64,000 nucleotides of DNA from Muscardinus avellanarius (taxonomy: Eukaryota; Chordata; Mammalia; Rodentia; Gliridae). The translations under genes were made by a program, and so were the position numbers. The notes beneath the pieces are model-generated. The model was not told the origin of the DNA. It did no database searches and saw only the letters and a list, made by a program, of their open reading frames with translations. The DNA lies in contig OY726569.1 of assembly GCA_963383645.1 (NCBI GenBank), forward strand, positions 31,329,592 through 31,393,591, given 5' to 3'. Positions 1 to 64,000 of this stretch are shown here, piece by piece (the stretch's first letter is position 1; every line of letters begins with the position of its first letter).

Positions 1-1690
1 TGGGATGAAACCGACTTGGTCATGATGTATTATTCTCTTGATATAGTTTTGAATGCGTATAGCTAGTATTTTGTTTAAAATTTTTGCATCTATGTTCATT
101 AAGGATATTGGTCTGTAGTTTTCCTTTCTTGAGGTATCTTTATTTGGTTTGGGGATTAATGTGATACTGGCCTCATAGAAGGAATTTGGAAGAGTTCAAT
201 CTCTTTCAATTTCCCGGAACATGTTATGAAGTATTGGTATTAGTTGTTCACTGAAGGTTTTGTAGAATTCAGCTGGGAACCCATCTGGGCCTGGGCTTTT
301 CTTTGGTGGAAGAATTTTTATTGCCATTTCTATTTCTTTGGTTGTTATTGGTTGGTTTAGGCTTGCTATGTCCTCTTGGCTAAGTGTAGGAAGGTTAACT
401 GTGCTTAGAAATCTATCAATTTCTTCCAGGGTTTCAAGTCTATTGGAGAATAAATTTTTTAAAGTAGTTTCTGATAATATTTTGAAGTTCTTCACTATCT
501 GTGGTGATATCTCCTTTTTCATTTCTAATTTTGATAATTTGAGTTGATTCTCTTTTTCTTTTGGTTAGGTTGGCCAGGGGTTTATCAATTCTATTAATCT
601 TTTCAAAGAACCAACTTTTTGTTTTATTGATTCTTTGAATTTTTTTTCTCTATTTTATTTATTTCTGCTCTAATTTTGATGATTTCTTGTCTTCTGCTGG
701 CTTTGGGAATAGACTGTTGCAGAATTTCTAGATCCTTGAGTTGTGTCATTAGGTTCTTTACTTGGTGGTTCTCCGTCCTTTTTATGTGGACACTCAATGC
801 AATAAACTTTCCTCTTAGTACTGCCTTCATGGTGTCCCATAGGTTTTGGTAGGTTGTGTCTCTGTTTTCGTTTGTTTCCATAAATTTCTTTATTTCTTCC
901 CTAATTTCTGCTCTTACCCATTCGTCATTCAATAGTGTATCGTTCATTCTCCATGAATTTGAATACTTTCTTTCAAGTTTCCTGTTGTTGATTTCTACTT
1001 TTATTCCGTTGTGGTCTGAAAAGATGCATGGAATTATATTACATTTTTTGAATTTGCTGGTATTTTCTTTGTGTCCCAGGATGTGATTGATTTTGGAGAA
1101 GGTTCCATGGGCTGCTGAGAAGAAAGTGTATTCTGTAGTTCCTGGTTGATATACTCTGAAAACATCTATTAGGTCCATTTGGTTTATGGTTTCCTTTAGT
1201 TCTAAAGTGTCTTTACTCATCTTTTGCCTTGAAGATCGATCCAGTGGTGTGAGAGGTGTATTAAAGTCTCCCTGAATTATTGTATTTGGGTCTACTTGGG
1301 ATCTTATGTCCAGAAGGGTTTGTTTTACAAATGTGGTTGCACCCATATTTGGGGCATAAATATTTACTATCATTATATCTTCTTGGTGTGTTGTTTCTTT
1401 TAATAAAAGGAAGTGCCCTGATTTGTCTCTTTTGATGTGTTTTAGTTTAAAGTCTGTTTTGTTGTATATCAGGGTTGCTACCCCTGCTCTTTTTTGGTCA
1501 CTGGTGGCATGGTATATCTTTTTCCATCCTTTCACGTTCAGCCTGTGAATGTCTTTGGCTGTGAGGTGAGTTTCTTGCAGACAGCATATATTTGGATTAT
1601 GTTTCAAATCCACATTGCCAGTCTATGTCTTTTGATTGGTGAGTTAAGTCCTTTGACATTAAGAGATATTATTGAAATATGATTTTTTTT
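1..1690 (-). pseudogene. L1 ORF2 (endonuclease and start of reverse transcriptase), broken and truncated
   Basis: ORF2p nicks target DNA and reverse-transcribes the L1 RNA. The endonuclease domain reads from about 1613 down to 900, with the motifs QETHL, GDFNTPL and SDHNG visible. The reverse transcriptase entry motif PGPDGFPAEFY lies near 270. Lesions seen: the first twenty or so codons (about 1615-1690) are in another frame from the rest of the endonuclease, the frame breaks again between about 624 and 522, and a TGA interrupts at 193-195. The motif normally reading KIDHILG reads KINHILG, so the Asp known to matter for the human L1 endonuclease is Asn. The window edge removes the polymerase core and C terminus. 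Confidence 0.92.
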
Positions 1691-1742
1691 CTGCCATTTT
1701 GTGTTCTGTCTACTCTTGGGTGGTGTGATATTTCTTCTTTAC

Positions 1743-2720
1743 TTAAGTGGCCCACTTATTAATGTCCTCTCTTCTCTGATTCTGAAGCCTGCTTCTTTTT
1801 TCTTCCTTATGGTTTATTTCTTTAAGAATTTTCTCTAGTGTTGGCTTTGAATTCATGAATATTTTGAGATTCTGTTTATCCTGAAAGACTTTGGTTTCCC
1901 CATTGATCTTGAATAGTAGTTTTGCTGGATAGATGAGCCTTGGTTGGAAGTTATTTTCTTCCAGGGTCTGAATCACGTCGTACCAGTCTCTCCTAGCATT
2001 CCTAACCTGGGTTGTATAGTCCTGGGTGATTCTTATTGTTTTCCCTCTATATGTCACCCGTCCTTTTGTTCTCACTGCTTTTAAGATTCCTTCCTTAGCC
2101 TCTATATTGGTCATTTTGGTTATTATGTGGCGTGGAGTGGTCTTTCTTTGGTCTTGTCTCAGTGGAGTTCTGTATGCCTCCTGGACTTGAAGATTCAAGT
2201 CTCTTTCTATATTTGGAAAATTCTCTGAGATTATTTCCTTGAAGATATTACAAATGCCCTTGGTCTGTACCTCTATCCCTTCTTCAATGCCTATTATCCG
2301 TAAATTAGGGCACTTCATATTATCCCATAATTGCTGGATGTTTAGGTTTTGTTGCTGTAAAGATTTCTGTATATCGCTGACTGTGTTTTCGGTTTGGGAT
2401 GTACTGTCCTCTAATATTGATATTCTGTTTTCCATTTCATCTAATCTTCCAGAATTTCTTTCTATTGCTGTCTTCATTTCACTTATTGCCTCTTTCATTT
2501 CATTCCAGACCTCTTTCTGATTCTTTTTTAGTGTTTCTAATTCACCTCTAACCTCCTCTATACTTGTTTTAAATCCTTTCATCATATTGAACAACAAGAT
2601 TCTGAACTCCCCTTCTTGCATTTCTAGTAGGTAAGTATTCGTGATTTCTGCTGTCTCCTCATAATTCCTAGTTCTCATATTTATAGTGTTCTCTGTCCTG
2701 TTTTTCTGATTTCTACCCAT
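1743..2720 (-). CDS. L1 ORF1 protein, 325 residues, open
   Basis: ORF1p is the RNA-binding trimeric chaperone that packages L1 RNA. The frame is uninterrupted from the ATG at 2720 to the stop at 1743, close to the usual ORF1p length. Residues about 48-140 form a heptad-rich coiled coil (KKNQKEVWNEMKEAISEMK and onward), followed by the RRM starting near PNLRIIGIEEG. The C-terminal domain contains the conserved ARR triplet (RNARRDW) needed for RNA binding in known ORF1 proteins. The start is the first ATG of the frame, which is shared with no other upstream ATG. It belongs to a different ORF1 lineage from elements A and B. Element C at 7646 is the same lineage. Confidence 0.92.
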   Translation of the reverse strand: MGRNQKNRTENTINMRTRNYEETAEITNTYLLEMQEGEFRILLFNMMKGFKTSIEEVRGELETLKKNQKEVWNEMKEAISEMKTAIERNSGRLDEMENRISILEDSTSQTENTVSDIQKSLQQQNLNIQQLWDNMKCPNLRIIGIEEGIEVQTKGICNIFKEIISENFPNIERDLNLQVQEAYRTPLRQDQRKTTPRHIITKMTNIEAKEGILKAVRTKGRVTYRGKTIRITQDYTTQVRNARRDWYDVIQTLEENNFQPRLIYPAKLLFKINGETKVFQDKQNLKIFMNSKPTLEKILKEINHKEEKRSRLQNQRREDINKWAT

Positions 2721-3110
2721 CGTTCGTGAGTATTATGCTTAGTCAAATCTTAATATTAGGAGTTTAGGGGTATCAGCTAGTCAGCAGAGCCTTTCCAGAG
2801 TTGAGGGTGGGTGATGTGTGAGGAGCTGGGGTGATTGGTAAAGGAGTTGGATTAGGTAGAGGATATGTTTAGGTTGAGAAAGACTTTAAGTATGATAAGG
2901 TAATATCTTGCTAGGAATGAGAGAGAGAGTTAATTACTAGGACTCTTGTTGTTAGTAGAGTAATTATGGATATAAGGAGGTATATTATGGGGAAAAGTTT
3001 TGGGAGAGAAAAGTATGTAGGTTAGTGTGGGAAGGTTTGTAAATAGGGGTGATGGAAGGAGCAGATAGACATAAAAAAAAATCCACACAAGATACCAAGA
3101 CTATTATGTA
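2721..3110 (-). promoter_or_regulatory. L1 5' UTR, ORF1-proximal part
   Basis: Purine-rich, gene-free sequence between ORF1 of the minus-strand L1 and the point where element A interrupts it. Because the target duplication of element A (3097-3110) joins this stretch to 5885 onward, it and 5899-7630 were once continuous. It has no coding signal. Confidence 0.75.
3097..3110. repeat. Target-site duplication of element A, left copy
   Basis: The 14-mer AAGACTATTATGTA ends immediately before element A and recurs exactly at 5885-5898 immediately after its A-rich tail. This is the expected footprint of L1-type target-primed insertion. Confidence 0.92.
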
Positions 3111-3900
3111 GACTTCCGGGAAGATGTCGACCGAGAAAAGCGGGGCTTAAGAGCCCCGCTAACAACAAATATCCATTACCACAAAATCAGCGCCTTTCAA
3201 AGCCAGAAAACAACATCACCAGAGAAACAAAAAAAATCACCAGGCTCCAGAGAGAAAGCGGACTGAGAACAGAGCCACAGAGGAGATCCTCACGCCCGAG
3301 GACGCGGCAGACGCGGCAGACACGGCAGCAGCGCCATACTGCCGGAGGCTCCAGCGAATTCACGGGACGGCCACAGCAAGCCGAGGGGAGCCGCTGCGGA
3401 ACAGCCAGGCGGGATTTCTCGGCGCAGAGGACATCTAAAGCTACCAGTGTCTGAGCTCAGCACACGCTTCAGGGATTCAGAGTGGAAATCAAAACCAAGA
3501 AAAAAAAAACGCCAGCCAAACAGCCGAGGGCATAGCAGCGGCGCCATATTGCCACCGGCGGCAGCAGCACCGAATTCACTACAGCTACATCTGCGTACTC
3601 AAGAACAGTGAGTCAAATTGCGGGCCACAGTGGAGAAATCCCAGTACTGTACTCACTGGGACTTGACCCAGTGGGAGAGGGGCGGTGGCAGAGATATCAC
3701 ATCATAGGAGAATGTGCAACCTGGCACCCCCCACAGTCTAAAGCAGCCTCTATCGACTCTCTGGGTCGGAGACTCTGTGATACAACCCAGTAAAGGAATA
3801 GTGGGGTCTGAGATACTACTGACTCGAGATCCAGAACACCTTAAGGGAAGTCATAGTGACCCAAGGGAAGAACCCAGAGAAGGCACAAACTTCCGAAATC
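3111..3900 (+). promoter_or_regulatory. 5' UTR and likely internal promoter of copy A
   Basis: GC-rich leader with many CpGs, especially 3290-3600. The first bases, GACTTCCGGGAAGATG, contain an ETS-like core (CTTCCGG and its mirror) followed by an AAGATG that resembles a decayed YY1 site, a common start motif of L1 promoters. Copy B begins at the same nucleotide. The frame of ORF1 is open upstream to an ATG at 3856, but the family start is best placed at 3901. Confidence 0.7.
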
Positions 3901-4818
3901 ATGGGAAAGAGGAATAATACTGGAGCAATGAATGCCCACAACCCCACAACATCAGAACCCGATAAAACAGAGAATCAGAGATTTCTAGAAGATCAAATCA
4001 GGAAAATAACTGTAGAAATAATAGAGGTGCTTCGAAAAGAACTCAGAGAGAGCCAAAAAGAGATAAAGGATGCAATTAATGAAGTAAAGGCCTCAATTCA
4101 AAGCACAAACAACCGATTAGAACACATGGAGAACAGAATCTCGCTCTTAGAAGATGATCATTCCAAAAATGAACGCATAGTTTCTAATCTAGGAAAAAAT
4201 ATCCGACAGCAGGAATCTGATATTGAAGAAATATGGGCCCATTTTAAGAGAGCTAACCTAAGAATAATTGGAATAGAGGAGGGAAAAGAAAGTGAAACCA
4301 AAGGGATCAACAATCTCTTCAAGGAAGTAATAGCAGAAAATTTTTCAGACATAGAGCAAGAGGTCGATACGCAGGTCCAGGAAACTTATAGAACTCCCTT
4401 TAGACAGGATCGGAGAAGAGGATCCCCACGCCACATAATTGTCAAAATGACCAATGTGGAAGCCAAGCAGAGAATCTTAAAGGCAACAAAAGCAAAGGGC
4501 CAAGTGACATTCAGAGGCAAACCAATTAGAATCACTCCAGACTTCCCAAACCAAGTTATGAGAGCCAGAAGGGCTTGGAGTAACATATTCCAAATTCTGA
4601 AAGAAAACAACTTCCAGCCAAAAATTTCCTACCCAGCAAAACTTTCTTTCAAATTAGATGGAGAAATAAGAAGCTTCCATGACAAACAGAAACTGAAGGA
4701 ATTTATGTCTTCAAAACCAGCACTAGAGAAAATACTCAAAGAGATTAACTACAAAGAAGAAATAGGTAACACACATCAGAACCAGAGAAACAAGATTTTC
4801 CATTCAACAGACAACTAA
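3901..4818 (+). CDS. ORF1 protein of the composite LINE, 305 residues, intact
   Basis: RNA-binding chaperone of L1 type. I start it at MGKRNN (3901) because this matches the ORF1 start context in copy B. The frame opens further to 3856 but that part reads as 5' UTR. Residues about 27-120 are a coiled coil with regular hydrophobic spacing. The RRM begins at ANLRIIGIEEG (about 118-128). The C-terminal domain carries the ARR triplet at 222-224 and the conserved NNFQP and SYPAKLSF stretches. No stop or frameshift is present, while the flanking ORF2 remnant is badly decayed. It differs clearly from ORF1 of the host L1 at 1743-2720. An intact ORF1 without ORF2 is the hallmark of half-L1 elements. 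Confidence 0.93.
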   Translation: MGKRNNTGAMNAHNPTTSEPDKTENQRFLEDQIRKITVEIIEVLRKELRESQKEIKDAINEVKASIQSTNNRLEHMENRISLLEDDHSKNERIVSNLGKNIRQQESDIEEIWAHFKRANLRIIGIEEGKESETKGINNLFKEVIAENFSDIEQEVDTQVQETYRTPFRQDRRRGSPRHIIVKMTNVEAKQRILKATKAKGQVTFRGKPIRITPDFPNQVMRARRAWSNIFQILKENNFQPKISYPAKLSFKLDGEIRSFHDKQKLKEFMSSKPALEKILKEINYKEEIGNTHQNQRNKIFHSTDN

Positions 4819-4854
4819 GATTGGTTATCTGTGGAGATTCATTATTTATGTTAG

Positions 4855-5540
4855 TCTGTTACCTATCTCTAAAGGGTATTGTTTGCCTTTATTGTTGTTA
4901 ATTTTTAGGATTTCTAGTTGGAATATTAATATACCTTCAGATATAGCATTTGGAAATATTTTATCCCATTCTATTAGTAACTGTTAACTCTGTTTACATT
5001 GTCTTTGGATATACAATATGTTTTTTATTTTTTAGGGAGTTTGTATACTCTTCTGTTGCCTGTGCCATTGAAATCATAACCAAGAAATCACTGCCAATTT
5101 CAATGTTGTGAGGTTTTATGACCCAGATTTTCTCCTAAAAGTTTATAGTCTTAAGATTTATATTTAGGTCTTTTATCTATTTTGAGTTAATATTTGTATA
5201 TGGGATTAGGTAAGGGTCCAATTTTATTCTTTTCCATGTAATTATTATTTTTCAACAATATTTAGTTAAAAGATTATTATTTCTACCACCAAATGTTCGT
5301 GGAAATCTTGTCAAAAATAACTTGATAATATAGGGAAGAATTTAGGCCTAGGCTTTTATTTAACTACAATGGTTTATATATCTGCCTTTAGAATAGTACT
5401 ACACTGTTTCAATTATTGTAGCTTTATATGGTTTGAAATCAGAAAATATATATCTTCTAGCTTTGTTCTTTTTCAAGATCGTTGTGGGTACCTAGAGTCC
5501 ATATTCCATATTAGGATAGATTTTTTTTCTGAAAAATAAA
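4855..5540 (-). pseudogene. Inverted L1 ORF2 3'-region fragment inside copy A
   Basis: Read on the minus strand this is the C-terminal part of L1 ORF2. Landmarks include the stretch equivalent to AAAGACCTAAATATAAATC and the upstream FDK-type region near 5290. It carries many stops and codes for nothing on either strand. It lies antisense to ORF1 of the same element, about 35 bp after the ORF1 stop, and the same arrangement is seen in copy B. The boundaries are approximate because similarity to L1 was judged by eye. Confidence 0.8.
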
Positions 5541-5725
5541 TATATAAATATATGATAGTTTCACCTAAAAAATAGAAAAAAATAGATTCTCTGGTAAGAA
5601 AGAAAGCAAAAAGAAATATTGAAATGTTATCTTTAAGTCATCAAAAGCTTGGTATCAGACAAATGAAACTGTTATGTGATATTATCATTTTTAATTTTGG
5701 ATAAATTGCTATAATACTAGATGTC
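5541..5725. other. Segment of unknown origin in copy A
   Basis: AT-rich stretch between the inverted ORF2 piece and the L1 3' tail, shared with copy B (about 19361-19550). I could not match it to any L1 region, SINE or LTR I know. Confidence 0.55.
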
Positions 5726-5884
5726 AACTACTAAGCCAAGCATAGGAGGGGGGGATAGGGAGAGAACGGGGTGGGGATTGGGTGGGGGCTGACTGGGCAA
5801 TGTGTGCATGTATGTCTACAAAAGTATGTATCCCACTATGATGTATGAATACAGTGCACCTATTAAAAGTAAATATGGAAAAAA
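5726..5884 (+). other. L1 3' UTR end and A-rich tail of copy A
   Basis: Begins at CTAAGCCAAGCATAGG, passes a G-rich stretch and ends in an ATTAAA/A-rich tail. The same 3' end, usually as GCACCAATAAAA, is present at several truncated L1 ends here (14811, 29588, 37400, and antisense at 44745 and 45421). It would be the sequence recognised by L1 reverse transcriptase. Confidence 0.8.
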
Positions 5885-5898
5885 AAGACTATTATGTA
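5885..5898. repeat. Target-site duplication of element A, right copy
   Basis: Exact second copy of AAGACTATTATGTA. Host L1 5' UTR sequence resumes at 5899. Confidence 0.92.
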
Positions 5899-6035
5899 AT
5901 CCAAGAAAAAGGAAGGAATACCAATCAAAGGAGGAGAATGAAAAAAAGGAAGGAAAGAGGAAGAAAGAGGAAAAAAGAACAAGAATAAAATAAAAGGAGC
6001 CAGCAGCTGTGTGAAATAAAAAAATAAGGCAAACT

Positions 6036-6040
<5 letters not shown>

Positions 6041-6093
<53 letters not shown>
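6041..6093. repeat. (TA)n microsatellite
   Basis: About 26 uninterrupted TA units inside the L1 5' UTR. Length is likely to vary between individuals. Confidence 0.97.
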
Positions 6094-6094
<1 letters not shown>

Positions 6095-7616
6095 CAACAA
6101 GTTAAAGTAAAAGAAGTGTGGGTTAAAAGAAAAAAAATAAAACAGCAATAACCATACCAAAACAAAAGCACTGTAAAAGCAAAATAAAACAAAACATCCA
6201 CATTAAAAGTAAAACAAACAGTCCTCCTTATTTACGCATATGGGGTCAGGTCCATATAATATGTGTGTATCTGATTGTTTTGGTAGCTTTCAGAATACCA
6301 TCCAATGTCTCTTAGTTTTCTTTGTACTCCATTTTTATCTTCTTAGGTCACTCTGGGTGTTTGGACACCTTTCTCTCCTTTAGCTGCTTTAGGTTTATGT
6401 GTCCGTATGTCTGGTTTCACTGTTATTTGATTCTGTACAATTCACAGGTTCTGCAAAATTCTAAACTGTGGTCAGCACCTCTGCACTCACCACCCTAGAC
6501 TCCAGCCTGTGCTTCCCTACAGCAAGGGTGGAGAATGACCAAAGTATAATTGGAACCTCCCCCTGAGGTCCTGTGCAGATATTGTGGCCCGATGGATTTT
6601 CCTGTGTCTCTGGAAATTCCAGCTGGGCTAGCCAATGTGGTCCCAAGATGTACCCTGGGCAAAGGGATGCTGGTTCCTTGATGCCCACAGTTACTGCCAG
6701 AGCTCTGCCTATTCCGAGAGTGCAGGCTGGTGTGCTGGTATTACTGGACCCAGGTGTGAGTGGATGCAGCTATCTATTGCTGCTGGAATGTTCTTCCAAG
6801 GTGTATTGAGCTGTATTCTCACTTAGAACTAAGCATCTGGCTACCAGGAGGGTGGGAACACCCAGCAGTGGGCCAGGGGTGCAGGATAGGTGCTCAAGGA
6901 TCCAGTGCACAGTGTCCAGCAATGGTCTCTGCTTCCCACGGGATGTAGAAGCTGGGGGTGCCCCAAGGAGATTTCAGGGTCACACAGGGCTTTCGCAGCA
7001 TGGAAGGCAGGCTCTGGCAAGGTGGCGGGGGCTAGACACAAATGCAGGCTCCAATTTAGGGGTGGCAGTGGCACAGACACTGACTACTAGCAGGGGACCG
7101 GGCTGCAGACAAGGTGCGCGAGTAGAGTGCTCGGTTCTGAGGCTTGGGCCCGTGCTGGGGGGTTGGGGCTGTGCACATGTTAGGACCCCCACTTCCCTGG
7201 GCGCCCTCAGGTACCTGACTTCCTTGGTTCAGGATTCTATGGGAGTCTCTATGCTGTTGTGGTCCAGTCGCTGGTGAACACACAAAATTCTGACGTGGGT
7301 GCTGCTCGCTGCTTAAGATGAGGTCCTAAGTCCGTTTTCAGTCCTGGATTATCTTGCCGCGGTAATATCGGGCAGGCAGCTCTACAGGCAGCCACGAAAG
7401 CAGCCCACCGATCGGCATTCCAATCGGCATTCCGATTGTATCTGCAGCAGGTCCAGTGTCCGATCTTTGTTCTTCTTTTTCAAGTTCAGGGTTCCGCCGA
7501 GGTACCTGGATGTGTTTTGGTTCCTGGTATGTATTTATTTTGTTGATTAAGACACTGCTTTCTAAGTATTTGAACTTTATTTGCTTCAGCTACTGAGAAG
7601 TGCCGTGTCCCTCAGT

Positions 7617-7626
7617 CGCCATTTTG
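7617..7626 (-). promoter_or_regulatory. YY1-like site at the L1 5' end
   Basis: On the minus strand this reads CAAAATGGCG, a good match to the YY1 core, starting about 5 bases inside the presumed 5' end. In human L1 a YY1 site just after the first bases fixes the start of transcription. The same position and motif here support 7630 as the true 5' end. Confidence 0.6.
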
Positions 7627-7645
7627 AGAGAAAAAAAAAAAACCT

Positions 7646-8477
7646 GATGAAAGGATTTAAAACAAGTCTAGAGGAGATGAAAGATGAGTTGGAAACACTA
7701 AGAAAGAATCAGAAAGAGGTCTGGAATGAAATGAAAGAGTGGATAAGTGAAATGAAGACAGTAATAGAAAGAAATTCTGGAAGATTAGATGAAATGGAAA
7801 ACAGAATTTCATTGTTAGAAGACAGTACATCCAAAACCAAAAACACGATCAGTGATATACAGAAAGCTTTATAGCAACAAAACCTAAACATCCAGCAAAT
7901 ATGGAATAATATGAAGCATCCTAACTTACGGATAATAGGCATTGAAGAAGGGATAGAGATATAGACCAAGGGTATCCATAACCTCTTCAAAGAAATAATT
8001 TCAGAGAATTGCCTAACATGGAAAGAGACTTGGATCTTCATGTCCAGGAGGCATACAGAACTCCATTGAGATAGGACCAAAGAAGCACCTCCCCACACCA
8101 CATAATAGCCAAAATGACCAATATAGACACCAAGGAAGGAATCTTAAAAGCAGTGAGAACAAAAGGACAGGTGACATATAGAGGCAAAACAATAAGAATC
8201 ACCCCAGACTATACAACCCAGGTCAGGAATGCTAGGAGAGACTGGCACGATGTGATTCAGACTCTGAAAGAAAATAACTTCCAACCAAAACTACTCTATC
8301 CAGCAAAACTACTATTCAAAATCAATGGGGAAATAAAAGTATTTCAGGATAAACAGAATTTTTAAAAAATTTATGAATTCAAAGTCAATATTAGAGAAAA
8401 TTCTTAAAGAAATAAATCATAAAGAAGAAAAAAGAAGCAGACTTCAGAACCAGAGAAGAGAGGAAGTCCATAAGTAG
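7646..8477 (+). pseudogene. L1 ORF1 pseudogene of element C
   Basis: Closely related to ORF1 at 1743-2720, from about residue 46 (MKGFKTS) through the coiled coil, RRM and C-terminal domain to the stop at 8475. It is broken by in-frame stops near 7872 and 7963, a frameshift in about 8010-8070 that puts the region out of frame, and a further stop after KQNF near 8363. The ARR triplet is still readable (RNARRDW). It is not translatable. Confidence 0.9.
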
Positions 8478-8510
8478 AATGTGGATTACAGTAAGTGTCA
8501 GGACTAGTAG

Positions 8511-9588
8511 AACATTTAGTTTAATTTCTTATATGTGTTAGTTTTAGCTATGTTTAAAAGCTCGGAAAAGTGTTTTCATATCATATATATGTGCAATTAT
8601 GTTCAATTTCAGTGTATTGTAAGAGTTTCACATTGGTTTAGAATTAGAATTACAATTAGCGTTATGGCAAATATAACATTTAGTTTAGTTTCCTATATGT
8701 GTTAGTTTCAGCTATGTTTAAAAGCTTGGAAAAGTGTTTAACATGTCATATATATGTACAATTATGTTCAATTTCAGTATATTGTAAGACTTTCACATAT
8801 GTTTAGAATTAGGATTACAGTTAGCATTAGGATGAATATATCATTTAGTTTAGTTTCTTATATGTATTAGTTTCAGCTATATTCAGAAGCTCGGAAAAGT
8901 TTTTTACATATCATATATAAGTGAAATCATGTTCAATTTCAGTGTATTGTAAGAGTTTCACATATGTTTAGACATAGGAGTACAGTTAGCATTAGGATGA
9001 ATATAACATTTAGTTTAGTTTCTTATATGCGTTAGATTCAGCTATGTTTAAAAGCATGGAAAAGGGCTTTTCATATCATATGTATGTGAAATCATGTTCA
9101 ATTTCAGTGTATTGTAAGAGTGTCACATTTGTTTAGAATTAGGATTACAGTTAGTGTTAGGAAAAATATAACATTTAGTTTAATTTCTTATATGCATTAG
9201 TTTCTTATATGCTATGTTTAAAAGCTTGGAAAAGTGTTTTCATATCGTATATACGTGCAATTATGTTCAATTTCAGTGTATTGTAAGATTTTCCCATACG
9301 TTTAGAACTAGGATTACAGTTAGCATTAGGGCGAATATAACATTTAGGTTAGTTTCTTATATGCGTTAGTTTCAGCTATGTTTAAAAGCTCGGAAAAGTG
9401 TTTTACATGTCATATATATGTGAAATCATGTTCAATTTTAGTATATTGTAAGAGTTTCACATATGTTTAGAATTAGGATTACAATTAGCGTTAGGACTAA
9501 TATATCATTTAGTTTAGTTTCTTATATGCATTAGTTTCAGCTATGTTTAAAAGCTCAGAAAAGTGTTTTATATATCATATATATGTGC
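8511..9588 (+). repeat. 165-bp tandem repeat, about 6.6 copies
   Basis: Units start at 8511, 8675, 8840, 9005, 9170, 9339 and 9504, all beginning AACATTTAGTTTAGTTTC or a near variant. Spacings are 164-165 bp with one of 169. Copies differ by scattered substitutions. The array starts about 34 bp after the ORF1 stop of element C. It is AT-rich and has no coding frame. I do not recognise it as a named satellite. Confidence 0.93.
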
Positions 9589-10329
9589 CAAGGGAAAATC
9601 AATAAATTAATAAAAAATAAATAAATTTTCTGAAGAAAAAAAAATGTACCTGCCTCTTGAAGCATATAGAAGGTTGTTGGAGTATTCTGTCTCCTTTTAA
9701 CCATATAGGAAATTTGTGATAATGTTAAAAAGTTAAAAAACATAGATTCCTAATTTAGAATTATTTCATATATTGCATACTGTTAGAGGATAACGCTCTT
9801 CTTACCAAAGAAAAATAATTAAAAACAAGTAAAAATGAGTAAAGAGAAGGAATGATAAAGATAAGAATAGATAAAAAAAGTAAGAGCTATATTTGTTGCT
9901 GTAACAAAAGTCAGAAAAAACAAATAGAACATACTTTTGGTGAAGATAGAAAATGTAAAAATAACAATGATGAAAGGTAAAAAGAGAACAAGTGGACAAT
10001 AGATGCAATAATTTAGTAGAAGGATAGGAAAGAGACTCCTCCATGAGCAGTGCTTCTGCTGCTCTCTGTGTGTGGTTGTGTTCCTGGTCAACGAGACTGT
10101 ACCCCTGGCATTTGTGCTATGATCAAGTCTCTTCATGTCCAGTGGCTCCTGAGCATGTTCTCTTAGAGACCTTCAGCCCTTCAACTCCACATGTCCAACA
10201 CACCAGTCACCTCCAGTTTCTCCCTGCTCCAGGCTCAGGCACACTTGCATGTGCATGCTGACATTTGCTTTTCTCCTATTCCCTGTCCTGCTTAGTGCCA
10301 CCTGAACAATCATTCAAGTCACACCCTTT
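9589..10329. other. Unassigned interval, possibly L1 5' UTR-like
   Basis: A purine-rich half (about 9780-10030) followed by a more GC-rich half (10030-10260). This composition recalls the minus-strand L1 5' UTR at 5899-6600, but I could not align the two with confidence. No gene is seen. The short open frames here lack any recognisable domain. Confidence 0.4.
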
Positions 10330-11045
10330 TTGTTCTCTACCCAATCTCACATTCAATTGGTCACCAAGTATTACTGCTTCTACCTTCTGAACATATGTCA
10401 AATTTGCCATATCTTCAATTTGTATCCTTTTCAAAATTATCAGAATTCTCCTGACAGATCTTTCTACTTCCTATTGACCTTGACTAATTTTATCCATACT
10501 GGGATCTTTCTAAAGTTCATGTGTGATAGTGCTATACCTCTGCTTAGAACTCAATTTCCAGTTACCTAGTAGGCCCTCTGTGATCTAACCACTGTCTACC
10601 TTTTTAGAATTATCAGGTACTACCTAATACCACTATCCTCTCATATTAGACTAATTGTAGTTTCTCAAAAATGGCACACATTTTTCTACTTGTGAGCCTT
10701 TGTACTTGATTTTCCCTCGGTGTGGAGTGTTTCCCACTTAGTTGATAGACTTTAATCCTTCAAAAGCATGGTTTTAAGAAAACCCTCCCTATAAAGCCTT
10801 TCTGATGATAATCACATAACAATTCAAGCATAGTTCATATTCTTGTAAGCCCCCCCCATTATATCTTGGACATATCAGTTGCATGATAGCTGATGCTGTG
10901 TTATTGCATATCTGTCTCATCTAAAGGACTGAGTTTGTTGAGCTCAGAGAACCTGTTTCATGCATTTGTTTTCTCAAAAGCCAGCTGAATACTCAGCAAT
11001 AGAAGGCTTTTAGTAGAGGATTACTGAAGAATGAAAGAGTGCATA
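10330..11045 (+). mobile_element. L2-like LINE 3' fragment
   Basis: The order of pyrimidine-rich blocks fits an old L2 3' end: GTCACCAAGTATTACTGC, then GATCTTTCTAAAG, then GGCCCTCTGTGATCT, then a terminal stretch with a CTCATCTAAAGGACTGAG-like block and a CAATAGAAGGC-like end. Divergence is high, so the family and borders are approximate. Confidence 0.5.
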
Positions 11046-12073
11046 CCTTAAATATCTGGTTAAAGAAGTTTGACAGTATCAGACCCTTTTAAGATTGTTC
11101 TGTGTTCTAAGCATAGTACCATTTGTGATCAGTCTACTATGCTGCCTATGGACTGATGGTGCCTGCTTTCATCACTGGCAATCCCTAGCTACAGTTTACT
11201 CCAAAGCAAAAATAACATACACTTTATGGATACCGAAGGTATTGCACAGTGAGCCCTTAGAGCCAAACTTCTTTAGGTGTTTTTCCTACCTTTCTTTATG
11301 GTTGCTAATGGTTGACTGCTTGAACTTACTTCATGAATCCTGTGACATTTTTACTTAGGGAATGATATTTTGTTGTTTATTCTGGCTTTTACTAAATCAG
11401 AGAGAACTTGCATATTGTACTAGAGAAAAAGTGCAAGCTCTATAGACAGCCAGAGGAGATGAGAGTCCCAGATCAAATTGTTTAGCATACCACCTTCCCA
11501 GCCCACCCTCCCCCTATTGACATCAGTTAATTTCCTTAATGGAAATGTTTTGCTCAACTTTCTTAGCCCTTACTAGACATGTTTATTTGATCATTAAGCA
11601 GCAATAATGTCTGCATGAAAAGCACCTGCTTAGGCTTAGGTGCTTTTCAAGTTAAGTTCCATAATGTTTTTTCTATAGACACACAATGTGCCAGGAGGGA
11701 GGATTATGCTTAATTCTGAAGGAAGAGCTATGATTTCTTCCTGTGATTTTTCTGATTTGGGTATATCTGACTTGAAATGTAAAAGTCAGTATGTAGTGGA
11801 CTGTTATCCAGAGGCCATGGCATCTATTTGATAAGAAATTCAGAGAAGGAAGTATTTTGAAATAGACCTATTTTCCTTTAGTAGTTCTAATGTCTGTGCT
11901 CATTAAGGGCATCTCCTCATTTGCAAGATTGGCACCAGGTGTGATGAACTAATATTGCCTGGTTTGGGTAATCAACCTATGTGTGATACCTTAGAGGGTA
12001 CAGTTGTGGAAAACTAGAATGCTGGAGAATGGGGTTTCTTGGTAATTCATTTTTTGTCTTTTGTGGCTTCTTT
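11046..12073. other. Unannotated interval
   Basis: AT-rich sequence without a recognised repeat or gene. The 87-codon open frame at 11095-11358 has no domain I recognise. An imperfect inverted pair of GCACCTGCTTAGG and CCTAAGCAGGTGC type lies at about 11621-11646 (AAAGCACCTGCTTAGG ... TAGGTGCTTTT). Confidence 0.5.
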
Positions 12074-12242
12074 TGTTGTACTGAGGATTAAACTCAGGGG
12101 CATTCTACCTCTGAGCTACACTCCCAACCATATTTTATTGTGGAAGGCCTCACAAATTGCTGAGGCTGGCCATGAACCTGCGATCCTCCTACCTCAGCCT
12201 CCCAAGTACTGGGATTATAAGTGTGCACCACCACACTCAGAT
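12074..12242 (-). mobile_element. B1-dID (MEN-type) SINE, older subtype
   Basis: Antisense copy: the ID-derived right arm comes first (GGGGCATTCTACCTCTGAG), then the B1 left arm ending in CACCACCACACTC. Moderately diverged. Confidence 0.85.
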
Positions 12243-12255
12243 GACAACTAGTTTT

Positions 12256-12448
12256 GTTTTGTTTTGTTTTAGTGGTACTGGGGTTCCTAGAAACTCTTCT
12301 ACCTCCAGGCTACACACTCAGACCCATTTTTATATTTTTATTTGGAAACAGGGTCTCTTAAGCCAGTGTGGTTGACTTTGAACCTGTGTGATCCTCCTGT
12401 CTCTGCTTCCCAAGTGCGGGGATTACAAGCGTGCACCACCATGCCGGC
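12256..12448 (-). mobile_element. B1-dID SINE, younger subtype, with 13-bp target duplication
   Basis: Antisense copy with the diagnostic GGTTCCTAGAAAC and CTCTTAAGCCAG blocks. GACAACTAGTTTT flanks it at 12243-12255 and 12449-12461. It landed directly beside the older SINE at 12074. Confidence 0.9.
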
Positions 12449-12500
12449 GACAACTAGTTTTTAAAGCAGAGTTATTTGTTTCATCAGAAATCTTATTTAA

Positions 12501-12704
12501 GCTGGATGTGGTGGCACATGCTTGTAATCCCAGCATTCAGGAGGCTGAGACCAGAGGATTGCGGTTCACTGACAGCCTCAGCCACTTAGTGAGGCCCTTT
12601 GCAACTTAGACCCTGTTTAAAAATAAAAAGAATAAAAATAGGGCAGGGGGTATAGCTTGAAGGTCAAATGCCCTGGGCTCCATCCTCAGACTCACACAAA
12701 AAAA
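12501..12704 (+). mobile_element. B1-dID SINE, older subtype
   Basis: Sense copy: GGTGGCACATGCTTGTAATC left arm, then a right arm with GGGGGTATAGCTTGAAGG, ending in a short A-rich tail. GAAAT-TTATT-like flanks may be a decayed target duplication. Confidence 0.85.
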
Positions 12705-12709
12705 GAAAT

Positions 12710-13279
12710 ATTATTAAAAATAAGAACAGAGTGTGTAATACATGCTACTATGTTCACATATTCACATATTCACCTAGCTAAAATGTACCTGTGAAAGTAA
12801 TCCTGTAAAGGATTTGAAGTTGGAAAATTTGGAAACAGTAAAAGGGTTTGGAAAGCAAGATGCTCTTTTACCAAGAATTTAGATGAGATCCATCCACCAT
12901 AGATCATTTATCATTTGAAGGTCATTTATAGCCTTCAAATATGTCTGAAGACATTTTTCATATATAGCGCTTTGAGAAAGCCAAGAAAAAATATGAAAGA
13001 ACAATTGGTTAAAATGTTTTATAACTCATGGATTGTGGTATTAACAAGAATTCTCAGAACACTTAGATTATGAGACTCATGGATATGTTAATAACTTAAT
13101 CATTTAATAATATACACATATATCAAAACATCATTTAGTATATTCTGAGATTTTGCTGAATGAGATTATAATAGCTGTTGGCACAGATGCAAAAGTGGGT
13201 AACTATGAGATGGTAGATATGTTAATTTACTACACTATAAATAACTATTTTATTATATATTTCTTATTATATTGAATAT
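12710..13279. other. Unannotated AT-rich interval
   Basis: Contains a stretch (about 13085-13150, with ATACACATATATCAAAACATC) that resembles the 3' UTR of ancient L1 elements. Nothing else was recognised. Confidence 0.4.
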
Positions 13280-13611
13280 TTAAGTTCACAAAATAAAACT
13301 TACTAAAATGAATTATAAACAAGTATTAAACAAGGGAAAATTCAAAAGACATATAACTTATGAGTCTTATCAAAAAAGTTCCAAAGACTCCACCAAAAGA
13401 CTATTAAAACTAAACAATGAATTTGGTAATGTTGCAGAATACAAAATCGATATACAAAAATCAATAACATTATTTACCAATTTACTAATTAAGAAATTAG
13501 GAAAGCAGTCCTATTTTCAATAGCCACAAAATATAATCAAATCCAAGAAATAAATTTAACCAAAGAAGTAAAAGACTCTACTAGAAATTGTGAAACATTG
13601 AAAGAAATTGA

Positions 13612-13826
13612 TTCAGGTATAGTGGCACATGCCTATAATCCAAGCTATTTTAGAGCCTGAGGCAGAAGGATCACAAGTTCAAGGTCAGCTTGGGAAACTT
13701 AGTGATATCCTATCTCATAAGAAGATTTCAAAATCAGCCGAGGATGTAGAGTATCCCTTGATTCAATCCCCAATGCTCGGGGTAAGTTTAGGGGAAAGGA
13801 AAAGAAAGAAACAAAGAAAGAAACAA
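13612..13826 (+). mobile_element. B1-dID SINE, older subtype
   Basis: Sense copy inside the ancient L1 ORF2. L1 sequence stops at GAAAGAAATTGA and resumes at AGATGCAAAGACATC, which shows it is an insertion. The A-rich tail is GGGAAAGGAAAAGAAAG-like. Confidence 0.85.
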
Positions 13827-14173
13827 GATGCAAAGACATCTTGTGTTCACGGACTGAAAGAATGAATATTGTTAAAATGCCCATATTCCCCAATGCAATC
13901 TATAGATTCAGTTTAATCTCTATAAAAATAATGACTTACTTCATGTTAGTCGAGGAAACAATCCTAAAATTTATACGAAGTCATAAAAAAACCTGGACTA
14001 GTCAAATGTATGACCTGAAACCATGAAGCTACTAGAAGAAAGCAATAGGGAAAATACTCCAGGACATTGGAATAGGTGAGGAATTTTTGGATGAGACCCC
14101 AAAACACAGAAAACAAAAGCAAAAGTAGACTCAGTTATATTGATTATATCAAACTGAAAAGCTTCTTTGAAGC

Positions 14174-14199
14174 AAAAAAAAAAAAAAAAAAAAAAAAAA
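14174..14199. repeat. Poly-A run inside the ancient L1
   Basis: 26 adenines after AAAAGCTTCTTTGAAGC, in ORF2 sequence where L1 normally has no such run. Followed by a CAACAACAACAA stretch. Confidence 0.95.
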
Positions 14200-14340
14200 C
14201 CAACAACAACAACAAGCAGCAGAGTGAAGAAACAAACTATAGAATGAGATAAAATATTTACAAACTATGTATCTGGCAAGGGGTTAATTTAATTTAAAGA
14301 ATGCATAAGAAAATAAAATCAACAATACAGAAACATTATT

Positions 14341-14530
14341 ATTATTATTTGGTGGTACTGCAGTTCCTGGAAACCCTTCTACCTCCAGGCTACACTGCCA
14401 GACCTATTTTTTATATTTTTACTTGGAAACAGGGTCTCTTAAGCCAGCAAAGCTGGCTTTGAACCTACGCGATCCTCCTGTCTCTGCCTCCCAAGTGTGG
14501 GGATTACAAGTGTGTGCCACCATGCCCGGC
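14341..14530 (-). mobile_element. B1-dID SINE, younger subtype
   Basis: Antisense copy with GTTCCTGGAAACCC and CTCTTAAGCCAGC. GAAACATTATT before and GAAACAATATTATT after it look like an imperfect target duplication. Confidence 0.9.
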
Positions 14531-14810
14531 GAAACAATATTATTTTAAGAAGAGGAATAGACTTAAATAGAATTGTCTCAAAGGAAGAGATACAAATAAC
14601 AGGTTTATGAAAAAAATGCTAACATCACCTATCTTTAGGGAAGTGTAAAAATTACAATATTATCTCACTCCAGTTAAAATGGCTATTATCACAAACATAT
14701 AAAGTAAACAAGTGCTGGAAAGGATGCAGAGGAAAGGGAATCCTTGAACACTGTTAGTGGGAATGTAAATTAGTGCAGCCATTGTAGAAGACAGTGTGGA
14801 GATTCTGAGG

Positions 14811-14932
14811 GAATGGGGTGGGGACTAGGTAAGGGCTGATTGGGTAATGTGTGCATGTATGTCTCCACCATCTTGTACTCCATCAATATGTATGACTATA
14901 ATGCACCAATAAAACATTTAAAAAATCTACCA
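14811..14932 (+). mobile_element. Very short L1 3' tail insertion of the A/B type
   Basis: About 120 bp matching the 3' UTR tail of copies A and B: GGGGTGGGGACTAGG, then GGGTAATGTGTGCATGTATG, ending in GCACCAATAAAAC. It interrupts the ancient L1 between GGAGATTCTGAG and CTACCATATGG. No clear target duplication is visible. Confidence 0.75.
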
Positions 14933-15550
14933 TATGGTCCTATACTACCAATCATGGATATACATTCAAAGGAAATAAAATTAGTATTTTCAAGAAACAT
15001 CTGTGCTCCCATGTCCATTGTATTCACAATAGCTGAGACATTGAAATAACCTAAGTGTCTGTCAACTGTGAATAGATAAAGAAAATGTTGTACCCTATAC
15101 AATGGAATACTACTAAAATTCTGTCATTGGTAACAACAGGAATAGAACTAAAGATCATTATGTGAAGTGAAATAAGTCAGACCGAGAATGAATACTATGT
15201 GTTCTCACTGATAGGTACAATCTGAAAAGTTGATCTCATAGATGTTTCTTGTAGAATGGTGGAGAGCCAGAGAAGAGGAGAGATAGAAAGAGGTTGATTC
15301 ACCTTTTCCTAGTTATAGGTACGAAGTTATAGCATAGTGGGGTGGTTACAGATAATGGTAATGCACAATATATTTTCTAAAAAACTAGAAGAAAAAACTT
15401 TGAATGTTTTTATTATAAGGAAGGAATAAATGTTTGAGGAGATAGATGTTTATCTCACTTAAATGTTATGCAATGTACAGTATACAGATATTGAGACATC
15501 ACCTAGTACTTCATAAATATGTGCAATTTTTATGTATCAGTTAAAATTCG

Positions 15551-16650
15551 AGAATTTGCAATGGATGATCAAGTTAGTTTTTTTTATAACCAATAAATAC
15601 CAAGTTAATATATCAAGTTAATATCAAGTTAACATGTAGAAGTTATAAAATGGCTCAGTTTAAACTGTACTGTTAAGGATATCCTATTGTATTACTTATG
15701 GTCTCATATCTTTGTTCCTGAAATGGAAAAGAAGTGTGCTAAATTTAAGCTGGGATGCGATGAGCCAGTGTGGGCCTCAACATTCATGGCAAGGAAAAAG
15801 AACAAACTTGAGATTCCAGGGACAAAGCCCAAATGAAGGCCATGTAGAAAATATGACCAAGATACCAGTCCAGAGGGGTGAGATTAATAGGAGACCACAT
15901 GATTGAAAGAACTGGCAGATTTGAATTTAAATCAGGGATTTAGAATGGAGAAGAGGAGCCTGATGAGATCCCTCAACTTACATGAGGCTAGTAATCAGTG
16001 ATTTTTATAAAGGGCTAGTACCTTGACATAAAGGATGAACATTAAAAGGTCATAAAATTTATCTTGGACATCAGCAAAATGTGTAGGATAATTATATAAA
16101 TAGCAGTTAAGGGGAAATTTGGTTTAATATATTATTGAAAATTATTCTTACTGTTGAGAAAAATAAAAGTATATGGAATATAATCCAGATTTTACACACA
16201 CATACACATATACACACACACACACACATATGTTCACATACAAGTAACTATAAGAGAAAGCCATTTCTAGGAGATAGTATGGTTCATTTTTATGTCTTTG
16301 CACTTTTCTGTGTCTCAAATATTCTAGAAGCACAGTCGACTTTTGAAATCACCAATTTAAAAATATGATCATGGAATGTGAATTACCTGTTATCTCGTTA
16401 CATTTTCTGTGAATGTTAGGGACTGATCTAGTGAAAGATATAGACATAAATGGAAACTTTATAATAGATCTGAAAAATAAAGGAATTGTAAGTAAAGTAA
16501 TTGGTCAACAGTATGCTTTTGAGAGAGAAAATATTATTGGTACTTTTAATAGATATTTAATAACATGGAGCCTATTAAGGGGTGACAGTTGCAAATTTGT
16601 GGAAGAGAGTTGTAGTGATTTAATGTTAAAAGCAAGATTATAGAAGAAGC
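15551..16650. other. Unannotated interval with a CA microsatellite
   Basis: AT-rich DNA with a short direct repeat of ATCAAGTTAA near 15600-15630. (CA)n with interruptions lies at 16194-16230. No gene was recognised. The 76-codon frame at 16413-16643 has no known domain. Confidence 0.5.
16194..16230. repeat. Interrupted (CA)n microsatellite
   Basis: CACACA with TA interruptions. Confidence 0.9.
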
Positions 16651-16909
16651 GCCAGGCATGGTGGTGCATGCTTGTAATACCAGCATTTGGGAGGCTGAGA
16701 CAGGAGGACCGCAGTTCACAGACAGTCTCAGCTACTTAGTATGTCCTTTACAACTTAGTGAGACCCTGCTTCAAAATAAAGAATAAAAGAAAAAAAGAAT
16801 AAAGAATAAAAAAATAAAGAATAAAAAATATGGCTGGGGGTGTAGCTTAGAGGTAGAAAGCCCCTGGGTTCAATCCCCAGCACCCCAAAAAGAAAAAAGA
16901 AAGAAAAAT
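16651..16909 (+). mobile_element. B1-dID SINE, older subtype, with 11-bp target duplication
   Basis: Sense copy. GATTATAGAAG occurs at 16636-16646 and 16910-16920. The mid-element linker is expanded into AATAAAGAATAAA-type repeats. The right arm GGGGGTGTAGCTTAGAGG keeps the ID/tRNA-like boxes (GGGTTCAATCCCC). Confidence 0.92.
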
Positions 16910-16920
16910 GATTATAGAAG

Positions 16921-18789
16921 GAAAAAGCTACTCATATGTGTCCTGCATTTTTTCAGTGGAAATGAAGGCATTTTATTATAAGGCTACATAAAATAAAGCA
17001 AATAGCCTAATTTCAAAGTAATAGCAAGAAAATCAAGGTAGCTTACACAATGAATATGAATGTATGTTGAAGTAACAGCCATAAATATGAGTGTTTGAAG
17101 GAGCGACTATAGAAATATGGTTTTTTGGAAAGTATGTACTTTTCCTACTTTACAATATTACCAAATATTTGCTCTAATAATGTTGAAACTAATAATTACA
17201 GTATGACCCTAGAATCATGTCTAAATGACTAATGTTTTCTTTCAAATCAGGTAGTTAGCAATTTTCTCAAAAATAGAAAACTCATTTTTGAAAAATATAA
17301 GAAATTGACTCAGAGGTAATTTAACTTTCAATGTGAAAGAAAATATTAAAAGCAGTAATGAAAAAAATACTGTTTCGACTTTCATATGAAGAAATATTTT
17401 TCTTTTCCCTCAGGGAGGCTCCTCATAAAAATGGTTTAACAGGTCAAGCTTTTGCTCAGATATCTTCCTCTTGTCATCCCTTAAGTGCTTGATAATTTTT
17501 AGTTTCTTTTCTTCTCACTTGAATGGTTTCACGTTTCTCTCTCCTCTTTTAAAGCTACTCTTTGGAAAATGTCTATTCCTTCATTTCTAACACATTGTGA
17601 AATTAACTTAATTATTTTAGCAGTATTTGCTCTTTGTCCTCTAAACTAATGGTTGAAAGAAAGACCTAGCCTCTGCTTCAAGTCTGTTTTGGCCTCTGTT
17701 TCAATTCTAAAGTCTGTTGCAGAAGAAGGATGTGCCTTAGCAACCAGCAATCCTGAAGTCTCAGGGGCTTTTTAAGAACAAAGTTCACTTCTTGCCCTCG
17801 TTGCGGGTCCATGCATTACTGGTTGACGGAGTGTCTTGTCCACTGTCTCAGGCTGACAGAATCTCAGTCTTAACACAGGCTTTCATAGCAGAGCCAGGCA
17901 ACAAAAAGAACTTGGTGTTTTCTTTTTGTATGTGATGGTCAGTCAGGTGGGACTGCAAGAGGAAATATAAGAGACTTGCAAACAAAATTTATCACTCTAA
18001 CAGGCCCTTGGAGCAGGAGACATCAGCATGCCATGTAGAGCCACATGGGAAAGCACTGGGGCCTGTCAAAAGGAAGAAGAATCAAGAGTGGGGGAAGGCA
18101 CAGGCCAGCATCTTTTCTTGGAGTTTCCAAGGGAATGTTAAGGTGGTTTTTATTCCAAGGTTCTAGATTGTCTAATTAGAGTAATTTTGGTGAACAGCTA
18201 TGAGGTGGTCTCTAGTTGCCTAGTACCTGGCCCTGGAATGATTCAGTCAAAGGAATATCTCCTCCTGGTGTATTTGAGACAAGTGTACTGATGAGCCTTT
18301 TGTTGTCTCTAAGAATTACTGAGCTCTGTGGGGTGGGGTGAAGTATCTCCCAGGTTAGAGAGAGTTTTAAGGTGTTAAAACAAAATATACAGAAAATAAA
18401 ATACAAACAAATGTAGTGAAACTATGCTGCCTTTAAAATTTTTCTGCTTCAACCATATTATCCTCTCTTTTCAGTGGCCCAACCAAGTCCCAAGGCCATA
18501 GGCAAGCTCACATGGGCAGAGGGATGGCTTTCCCATGGTCATGGGCATTAAGGACACTATCGCAGAGGGGAAATTGTATTCAAGGCAGGAGTGTCTCTGA
18601 GATGCCTTGCTATTTCTACTATGCAAGATGATTTACTGCTTCAGTTAGACTGGTTCCGGGATGCTACTCTGCCCAGCATGGCCTTAAGGATTTAGTAAGA
18701 ACTTGGAAGACTAAGAAATATTTTCCTTTTGGGACATCAGTTGGTAAATAGGAAATTACTTGAATGCTAGGCAGAATTTATCCTCATTT
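16921..18789. other. Unannotated interval
   Basis: No repeat could be named. The part at about 17640-18420 is less AT-rich and could be an old LTR or unique DNA. No splice-flanked coding segment was recognised. The 64-codon minus-strand frame at 18212-18406 has no domain. Confidence 0.45.
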
Positions 18790-19184
18790 TTATTTCTGAT
18801 TTTTATCATTTGGGTCTACTTTTTTTTTATTCAGTCTAGAAAAAGTTTCATCCAACTTGTTTTTTTTTTTTTTTTTTTTTTTACAAAGAACATGTTTGGG
18901 CTTTACTGATATTCTCTTTGCTTTTTCCACTTTCTATTTTATTTTTCACTTGAATCTGTTATTTCTATTAGCCTTGAGTTTAGTTTACTTTTTTCTATTC
19001 TCTATACCATAAGGTATATAGTTAGATTATTGAGATATTTTTCTTTAATATATACAGGCTTACTAGTAATTTTCTCTGAACACTTCATATGCCTTATCCT
19101 CCAAATTTTGGCATGTTTATATTCTAGTTTATTGCAAAGAATTTTCTAACTTCCCTCTGACTTCTTCATTGACCCATTGGCTTT
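18790..19184 (-). mobile_element. Ancient L1 ORF2, antisense, left part
   Basis: Minus-strand ORF2 endonuclease/linker region. CTTCCCTCTGACTTCTTCAT then TGACCCATTGG is the familiar antisense L1 text, and it continues at 22161 after copy B. A 23-T run lies at about 18860-18882. Confidence 0.75.
19173..19184. repeat. Target-site duplication of copy B, left copy
   Basis: CCCATTGGCTTT, repeated exactly at 22149-22160. The duplicated bases belong to the ancient L1 that was hit. Confidence 0.88.
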
Positions 19185-19545
19185 ATAATTTTTTATTTTA
19201 TTTTATTTATTTTATTTGTGCACTGTATTCATACATCATAATGGGATAAAAGTAATACTTTTGTAGACATACATGCACACATTGCCCAGTTAGCCCCTAC
19301 CCAATCCCCACCCCGTTCCCTCCCAATGCCTCTTTCCTATGCTTGGCTTAGTGGTTGACATCTAGTATTATAACAATTTATCCAATATTAACATTGATAA
19401 TCTCACATAACAGTTTCATTTGTCTGATACCAAACTTTTGATGAATTAAAGATAACATTTCAATATTTCTTTTTGCTTTCTTTCTTACCAGAGAATATTT
19501 CTTTCTTTTTCTTTTTTAAGGTGAAACTATCATATATTTATTTAT

Positions 19546-20235
19546 TTATTTTTCACAAAAAATTTATCCTAATATGGAATATGGACTCTAGATACCCAAA
19601 ATGATCTCGAAAAAGAACAAAGCTAGAAGATGTATATTTTCTGATTTCAAACCATATAAAGCTACAATAATTGAAACAGTGTTGTACTGTTCTAAAGGCA
19701 GATATATAAACCATTAGAGTTAAATAAAAGCCTAGAGATAAATTCTTCCATATACTGTCAAGTTATTTTTGACAAGGTTTCCACGAACATTTGGTGGAGG
19801 AAATATAATAATCTTTTAACTAAATATTGTTGAAAAATGATAATTACATGAAAAAGAATAAAACTGGACCCTTACCTAACACCATATACAAATATTAACT
19901 CAAAATATATAAAAGACCTAAATATAAATCTTAAGACTATAAACTTTTAGAAGAAAATCTGGGTCATAAAATCTCACAACATTGAAATTGGCAGTGATTT
20001 CTTGGATATGATTTCAGTGTCACAGGCAACAGAAGGGTAAACAAACTCCCTAAAAAATAAAAGCATATTGTATATACAAAGACAATGTAAACAGAGTTAA
20101 AAGTTACTGATAGAATGGGATAAAATATTTCCAAATGCTATATATGAAGGTATATTAGTATTCCAACTAGAAATCCTAAAAATTAGCAACAATAAAAGCA
20201 AACAATACAATTTAGAGATAGGGAAAAGACTAACA
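19546..20235 (+). pseudogene. Inverted L1 ORF2 fragment inside copy B
   Basis: Plus-strand ORF2 C-terminal text (for example CAAATATTAACTCAAAATAT, then AAAAGACCTAAATATAAATC), antisense to the element. It matches the inverted piece at 4855-5540 and is full of stops. Confidence 0.8.
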
Positions 20236-20265
20236 TAAATAATGAATCTCCACAGATAACCAATC

Positions 20266-21179
20266 TTAATTGTCTGTTGGATGGAAAATCTTGTTTCTCT
20301 GGTTCTGGTGTGAGTTACCTATTTCTTCTTTGTAGTTAATCTCTTTGAGTATTTTCTCTAGTGCTGGTTTTGAAGACATAAATTCGTTCAGTTTCTGTTT
20401 GTCGTGGAAGTTTCTTATTTCCCCATCTAATTTGATAGAAAGTTTTGCTGGGTAGGAAATTTTTGGCTGGAAGTTGTTTTCTTTCAGAGTTTGGAATATG
20501 TTACTCCAAGCCCTTCTGGCTCTCATGACTTGGTTTGGGAAGTCTGGAGTGATTCTAATTGGTTTGCCTCTGAATGTCACTTGGCCCTTTGTTTTTGTTG
20601 CCTTTAAGATTCTCTGCTTGGCTTCTACATTGGTCATTTTGACAATTATGTGGCGTGGGGATCCTCTTCTCTGATCCTGTCTAAAGGGAGTTCTATAAGT
20701 TTTCTCGACCTGTGTATTGACCTCTTGCTCTATGTTTGGAAAATTTTCTGCTATTACTTCCTTGAAGAGATTGTTGATCCCTTTGGTTTTACCTTCTTTT
20801 CCCTCCTCTATTCCAATTATTCTTAGGTTAGCTCTATTAAAATGGGCCCATATTTCTTCAATGTCAGATTCCTGCTGTCGGATTTTTTTTCTAAATTAGA
20901 AACTATGCGTTCATTTTTTGAATGATCTTCTAAAATCAAGATTCTATTCTCCATGTGGTCTAGTTGGTTGTTTGTACTTTGAATTGTGGCCTTTAGTTCA
21001 TTAATTGCATCCTTTATCTCTTTTTGGCTCTCTCTGAATTCTTTTTGAAACACCTCTATTATTTCTACAGTTATTTTCCTGATTTGATCTTCTAGAAATC
21101 TCTGAATTTCTGTTTTATCTGGTTCTGATGTTGTGGGGTTGTGGGCATTCATTGCTCCATTGTTATTCCTTTTTCCCAT
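20266..21179 (-). pseudogene. ORF1 of copy B, one frameshift
   Basis: The same ORF1 lineage as 3901-4818. The N-terminal half, including the start MGKRNN at 21179 and the coiled coil, and the C-terminal half with RRM, ARR triplet and NNFQPKISYPAKLS are both readable. They are in different frames because of a 1-bp deletion in an A-run near 20885-20895. One codon is also missing in the LLEDD region. Otherwise the frame is open, so inactivation looks recent. Confidence 0.92.
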
Positions 21180-22148
21180 GATTTCAGAAGTTTGTGCCTT
21201 CTCTTGGTTCTTCCCTTGGGTCACTACCACTTCACTTAAGGTGCTCTGGGTTTCGAATCTGTGATATCTTGGTCCCCACTACTCCTTTACTGGGTTGTAT
21301 GGCAGAGTCTCAGACCCAGGGAGTCAATCGAGGCTGCTTTAGACCATGGGGGGTGCCAGGTTGGGCGTTCTCCTATGGTGTGATATCTCTGCCACTGCCA
21401 CTCCCCCACTGGGTCAAGTCCCTGGGAGTCAGTACTGGGATTTCTCCTCCAAGGCCCGCAATTTGACTCACTGTTGTTGAGTGCCCAGATGTAGCTGTAG
21501 TGGACTCAGTGAATTTGCTGCTGCTGCCGCCGTTGGCAATATGGCACTGCTGCCACGCCCTTGGCCGTGAGGCTGGCATATTTCTTCTCTGGTTTTGAGC
21601 TCCACTCTGAGTCCCTGAAGGGTGTGCTGAGCCCAGCCACTAGGAGCTTTAGATGCTCCCTGCGCTGAGAAATCTGCCGAATCCCGTCAGGCTGTTCCGC
21701 AGCGGCTCACCTTGGCACGCTGCCCACCGCTCCTCTCTGGAGCCTGGTGGGCTGTTGAGTGTGTTGGTCTGTAGCTTAGCTGTCCAGTGAACTCGCCGCT
21801 GCCGCCCGCAGTAAGGCGCTGCTGCTGCGTCCTCAGCCGTGAGGCCAGCGTATCTCCTCTGTAGCTCTGAGCTCCGTTATGAGTTCCCTTCCTCTCTGGA
21901 GCCTGGTGCTGCAAGGGAAAATGGCGCCCGCCGCTTCGTGCTGTGGCGCCGGCTGCAGCACTGTGGTCTGGTTTCTGGTGTCTCATTTTTCCAGCCCTCT
22001 TTTTCTCTGTCTCTTGTAATTACATTTTTTGTTTCTCTGCTGATGGTGTTTTCTGGCTATGAAAGGCACTGATTTTGTGGTAATAGAGATTGGTTGTTAG
22101 CAGGGCTCGTAAGCCCCACTTTCCTCCATTGCCATCTTCCTGGAAGTC
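21180..22148 (-). promoter_or_regulatory. 5' UTR of copy B
   Basis: GC-rich leader, about 180 bp longer than in copy A. The extra length lies in the CpG-rich part (about 21640-22020). On the minus strand it starts GACTTCCAGGAAGATGGC, so the YY1-like AAGATGGC is better kept here than in copy A. Confidence 0.65.
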
Positions 22149-22160
22149 CCCATTGGCTTT
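22149..22160. repeat. Target-site duplication of copy B, right copy
   Basis: Second CCCATTGGCTTT, directly after the element's first base. Confidence 0.88.
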
Positions 22161-22283
22161 TTAAGATTGTACTGTTTAATTTTTAACATGTTTGTGAATT
22201 TTTCAGTTTTCTTCAGTTTATTGCAGATATGAAGAGACAAAGAAGTACTTTTTATTTTGGTCTTTTAAAAATTATTTAGACTT

Positions 22284-22452
22284 AGCCAGGCATGGTGGCA
22301 TATCTCTGTAATACAGGACTTGTGAAGCTGATAGGAGGATCACAGGTTCAAGGTCAGCCTAAGCAACTTAGACCTTGTTTCAAATTAAAAAGTAAAGAAG
22401 GATGGGGTATAGCTCAAAAGTGAGTGCCCCAGTACCACAAAAAAGAAAAAAA
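22284..22452 (+). mobile_element. B1-dID SINE, older subtype
   Basis: Sense copy (AGCCAGGCATGGTGGCATAT) ending in an A-rich tail, inserted in the ancient L1. The right arm keeps GGGGTATAGCTC. Confidence 0.8.
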
Positions 22453-22847
22453 TTGAGACTTAAATTTTCATATAACATATGATCTATTCTAGAAAATGTC
22501 TCCTATAAACTTGAAAAGAATGCATATTCTGTTTTTGGTTGAGTTTTTAATAAATGTTTCTTAGTTCTAGTTGCTATAGTATTGTCAAAATCTTTTGTTA
22601 TCGATCTTCTAAGTCTGTCCATTACTGAAAGTGAGGCATTAATATTCTATTACCATAAAACTGTATGTGATCTTTGCTCTCATTTATGTTATTGTTTCCT
22701 TCATATTTTGGGGTGGCTTTCTTGATTGATTCATTATGTTTATAATTGTTATATCTTCTAATGAACTGACCCACATGTAATGACATTTTAGTCTCTTGTA
22801 ACAAATTTTGACATACAGATTATTTTGCATGATACTGGTATGGTGTC

Positions 22848-23205
22848 TTTTTCCATTCAGGTTGCTGTAACAAAAATTTCATGGTCTGAAGTGTATAAAC
22901 AAAAAGAATTGCTCATACTCTAAAGACTAGGAAGGAAATCCTAAAAATGGTGGAAGATTCAGTGTATGGTGATAACTTGCTTTCTGGTCCATAGATGACC
23001 ATCATTTTGCTTTGCCTCCCATGGTGGAAGAGGTGAGGGAATTGTTTCTGGTTTCATTATAAGTGCAGTTATTTAATTCATGAGGACAATGAGTTTATAA
23101 TCTACTAAGCTCCCAAGGGCCCTGCCCCATAATACCATCGTTATACAGTTAAGATTTCAACACATCAATTTTGAGGGGACAAAAATATGCAGACCATGTA
23201 TGGTA
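22848..23205 (-). mobile_element. MLT1-type LTR (ERVL-MaLR), antisense, solo
   Basis: Antisense MLT1 text: a GCTGTAACAAAAATTTCATGG start, GGTCCATAGATGACCATC, TAATACCATCGTTATAC and a GATTTCAACACATCAATTTT end. It is a nonautonomous LTR with no coding. It interrupts the L1 at GATACTGGTATGG. Confidence 0.75.
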
Positions 23206-23400
23206 TATAGCCACTCTGACTCCTTTTTGGTTACTATTTTTATGAATGCTTTCCTCAGTCCTTTCATTTTTAACCTATTTGTGTTTCTAGATCTAAGGTG
23301 AGACTCTTATAAACAGCATATAGTTTGATCAGTTTTTAAACTCTGCCAGTTTCTGTCCTTTGAATGAATCACTGAATCCATTTATATGGTAGGTGAAAAT

Positions 23401-24365
23401 GAAATTAATATCCAAGTGTCAGGTCGGATTAGAAAGAACTTGATGTAATATATGTTGTGAAATCAATGTTATTTAACAGTGTTAAATAGGCATGGGGAAT
23501 AGTAAACTTTTCAACAGTTTTATACAAAATCTTGATTGGAAAGTTGTGGTGAGTGTGGGTTTCACCAGTTTTGAAGTGGTTCTCTTTGTAGATCCTCTAT
23601 TCAGGTTCTTTCTTGGGCAGTCCCTTATAACTATGTATTTTGAACACATGGTCATTCCTGATCTCTATATTATCATGCTTACTTGTCTAATTCCCATTGT
23701 AGCACTTTCCAGGAGTCATAGAATACTAATGCTAGGGGAATTTTGTAGGCAAGTATCTTAATTTTCCAGATGAGATATATTGAGAGGGATTTTTTTTTTG
23801 GAGAGGGAATTTTGATCACTAATTTTAGCATCTATGTAATGAACACCCATTGAGCGCATACTAAGTACATATCTTTCACTCAGGGTAACTGATGTGTTGA
23901 AAATTATAGCATGGGTGAAATTTAAGAGTATCCTCTGAGTCACATTAATAGGTTATACACTTTCATAAATTTTGACAAGTAATTTTCTTTTATGTTAGAG
24001 AAATACAATCGAGTGATATTTTCAAAGTGTGATTCATAGTCTAACACATCTGAAAATAAGGAGGGAAGATTTGACACTTAATGATTTTATTGATGTAAGT
24101 AGACAGATTTGGAGCTTAAAAATATGTCTTGACTTAGAGTTGATTTAGTTGACTATGAAAAACACTGTCATACTAATTAGAGGTCTGAACCAAGTTAGTC
24201 ACTACCTCTAATCCCATTGGTTTAGAATGCCACTGGCTTAACTGGTGGGAGCTGCTTTCTCCCTGACTCTTACATCTCCAAAAGCATTTCTTTCTTGGGG
24301 AATCCGAAGAGGCTTTGGTATTTCTAGTATGAGCTTTGTTACTTGTTATTATTATTGTTTTTGAT
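23401..24365. other. Mostly unannotated interval
   Basis: The 89-codon frame at 23492-23761 shows no known domain. About 23845-23910 resembles an old L2/MIR end in antisense (CCATTGAGCGCATACTAAG). Confidence 0.45.
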
Positions 24366-24551
24366 TTGTTTTGGTACTAAGGATTGAACCCTGGGGCTTT
24401 CTACTGCTGAGCTATCCCCTAGCTCTATTTATTTATTTATTTATTTATTATTTATTTATTTATTTATTTCTAACATGGTTTTGCTAAATTGCTGAGGCTG
24501 GCCAGTCCCAAGTACTAGGATCACAGGTGTGCATGTATCACCACATCCACC
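24366..24551 (-). mobile_element. B1-dID SINE, older subtype
   Basis: Antisense copy (GGATTGAACCCTGGGGC), with a (TTTA)n expansion at about 24427-24470 in the mid-element linker and a partly deleted B1 arm. Confidence 0.8.
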
Positions 24552-24724
24552 TATGTTGCTTTTTGGGGAGTACTCATGACCTCCTTTCTAGAAACAATAA
24601 GTATAAAGTAGATTTTAAGTTATAATATTGTATTTACATGTGACATGCTATACAAAGTATTTTGTGCTTAGATTGTAAGAGACATTATTTTGAGTGTGCT
24701 TGCACATTTCTAAAGCATTAAATG

Positions 24725-24725
<1 letters not shown>

Positions 24726-24764
<39 letters not shown>
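24726..24764. repeat. (TG)n microsatellite
   Basis: About 19 uninterrupted units, lying in or beside a MIR remnant. Confidence 0.97.
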
Positions 24765-24766
<2 letters not shown>

Positions 24767-24915
24767 GTATTTCCTCATCAATCGTGTAGATGTTATTTTC
24801 TCTATTTGAAAGATGAAGCAACTGAAGGATAGACCAATGAAGGAGTTTGCCTGGGTCACTATCTCAGACCTGCTGAGTTGCTCCAATGGCTGTCCTCTGA
24901 ATTTTAGATGCTTTT
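24765..24915 (-). mobile_element. MIR SINE remnant, antisense
   Basis: GTAGATGTTATTTTCTCTAT, then AAGATGAAGCAACTGAAGG and GTCACTATCTCAGACCTGCT follow the antisense MIR core. The TG repeat sits at its edge. Confidence 0.6.
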
Positions 24916-26815
24916 TTGGACTCTAATATTCTAAATACCAGTTAGATTGCTTTAATATCTAGATTAACAGCTCTTCCTAAACCACGTGCCATAAAAAGAC
25001 CAAGAATGCCTCAGTACTAGTCATTCACTTGTGCCCATGATTTTGCTTTAAACTTGACCCTAATATTTCAAAATTGAAGATTGCATTGGAATTATTCCTT
25101 TTTCATAAGGAATTAATAAAATTAGTCCATTTCAGATATGGCCATACTTTAATTATACCAGGACAACATAATTAAAGCAGAGTGTTTGTCATTTACAGAG
25201 GAATTTACTTTTATAACATCTGTTCATCATCATGCTGGGAACAATTGTAGTAACAGTGACAAATCCTAAGTTATTCTTTGGGGCTATATTCAGTAAATGC
25301 CAACTAAGTTTACTTCCATTTCTAGGATTAGGGAAACATAAAATCACATTTAGGCAGAAAATTTTTGTTCCAGCTACAAAGATTCCAAGCCAAAACATCA
25401 GTAGAACTGAATAACCATCAGAGGAAACATTTTTGTTTGATCAGAATTCATTTCTCTTAAATTTAATGACACATTGCTACATCAGGTTAAAGCCAATATC
25501 AAAGTTTATGACTGAAGTCAACATGCCTAATATTTCAAAACTGATATTCCATGAAGTCAACCCTGATTTATCAACTATCTTTACAGTCAGTAAGACAACC
25601 CCACCAATAATGCCAGCTGGGAATATATGGGCCTAATTACCCTTGAGAGATTGTCACTTGTTACTATTTTGCCCTTGCAGTGAGGCTTTGCAAGGGAATA
25701 ATTTCTAAGTAAACATAAATGTGGTGGTGCAGGCAAGTCAAAGGGTAAGTTTCACAATGTAAAGAGAAAACACAGTCCAGTTTGGACTAAATTATAGAAT
25801 TGAAAAAAAGGACCGACCAGAAGGGGACAGAAGAGCACAGAGAGTTATCTAGAAAGTTATATGAGGCAAGGATGAAACAGAGTCTCAGGAAAGGTTTGAG
25901 ATACATGAAGGCTTATAGAAATAAAACAAAGAATAGGAAGATAATGTATTTCAGTCTTGGCTGAACATTAACGTCACTTGCAGAGCTAGACAAAAAGTAC
26001 TAATAAGTTTATGCTGACACCCAGGCACAGTCTTTGCTCCCAGGTGATTCTAATGTTGAACTACAGTTGAGAAACTCTAACTTAAACGATGCTTCAAAGG
26101 CTACTTTTTGGTCTCTTAACTTTTGAAAGAGTAAAGATGTGAGCCATAAACAGATTTATATCAACTTTTATCTTTGCAATGCTTCAAAATCTTTGTTTTT
26201 TTGTGGAAGTCCTTAAGAAGAAACGTTTTCCTAGAATTATAACCTCTAATGGCTTATATTTGATAATTCCTTTATATTTTTTATATTTTTACTAGGGCAT
26301 TACATCCTTTAGAATTCATGATGACCTTTTTACCCTACATACAATAGCTATGAGAAAATTAAAGAGAAATAGTCTCACTTTAACAAAGAACTTTAAAAAA
26401 ATTTTTAGTTCCATTTCTTCAAGTTGATTTAAAAAGTTGCTTCCTGCTTTTTATTCTTTTTCCTAAGGAAAGCATCAAAAGTCTGGTATTTTTATGTGAA
26501 ATGTCTTTTTTGTGTAAATATAAAAGAACTTTCAATATGTGATATATTTGTCCAAATTCATAGAATATACATGACCACAAGTGAACCCTGAACTATATAC
26601 TTTGGGTGATAATGTGTCAATGTAGGGTCATTGATTAGCACCAGGTGGAGGAGATGGACAGTCAGGTTCTTTCTCCTGTGCAGGGGAAGGAGATATGTAA
26701 GGATGTGCTAAACCTGTCACTTAAATTTTATCTGAACCTAAAACTTCTCCAAAAATAGATTATTTGTTTAAAATTATATTTAATTTTTCCTCAGGAATTT
26801 TGGTATTTAAAATAC
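24916..26815. other. Unannotated interval
   Basis: AT-rich, apparently unique DNA. Open frames of 60-69 codons near 25189-25636 have no recognised domain and no repeat signature. Confidence 0.45.
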
Positions 26816-26823
26816 AGTAGGTA

Positions 26824-27022
26824 AGGCCGGGTGTGATGGCTCATGCTTGTAATCCCAGCATTCGGGAAGTGGAGACAGGAGGATCGCGATTTGCCTCAGC
26901 TACTTAGTGTGGCCCTTTGCAAACTCAGCGTTTCAAAAATAAAAGACTAAAAAATAGGGCAGGGGGTATAGCTCAGAGGTAGAATGCCCCTGGGTTTCAT
27001 CCCCATTATCGAAAAAAAAAAA
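26824..27022 (+). mobile_element. B1-dID SINE, older subtype, target duplication visible
   Basis: Sense copy. AGTAGGTA flanks it at 26816-26823 and 27023-27030. The right arm is GGGGGTATAGCTCAGAGG. Confidence 0.9.
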
Positions 27023-27361
27023 AGTAGGTAGGGTATTGGCTTTCTAAAGTTTGTAGCTAGTTATGAGAGTTGCCAAAGATACCCTGTTTCCTCTGATTGC
27101 CACGACAATTTACCAGCAAATGTGGTGACTTCAAATAATACAAAATTTTTTCTCTTACCATCTGGAGACTGGAGGTCCCAAATCAGTATCACTGGGCTAA
27201 AATCAGCCTGTAGACAGGACCATGCACCCCCAGGAGGCTTAGAAGAGAATGAATTCCTTGTCTCTTCAACCTTGTGGTATGGCCACCATTCCTCAGCGTG
27301 TGGCAGCATCACTCCATTTCCTTTTTCTTTATTTCTTTTTTGTCCAACATGATGTTGGTGA

Positions 27362-27890
27362 GAGTTTATACTTTTATTGATGCATACTTTTTTGGTCTCA
27401 CCTCATAACTCAGTTCATAGTGATATGGACGCCCATGCATATAGCACTTGGTGGGCTTTCCTGTGGCTCCGTCCCCATTCCCCCCCTTCCCCACAAAGGA
27501 TACTGAGATTGACATAGGTATCCTCACATATGTACATGATGTCAGTGGAAGTGATTCCTTCATCATTTGTCCCTCCCCCTCAGCCCTTTCCTAGACCACC
27601 TCTGTCGCTCCACTGGGGTTTCTCCTTCATTGTCTGAAGTCCCTCTGGTTGCCCAATTACTCCCTAGGATTTGCATATTGAGAGAAAACATATAACCCTT
27701 CACTTTCTCTGACTGGCTAACCTTACTTAACATAATGTTCTCCAGGTCCATCCATTTTCCTGCAAATATCATAATTTTGCTCTTCTTTATTGCTGAGTAG
27801 GATTCCATTGTATTTTCCATGGTGTTTATATCCAATAATTTTGTAACCCATTGATGTTTATATCACCACTCCATTTTTTGTCTCCATAGC
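27362..27890 (-). mobile_element. 5'-truncated L1, ORF2 end and 3' UTR, antisense
   Basis: On the minus strand, about 27835-27600 codes for the last part of ORF2: the FAGKWMDLENIMLSK motif matches the conserved C terminus of L1 ORF2p. The 3' UTR then ends at 27362 with the GCATCAATAAAAG tail. There are only minor frame breaks, so it is a fairly young fragment. Confidence 0.85.
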
Positions 27891-28173
27891 CTCCTTGACT
27901 TCCAATGTGTATTTATAAATCTCTCTGCCTTCTCTTAGAAGGATACAAACTATTGCATTTAAGACTTACATAGGTAATCCAGATCAATTTCACTATCTTA
28001 AAATATTTAACTTAATCATATCTGCAAATAATGATAATCCCCATTTACCACATGAGCTAATACTCATAAGATTGAGGAATTAGAAAGTGAATATATTTTT
28101 TTATGGAGGAGGAGGATTTTTCAGCCTGACATGAATAACCCTTTGAACAAAACTGACCTTAGAGATGTTTACT

Positions 28174-28369
28174 TTTTTTTCTTTTTTTGGTGGTACTAAG
28201 GTTCCTGGAAGCCCTTCTTCCTCCGGGCTACACTCCCAGACATATTTTTTATATTTTTATTTGGAAACAGGGTCTCTTAAACCAGCACCGCTGTCTTTGA
28301 ACCTGCGCGATCCTCCTGTCTCCGCCTCCCAAGTGCAGGGATTACAGCGTGTGCCACCTTGCCTGGCTG
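28174..28369 (-). mobile_element. B1-dID SINE, younger subtype, with target duplication
   Basis: Antisense copy flanked by GAGATGTTTACT (28162-28173) and GAGACGTTTACT (28370-28381), one mismatch. Confidence 0.9.
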
Positions 28370-28381
28370 GAGACGTTTACT

Positions 28382-29177
28382 CTAAAATGTGTTCGGGATT
28401 AGAATGCTACTAGACTCTGTCTCACCCTGAAGCACCCTTGGGCAGCATTGGTCATTCCGCTCCTTATTCGTGAGCTTCTCTTGCTCTTTTTATAGTGCTC
28501 AGTGAGCCCTCTCCCTGGCTATGATGGCAGCTTCTGAGGGAGGCATTATGTTACAGAAATGCTGATTCTCCACTATGCTTCCTGGAACACGATAATTATG
28601 CAGTAAATATGTATTGCATTAAATGACAACTTTCTTATCCTCACACCCCTGACTTAATAGAGAAGGCGATCTTGATGAGGCGTTCCTATATGTGTGATAA
28701 CTAATGTAATAGGAAGGTCCCAGGTTTATAGAAATGAAAATAAATATTTTCTTTTAGAGTAACTGCAGGCAAAATTCAAATTCTAGGAATCTAGTCAATA
28801 CTGAAGTTGCTGCTTGGCATTCTTGGGCAGTTCCTTGCTTCTATAATGTAACCAGTAAAATTAACCTAAATGTTGACTTTCCACAGAAATCAGCAAGAAC
28901 TAAATAAACAGAAGCAGTGGCCATTGAGCTGCTTTAGGTCACTTAAATATGATCGGAAGATGTGCCAACTTGAAAGACTTGTGCAACTTTAAATATGCTT
29001 AGATTTTTTTTTTTTTGTAGCCTCAGTGAGAATCTGACACCTGGTTTTAGAAGATACTATTTTTTAGCATGTCAGAGGCAGGTGAGTGGCCTTAGCCACT
29101 GTTACTCTTCCCATTGCACTCCCGGCTCTCCTCTCTCCCCAACATTCACTGGCAATTGCCTACATTCTGTCCTTCAG
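28382..29177. other. Unannotated interval
   Basis: No repeat or gene was recognised. A short T-run lies at about 29005-29017. Confidence 0.45.
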
Positions 29178-29188
29178 AATGCAATAAC

Positions 29189-29384
29189 AGTTGGGCATGG
29201 TGGCACACGCTTGTAATCCCCGCGCTTGGGAGGCGGAGACAGAAGGATCATGCAGGTTCGAAGCCAGTGGCGCGTGCTGGCTTAGGAGACCCTGTTTCCA
29301 AAATAAAAATGTAAAAATAGGTCTGGGAGTATAGGCCGGAGGTAGAAGGGCTTCCAGGAACCCCAGTACCACACACACAAAAAA
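29189..29384 (+). mobile_element. B1-dID SINE, younger subtype, with 11-bp target duplication
   Basis: Sense copy. AATGCAATAAC flanks it at 29178-29188 and 29385-29395. The B1 arm keeps a good B-box-like GGTTCGAAGCC. The right arm has AGGGCTTCCAGGAACCCC in place of the ID-type GGGTTCAATCC. Confidence 0.93.
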
Positions 29385-29587
29385 AATGCAATAACTTAAC
29401 AGTTCTTCTGAAGAGAAACCACAAAGCCCATCATGCATATGAGCCGTAGTATTCATTAATTTGCCTTCCATTTATCTCTGTCAATTCTGCTTCTTTCTCC
29501 TATGCTAATCTAAGATGGAGTATGAGCAAGAATGCTTGGATATAGTGATACCAATGATATCAGGCCTTATTTGTGATTAAACCTGCA

Positions 29588-29962
29588 ACAGGTTAAGAAG
29601 GACATGGAAAACATTATGCTAAGAGAGACTGGCCAGTCATAGAAAGTGAAAGAGAAAACATGTTTTCTCAAATATGTGCAAAAGAGGGAACAATCGGGAT
29701 GCCAGAGGAACTCCAGATAGTGGAGGAGAAACCTCAGTGGAGTCAGGGAGGTGGTGTAAGGGAAAGGGAGGGGGAAACTGAGATTCCTTAATGGAAATAC
29801 TACCATTAACATATGTGAATTTACCAAGGTCAGTTTTAGTACTGGGAAATGGGGAGGCCAGAGCAGGCTACCCAGTGCTGTGTACATGTATACCACTATG
29901 TCACTTCAACAAGATTTTCATTATGATGTGAGACTGTAATGCACCAATAAAAGCATATTTTT
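29588..29962 (+). mobile_element. 5'-truncated L1 3' end, sense
   Basis: Starts in the last ORF2 codons (GACATGGAAAACATTATGC, the MENIML motif), then the 3' UTR, ending GCACCAATAAAAGC. Confidence 0.8.
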
Positions 29963-30027
29963 TTTAAAAAAGGGATATAATGTGGCATAAAAATGATACT
30001 GGATACTGCTGTCCTATTAGCACTGAT

Positions 30028-30066
<39 letters not shown>

Positions 30067-30886
30067 CTCAAGACTAGAATGCAATTCTGAAAAAAATGAC
30101 AAAGTCTTTGGGTCTGTCAGTCACGCTGCCTCAGCATAATTACAAAGCCTCAGACTTCTTTCAAACGTATGCATGGGACACCTAGGAGAAGGTACTGATA
30201 AGGCCACGGTCGGGATGACATTTTGCTGTCATCGTTGTGCTGCCTTCTAGAGCTGTCTGGAATTATGCTCTGTGGGTAGTCCTTGCATCAGTTAATTAGA
30301 TATTTATAGCAGAACATATGTGCTGTTCTCCCTGGCTGCCTCTTGGCTGTACCCAGGCTGCTGGGGTCAGGGAAAGATGAGCTACGGATCCATGTGAAGA
30401 CTCTGGGGGATGTGAGGGGGAGGCACACTCTATTTCTAACCTCAGATGGATCTGTTTGCTCCCAGGCCCTCTACTCGGCTTCACTAGAAGGAGGGCTCCT
30501 TCTTACCCTGCCACTTATCCTTTTTGTCCTTGAATCTCTCCCAGAAATGAATCATTGAATCAGAGATAGGATGGTTTTCTAGAGGTCTGCCTCTTAGAAC
30601 CTCTTAGAGAATAAGTGTTTAAGGACATCCAGAAAGAAGGCCATGAAGACCTTGTTTTGGAACTTGGGTCAGAAGGTTGCAATGTGCTTCAGTACCTGAA
30701 GGACTTTCAGAGTGCTGCTCCACTTCTGTGTCTCTAGACTTGCATGCCACTTTGCACTCATCCTCCGACAAACCCAGTCCTGTTTGCCTAAAATGCTGGC
30801 GAGTAGTCACCACTCACTGAGCATAGCTTCTGCTTTACCTTTGCCTCTTTCAACAAATGGAAAATTATCTGGAGGACAGATTCTTG
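29963..30886. other. Unannotated interval, possible conserved noncoding part
   Basis: (TG)n at 30031-30065. About 30110-30330 is repeat-free and has homeobox-type TAATTA and other compact motifs (GCATCAGTTAATTAGATA). No coding exon was recognised. Confidence 0.4.
30031..30065. repeat. (TG)n microsatellite
   Basis: About 17 uninterrupted units. Confidence 0.97.
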
Positions 30887-30997
30887 GGGCTTCCAGGAAC
30901 CCCAGTACTACCAAAAAAAAAAAAAAAAAAGACTGGAGGTATAGCTCAGTGGTAGAATGCCCCTGGGTTCAATAACCCATGCTACTACCCCCCCCAA
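30887..30997 (+). mobile_element. SINE fragments: younger B1-dID tail followed by an ID-like right arm
   Basis: GGCTTCCAGGAACCCC plus a poly-A is only the end of a younger-subtype SINE. Straight after it, GGAGGTATAGCTCAGTGG and GCCCCTGGGTTCAA form a separate ID-like unit with both internal promoter boxes and no B1 arm. Confidence 0.7.
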
Positions 30998-31871
30998 ATA
31001 GTGTTCATATGACTATAGTAAGTTAGTTGCTCATGGAGACAAGGACTTCCCCCTTTCATCCCAAGCATCCACTTATTTGCAGCATCTCTGGCCAAGTGAA
31101 GACTGCTCTGCTTTCTTCATCCCTACCCCAAACCTGGTTAGGATGGTGTGGTACAGAGTACAGAACACCAGGGCAGTAAAGGGAGACAGGGGATCTGGTG
31201 TAATTCTGCACCACTTTGAAGAATTACTCAGGCAAGTCAGTTTTGAACTCTGTCTTCTAATCTATTGGATGGACCTCATTATGTCTCAAGTCCCTTTTAG
31301 CATGACTACCTGTGGATCAGAAGTGTTTTGAGTTACTTAGTAATTTCCAATAGCTGTTCACCTTTTGTGCTAAATGGAAGTTTCCAGGAAAGATCTTTTA
31401 CCTTTCCTATTTTTAAATATTTGCTCTGTTAAAAAACATCACAAACTATATGATTCACCAAGATTATCTCAATTTTTATACAGGGGTAGATAGTTGTGTA
31501 ATGTATCTTCAAACTTAATTATCTCAAATAGACTTATTGGGGGAAGTTTTGTGTAATTAAGAGAGAGACTTAGAAATTTAAGATACTTATTTAAGACTGC
31601 GAGGTTTAGTAAAGGCTTGATCTGGGATTAAAACACATTTTTTTTTCCTCCCTTGAAATTGTACATACATTCCACTTGACTATAATAAAATAGTACTGAA
31701 GTAACACAAGACAGAATGTAGAAGCATCATACAAATGATAGATTATGCCCCATGTATTTCTTCTGTAGTGAGTAAGTAGGAAAGGATTGCATTTTACTCT
31801 TTTTTTCAAAATATATTAGGAAAGTCACTACTCTTGTCCAGATCAGGATTTCTAGGAGGTACAAACACTTT
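30998..31871. other. Unannotated interval
   Basis: No repeat was named. The 84-codon frame at 31077-31331 shows no recognised domain. Confidence 0.45.
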
Positions 31872-31890
31872 TAAAGGATAACAGTTACCA
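31872..31890. repeat. Outer target duplication of a SINE pair, left copy
   Basis: A 19-mer, TAAAGGATAACAGTTACCA, identical to 32320-32338. It encloses two head-to-tail SINEs. Confidence 0.93.
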
Positions 31891-32078
31891 CCAGGCATGG
31901 AGGCACATGCTTGTAATCCCTGCGCTCGGGAGGCGGAGACAGGAGGATAGTACAGGTTTGAAGCCAGCCTCACTGGCTTAAGAGAAAAAAAATTATATAT
32001 ATATAAAAATAGGTCTGGGAGTGTAGCCCGGAGGTAGAAGGGTTCCATCCCCAGTACCACCAAAAAAAAAGAAAAGAA
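31891..32078 (+). mobile_element. B1-dID SINE, first of a head-to-tail pair
   Basis: Sense copy. The right arm is of mixed type (GGTTCCATCCCCAGTACC), ending in a poly-A that runs straight into the next SINE. A TATATATA insertion lies in the linker. Confidence 0.9.
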
Positions 32079-32319
32079 GCCGGGCATGGTGGCTCACACT
32101 TGTAATCCCCATGCTTGGGAGGTGGAGACAGGATGATCGCGCAAGTTCAAAGCCAGAGGCGCTGGTTTAAGAGACTCTGTTTCCAAATAAAAATATAAAA
32201 TAGGTCTGGGAGTGTAGCCCGGACATAGAAGGGCTTCCAGGAACCCCAGTACCACCAAAAATAAATAAATAAATGAATGAATAAATAAATAAAAAATAAT
32301 AAAATAAAAAATAAAAACA
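32079..32319 (+). mobile_element. B1-dID SINE, second of a head-to-tail pair, younger subtype
   Basis: Sense copy with AGGGCTTCCAGGAACCCC and a long AAAT-type simple-repeat tail (about 32260-32319). Confidence 0.9.
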
Positions 32320-32338
32320 TAAAGGATAACAGTTACCA
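32320..32338. repeat. Outer target duplication of a SINE pair, right copy
   Basis: Exact second copy of the 19-mer at 31872-31890. Confidence 0.93.
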
Positions 32339-35300
32339 ATATAGCAATATTTTTTGTCTTCATGAACTAGACTTTATGGCATTGCTGCTTGCTATTTTAT
32401 TCTCAGCGTTTCTTCTACACTGATCTTCATCCATATACCATGTCTTTTATTTGGTGCTTATTATAATTTATGAGAAAACTTGCTAAAGAAATTGATGTGT
32501 GGAAAAGGTACTTTTCTCCTTCTGTTCATGGGTCATCCCTGTAAGAAGTCTCAATTATAGAGAAATGCACTGGGAAATGAGCCTAGGGAAGTTATGGGAT
32601 CAGATTGTATAGACTTCCAGTTAAGTCCCATTCCAGACCAATCATAATATCTTTCTTAAATTGGCATGATTAACATTACAAGATACTAGAGGGCAAGAAT
32701 TAATGAGTAATTTATAGTTTTCTTCATTTTTTGGTATTAGAAGTGACTTCTAATACATCTTTCTATTCTGGTTGTTTTGTAAATTGAATTAAATTTTACC
32801 AAATAAAGGACAGTAGTATTTGAAGTCCATAGAAGCATTTAACACATTGGGGATGGGAAGGAGAGAAAAAGAACAATAGAGAGCTCAATTAATTTATTCC
32901 CTGTGAACTCCCTGTGAACCTTCTACAGTAAAGATTGCAATTTGTACTCAAAACTCCATTGTCCAGGAAACAGCCTTTGTTTAAAGAACTAATACAAATT
33001 CCAAGACTTGACTTATTGAATTTAGTTCAATGGCTTGTGGCCAAAAATTTAATGAGGACTGAAGCAACCTCTATCTCCCACCATTCAACTCTGTGCCACT
33101 AGGACTGTAGTTGATGAGAAGAGGAGGTGGCTGAAGGTTCGAAACAGAGTTAATATATTCTATTTGCAACTTTCATAAAAATGAAGTCACCTTCATAACA
33201 ATGACTTGAAGCATAATGTTGCCCTCATTTTCCAATTTTAGCTGAAATTTTGGGTGCAAAAAGGGAAAATAAATCACTCTGTCCTCTTTCTCCTTTTACC
33301 TTACAGAGGTGGGGAGGCCTTTCAAATTTCAGAGTGAGAGGGAGGAGAGCAAAGGAGAAGAGATCTCAGTAGTTTTCAGAGTTAATTTGAGAGATTTGCT
33401 TTGTGAATGCAAGAAGGGAAAACATAGAATTCTTAGTCTCACTGAATATTTCATGAAAATTCCGATTGAGCCAAAGCCAGAAGGATGAAGAATGAGAAGG
33501 CAAGGGCCACACAGTGTTTAGACTTCTTTTTGTTTCTTCTTGTAAACAATAAAGTGAGTTCCATTTTTTCAATCTCTTTACCAGTTATTGAATACTCATA
33601 GGATTGATGCATTATTATGGAATACGTAGGGTCTCTGAAAGACATAGATATGACTCTTAGTACTTTTCATGTGAAAAACTGTATCTATATAAAAATTAAA
33701 TTATTATCAGCCATTATATAAGTGTGTTTTCCTTCTGGGCTCTTCAAAATAGCTCAAAGATTATAACTGTCATCAATTTTCTTAGGATTTAATGTGTAGA
33801 AATCTTAGCAATACATATCAAACTCATAGATTTTTTCTTAAGCATGAGAACAATCGGGGAGCTATCTGCTTATCCCAGAATGCTTAGAGTCTGGCTAGGG
33901 TAAGACATTGGGCATCAGATTAAAAAAAAAAAAAGAAGGTAAACCTTGGACTAGAATGCTTGTAAATCATCCAGCTCTTTGTCTAGACATGTGTATGTAA
34001 TGGTGAGCATACAGCATTAAATACAGGCACATTAATGCCAGCTTTTAATCCGAGTTGAAAATTCAGATATGATAGGTCTGTAATTCACATGTTGAGTACC
34101 TGAATCTTGGGCACTGCTGCTTTAATAAACAAGATAGGCTGAAATAGACTTTTACTGTATATTATCAGGCAGGTGAATTTAATGTGAATCTCATTTCCAT
34201 AATTAGGGCTATTGAGAGTGTCAGTGTAATTATGGTTACTTAAAAAAAGTTCCTAATTATCATCTGAGGAGTATGCTCTCAGTGGATTAATGATAGCATT
34301 GCCCACTGCTGAGCGAGACTCAGGATTAAATAGACCACACATCTGCTGCTGTGACATCTACCCACTGCACTTCGTGGCAGTATAGTAGGTCAGGGTTAGA
34401 CTGGGTTATCTTTAAAAACCTATATTTGTTTTAATTAGTTAGAAACTCTTAGGGGAAGCGGACTTGATGCCTGAATTAGTCAGAAAAGTTTGTAAGTTCT
34501 CTATTTTGCAAAAATCCTATGCACAGGACATGGTAAATGCTAAATGTTAAATTCATAGAATTTTATTTTAGCTTCGAGCATTTCTACTTAAACATCATAG
34601 AGTAAAATTGGCTGGGATGAAGAATAGTTTCTAAAGCTTTGAAATTTTATTGTAGAAAATATGAATTGATCCAAGGGAAATAGGAATCCTTTGGGGAGAA
34701 CAGTTGGCCTTTTTGCTTTTAAATTGTACACTGAGGGCATAAAGCTGGGAAATGAATAATTTTGACATATATGGGAGTTGTATATCATATTAGAACAGGA
34801 CATTTTTTGAGGCTTGGCTCTTAGTTGGACAGTGTTCTTAAAATAATTCCATTACTATGCCAACATAATTTTGTTAGGTAACAAACAGATATAAAATATT
34901 CACTGTTTATCTTAATTGTTTACTTTATAAATGATTATACACTTTCCAAAGAGGCAAACTCTAACTAGGAAGAACTGAATTTGATAAAAGAAACTTGCCA
35001 ATTGCCCTGAGAATTTCTATCTAGAAAATGCTTCTTTCTAGCATAAGTGTGTTTTGATATGACTGGCTTTAACATCCTATTGAAATAGGTTTTACAAGAG
35101 ATGTCAGTTTCTGACAAGGTAACGAACTAGGTAAACTCATATGGGATTTTTATATGCTGGGAAAGTCTTTTGGGGTTCAGCACAGCATGTAAGGAGCTTC
35201 ATAGTCAATGCTTCATTCTAACAACAAGCAAATGTCTGAAGATACTGAAAATGCAACAACTCTTCTAAGATTTGTAAGAGATAAAAGGTCACAAGGAAAA

Positions 35301-35829
35301 CCACTGCCTCCAAAATAGTTAGACACAGAGAAGCACAACTTTATTGGAGCAGAAGCCATGACTAGAAACCTCCTCTAGAACCAGTGCCAGGTAGAAAAAT
35401 TGAACTGGAACTAAGGAATCAGCGGAGACTCAGTGTAGCCAGATCTGAGTCAAACTCCAGGGGCAGCAAAGCCATACAAGAATCATGTGCTTCTCTGAGT
35501 TTTACCTCTAGAAGCTCAGCCATTTTCTCACAAAAAATATCAACAAATCACCTAATATTACTAGAGGGGAGAAGAAAAGGAACTACTTTGAAAGACTGGA
35601 GAGCACCCTGTTCTTGACAAGGTCAGCCCTTGGAGAAACTACTTTACCAGAACATGTCCTTCTTCTGGAGTTTGGTCAGAGTCCAAGAAGAACAAGAGAA
35701 GGGAAGCACTCAACTGTAGCCCCATTAGCACTCAACTATAGCCCCACCTCATTGCAAGTAAATAAATAAATAAAAATAAAATAAATTTGAGAAGCATTAG
35801 AGAAGTTCATGGTCTAAGTCATAGGATCG
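32339..35829. other. Long interval without recognised genes or repeats
   Basis: About 3.5 kb of AT-rich DNA, the longest SINE-free stretch here. The section at about 34030-34400 has several homeodomain-type TAAT cores and compact motifs, and could be conserved noncoding DNA. Frames up to 77 codons (35384-35617) have no recognised domain. A 22-bp direct duplication lies at 35705-35748. Confidence 0.45.
35705..35748. repeat. 22-bp tandem duplication
   Basis: AGCACTCAACTGTAGCCCCA at 35705 is followed by a second copy with ACTATAGC at 35727. Confidence 0.85.
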
Positions 35830-36925
35830 TGCAGAATAGGACTCCACAACAGTTCCTCCACCTGCTCTCCCTAGAACACTAGATGCCTGTTAATTGGTAT
35901 TTTTTTCACCCAGTAAATTATGTCCACATTTAAACAGAAAATTGAAAGGTATGTAAAAAGCAAAACAGTTTGGAAAGATTGAACAGATGTAGCAGAGATG
36001 TTGGAATGATCAGGTTGGAAACTTAAAGTAACTATGATTAATAAATTAAGGGCTCTGATGGAAAAATAGACAACCAAGAACAGAGTAATGTCAGCAGAGA
36101 GACAGAAATTTTATGAAAGAATAAAAAAAGGAATGATAGAGACAAAAACATTGGAACAGAAATGAAGAATGCCTCTGATCGGGTCAATATAGATTAAACA
36201 TGGCTTTGAAAGGAGACTCTGAGACAGAGGATATGGCAATTGTGACTTCTAAAATGGAAAAGAAAAGAAACAATAAACCTCAAAATAAGCCCCCAAATAA
36301 GACAGGATATCTAAGAACTGTAGGACAACTAGAAAAGGTATAATATACATGCAAGGAGAAGAAAGGAAGAGAAGGAGATAGAGGGAGTGAAGCAGTGTTT
36401 GAAGCATTAATGACAGAGAATTTCTCCCAATCCAGGAAACACAAAGACCAGCAAGGATATAGATGCCAAAAAATACATCTACGCATCTTATCCAAATTTA
36501 ATAAAATCAAATATTAAATGTTTTCTTTTGGTGGTACTGGGATTCCTGGAAGCCCTTCTGCCTCGGCTACACTCCCAGACCTATTTTTTTACTTTATTAT
36601 GTGGAAACAGGGTCTCTTAAGCCAGCGTGGCTGGCTTTGAACCTGTGCGATCCTCCTGTCTCTGCCTCCCAAGCACAGGGATTACAAGCGTGCACCACCA
36701 CACCCGGCATTAAAAATTTTTTTGAAAGAAACCAGAAGAAAAGAATACCATACCTATAGAGGAACAGTTAAGAATTATATCTGACATCTTAAGAAAACAT
36801 GCAATTAAAAAAAGAATAAAAACAAATATTTAAAGAGCTGGGAAAGAAACCTCACAAAACTAGAGTTCTGTACTCTGTCAATTCATCCTTCAAATTGGAA
36901 GAATACCTTTTCTATAACAAAAGTT
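35830..36925 (+). mobile_element. Ancient L1 ORF1 region remnant
   Basis: Plus-strand L1M-type ORF1 text, very decayed: GAATGCCTCTGATCGGGTCA, CAAGAACTGTAGGACAAC (as CTAAGAACTGTAGGACAACT), ATAATGACAGAGAATTTCTC and ACCTATAGAGGAACAG. The last corresponds to the RRM/C-terminal border. A SINE lies at 36521. It is cut at the right by the L1 at 36930. Confidence 0.7.
36521..36708 (-). mobile_element. B1-dID SINE, younger subtype
   Basis: Antisense copy inside the ancient L1 ORF1. ATTAAATGTTTT before and ATTAAAAATTTT after it suggest a decayed target duplication. Confidence 0.88.
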
Positions 36926-36929
36926 GGAC

Positions 36930-37722
36930 CTCTACCCTACTCTAGTAATTTGAATTTCTCTGATCTGATTTCCAGGTCTTTGATACATCTTGAATTGCTC
37001 TTGGGTAGGGTTAAAGGTAGGGTTTTAATCTAATTTTTCCACAAATAGATAACCACTTTTCTCAATATCATTTGTTGGAAAGGCTGTCTTTTCTCCAACG
37101 CATGTGTTTGACACTTTAAGGGAAAATCCATTTGCTATAAGTAGGCAAAGGTTGAAACTTCTTTAATAAGACCTCGAAAGCTCAGGAAATTAAAACTAGA
37201 ATTAATATATGATATCACACTAAACTAAAAAAGCTTCTGTTCATCAAAGGAAACTATCGGGAGTCTAAAGAGAAAACCTACAGAATGGGAGAAGACCCTT
37301 GGCAGCTTCTCTCTGATAGAAGACTAATATCTAGAATATACAAAGTACTTAAAAGACTGAAAACTAAAAAAAATAGCCCAATCAATAAATGGGCATTTTA
37401 AGGTTCATAGTTTTTTTCTTATACAGGGAAGGTAGGGAGTAATTGTAATAGGGATACCAGAAGAATTTTAGATAATAGAGGAAAAACTCCAGTGGAGCCA
37501 GGGAGGAAGAGGTGGATTAGAAGGAGGGGAGAGAGGGCCAATCAATGAAGAAATAACTTTCATTGATGTTATGCACATATATGAGAATACTTTAATATCC
37601 TGTATGGGGAAGGGGAGGAGGAGAGAGTGGCCAGGGGAAGCTCACAAGTGCTGTGGATGTTGCTACCGCTATGAACTGCATTATGATGTGAGAATACAGT
37701 GCACCAATAAAAAAGTAAAAAA
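36930..37722 (+). mobile_element. Twin-primed (5'-inverted) L1 3' end
   Basis: About 36930-37140 is antisense ORF2 (GGCTGTCTTTTCTCCAACGC). From about 37160 the element is sense ORF2 (AAAAAGCTTCTGTTCATCAA, ACAGAATGGGAGAAGACC), then the 3' UTR to GCACCAATAAAAAAG. Inverted 5' part plus sense 3' part is the standard product of twin priming. Confidence 0.8.
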
Positions 37723-37863
37723 GGGGGAAAAGAAATTCCTTAGAGAGATGGTTAGACACTTGGATCTACATAAAAGAAAAATACCAGAGAAGGGGTAAGC
37801 ATAAAAAGGACTCTGCTGTATGAAACCAAAGAATCTAACAAGTATCTTGGAATTCTTCTTCCT

Positions 37864-37913
<50 letters not shown>

Positions 37914-40638
37914 TTGCATGATCCAAACTGCAGCCCTTCCCCCTTGGGCTGCTCCTGTTACATATATCCGGTCACCAACTTTGGGAAACCTGCTCCTGAC
38001 TGTTGCTGTCAGCTCTGACTCTCACCTCCACATCTCCCATGTATTTCTTCTCTTTCTCTCCAATCCATCCTTGGTTGACTAGCTGACTTCTGTTATGCCC
38101 CAACCACAATACCAGAGGTGATTGTGAACATCCAAGCACACATCAGCCATTTCATGTGTGAGCTGCCTAAAGTAATGTCTTAAATTTATTTTCAAAGTTT
38201 GGAAAATCTTCTCTTACGGCCTATGGCAAGTTTGTGGCTGTCACCTTCTGCCTTACCTAGTGATTGATTATGACTTTCCATCTCTGTGTCTTCCTGGTTC
38301 TAATGTCTTTTTTCATCACTCTTTTAGAATCCTAATGTAAGTTTCGTCACAAAATTTACCTTCTGAAGAAATGCAAAGCTTTTTCTATGATCCTTCTCCC
38401 ATGCTCAACTTTTACTATTCTGACACTTCTTGCAATAACATTTTACAGTACTTACTGGTCTCATCTTTTGTGTTCTACTCTCAGGGATATTTTAATCTTA
38501 AATTCAAATTGTGTTTTCCATTGAGAGTCCCTCAAGAGGTGGGAAGTATAAGGCCTTCTCTACCTGCGAATTGCACCTATTAGTCATTTGCTTATTTTAT
38601 CAAACAAGTATCAGGGTGTACCTGAATTTGGCTGTCTCATCTCCTCCCAGAAAGTGTGATTTATTCTGTGGTCATTCTCACAGTGAACGCTTGCATCCAT
38701 AGCCTGAGGAATAGGGTATCAAGAATGCCTTGAGGAAGCTCCTCAGGAGAAGTTGAGTGTATGTTGGGAAAGACAGAAAAATGTATGGAACCTCAAAACC
38801 TGCTCTTTTGATTAGATAATTTTTGTGGCTCTTGAGATTTTCAATTGTCTTGATGTTTCTTGTCTGAATTCTGCTTCTTTTGTATGTCTTTAGTGGACTG
38901 AAAGGAGTATTCTGGGATCCTACTCATAAGCATGATTGAATACTCATCGCCATTGAGTTTCTTTGCATCTTTGATTCAAGCATCGTGGAAAAATACCAAA
39001 CTCTTTATCTTTCCTTTTTTGAAAGATGAATTAGGTTTGGTTGTGGAGAGGGGAATAGATGAAGCTTAAGCAGATTTCACGTTTTCTTTTCTCAGGAGTC
39101 AATGTTACTAGAATTGAGGAAAAGATTTGGATCTAGGGTTTCACATGTTGTAAGATGTTTTTAGATTTTACTTTTTATTAGCTGAGCTATCCAGCAATGC
39201 CTACTAGGGTAAAAAATAATCACTAATCAATTTTGAGCATAATTGGAACAGAGTGAATGATGTATACAAGTAATAATATTAGTTACTGCTTATTAAATAC
39301 CTACTGTTTATCAGTTACTTAATGCATTTCTAATTTCATAAGACTACTGAAGAGTTCTGTTAAGGATATCTATTAAAGATAAAGTCCTTCTTGTCTTTAA
39401 GAAAAGGGATGTTAAATTTTTGATTGGTGGTCATTTACTCTGTAGGAGTATTAGACCATTGGAAGAACAAGAACAGTTTCAAGAAGAATAATTTTGGAGG
39501 AGAAATATACTGGGGTAACAAGGCTCATGGGGAAGCCTCAGACGGGTAATAGCCGACCTGTCTTGTCACTTCTCACAGCTGAGATAGAGGGAGCCATCTG
39601 CCTTTTGACATTCTCCTGAGTAGAGAGATGGGATTTTGATGAAAACTTTTCTTCCTGCCAGTGGACTGAGGTACAAACCAAACTAGAGGGAGATAAATTT
39701 GTTCTTTACTCTGATCACTGGGGGAATACAACAGACATCCAGCAAAAAATGGCATGCTGGAGGTAATTGGGCTCCTCCTTTCCTGTGATCTAAGTGCAAA
39801 AGGCAACGTAACCTTGGAAATGGAGCTCATTAGACTGATTGGTGGAAGCCTATTTTTCTGTTCTTGGTTTTAGCCTTATCTGACCTTGAGGAAATCATTG
39901 AATTTCTCAATTTTTCTGCTTCTCCACTGTAACTGTGTAACTGTTTGCTACTGCTGTTCCTGAATAAGGTATGAGTATGTGATTATTTTGCAGCCCAATT
40001 ATTTTACAAATGATAAATGAACTTGGGGTGGACTTGGAAATAGACCTTTCTGGTGGCCTGGGTCAAGAGACTGTTATTAAAAAGATGAGAGAAAGACTGT
40101 GGTTCCTTAGGCAATAAAATTATTCAGTCCTTTCATTTGGAAATACAAAAGAGTTAAGTCATTAGCATAGAGAAATATATGGCTTAAAATTGTTTAACTG
40201 ATTTTCTAATTTTTGACTGATTTGTATCAAACATTTGTAAAAGATTTGAACGTACATTTTTTACAACTGCTTAATTTCTAACTCTTTTGTAAACAATGAC
40301 ATATCCTGAGAAGTTACATATTTGATTTTGATACCTAATGAACGATAGTGGTGATTATGAATTGATGAGTTTCCAAAGTGGATCCATTGGTTTAATTTCA
40401 CAACATTTTAATTTTGAAAATATCTCATAGGCAGTTGAGTGTGTGGTTTCAGATACATAAAATTGTAAAATTCTTGAATTATGAATTAATATTCACTCTT
40501 AATTAGTTAAATGATTAGAAGAAATTTCATAGACTGATTTGATGTTTTTGTTTTTTTCATTAATCTCTTTCATTTCTGTACATATCAAGAGAATATGACC
40601 ACAGAAAAATAAAGGCTCTGAATAAATTACCAATTGTC
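37723..40638. other. Long interval without recognised genes; poly-T at left
   Basis: 47 T's at 37866-37912. About 39280-39365 resembles an antisense MIR (TATTAAATACCTACTGTTTATC). The AT-rich section at 39850-40620 is repeat-free and could be conserved noncoding DNA. Open frames are short and overlapping, without domains. Confidence 0.45.
37866..37912. repeat. 47-base poly-T run
   Basis: Uninterrupted. It could be the A-tail of an antisense retrocopy to its right, but no AATAAA signal or known transcript was recognised in 37913-38160. Confidence 0.97.
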
Positions 40639-40645
40639 TCTGAAT

Positions 40646-40650
<5 letters not shown>
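40639..40650. repeat. Target duplication of SINE, left copy
   Basis: TCTGAATTCTTT, repeated at 40884-40895. Confidence 0.88.
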
Positions 40651-40680
<30 letters not shown>

Positions 40681-40883
40681 GGCACTGGGGATGGAACTCA
40701 GGAGCACTCTACCTCTGAGCTACACTCCTAGCCCTATTTTTTATTCTTTATTTTGAAACAGGGTCTCACTGAGTTGCAAAGAGTCTCACTAAGTAGTAGC
40801 TGAGGCTGTCCATGAACTGCAATCTTCCTATCTCGGACTCCCAAATACTGGAATTATAAGCATGTGCCTTCCATGCTCGACTT
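40651..40883 (-). mobile_element. B1-dID SINE, older subtype
   Basis: Antisense copy with a poly-T tail of about 28 at its left and CTCACTGAGTTGCAAAG in the middle, a block that younger copies lack. Flanked by an exact 12-bp duplication. Confidence 0.92.
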
Positions 40884-40895
40884 TCTGAATTCTTT

Positions 40896-41560
40896 TAATA
40901 AGTTAGTTTTTCTTAAATCATTGTAATTTTTACTCTAACATTCTTGAGAGTTTTTTTCTTTCTACGTGTTGTCCTCAAACCTTCTCATGTGATAGGCTTT
41001 GGAAGATGATAATAATTCCACGTAAAACCTGTGAAACATTTTTTTCAGCTTAACTACTCATATTTGTGATCCATTCAATCTCCCAGAAAGGCTATGGATT
41101 TGGTAGGATAGAAATTGTTATTCCATATCTAAATATGAAGGAACTGAAGTCAAATGTTCCAAATGGATTCTCCTGTTGTGATGACCTTGGAAAGTAATAC
41201 ACGAGTAATGCCCACAAATGCCATTAAGGTTGTGCAAGGTCAGTTTTGTTTGCTTTATTTTTCTTTTGAATTGCATTCTCATTTATCCTAAATTTATTCC
41301 CTAGAGAATATTTGGTACAATATTAAATATATGCAATGATTATGAAGCACAGTAATGAAGTAAGACCCCATGAACTCAGCACCCATGTTAAGAATTCAAA
41401 GAGCACATAGACTTTATCTTTGTGTTGCTTGTTTGCTTTTGCCACAGCTGAAATAATGAACATTTGCAGATATTTGTATTGATTTTTTTCTTAAGCATAG
41501 TTTAAAAAGTAATACATATATTCTTCAGCAATATCTTATTAAGTTTTGTAGTGTTTGTTT
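40896..41560. other. Unannotated interval
   Basis: AT-rich, with nothing recognised. Confidence 0.45.
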
Positions 41561-42040
41561 TGTACCTTTACAAGAATGTAACTATTGTCCTCTGTGATTT
41601 GCCAGTTTATTCAAGATGATGTTATTCATTTCTGATTTTTAAAAATGTGGTCTATCATTCAGTTTCATTGTTGAGGAATAGACAGTTGTGTGTATTTGCT
41701 AATTTGTGCACCAGTTTATCTGTATCTTTGTCAGTGAACATTTGGGTATTTGAGTTTCCCATTTTCATGGATAGGAACATAGTTTTATGACCTTAGGCTT
41801 ATATGAAAAGATTTCTGTATGTATTTACCCAAAAGCACAGTCATAAAATATGCATATATTGAACTCTAGCAAGTACTGGCACAGTGTTTTCTATAGTGGT
41901 TGTATAATTTAAAGTCCTAATAATGTAAAAGAACTCTGTTTGATCAACATTCTATGATTTCCTTGATGGTACAATACTTTTAAATTTAATGTTTTTCAGT
42001 ATTGTGGGTATATGTGATACCTTTTCTTGAGGTTTAGGCT
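41561..42040 (-). mobile_element. Possible ancient L1 3' region, antisense
   Basis: CAGTGTTTTCTATAGTGGTT followed by TGTATAATTTAAAGTCC recalls the antisense L1 3' text (THTTCCATAGTGGCTGTAC type). Very diverged, so low certainty. Confidence 0.4.
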
Positions 42041-42837
42041 TTCTTTAACTATTAACAAGGTTTTTGTTTTTTTTTAAAGTCATTGCTCCCAGCCAGAAGT
42101 TACTCCCCACCTAATCTATATGTTCATAGTTGGAGCCTGCCTCACCATGAGAGAAAATCATGAAGCCTAATGCCATCCCAAGAAAGCTTTAAACCCTCCT
42201 AGGCCTCCTTTCTTTTCCCTCATTAATACACCGCGCCCTTCCAAGAGCACAGGGAGAGGACATAACTCCTCAGTCTCAGGACTGCCTCTTCTCTCTCTCT
42301 GCTTATTCAGATCGCACGAGTGAGAGGATATGCGTTATCGATCCACATTTTCATCCCCCTTTTTTTTTTTTGATGCAGTGAAAGCATGCCAGCTTTTCTG
42401 AGAACACGGAAGCTTCGAAGCTATGTGGTGTGTAGTTTGTTGAGTGAAAGGGTCAGAAATTCACAGAAGGGGGGCATAAATGATGAATTCTATAGCAGTA
42501 GGGATGGAATCTACTGCTCATTAAAGGCTGAAATCAGGCTTCCTTTGGAGGACAAGACAGAAAAAAGCTGAGTTTAGAGTAAGTAAACACAAGATAGAAA
42601 TGTGGGTATCTACAAAGGAATATGAACACTAAGTAGGAATAAAGTGCATATGTAAACTCCATTCTGAGGTCTGTCTTTCCAGGTAGCAATATTTTAATAG
42701 GTACTTAAAAGTTCTGGAGATTTTTGTTTAGTCCTAGAGAATATTCATAGATATTTTGAAGATTGGAAATGGTGAAGGACTTGCTCAGGATTTTACAACT
42801 GGTTATTAAGAGACCTAGATTATATATTATATATATA
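42041..42837. other. Unannotated interval
   Basis: Slightly GC-richer near 42100-42360 with some CpGs. No gene or repeat was recognised. Confidence 0.4.
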
Positions 42838-43035
42838 TATTTGGTGGTACTGGGGTGCCTAAAATCCCTTCTACCTCCGGGCTATACTCCCAGACCTATT
42901 TTTATCTACTTTTTTTTTTTTTTTTTTTTGGAAGCAGGGTCTCTTAAGCCAGCACGGCTGGCTTCAAACCTGCGCGATCCTCCTGTCTCCGCCTCCCAAG
43001 CGCGGGGATTACAAGCGTGCGCCACCACGCCCGGC
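42838..43035 (-). mobile_element. B1-dID SINE, younger subtype
   Basis: Antisense copy, very little decayed in the B1 arm (GCGCGGGGATTACAAGCGTG). An expanded T-run lies in the linker. Confidence 0.92.
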
Positions 43036-43944
43036 AATTAGATTCTAAGAACACTTATCTCCTGAACACATTTTCCCACTGAAACACAAACTGTGTTACT
43101 TCCTCTACCGTACTCTCCAGTTTCTTCTGCAGATTAAACTAAAACTGTGCCACAGTATACAGATTTTCAAAAAAGAAATAAAGTATAGGTTGTAATCTGT
43201 AAGACTGAAGACTTAAGACAAAAATAAGAATCATTGGGCAAAGAGTTTATATTTGAACTCTTACAACCAAGTTGGCGTCTCTCTTTCTTAGCTACAACAC
43301 AGGGATTTCTGTGAATGTGAGAAAGTGTTCCCAGGGGGGGAGACAAGAAAGCAGTCAGTTAAAGACATGGGGAATGAGTTGGGGAAAGGAAGGAAGCAAC
43401 ACAGTGAAACCCGCAAAGAATGACTGCTCCAGCCCCACGGGGAAGTTTTGAAGACACTGTAGGTCAGACTTTTGAGCCATGGGGGAGCTAGGAAGCTGGG
43501 GCATTTATACACACTTACAAGTCATTCTTTGCTTAAGGCCTGTTCCTGGGGTGAGTGAAGTGAGAAGTGTGTCTCTGAGCACTTTTAGTTTGCTTTATGG
43601 ACAAAGCAAAGCAGATTCCAGCAGCCTGAAGGAAGCTCAACAAAGACTCGCAGTTGGCTGTCAGGACTGAAAAGCACGTCGGTAGCTGGTGTGTGTGAAT
43701 GTGGCAAAGGGAATTGAAGATGTGTACAGAGCCCTGGCTGCTTCTGCTGCTGCGCCCCTAACAAAGAGCTCCAAAGCTGTGATGTAGTGAGACTCTGCTA
43801 CATGGAGATTGCCTCACCTTGGGCTTTCTCATATGTAGCTGCCCCCACACAAATCATACAGTTGTTTTGTGGGAAAGTGTGGCAATGCATCCAAAAATCT
43901 TAAACATAAAACTTGTCTAATGGAAAAATAGTTATTTACCAACC
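43036..43944. other. Unannotated interval
   Basis: No repeat was recognised. The frames at 43288-43512 and 43479-43670 show no domains. Confidence 0.4.
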
Positions 43945-44375
43945 AAGTGTTTATTATATTGCAGATAACTTGCTATGTGCTTTAACATATATGATCTCAC
44001 TTAAGCCTCTCAACCTAATAATATTTTAAATGCTATGACAGTCATTATTTTTTTGTACTGAGGATTGAACTCAGGGGCATTTTTACCTCTGAGCTACAGA
44101 CCTAATCCTATTTTATTTTTTATTTTGAAATAGGGTCTCATTAAATTGAGGAGGGCCTAAGTTTCTGAGGTTGGCCTCAAACCTGCAATCCTTCTGTCTC
44201 TGTCTCCCAAGTACTAGGATGACAAGCACTCACCAGGATGCCTGGCTAACTGTCTTTATTTTATAGGGGAGGAAACTGAAGCCCACTGATTGGGCCTATG
44301 TCATAAGCTCTTAAGTACATTATACAGCTACAACTGGACACAAGTCTGTTGGATTCCAGAGAGTGCACTTGAACG
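43945..44375 (-). mobile_element. MIR SINE, antisense, split by a younger SINE
   Basis: The left half, 43945-44050, has CAAGTGTTTATTATATTGC and GCTATGTGCTTTAACATAT. The right half, 44248-44375, has GGAAACTGAAGCCCACTG and ATACAGCTACAACTGG. Together they follow the antisense MIR order around the insertion at 44051. Confidence 0.75.
44051..44247 (-). mobile_element. B1-dID SINE, older subtype, inside a MIR
   Basis: Antisense copy (GGATTGAACTCAGGGGC to GGATGCCTGGCT). Confidence 0.85.
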
Positions 44376-44668
44376 GAGCACTATTTATATTAAACGATGA
44401 AGTATAAGTGCAAAAAAATTCATCTAGAGTAATATCCTGACAATGTTTTGTATTTAAAAAATTTAAAACAATATACATGTGCAATAATGTGTTCTGGTTA
44501 AAGAACTGGTATTAGTATTACAAGATGGGGTCATTCTTAAGACTTACAACTCATGTTAAAATCCACATTTTGTATAACACGAAAAGTAAATCACTATATA
44601 ATTTTTTATATTTATAATTCGTTTTTTTTTTTTAAAAGAAAGTCAATTTGTAATGAGTAACCAATTTG

Positions 44669-44735
44669 CAACGCGTGATCCTCCTGTCTCAGCATCCCAA
44701 GTACTGGGATTACAAGTGTGCAGCACCATGCTCAA
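44669..44735 (-). mobile_element. Truncated B1-dID SINE (B1 arm only)
   Basis: Antisense fragment, GATCCTCCTGTCTCAGC to GTGCAGCACCATGC. Confidence 0.75.
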
Positions 44736-44744
44736 CTTTCTTTT

Positions 44745-44935
44745 TTTAACTTTAATTTTTTATTGGTGCATTGTGGTCATACACCTTAATGGAGTAAAGG
44801 ATGGTAGAGGCATACACGCACACATCACTCAATTAGCCCTTACCCAGTTTCCATCCCATTCCCTCCTTCCTCTCTCCTTTTCATGTTTGGCTTAGTGATT
44901 GACTTTGATATATTTGTGAAGGTATATCATGTACA
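44745..44935 (-). mobile_element. 5'-truncated L1 3' tail, antisense
   Basis: TTATTGGTGCATTGTGGTCA start, then CACACATCACTCAATTAGCC, then GTTTGGCTTAGTGATTGAC. The same 3' UTR end as in copies A and B. Confidence 0.8.
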
Positions 44936-45224
44936 TTAGAAATTAAAAAGTCAGACTCAAGAACACTATAGAATATTTTCATTTTTGTGAACATAAAATA
45001 ACCCCAAATTACATGTGAATAGTCAATAGGTTGTGTGAAATAACAGACCCCTGACTTAAAATCTACGTAAATTTAATCACCACTGTATTTTTTGAGGCAT
45101 ATCCTTAAAGTAGTGAGAGTAAAGCTACATTTTTTTCCTCAAATATTTTTAAAGTTGGTAACTGTAAACAGATGAGGAGGACTCTCCTCTAATCTTGTCC
45201 ACAAGGCAATTGTACCTTCCTTCA

Positions 45225-46065
45225 TGTTCAACTTCTGGGTTCTAGGCATGCTAATCCTAGTGACCTCTGCTTGGAATGTTCTTCTCCCCCAACCCTTCCT
45301 GCTTGATCTGTACTCAGCCTCCAATTTCAGCCTCAGCATTATTTACCCATTAAAATTTTCCCAGAAACTAGGTCAAATCCTTATTTCATTTTCTTCTAAA
45401 ATCATTTTGTTCTTTATAGGTCTTAATTTTTTTTTATTTTTTGTTGGTGCATTGTAGTCATACATCTTAGTAGAGTTAAAGCTGATAGAGGCATATATGT
45501 ACACATCACTCATTTAGCCCTTCCCCAATTCCCATCCCATTTCCTACCCCCCCTTCTCATATTAAGCTTAGTGATTGACTGATATGTTTAGGAATGTACA
45601 TTAGGGAATTTCTCCCCCCCTCCCATCCCCCTCAGGTCACTTTATTTGCTCCTCTATGGTTTCTCCTTCTTCCTCTAGAGTTCTTCCTATGACCCTTTTT
45701 CTTCCTAGCTTCTGCATATTAGGGGGAACATCTGATTTGTTACGTTTTGTGATTGGCTAATCTCACTTAGCATAATGTTCTTTGATTCCATCTATTTCCT
45801 TGTAAATGACATAATTTTGCTCTTTTTTGTGGCTGAGTAAAATTCCATTGTGAAACATATCCCATAGTTTTGTAATCCATTCATCTGTTGATGGACATCT
45901 TGGCTGGTTCCATAGTTTTACTTTATTTGTGCAGTTGTTTCACGAATTTCTGACCTCTGCCTGCAGGAGGAAGCTCTGTAACTGCAAGGGATACTGACTA
46001 TGAAGCTTCAGCACTTAGCATTGTGCCTGCAGCATAGTATGTATACATCAAATAAATTTGTAAAC
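45225..46065 (+). mobile_element. L2-like LINE 3' end, split by an L1
   Basis: The left part (45240-45420) has CTGCTTGGAATGTTCTTCTC. The right part (45941-46065) has TTAGCATTGTGCCTGCAGCA then ATCAAATAAATTTGT. This is the usual L2 order interrupted by 45421-45940. Confidence 0.65.
45421..45940 (-). mobile_element. 5'-truncated L1 ORF2 end and 3' UTR, antisense
   Basis: GTTGGTGCATTGTAGTCATA tail, 3' UTR, then antisense ORF2 C-terminal text (CACTTAGCATAATGTTC and CATTCATCTGTTGATGGACA). Inserted in the L2 fragment. Confidence 0.85.
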
Positions 46066-46420
46066 AATAGACTATGAGAACAATGATGTTCTGGGGTGTT
46101 TGTTCTTTAGTCTGCTGGGGGGGAGGATTGAGAATAGAGGAGTACTCTCCAGACCACCCTCATTCAGACATAAATATGCAGCAGTAGAAATTATGGGGAA
46201 CCTAACATTTTTGTCCTTTTATATATTTTAAACCTGATCCATTAAGTCATTTTCACTGAAACCGCTTGACACAAATTTAGATAATGCTGAGGCTCATCAT
46301 GTTCTCTCTGCTCAAGTCTCCTCCCCATTTTTTGTTTCATTACCTTCTCTCATTACTTCATTTTTCAATTATATCTCTTTTTATCTCTCTTTTGTGCTTT
46401 CTTTCCACCATTGTAAAAAG

Positions 46421-46640
46421 TCATTCAACAAACTCTATTGAGAGAATACTATATGGTAAACACTATATTATGCATGGAGGATATAGAAATTGGCATGATA
46501 TGACTTTCAGTCTATTAGGGGAAACTATAAGTAAGTAATAGCTATATGATATTTATATTGTATCAGAAATATAGTGAGGTATAATAGTACCATACAGAAA
46601 GAAGTGGTAAATTCTATATTTGAGAACTGGGGGGAAGTTC
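46421..46640 (-). mobile_element. L2-like fragment, antisense
   Basis: CATTCAACAAACTCTATTGA, then ACTATATGGTAAACACTAT, follows the antisense L2 3' end, continuing toward AGTCTATTAGGGG. Confidence 0.55.
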
Positions 46641-46673
46641 TTTAGTTTTTCATAGAGGAAGAGGTTGGATTGA

Positions 46674-46686
46674 GCTAGCTAGCTAG

Positions 46687-46720
<34 letters not shown>
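46674..46720. repeat. (CTAG)n(TTTC)n compound microsatellite
   Basis: GCTAGCTAGCTAGC passes into about nine TTTC units. Confidence 0.95.
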
Positions 46721-46784
46721 GTTACCCACATGGACATTTTAAGGGCCTCACCATCCCTATTTTTCTAGAATTTCCTCTCTAATA

Positions 46785-46788
<4 letters not shown>

Positions 46789-46839
<51 letters not shown>

Positions 46840-46840
46840 A
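46789..46840. repeat. (TA)n(TG)n microsatellite
   Basis: About 21 TA units followed by a few TG. Confidence 0.96.
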
Positions 46841-47782
46841 TGTATTAGATACTGTGCTAATTACCAGATAAGACTCTAAGCAAAATATAACAAAATATAA
46901 TTTTTGGATCTGTGTTTATAATATGTTATAAAACATTTGGACAGCAAGTAATATATAGCTGAATGGAAAGACTCAAAATGGGATTTTTCCAAGGGTTACT
47001 TCCAATAAAAGAGAAGGATTATGTGCATATTTACAAATGACTATTTGTATTTGCAGTAGCCATAAATGGGCGATTGTGCACGCCCATTTTTAAGTGATAG
47101 TTAAAGTACAACTGTAGCAGTAATAACAAAAATCTACAAAACATTTTATATGGTTTATAATCCTTCACAAATATTACTCCAAAAATGTCAGAAAATTGGA
47201 GGAAGCTCCCCAAAAGATAAGTAACATAGTTTTTGTCATTTTTAGTTCCACAACTAAAACATGTGGTTATTTAGTATAAAAAAATTGAATGTCTACAAAT
47301 GTTTTTCTTTAGCCACATCATTTAAAGGATGAAGACCTGGTTATAGTATTAGCTTGAGGAAACCACTTGGGGCAGAATTACTTGCTACACTGGGCATATG
47401 TTCAGTGAAATGCATCACATTGGGTAAAACTCACAGACCCCTGCTGGAGTAGCATACAGGACAGCAGAGGAATAAATATATACTTTAACAGAGAACTTGA
47501 TATTATGCCAATGTGTCTTAAATGTGAATGAGTAAGAGGCCCTAAAAGTTGATGTTCAGAAGAAGATGGTAGTTTTCAATTTATTTGGCTTTCAAGAGTT
47601 GTCTGGGGAAAACACAATATAATTCATCTTTATTCCTTCCTTAGGGATAGGAGACAGAGTGATTATACAACCCAAAATATCATTTTGCTCTTGTCTGTTG
47701 TATCAGGATCTGTTCAGATTCTGCTCATTCGAAAGTTCAGTGATTCCTGCAGAAAAGCCAGGAAAACCGTGGAGAATGACAA
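46841..47782. other. Unannotated interval
   Basis: No gene or known repeat. A small perfect hairpin, AAATGGGCG / CGCCCATTT with an 8-base loop, lies at 47064-47089. Confidence 0.45.
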
Positions 47783-47796
47783 CACTACATTTTTTT

Positions 47797-48007
47797 TTTT
47801 TTTTTTTTAGGTCTGGGGATGGAACCCAGAGGCATTTGACCTCCGAGCTACACCCCCTTCCCTATTTTTTATTCTTTATTTTGAAACCGGGTCTCACTGA
47901 GTTGCAGAGGGCCTCACTAAGTAGCTGAGGCTGTCCGCGAACCGTGATCCTCCAGGTCTCAGCCTCCCGAATGCTGGGATTACAAGCGTGCGCCACCACG
48001 CCTGGCT
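47797..48007 (-). mobile_element. B1-dID SINE, older subtype, with target duplication
   Basis: Antisense copy. CACTACATTTTTTT flanks it (from 47783 and at 48008-48021). It keeps GAGTTGCAGAGGGCCTCAC in the centre. Confidence 0.92.
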
Positions 48008-48021
48008 CACTACATTTTTTT

Positions 48022-48399
48022 GAAAGACAGAAATGGAGATTATATTGTCAAAATTGAGCTACAGGAATCCAATTTAACATGAGAGAGTTGTACAAAAATT
48101 ACTGGGCCTATTAAAAGATGTTCTTTATGGATAAAGATGATTTTCATAAGTAGATAATGATTTAGTTGAAACAGATTTTGAAATGAGGTCAGGCAAAAAT
48201 AGTGATGACATTTGAGGGCAATTTTATAGATATGAATTTGTCCCCTTCTGAATTATTTTCTGTTTATACTGTTTTTTCTTGAACAAAGTTGGTTAAAATG
48301 TGTTTACTCTGACAATATGTGTAACGATATCTGTAGCCTTATTGATGAGGGTCTGCTGGAAGAGTGGTAATAACAGTGCCCTTACTGTTAGGAAAACTA
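48022..48399. other. Unannotated interval
   Basis: AT-rich, no feature recognised. Confidence 0.4.
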
Positions 48400-48505
48400 A
48401 ATTTTAGAGTCTCCTCCATCCCTAATAAGCTCTGTGACCTTGAGTAAGTCTCATAATTTTCTTAATCTTCAGTTTTCTCATCTATGAAATGAAGTTGGAC
48501 CATAT
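48400..48505 (+). mobile_element. MIR SINE remnant, sense
   Basis: Core text GCTCTGTGACCTTGAGTAAG, then CAGTTTTCTCATCTATGAAA, matches the MIR core. Confidence 0.8.
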
Positions 48506-49070
48506 GATTTTGCATGTCCCTTTCATCTCTTATATTATGCTGTCAGCTCTCATTTTTACTAATTTAGAGAAGCAATGAGCTGCTGCTGTGATACAGTCAA
48601 TTAATCCTCACTGTTCCTGCCTTATTGGCATGGAAAGTGACAGGAACTGGGGTAAGGGGAAGGGACACAGGTGAATTTGTTTCAAGTGGGTAAAAGCTAA
48701 AGTGTCTCAGGGCCCTGGGTGACTTTCTATTGTCTGTTATTTCTATAATTGTCTGTTATTCGTACTGTTTATTCTTTCTGATAGAAGTGTTGTATATCTC
48801 TACTGCTCTTGACCATCTCAGTGCTGGGAAATGAACTTGGACTCGAGTGACCTTCAGTATGTATAATCATATGTTGGTGCTTTTGGAATAATATTAGTCT
48901 CTGACTACCCTTCCCAAATGCACACTTATCTAGTATTTAATTGTGAAAATTATCCACCAATATCAGCAAGGAGTGAGTCATTAAAGGGGGTCTTAGCTAC
49001 TTCACATTGGAGAGTTACAGACTAAGAGTCCAATCCATGTGCATGACCTTGGGAATACATCTCAGGGTAA
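48506..49070. other. Unannotated interval
   Basis: Repeat-free, with a GC-mixed block at about 48560-48640. No coding signal. Confidence 0.4.
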
Positions 49071-49081
49071 TGTCCTTCTTC

Positions 49082-49316
49082 TTTCCTTCCTTCCTTCCTT
49101 CATTTATTTATTTATTTATTTATTTATTTGTTTATTTTTGTGGTACTGGGGTTCCTGGAAGCCCTTCTACCTCTGGGCTACACTCCCAGACCTACTTTTA
49201 TATTTTTATTTGGAAACAGGGTCTCTTAAGCCAGAGAGACTGGCTTCAAACCTGCATGATCCTCCTGTCTCCACCTCCCAAGTGCTGAGATTACAAGCAT
49301 GCGCCACCATGCCTGG
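49082..49316 (-). mobile_element. B1-dID SINE, younger subtype, with 11-bp target duplication
   Basis: CTCAGGGTAAT at 49071-49081 and 49317-49327. The antisense A-tail has become (TTCC)n(TTTA)n at 49083-49138. Confidence 0.93.
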
Positions 49317-49797
49317 CTCAGGGTAATATTTTTTAAACACAAAATATATCAGAATGGAAATTGACCGATGAAGTCTAGATAGAGTTTGTTCCATAAATCC
49401 TAAGCTAAGCCCTCCATAAGTGTTCCCACCTAGAACAGAGACTCCATGATCCCAGGGAATACATCTTGTGTCCTTTGTGGCTAACACCCTGTATCATAAG
49501 ACAGGTTGTGCTATAGATTCATGCCTCCCACTAAGCACACCATTTCAATAATCTTCCTTCTTTTAGACTCTTTATCACATATGTGCCTTGCTAGGTGTTA
49601 CTTGGGCTTCACACACAGTTGATGAAGCCCAACTACATTTATTAAATGAATGTACAGACAGATGGGCTAACTCTGAACTTTATCCTCTCTTTTCTGAAAA
49701 TACTGAGTAGTAAGTTATCGCCTTATTGCTAACAATTCTCTTCTCTGGAGAGAGAGGTATGGTTGGCCTGAAGTCTTAAAGAACTTAAACGAAGGGT

Positions 49798-50164
49798 ATA
49801 TTAGTCTGTTTGAGCTAACACAGCAAAATACTGTAGATGGAGTAATTTAAAGAATAGAAATTTATTTTCTTATAGTTTTGGATGCTGGGAAGTCTAGAAC
49901 TAAAATCCTGGCAGGGTAGAACTTTTGGTAATGACTTACTGCTTGACTTGTAGACATGCTCTTGCTGTGTCCTGAATGAAGGCGAGAGAAAGAACTCTCA
50001 TGTCTTATCAGGACACCAATCCTATCAGATCAGGGCCCCTTCCTTATGACTTTACTTAAACTTAATTACTTCTATAAAGGCCTTATTTCAGAATACAGTC
50101 ACATTGTGGGTTAGGGATTCAACATATGAATTTTGGGTGGGGGGAATAATTTAGTCCACAACAT
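49798..50164 (-). mobile_element. MLT1-type LTR (ERVL-MaLR), antisense
   Basis: TATTAGTCTGTTTGAGCTAA start, TAGTTTTGGATGCTGGGAAG, CAGGACACCAATCCTATCAG and TTCAACATATGAATTTTGGG near the end. A solo LTR with no internal region. Confidence 0.85.
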
Positions 50165-50823
50165 AGGATCAGTGTGGTGCAGTGAAATGTACAAAGGATT
50201 CCAAGTACAGAAAACTCAAACTCGTATTCTTGCTCTGCCATTAATGAGCCAAAGACCTAGAGAATATTCAGTTTCCTCAAGTGTGAAGTAGATCATAAAT
50301 AACAAGTTTCCTTCCACATTCAGACTCTTTGCATATCTGTGAAGGTCCACAGAATCTTAGTAGAGCAACCTTGCTGCAGGAGTTGAAATGTCTTTTTAGA
50401 ATATTGTCTTAAGTAGTTTCTAAGTATACCACACAACAAACCTAACTTTTGATAAGAGGATGCAAAGCTTTTCAGTGAAGTTTAATTCACCAAACACGTT
50501 GTTACATGTATGCCACTATAGGCTCAGGAATCTGTATAGCTTCTTCAGTAATGAGATAAATTGTATTTAAACTGAAATGAGAAGAGTTAGTGTTTGAAAG
50601 CTGAAGGTGGCATTATCATTTTCTTCTTGAAGTTGGTTCATTTGATCATTTCAGAGTCAGATTGATTCTGTTCTTCCAATGGAATTAGGAAAGAAGGTAA
50701 GTTCTGGAGTGTATTTTTTAAATCAACTTATACTTAGGGAGATAATAAATATGACCAAAAGAGATGTTTATTTGGCATTGATCTGGCAATGACTTGAACA
50801 TTTTCTCAAAAGTTTAATTCTGA
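50165..50823. other. Unannotated interval
   Basis: Unique-looking AT-rich DNA, left flank of the inverted duplication. Confidence 0.4.
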
Positions 50824-51095
50824 CCTAGGATCCCCTCTGAAAGCACTTCTTGAAATAATAAATGTCATAATCTATTACCATCTATCTATAAAAGATACCC
50901 TCTTTCTCCAATTTACATCTGTGAAATTTCAAAAGGTACCCCCACCTCCCTAGCTTTTGAGAATTAAAAATAATATTTAGTGCTTTTTGTTATTTCCTCA
51001 ATCGCCTTGCTCATTAAGTTCTATTTTCAGTAAATCACCTTCTAAGTACTTATTAAGAGAAATCAAATTTTAAAGTCTCTCTTCAAAGACTATTC
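50824..51095 (+). repeat. Inverted duplication, left arm (272 bp)
   Basis: Starts CCTAGGATCCCCTCTGAAAG and ends AAGACTATTC. The reverse complement of 52407-52678 has the same length, no indel and about 7 mismatches by eye (roughly 97 % identity). It is not similar to any repeat I know. Both arms stop abruptly. Confidence 0.95.
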
Positions 51096-51860
51096 TTTGT
51101 GATAGTAATACACAGGCGGAGCCAACTGAAACACACACACTGCCTACCCAGGAATTTCAATACTGTGCCATTCGATCAGGACCAGTATTTTTTTTTTTCT
51201 GGTGAAAAAAAAAATTGCGACTGACAAAGCTTACTAATTTGTGTAGAGAATTTTAACGATTGTTGCTATTGAAAAGAGTCAGGCATTCTATTAGGCTTGT
51301 AAACTTTAAATGTAGCAATAGATTGTGAGTTGATTTATTTGGGATGTTAATTCCACAGCATTCTAGAGCTGAAAGGACTTTAAATGACAATATAATGTGA
51401 CTTTGGTATAATCCAATTTTCATATATTAAAATACCCGCAAATGTTCCATGGCTTTACATTTTTTCTATTCCAGTTAGTAATTTTATAAGTCATTCACTC
51501 ATAACTCATTTATTTATTTGTTCATTTTTCATCATTTGATAAATGAGGAGTTGTAGAGTGGTTAATAGCCTAGGCTCAAGTTAAAATTCTGTTTTTTTTT
51601 TCATTATTAGTGCTGTGATGTAACCTTGTAACACTTCAATATCCTTATCCTTAAGATAAGACTAGTAAAAATGCAATTCCACAAATTTGTTTTATTAATT
51701 AAATGAGATAGCATATGCAAACCAGTTAGTATCTGCCATATATAAATGGCTTGATAAATGCCAGCCCTTGTTTTACCCATAAAGCCATTATGAATATTAA
51801 AATATGATGAATATAAAGTTTTTATAAATACCTAGCACAAATAATTCTTCAATATGGGTG
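51096..51860. other. Spacer of the inverted duplication, left part, with a MIR
   Basis: Repeat-free except for the MIR at 51552-51770. The whole spacer is 1311 bp. Confidence 0.5.
51552..51770 (+). mobile_element. MIR SINE, sense
   Basis: GTAGAGTGGTTAATAGCCTA, GTGATGTAACCTTGTAACAC, AATGAGATAGCATATGCAAA. A near-complete but diverged MIR. Confidence 0.75.
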
Positions 51861-51867
51861 ATAAGTA

Positions 51868-51875
<8 letters not shown>

Positions 51876-51899
<24 letters not shown>

Positions 51900-52085
51900 T
51901 TTGGTGGTACTGGGGTTCCTGGAAGCCCTTCTACCTCGGGGCTACACTCCCAGACCTATTTTTACATTTTCATTTTGGAAACAGGATCTCCTAAACCAGC
52001 ACACGGCTGGCTTCGAACCTGCGCGATCCTCCTGTCTCCGCCTCCCAAGCGCGGGGATTACAAGCGTGCGCCACCACGCCCGGCA
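51876..52085 (-). mobile_element. B1-dID SINE, younger subtype, with 15-bp target duplication
   Basis: ATAAGTATTTTTATT at 51861-51875 and 52086-52100. Antisense copy, one of the least decayed here (TTCGAACCTGCGCGATCC). Confidence 0.94.
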
Positions 52086-52406
52086 ATAAGTATTTTTATT
52101 AAGAAATATATATGTAGGTTCTGGAGATGAAAAGATGAATAAGGGTAATTAACTTTTTTGACTCCTGTCAGGCCTCCTCTGGACGTGTTTTTCTCTAGGA
52201 AGAAACTACAACACCACAAATATTCTCTCAACCTATAGAATAACAGAAAACACCCACCAGAAAAAAAGCCATAAGAATAAACATCTGCATTTTTTTTCCA
52301 TCTCATTATTTTTCAGACCCATAGGAAATGGACAGAGATTCATCTTGTGTTAGAAGCTTCAGACTAGGGAAAGAGAATGACAGGGGTAAATGAGGGAGAA
52401 TTAGAG

Positions 52407-52678
52407 GAATAGTCTTTGAAGAGAGACTTTAAAATTTGATTTTTCTTAATAAGTACTTAGAAGGTGATTTACTGAAAATATAACTTAATGAGCAAGGCGA
52501 CTGAGGAAATAACAAAAAGCACTAAATATTATTTTTAATTCTCAAAAGCTAGGGAGGTGGGGGTACCTTTTGAAATTTCACAGATGTAAATTGGAGAAAG
52601 AGGGTGTCTTTTACAGATAGATGGTAATAGATTTTGAAATTTATTATTTCAAGAAGTGCTTTCAGAGGGGATCCTAGG
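52407..52678 (-). repeat. Inverted duplication, right arm (272 bp)
   Basis: Reverse complement of 50824-51095. An open frame at 52549-52971 crosses it but has no domain and is not conserved in the other arm's reading. Confidence 0.95.
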
Positions 52679-53578
52679 AAAACAATGAAAAGGTCATAAA
52701 TATTCAGAGAAGCAGAGACAAAGGGCAGCATCATAGAGAAAACAAGATTCTTACAAGATTTCCCATGGCACGCTGGGCAACAAAGTATAATGAATGAAAG
52801 TCCAAGCCAGTAATGGCGTGCTATGTTCTCGTGTTTTTGTTTTTTTTGTTTTTTTTTCCAGTCCTGGTAAAGGAGATAACCAGTTACTTTTATTCTGCTA
52901 AACTTGAGAGCTTTTATTGTAATTTGGAAAATTTGCATAGAATTTCTATTTTTTTCCCTCCAGTTTAGCAATTCATTATGTGATCCCCTACAGGGACATT
53001 CAGTGTAGGGTAAATATTGACACCTTCAAAATGTGACTGAAGCCATTTTTTGCTTTCATTTCAGAGGATTTTGGATTCTACTGCTTCCTAATTAAATAAT
53101 AACCCTTGCTAGGCAGAGAAATCATAAACAATCTGGTTTCTTCAGCCATTTTTCAAAAATGTTATTTTGCATTACTTTAATTATGTAGGTGACTGCCACT
53201 GTTTTCAACTGTCCTCAAATCATGGAGTACTCCATAGGGTTGGGCTTGTAGGTGTACACAGTCATTAAGGCCTGTAAATAAGCGCATCTCATCGACATGT
53301 CTTCTAAATCACTGAGCATTTATCTACAAGAGTATGCATATTTTCATATATGTGTCTTGTGCTTTTTAAATGCCTTCTGCCAATGCTTTATTTAAAACTT
53401 TTTGTTTCTCTATAGGGTTAGGTAAGGGTATAGCATTCCCCTTACTTTTATCTCATTATAGTTCTGACACCACTGCATCTCATTTCACATTTTCTTAAAT
53501 GCATCTCAGTTTTCACTTTAATTTAGCTATTTCTTTATACCTTCTCACCCTCATGGAAGGTATAGTTATTTGTATGTG
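52679..53578. other. Unannotated interval, possible conserved noncoding part
   Basis: The section at 53040-53400 is repeat-free with TAATTA-type cores and may be constrained. No exon was recognised. Confidence 0.4.
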
Positions 53579-53753
53579 TGTGGTACTAGGAATTGAACCT
53601 AAGGTGTTTCTACCTCTGAGATACATGCCAAGCCCTATTTTATTTATTTTTATTTTGAAACAAGGTCTCACTTATTTACCACACTCTGACTTCAAACTTG
53701 TGATTCTCCTGTCTCAGCCTCTCAAGTACTGGGATTATAGTTGTTCCTAGCTG
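53579..53753 (-). mobile_element. B1-dID SINE, older subtype
   Basis: Antisense copy (GGTACTAGGAATTGAACC to GGGATTATAGTTG), well diverged. Confidence 0.82.
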
Positions 53754-53762
53754 AGAAAATGC

Positions 53763-53820
53763 AGTTTTAGTATATTATTAGTTTAGTATAGAATTAGTTT
53801 TAGTATACTATTAGTTTAGG
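53763..53820. repeat. 33-bp short tandem duplication
   Basis: AGTTTTAGTATATTATTAG and AGTTTTAGTATACTATTAG about 33 bp apart. Confidence 0.8.
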
Positions 53821-53891
53821 ATTTCTCCTTGAGAGAAGGGAGACAAATGCCTTGCGTCCTACCTGCTCTTTTAATATTACTTGAGTAAGAT

Positions 53892-54090
53892 TTTTTTGTG
53901 TGTGGTGGTGGTACTGGGGTTCCTGGAAACCCTTCTACTTCTGGGCTACACTCCCAGACCTATTTTTTATACTTTTTTGATTTGGAAACAGGGTCTCTTA
54001 AGCCAGCATGGCTGGCTTCGAACCTGCACGATCCTCCTGTCTCCGCCTCCCAAGTGCGGGGATTACAAGCATGCGCCACCATGCCTGGCT
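53892..54090 (-). mobile_element. B1-dID SINE, younger subtype
   Basis: Antisense copy. TAAGATTTT on both sides may be the target duplication. Confidence 0.9.
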
Positions 54091-54713
54091 CCTTAAGATT
54101 TTCTAATTTTTTTTGTCTGTGTTTACGTGGTTGGCACCTGACAGGATCCCTAGGGATGGTTGGATGCTTGTAGAAATATTCCTTTTTGAGCAAAACTTCT
54201 GCTATGCCTCTTTCCCATTCTTTACATAAACTATTTGCCATCTAAGAGAATTGCTCATACTTGTAAAACCCTTACTAACTGAATCTTTTATGGAGGGAAT
54301 TCATATTTACTATTTTGCCAGGTACTTTAGATTTTCTTATAATTTAGCATTATTGAACAATAAAAAGAAAAGACAAAGTGGGCTCTCCACATATGCTTCA
54401 CTTTGTGTACTTTGTATCAAAAGAAAAAATCAGAAGACAAACTCTTGTCTATTTTCTGCAACATTTAAATCAGTTCTTCCTTTAGATTCCTCACCTTCAT
54501 GTTGGGTCCCAGATGGAGCATTTCATGTGGGGGAGGACAAAAGGCTTCCCCATGATCTTTGCTGAGATTTTTCTGAAAGGTAGATTTCTGATGTTCTGTT
54601 TCCTAGTAGATTTTTGTATATGCAATCACATAAATGTAGATGATACACAGGACCAAAATAGTGTCCCCATTTGTGTCCTATGTAGGTCTCTCTGTATGCT
54701 TCAAATTATCAAG
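54091..54713. other. Unannotated interval
   Basis: The 104-codon frame at 54251-54565 has no recognised domain and no supporting context. Confidence 0.45.
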
Positions 54714-54714
54714 G

Positions 54715-54784
<70 letters not shown>
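54714..54784. repeat. (TTG)n(TTA)n compound microsatellite
   Basis: About 12 TTG followed by about 12 TTA, at the tail side of the antisense SINE at 54785. Probably grown from its A-tail. Confidence 0.95.
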
Positions 54785-54785
<1 letters not shown>

Positions 54786-54969
54786 GTATTGGGGATGGAA
54801 TTCAGGGGCATTCTACCTTCAAGCTACACCCTTACTCTTTATTTTGAAACAAGGTCTTACAGAGTTGCAAAGGGCCTCACTAAGTAGCTGAGGCTGTCCA
54901 TGAACCCAAATCCTCCTGTCTCAGCCTCCCAAATGTTGGGATTAGAAGTGTGCACCACTATGTCTGGCT
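54785..54969 (-). mobile_element. B1-dID SINE, older subtype
   Basis: Antisense copy (GGGGATGGAATTCAGGGGC, AGAGTTGCAAAGGGCCTCAC). Confidence 0.88.
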
Positions 54970-55981
54970 TATAAGGCTTCAGTTATTGACAAAATATTAA
55001 CTATGTCATCAGTTAAAGTTTCAGACAAAAATTAAACACAAAATGTTTAGGGGAAGCTAGCTGATTTAAAATGATGTGTGACACACAATCTCTTAACTTT
55101 CTTTTAAAGGTTTCATTTATTTATTTGGTAAATACTGAGTGCCTGACATGTGCTAAGACTGTGTGTGCTTCCTATACAACTTGAAAAATGGTAAAATATT
55201 CACCATCTCTTTAAATAGATATTGAATGTTTATTTTTATTAATATAATGATAAAAAGAAAGAATTTCCATTATTTGAATAGACAATGGGTTGCATGCAGA
55301 GAAACTGCTGGTATTTTTCTCTTATCTAAATCAAGGCAGCCATGTCAACCTTAAGGGAAATTGGGAGTTATTTATTCTTCAGTCTATGTTTGCTTTGAGT
55401 TAGGCCTAAATTATTCTTGAGTTGGGCAGCTGTCCATCAACAATTTCCCTATCTGTACTCAGAGACAGTATGCAACTTGGGATGCTGAATTGTTCAATCT
55501 GTTAGATGCTATTTCCCTCAATAGGGGGCTGTAGACATATTCTTATGTCAGAGAACATAAGAATTTCTGTGATATGACTTGCTGGAGATGTATTTTTAAT
55601 GCATTCCTGTTAGATTAGCAAATTTGAGCCCCCAGCAACGCCAAGTGCCTAGAGAGGCTTTGTGTCCGACAGGGTGGCTCTGCATGAGTGCTGATCACTC
55701 AGGACCTGCAAAGTATGCCACTGGAGGCCAGCCTCAAGTCAAAAATGACCTTTTGTTTTGCTTTTACTTCTAAGCATGTTGGCTTGTCTTTGAATTATTT
55801 AATCATAGTAAACAGAGTTGTTTTATAATCTCTTGCTGACAATTCCTATATCTAAAAATCTGTCTCTATTTTTTTCTGCTAGTTACTTGTTTCCTTTTTT
55901 CTTTGTCTCATCTTCGTTCACTATATTCTATTGACTGTCCTTAAAAAATAAATTGTGGCTAGTTTACATAACCTAGAATTA
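54970..55981. other. Mostly unannotated interval
   Basis: About 55105-55180 resembles an antisense L2/MIR end (CTGAGTGCCTGACATGTGC). Nothing else was recognised. Confidence 0.4.
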
Positions 55982-56225
55982 TGGTGTATTCATTTGGGCT
56001 GCTAAAACAAAATACACTGGGTGGCTTATATAACAGACACCTATTTCTTACAGTTCTGGAGCTAGAAGTCTAAGATCAAGGTGCAAGAAGGTGCAACGTC
56101 TGATGAGGCTTCTTCTGGTTTGCAGGGGAGGTACCTTCTCACTATATTCAAATACCATTACCTTAGGTAATTAGTAATTCAACATGCAAATTCTGGAGAA
56201 AAGCATTCCATTCATATTAGGTTCA
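55982..56225 (-). mobile_element. MLT1-type LTR, antisense, with internal deletion
   Basis: GTATTCATTTGGGCTGCTAA, GTGGCTTATATAACAGACAC, CAGTTCTGGAGCTAGAAGTC. The middle is missing, and the end GTAATTCAACATGCAAATTC is kept. Confidence 0.8.
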
Positions 56226-56257
56226 CTATCCTCATGGCACGACACGAGTTGGCTTTT

Positions 56258-56560
56258 GTTTTAGTCTATTGGGGTGACTATAACAAAATACTTTGAACTG
56301 GGTAAATTATAAACAACAGAAATGTATTTCTCATAGTTCTGAAAGCTTGGCAATCCAAGATCAAGACTAGAAAGATTTGTATTCTGGTGGGGCACACTCC
56401 TCGTAGACAGCACTTCTCTGTGTTCTCCCATGGTGGCAGGAACTAGCAAGATTTGGAGTCTCCTTTATAAAACACTAATTGCATTTATAGGCCCACCTTC
56501 TAATACCATCACCTTGAGGGGTAGGATTTCAATATATGTATTTTGCAGACCACAGTGGCT
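56258..56560 (-). mobile_element. MLT1-type LTR, antisense
   Basis: TTTAGTCTATTGGGGTGACT start, TATAAACAACAGAAATGTAT, CTTCTAATACCATCACCTTG, GGATTTCAATATATGTATTT. The second of two adjacent same-orientation LTRs. Confidence 0.82.
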
Positions 56561-56611
56561 CCTACCAAATGCTGGGGCACTCACACTTTATTTTTATTTT
56601 TATTACTTTTT

Positions 56612-56797
56612 AACATTTTTTTTTGTTGTTGTTGTAGGAGAGATGGAACCTAGAGATATTCTAACTCTGAGCTACATTCCCATCCCTTTGTAAGTTTGCA
56701 TAGTCTCACTAAGTTGTTAAAGCTGACCTCAAACTTGAGATCCTCCTGTCTCAGGCTCCCAGTTACTGAGATTATGTATTTGCACCAACACACTCAT
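56612..56797 (-). mobile_element. B1-dID SINE, old and diverged
   Basis: Antisense copy (GATGGAACCTAGAGATATTC, GAGATCCTCCTGTCTCAGGC). Confidence 0.75.
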
Positions 56798-57287
56798 TTC
56801 TCTCACTCTCTTTAAACCAGGTTTATAGCTTGGACTTTCTTGCACCATGTAGAATGTATCTATATGAACATAAAACTTAGTGAAATTTGAACTATAGTCA
56901 GTGTTACACATGGATTTTTTTTCTTTTTGTATTCATGACACATATATTTTTCTTGAATCTCTATGGAGTTTAGGTTCTGTGTATTTCCATCCCAATGATT
57001 TTTATCTACATTTTTTATTTCATGTGTTCTGTTTGAAAAATTTTATCCATATGATAATCAACTCTCAATAACATTTAATTAGAATCTATCTTCCTTTCCC
57101 TTCCCAATGCCAGACTTGTGTTTCTAGACATTTCTATATTGAGTTCGATAGTTCCTTCAGCATGACTCACTTAACTTTATCTCCATCCTTTTGCGTTTCC
57201 ATTTACAATTTGCCGTCCTCCTGCATTACCTACTTGCTTACTGCCTTCAGCATCAGTTGGTTACTAAGTTTTGCTCTCTGCAATATA

Positions 57288-57491
57288 TTTTTTTCTGTAC
57301 TGGGGATGGAACCTAGAGGATTTCTACCTCTGAGCTACACTCTCAGCCTTATTTTTTATTCTTTACTTATAACAGATTCTCACTGAGTTGCAGAGAGCCT
57401 CACTAGGTAGCTGAGGCTGTACGCAAACCTGAATCCTCCTGCCTCAGCCTCCCAGATGCTGGGATTCCAAGTGTGTGCCACCACGCCCGGC
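57288..57491 (-). mobile_element. B1-dID SINE, older subtype
   Basis: Antisense copy, GTACTGGGGATGGAACC to CACCACGCCCGGC. Confidence 0.9.
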
Positions 57492-58994
57492 TTGTAATAT
57501 TTCTTCAGATTTCTTCCTTATCACTCATTTTAGCAGCTAATGTCTTAATTCAGCTTCAGGTGAGTTGCTCATTCTAGAGCAGCTCTAAGATGTACTTTTC
57601 ATTTCCCTTTTCAAAACCACTTCTCTTCCTGTTACAGTTCCATCATGCTCTCGGCCCAGGATACTGACCTCCATGGACGGTACCTCTAGGACCTCCAGTC
57701 CCCTGGTTCCCACAGGGAGCCCTAGCAAAAGATTGGGTCATAGGCGGATAGTGAGGACAGACTCTTATCCCATTCCCTCTCCTCTCTCTCAGGTTGCCCG
57801 TAGTGCTCTCCCAAAGATCACAGCTTCTGTTGCCTGGTGACTTTCTTAAAGTTGGTCCTCTTATAAAGGTATCACTCTGATCGGTGATATTCTATCATAG
57901 GTGGAGTCCCTTTGGCTGCTTCAAGTTACGCTTCCCTGCCTCCTTAGGCTGGATGGTAGGATCTCCCAGGTTACTTCGCTATCCATTTTTATTTCCTTAA
58001 AAATTGCTCACACATTTGCAAACAATTCTTTTTATTTAACTCTCTTCAATGACATTTAATCAGGCTGAGGGTCCCTGACTGATGTGATGCCATACGATCT
58101 CTATTAGATCTCATTTCTCCTCTGTACACCTCAGTAACTTCTACCACCCACACATCCAGCCACGCTGGGGTGTGCTGTTTCTCAGAGATCAGGCGTTCTT
58201 TCACGACTCAGTGCCTTCACAAGTGGTACTACCATTCTCAGGAATGTTCTTTTTCATTTCGTGTTACTCTACCTAAAAAACTCAAACTCCCTTTCACTTT
58301 TATACCTAAATCAATGATTACCTTTTGCAGTATGTTGTGTTATTATTAAATTCAATGTTGGCTTTTCATCTAGAACTATCCTCAGAGGTCTTGTCCCTGA
58401 CAGAAAATTGATAACAAGCTTTTCTGTGTGACTTGCTGTGGACATTAAGACATGGATGAGACTGGTGCATGCCATTTTCCTAGCAGGAGCTTTAAGGGCC
58501 ATTAAGCCCTGTTTCCTTTCCCTCTTCTGTGAAAATGGTAATGACCCTGATAGGGTTTCTTCTCCAGCCTTGGTTCTGGAAATAGAGCAGGACTGCATCT
58601 GAAACACTATAAACTATGGATGTGTAGGATGAGCAAGGAAACAAACAAAACTCCCATGTTCATGGCTTTGTAAGCCGCTGAATTTTATTTTACATTTTGT
58701 TATTTGTGGCATCACCTGGACTAAGCTGATTGATGGAACTTTTCTATGAGAACGTTATGCAGACTTTGGTTTAAGGATTTTTACCTTCCACTATTTTATA
58801 ATAGTGCAAAAACAGCTTGTTAAATTAACAAAGGATTTTAAATTAAATTGTTCACCAATAGGCTAAGACTACTATTTATTAAAATCATAATTTTGAAAAT
58901 AATTATGAAATTAATCCTTATAAATTATTAATTGAGAAACATTTTTTTCCAGCAAATATGTTTCATGTTTCTATATAAGTAAAAAGAAAAAATT
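57492..58994. other. Mostly unannotated interval with a possible L2 piece
   Basis: About 58100-58300 follows the L2 3' order (CACACATCCAGCCACGC, TCAGTGCCTTCACAAGTGG, CAGGAATGTTCTTTTTC). 58680-58980 is AT-rich and repeat-free. The 98-codon minus frame at 58311-58607 has no domain. Confidence 0.45.
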
Positions 58995-59208
58995 AGCTGG
59001 GCGTGGTGGCACACATTTGTAATCCCAGCACTTAGGAGGCTGAGACAGGAGGATCACTCAGGTTCGAAGCCAGCCTCAGCTACTTAGTGAGGCTCTCGGC
59101 AACTTAGTGAGACCCTGTTTCCAAATAAAGTATAAAATAGGTCTGGGAGTATAGCCTGGAGCTACATAGAAAAGCCCTTGGGTTCCACCTCCAGTACCAC
59201 CAAAATAA
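58995..59208 (+). mobile_element. B1-dID SINE, intermediate subtype
   Basis: Sense copy with a clear B box (GGTTCGAAGCC). It keeps the CAACTTAGTGAGACCC block of older copies but has the AATAGGTCTGGGAGTATAGC right arm of younger ones. Confidence 0.92.
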
Positions 59209-59976
59209 ATAATTAAGTGAACATTTCCTTTCATAGTTTTCTACAGTTTCAATTGTACAATAGTTGTACATCACTTCTATAATCAGAAATAAAAAAAAAA
59301 ATTTAAATTCACATACTTTCTAATGCTATGCCCAATTTTCCTAGGCAAAATTTAGTCTTTTTACTTTTTATAAAGTCAATTTTATTTTTTTTCTGTCTTT
59401 TCCCTAAGCAAACAAAAATCATTCATACCTATCTATCTTATAACACTCTTTCAAGAATAAAGAGATAAGTCATGTGAAGCAATTAACATAATGTCTTGCA
59501 TATGGTAATCCATCAGTGAGTGTTACATTTTATAATTCTATTTTTTGTTGGGAAACTTTTAGAAATGCTTTGGGGGGTTGGGGACAAGTGCTGATTGTTA
59601 TAATAATTTTTTTTTGACAATCATTCTTTCCTTTTGCCCCTAGAAGGTCGGCTTTTGCACGTGTGTTCACATCTTTATATGTATTACAGAGCCCAGATCC
59701 TTGAACATACACTTGTGCCATTCATTCCCAGTGCACTTCACTGAAGGCACTGATAGTATAAAAGCCACTGCAGAAAGAAAATTTATAAGAAATGAACAAA
59801 CATACTATTGTCTTCAATTGTTTCTTAAATATTTATTCATCAGGATAGCATATTTTTCCACCACTGGATTACTTTTCTCCTTACTCTTAGATACCAGATG
59901 TTTTCAGTCTAAAAATGATAAAGACTGTTTTGGGCCCACTTCAACACTTATTCATTCAAAGGAAAGGCTTCCCCAC
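59209..59976. other. Unannotated interval
   Basis: AT-rich, no gene or repeat recognised. Confidence 0.4.
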
Positions 59977-59990
59977 GGTGGTCCTCAGTT

Positions 59991-60239
59991 TTTGTTGTTG
60001 TTGTTGTTGTTGTTGTTGTTTGTTTGTTTGTTTTTTGTGGTATTGGGGATGGAACCCGGAGGCTTTTCTACCTCCAGGTTACACTCCCACACCTATTTTA
60101 TATTTTATTTGGAAACAGGGTCTCACTAAGTTGCTGAGAGCCTCACTAAGTAACTGAGGCTGGCTTCGAACCTGTGCGATCCTCCTGTCTCAGCCTCCCA
60201 AGTGCGGGGATTACAAGCGTGCGCCACCACGCCCGGCGT
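59991..60239 (-). mobile_element. B1-dID SINE, intermediate subtype, with 14-bp target duplication
   Basis: GGTGGTCCTCAGTT at 59977-59990 and 60240-60253. The antisense A-tail has become (TTG)n and (TTTG)n. Confidence 0.93.
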
Positions 60240-60253
60240 GGTGGTCCTCAGTT

Positions 60254-61111
60254 AAAGTTGAAGGCCTGCTTTGGCAGATGGTCCACCTGGGGGCACCAGT
60301 CTACTTGTCTTTGTCTCTTACCTTTGCTTTCTGGCTATTCTTTAAATACTACCAAGATTGGGAAGCAAGAGGGAAAAAGAGGTTAGAAATAACATGGGAA
60401 AGTTCCTACTGTCTTAGCTTATGGTTTCCCTTCCTGGCTTTGTATTTTCTGGCCTGGCTGAGGTTTCAGATCAATGCTTTCCTTTTGGATGTATTTTATT
60501 GCTTTCCTGGGGTTCCTTCTGGGCTCCACTATCCCAGCTCCCACAACTTGGATGAGGCCTTTTATTTGTCTGGCCATCTCTCCACCCTTTGCTTCTCTGG
60601 AGCCCACTCACATGGGCTCTTGGTAGTAAAGTCCCTTTCCCTTGCCAGGTGTCTACTTGGGCCAGACCAATTCTGTGGTCCACGTTTAGTCCATGGACCG
60701 GCCCGTGCATAACTGACTTCAGTGCTGGTGTTATTGTACTTACTAGCACGTGGAGCCCTGTCTTTAGTGTCCCCCAACTGCAGGGAAGTTACATCAGGCT
60801 CTCAGAGTAGCTGGTTAAAGTTCTTTCATCTTCATTAGGCTAGAAATGAGGGGGCAGAAAACCTCTTTCCTCCTCTATTTCAGGGAAAGTTTCATAGCCT
60901 GATTTCTCTACCATCTCCTTTTGAAGATTCTTCTCTACACTGTACCTTTACAGTCTCAATTTAGCCAAGGCATTCCTAAGATGTAGAATATCTGTTAATT
61001 ATTTCTTGTTCTAAATTATGCATTTTGGCCCAGAATCTTTGTTTGTTATGCAAGGAAAACTGTGTTGTGGTGGGAGAGGTATTTCACTGTGGATGTCTTA
61101 TTGCACCATTT
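60254..61111. other. Unannotated interval
   Basis: Slightly GC-richer. The 144-codon frame at 60278-60712 has competing frames on the other strand and no recognised domain, so I do not call it a gene. Confidence 0.45.
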
Positions 61112-61252
61112 TGGTTTTTTTGGGTACCAGGATGGAACCCAGGGGCATTTTTACCTCCAATCTCTAAGTAGCTGAGTCTGGCTGTGAACCTGCAATCCTC
61201 CTGTCAGCCTTCCAATTACTGAGATTACAAACATGTGCCATCATGCCTGGCT
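61112..61252 (-). mobile_element. B1-dID SINE, older, internally deleted
   Basis: Antisense copy, GATGGAACCCAGGGGC to ATCATGCCTGGCT, missing the central block. TGCACCA lies on both sides. Confidence 0.82.
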
Positions 61253-61299
61253 ACTGCACCAAATTTTTATAGGAAGTGCTGGAGCACATCAATACAACA

Positions 61300-61565
61300 C
61301 AGTAGTTGAGAACATAGGTGCTTTCCCAGTACTTGAAATCTGATGGGAAGTAGTCCACTTGGTGGTTAAAAGTACATGTTGTAGAATTCGGATAAGTCAT
61401 TTTGCAGGTTAACTATAATTTTTGAGCAAGTAAATCAACTTTAGGTTTCTGATCTACAAACATAGGATAATAATAGTATCTATCTTTTAATCTGTTAATA
61501 GAATTAAGTGAGATACTGCATGCACAGTGTCTGGCATATAGCATGGAAATAGCCAATTAGTATAC
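61300..61565 (+). mobile_element. MIR SINE, sense
   Basis: GTAGTTGAGAACATAGGTGC, TCTGATCTACAAACATAGG, GTATCTATCTTTTAATCTG and TGTCTGGCATATAGCATGG in the correct MIR order. Confidence 0.8.
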
Positions 61566-62773
61566 ATATATTATCAAAGAGAATGATAATGCCTTGTGGC
61601 TTATCATTATTTCAGGTAATATTCTTGGGACGCTGCCGAAATCCTCCCACATTTTGGCACTTGTTTTCTAACCCTCTAATCTGCACAGAGAGTGACATGT
61701 TCTCTCTGATTTACATCCCAAGGTAATACCTGGGATTTGGTGCAGGTAGTCTGAGATCTGGTGGGGTTCTCTCAAGACCATCATCTCCACATAAACGCAG
61801 TTTCTGTTTGACTCTGTCTACCTGGCTGTAATCCATTTAGTTATCTTCTCAGCCTTGATGCTAAAATGACCTTGAATAACTTTTCCATTCTCCTTTTTTC
61901 TGCATTTTGTCTCACTCTCTAATATGCCACATTGATTTGGTTAAGATGACAGTTTTGTCATTTGAAGAAAAATTTTACATGTTTCCATAATGCTGTTTCT
62001 GAAGTATAAAGCAATTTTGTCATTAATTCCTGAATGCTCTCTTTAGTTCCATTTTAAGATGACTTTCCTAGAGCCAGATGAAAGTCTTCAAAATGACTTC
62101 TGACAACTATCAAATGACTGTGGCATTCTTACCACCATGTTGTTTTGAATCTATAAGAAAAGGGTGACAGGCATTAAAGAGAGACTGTAACCACTGCCAC
62201 TAGAGAATTGCTAATTTGGTTAACTTATCAGAACTCCTGAAGTCAGCATTTTGAATTACTTTTTTCAAGATTGGACTATCAGACTTCTTTCACACATACT
62301 ATTTGTGTTTATTTTAGTTTCTCATCTCCAAATAATTAGACTTAAATATTGGTTGACACTAAATTCAATTCAGTCATATGGCAGAGTGTCTCATTTTCAT
62401 TTTAAAAATATCTAATGGTTATTAGAACTGATTGTTTATTTTAGACATCTGAGAAAATGTCTCTAAGCTACTGTAGGAAATATGCAAAATTTTGAACTTT
62501 ATTTGTGTATGGAAGGATACATTTAAGATTATTACCTGTATGACAGACCAAACTACTTGGAATCTTTCTTTCAAGTGTGTTCTCTATTTTTTTGTTACTG
62601 TGGTTAGAGATAACCTGGGTATTTGGGTGCACTGAAATTGTCCCTGTTGCTTGGCTCAGCATAACCTAATAATGATAATCTAAGCTATATGGGCATCTGT
62701 GCCTTCACAGAATTTCATAAAGGAAGATTAACAGGGTTTATGGGCTATTATCCTTCAATATAGGCTAGCAAAT
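61566..62773. other. Unannotated interval
   Basis: Unique-looking DNA with no gene recognised. Confidence 0.4.
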
Positions 62774-62984
62774 CTTTTTTTGTGTGTGTGGTACTGGTAA
62801 TGGAACCCAGAGGCATTTGACCTCCAAGCTATACCCCCAGCCTTAATTTTGATTCTTCATTTTTAAACAGGGTCTCACTGAGTTGCAAAGGGCCTCACCT
62901 ATAGCTGAGGCTGTCTGAGAACCATGATCCTCCTGTCTCAACCTCCCAAATGCAGGGATTACAAACCTGCATCACCACACCCAT
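62774..62984 (-). mobile_element. B1-dID SINE, older subtype
   Basis: Antisense copy (GGAACCCAGAGGCATTTG, GAGTTGCAAAGGGCCTCAC). Confidence 0.88.
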
Positions 62985-63320
62985 AAGCAAAACTTTCTAA
63001 ATAAATTATATTAACCCCCCAAAATAGTTGTTTCCATTTTGTATTAAAAATAGAAGAAATGTTGCTCAAAAGCCAATATGGGGGGAAATCAGGCTCTATT
63101 CTTTGAGGACGTATAGGATTTTACTCTTAACCTTGTGCCCAAATCCTGTCTGTGGGTTTCAGCAAACAAGAAATCAAAACAAAGGGCTGCAAAATAGATC
63201 AAGGTAACTGATGCTTAGCAACTTTCCTTTCAAGACAGAAGTGCATAGAATGACTAAAGATTTTTCTGATTTTGTTCCCCTGCAATGTGCCTAAGTGTAG
63301 TTTAAAAAAATAACAGTGCT

Positions 63321-63496
63321 TGATCTGGGCATGGTGGTGCATGTTTGTAATTCCAGCACTAGAGAATATGAGATGGGAGGATTGCAGGCTAGAGACCAGC
63401 CTCAGCAACTTAGTGAGGACCTGTTTCAAAAAAAAGAAAAAAGTAAATATAAGGGTTGAGGTGTAGCTCAGAGGTAGAATGTTCTTGTGTTCATCT
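63321..63496 (+). mobile_element. B1-dID SINE, older subtype
   Basis: Sense copy (GGGCATGGTGGTGCATG; right arm GAGGTGTAGCTCAGAGG). Confidence 0.85.
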
Positions 63497-63828
63497 AATA
63501 TGACACACATAATATGTCTAATATGACATATATAAAAATGAATAGTGCTTGAATTTCATGATGCTTTTTAAATCTATGGATTAATGTTTCTCCTCAGTTT
63601 TGAAAAAATTTAGGATATTCCTCAAACAATGCATTTACTTCTTTTTAATTTTCTTTTTACTGCCTTTTGCCTTTTTGGACTCCTCTTGTGTTCATACAAT
63701 GTCTTCCACAGACTACTTACTGTTTTATTATTTTTCCTCCGTAATTTCTAATCCCTTTACTTTGTATGCTTCAGCACACATATCCAGTTGACTGATCTTT
63801 TCTTTCTTGTTTTCTTTTTGTGTGTATG

Positions 63829-64000
63829 TGGTGCTGGGGATTGAACTCATGGGCATTCTACCTCTGAGCTACATCCCTAGCCCTATTTTATCTTATTTTT
63901 TTTAAATTTGAAAACAGGGTCTTTCTAACTAAATTGCTGAGACTGGCTTTGAACCTGCAATTGATCCTTCTATCTTAGCTTCCCAAGTATTGGGGTTACC
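63829..64000 (-). mobile_element. B1-dID SINE, cut by the window edge
   Basis: Antisense copy, GTGCTGGGGATTGAACTC to the last base. The B1 start is outside the window. Confidence 0.88.

Follow-up and report, generated by a model that had tools for sequence, protein, structure and literature searches.

A composite ORF1-only L1 derivative with an antisense ORF2 middle, inserted twice within 64 kb and probably of HAL1 type

HAL1 elements are L1 derivatives that encode only ORF1p and have arisen several times independently (PMC5753468). With ORF1 kept and the enzyme given up, they form a natural test of the role of ORF1p in cis. The ORF1 of guinea pig HAL1 stayed coding for ~29–44 Myr, and the paper reporting this reads the element as needing ORF1p in cis and ORF2p in trans (PMC3627910). 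In the table of young families in PMC3183009, HAL1 is given for marmoset and guinea pig and not for squirrel. Among the matches listed for open-licence papers, we found no squirrel HAL1 and no L1 derivative with an inverted middle. LINE and SINE quiescence in the ground squirrel, as cited by PMC5857283, suggests that the helper L1 may be inactive in some hosts.

Other described structures combine L1 parts in different ways. A twin-primed insertion is described in PMC2837659 as two inverted fragments of one L1 between target-site duplications (TSDs). In the chimeric L1 insertions of Law and Burns 2026 (PMC13174262) the L1 machinery joins unrelated RNAs, and two of the 17 mRNA/L1 chimeras share sequence yet are independent target-primed reverse transcription (TPRT) events, a precedent for re-copying. 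At the founding locus of Tceal7 a HAL1b ORF1 sequence adjoins an inverted L1ME piece (PMC7586669). In PMC6500023 the chimeric L1 was built and introduced by the authors themselves, and it was therefore not counted as a precedent.

Here we describe a composite element that is present twice in a 64-kb window, the whole stretch of DNA that was analysed. We read it as a non-autonomous L1 derivative of the HAL1 type, with a probability of about 0.78, and apparently as a new form of this known kind of element. Like HAL1 (Smit 1999; Bao and Jurka 2010; both as cited in later papers) the composite is derived from L1, encodes ORF1p only and has TSDs and an A-rich tail; a modest sign of constraint on ORF1, from one pair of copies, and the presumed use of ORF2p in trans are further likenesses. 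In contrast to HAL1 as those papers present it, the composite carries an antisense ORF2 piece and a segment of ~190 bp. Twin-primed L1 insertions likewise have antisense ORF2 ahead of a sense L1 3' end, but in the composite the inversion is internal, after the 5' UTR and ORF1, in two independent insertions. The chimeric insertions of Law and Burns differ from the composite in that they were catalogued in the human lineage and none is an ORF1-only element; the term HAL1 occurs zero times in the text consulted. The Tceal7 locus, unlike the composite, is described as a single domesticated locus made of two nearby insertions, and is not mobile.

Two copies of one structure

Copy A occupies 3111–5884 on the plus strand and copy B 22148–19185 on the minus strand, in opposite orientation and 13 kb apart. 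BLAST aligned A 3374–5875 with B 21722–19204 (2531 columns, 90.9% identity) and A 3111–3265 with B 22148–21992 (158 columns, 82.3% identity). The first bases of both copies are GACTTCC. Both contain, in the same order, a 5' UTR, ORF1, an antisense L1 ORF2 piece, the ~190-bp segment and an L1 3' tail, and the pairwise alignment showed that the internal junctions coincide along the entire element.

Each copy is enclosed by its own exact repeat. Copy A has a 14-bp TSD, AAGACTATTATGTA, at 3097–3110 (left) and 5885–5898 (right), and copy B a 12-bp TSD, AAAGCCAATGGG (minus strand), at 22149–22160 on the 5' side and 19173–19184 on the 3' side. On the two strands of the window together, either word has exactly two occurrences. 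The homology between A and B ends at the element boundaries, and comparison of the 2-kb flanks of the two copies gave no in-register match; the sole flank match below E 1e-5 (112 columns, 69% identity, 3e-7) ran in the opposite direction and was out of position. From the distinct exact TSDs and the flanks unmatched in register we concluded that A and B arose by two independent retrotransposition events, each full-length, from one RNA structure. For copies merely 13 kb apart in opposite orientation, a duplication of one locus, segmental or by gene conversion, could be suspected. It was rejected because the homology stops at the ends, the TSDs are distinct and the flanks do not match in register, and we regard it as extremely improbable.

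The sequence-only reading had described two opposite copies with the same order and junctions, a GACTTCC start and their own TSDs, and all of this was confirmed by BLAST, pairwise alignment and the TSD counts. It had also named shared flanks, and with them a segmental duplication, as the finding that would speak against it; the 2-kb flanks are without an in-register match. Its proposal of an ORF1-only LINE derivative copied as a unit thus gained support from the shared composite structure, the separate TSDs and the unmatched flanks.

The hallmarks of TPRT, namely a TSD, an A-rich tail and a defined 5' end, are present in both copies. The insertion site of copy A, CC/AAGA, matches the TT/AAAA motif poorly, and that of copy B, CTTAAAAAGCC, is closer to it. 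When the middle of the element (4817–5740) was compared with the window, the matches outside A and B were a 37-bp ORF2-like match at 14239–14275 and two 22-bp AT-rich matches, so no third copy of the middle is present in the window.

The L1-like 5' UTR of copy A (3111–3900, plus strand) has a G+C content of 54%, in a window of 37% G+C, and a CpG observed/expected ratio of 0.70 vs 0.21 for the window. The 5' UTR of copy B (21180–22148, minus strand, from the pairwise alignment) has a CpG ratio of 0.43 vs the same 0.21 and is ~180 bp longer than that of A, owing to two main insertions, one of 113 and one of 54 columns, along with smaller differences. ORF1 of copy A (3901–4818, plus strand) is open, codes for 305 aa and matches PF02994 (L1 ORF1p RRM) and PF17490 (C-terminal domain), as expected of a coding L1 ORF1 in a HAL1 element; its counterpart in copy B (20266–21179, minus strand) shows a single frameshift of 1 bp and a single deletion of 3 bp in the alignment.

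Downstream of ORF1 lies the decayed antisense L1 ORF2 fragment, at 4819–5530 in copy A (ORF2 on the minus strand) and at 19555–20265 in copy B, where ORF2 is readable on the plus strand. It was identified by matches of its pieces in B, by the same pieces in A and by its stops. The next, unassigned segment, common to both copies by alignment, extends over 5531–5722 in A (plus strand), with an A-rich stretch near 5565–5595, and over 19361–19554 in B (minus strand). In the window the A segment matches only copy B and two 22-bp AT-rich stretches. Scanned against Rfam at gathering thresholds, the window gave no matches.

The element ends in an L1 3' tail, which in copy A (5723–5884, plus strand) comprises a G-rich tract, a polyadenylation signal and an A-rich end, and in copy B (19185–19360, minus strand) was recognised with its A-rich end by alignment and tail comparison. 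The tail shares 65–75% identity with three L1 3' ends elsewhere in the window and 50–53% with a more distant fourth. The similarity to two of these tails also reaches a few bases to the upstream side of 5723; the boundary is therefore soft, and the tail may begin near 5700. Elsewhere in the window, at 14801–14915, a short L1 3' tail is embedded in an apparently old L1 ORF2.

ORF1, its relatives and the divergence of the copies

A protein search with ORF1 gave 1995 relatives, the best 120 of which were listed. Among these best 120, the named proteins closest by identity to copy A ORF1 were those of Sciurus vulgaris and Marmota, at 51–54%, and of Spermophilus dauricus, at 49%; two proteins of the bat Cnephaeus nilssonii, at 38% and 40% identity, outscored the squirrel-family ones over more residues. 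For the other window ORF1 the first named match was Sciurus vulgaris, at 50%. These identities would be compatible with a host of the squirrel family. Within the window, the nearest ORF1 lineage with ORF2 attached is that of an L1 on the minus strand (the sister L1; ORF1 2720–1743, ORF2 ~1655 to 1). Its ORF1 is 52% identical to that of copy A, and it differs from the composite in having an ORF2 with an endonuclease match (PF14529).

The first ORF1 tree had 22 rows, comprising 20 proteins from the best 120 of 1995 and two window ORF1s, and omitted the better-scoring bat proteins P0002, P0004 and P0007 (36–37% identical). These were added, with P0015, P0016, P0018 and P0019 from the same best 120, in a second tree of 29 rows. 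Copy A ORF1 formed a clade with P0001, P0003 and P0020, which are encoded on contigs of 1.1–2.7 kb, with support of 100/99 (22 rows) and 100/98 (29 rows). Sister to this clade was a group of the sister L1 ORF1 and P0012, supported at 100/99 in the 22-row tree. Set apart from both was a seven-row clade (P0005, P0006, P0008–P0011 and P0013), in which six rows carry the name Sciurus, Marmota or Spermophilus. All three groups were retained in the 29-row tree, at 100/98, 100/98 and 100/99.

Relatives of ORF1 were also searched for by pattern in viral and in prokaryotic genome contigs; none of the 6 and 24 pattern matches, respectively, encodes a relative, a miss that says little in such collections. 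DNA patterns of the first junction and of the ~190-bp segment had 0 matches each in the viral contigs, and the pattern just past the first junction had 0 in the prokaryotic genome contigs, both of them poor places to look.

With CpG sites excluded, the K2P divergence between A and B was 4.2% in ORF1, 6.4% in the antisense ORF2, 8.3% in the ~190-bp segment, 10% in the tail and 13% in the 5' UTR. The 5' UTR was thus about twice as divergent as the non-coding middle (Fisher P 0.0002; 0.001 on 3400–3900), although misalignment in this indel-rich region may inflate the value. This excess, together with the extra 5' UTR sequence in copy B, suggests that A and B may stem from more than one source sequence, or that 5' UTRs were exchanged.

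Over 303 codons the two ORF1 copies, a single pair, differ by 18 synonymous and 28 replacement changes. The dN/dS ratio calculated from these 46 differences of one A/B pair was 0.37 (Fisher P 0.002). In neutral simulations of 46 changes, run under eight settings that varied transition bias and CpG rate, 28 or fewer replacements were obtained at P 0.001–0.043, again for the one pair. The differences in ORF1 are therefore biased against replacement, and this bias is modest and comes from one pair.

These values bear on whether A and B are two chance insertions of a rare chimeric transcript, made without selection on ORF1 and without a lasting family. We consider this unlikely. It would agree with the finding of only two copies here, one of them with a broken ORF1, and the related pair reported in PMC13174262 implies that a chimeric RNA can insert twice without founding a family. 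However, both copies are full-length with the same 5' end, replacement changes are under-represented in ORF1, and the large differences in the 5' UTR imply a history longer than that of two sister insertions.

The antisense ORF2 piece and the origin of the middle

In copy B, a stop-free piece of the inverted segment matched residues 946–974 of human L1 ORF2p (E 1.2e-8). A second piece matched residues 860–896 weakly (E 0.53), and a third of 45 aa gave no match. The two matching pieces are ordered as expected of an inverted segment and are also present in copy A. We take the whole fragment to span approximately residues 855–1080 (human numbering), with both outer limits extrapolated. An intact ORF2 is absent from the element, which holds only this antisense, stop-riddled piece.

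Over the 224 codons read, 8 in-frame stops are common to A and B, and 2 are private to A and 3 to B; a frame change is also common to both. The 8 common stops place the decay of the antisense ORF2 in the common ancestor of the copies, and the piece was thus already dead well before A and B parted. The neutral change before the split is roughly estimated at ~10% when scaled by the private stops, and at ~21–33% when scaled by the simulated number of stops per 46 ORF1 changes (1.7–2.6); both rough values assume reading frames that we anchored ourselves. The shared decay fits a piece that was a fossil at its capture, or one that decayed within a long-lived composite lineage.

The sequence-only reading suggested that an ORF1-bearing L1 transcript perhaps read through into a twin-primed L1, which supplied the 3' tail. 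Such a source of the tail is put in doubt by the ~190 bp between the L1 parts and the 8 shared stops. In its general form the proposal is that the 3' half was a contemporary twin-primed L1, inside or downstream of an ORF1-bearing L1, whose inversion was inherited by later copies. Twin priming does produce antisense ORF2 and then a sense L1 3' end, by the mechanism described in PMC2837659 and PMC13174262; the former also mentions extra 'filler' sequence, and the similarity to two other L1 3' ends reaches a few bases beyond the tail on its upstream side. However, ~190 bp separates the antisense ORF2 (to ~5530) from the recognisable sense tail (from ~5700–5723), and the 8 stops and the frame change predate the A/B split, in a piece long dead. 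We hold such an origin to be possible but rather doubtful, at about one chance in four. The two copies themselves do not have the form of a twin-primed insertion, in which the inverted segment starts at the TSD; in both it is internal.

The capture of a fossil, by read-through, deletion or splicing, accounts for the ~190-bp gap and the shared ORF2 decay at least as well. In such an event an L1 transcript or locus would have been cut at its ORF1 stop, by deletion, splicing, or RNA or template switching, and fused to genomic DNA holding both an antisense L1 fossil and a brief sense L1 3' tail, the source of the poly(A) site; to this we give even odds. The ORF2 decay common to A and B and the ~190 bp of unassigned DNA between the parts are consistent with a capture. 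So are the short tail within apparent old ORF2 at 14801–14915 and the donor-like word GTAAAG, which follows TAA at the position of the break in the sister L1. Splicing from such a donor-like GTAAAG at the ORF1 stop into downstream DNA is possible, since the sister L1 reads TAA GTAAAG there. On the other side, GT at a given position is common by chance, no empty or pre-capture locus is found in the window, and the ORF2 piece could have decayed after capture in a long-lived composite lineage.

Mobilisation in trans and the use of the junctions

The HAL1-type reading is supported by the composite structure, the separate TSDs and unmatched flanks, the common 5' start, the CpG-rich 5' UTR, the ORF1 domains, the ORF1 clade with P0001, P0003 and P0020 and the L1 tail, and the modest one-pair bias against replacement in ORF1 agrees with it. 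Against it stand the number of copies (two in 64 kb), the small basis of that bias (46 differences of one pair), the broken ORF1 of copy B, the poor motif match of the insertion site of A and the 5' UTR divergence, about twice that of the middle. On this reading, the ORF1 stop of an L1 transcript or locus would have become linked to downstream DNA in which an antisense L1 fossil lay ahead of a short terminal piece of sense L1 3' tail. The resulting source locus would transcribe an RNA with an L1-like promoter/5' UTR, ORF1, a non-coding middle that includes the old antisense ORF2 fragment, and the L1 3' tail with its poly(A). ORF1p translated from this RNA would coat the same RNA in cis, and the endonuclease/reverse transcriptase of an autonomous L1 would act in trans, inserting full-length copies by TPRT. 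Mobilisation in trans by L1 ORF2p is the most likely route from the structure of the element; transcription of the composite, its translation, the actions of ORF1p in cis and ORF2p in trans, and the existence of further copies are what we infer from it.

Such an element would narrow down what L1 RNA mobilisation needs, as the composite kept ORF1, the 5' UTR and roughly the final 150 bp of L1 3' sequence, separated by antisense and unassigned DNA. The two junctions offer clean markers for counting copies, for dating them and for tracing how such elements arise. In annotation some caution is required, as a repeat masker may be expected to report the 5' part and the 3' part of the composite as separate L1 ends, with an old antisense L1 between them, and so to overlook the unit.

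Breaks at the ORF1 stop or next to it might give rise, time and again, to ORF1-only L1 derivatives that persist as ORF1 lineages, a conjecture to which we attach a low probability; an example route, no more probable, would be splicing from a donor-like GT into whatever lies downstream.

A search for a TSD around a further structure at 7643–9640 gave no shared word of ≥9 bp between 5891–7660 and 9541–9760, A-rich and low-complexity words being omitted. This structure is also ORF1-only and unrelated to the composite, so that two unrelated structures of this kind lie within 7 kb; the break of the composite is at 4818/4819, and in the second structure ORF1 passes directly into a 165-bp tandem array near 8475.

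A nested L1 3' tail

An L1 3' tail of roughly 110 bp was found on the plus strand at 14801-14915, nested in what appears to be older L1 ORF2; an ORF2-like match of 37 bp lies at 14239-14275. Such a tail is an existing polyadenylation unit in sense orientation, which is what an origin by read-through into downstream DNA requires.

5' UTRs of the composite copies and a possible 5' UTR of the window L1

Between the two composite insertions, divergence in the 5' UTRs (copy A, 3111-3900; copy B, 22148-21180) was roughly double that in the middle segments, and in the alignment the 5' UTR of copy B carried insertions of 113 and 54 columns. These differences point to subfamilies or to 5' UTR exchange.

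The minus-strand window L1 (1-2720) has an open ORF1 (2720-1743, 325 aa) and an ORF2 reaching the window edge. The 5' UTR of this L1 may be a CpG-rich stretch at 7000-7627, at the end of which stands AAAATGGCGAC; the 5' end of the element would then lie perhaps near 7627, and copy A would have been inserted into that 5' UTR.

A second ORF1-only-type structure

Another ORF1-only-type structure was observed at 7643-9640 (plus strand), in which no ORF2 was seen. Its ORF1, 5'-truncated and broken by stops and frame changes, is by sequence of the window L1's lineage (89% identity to 2584-1754, within-window comparison). Near its stop it passes directly into a tandem array (8475-9587; 165-bp unit, 6.7 copies), followed by a closing A/T-rich end.
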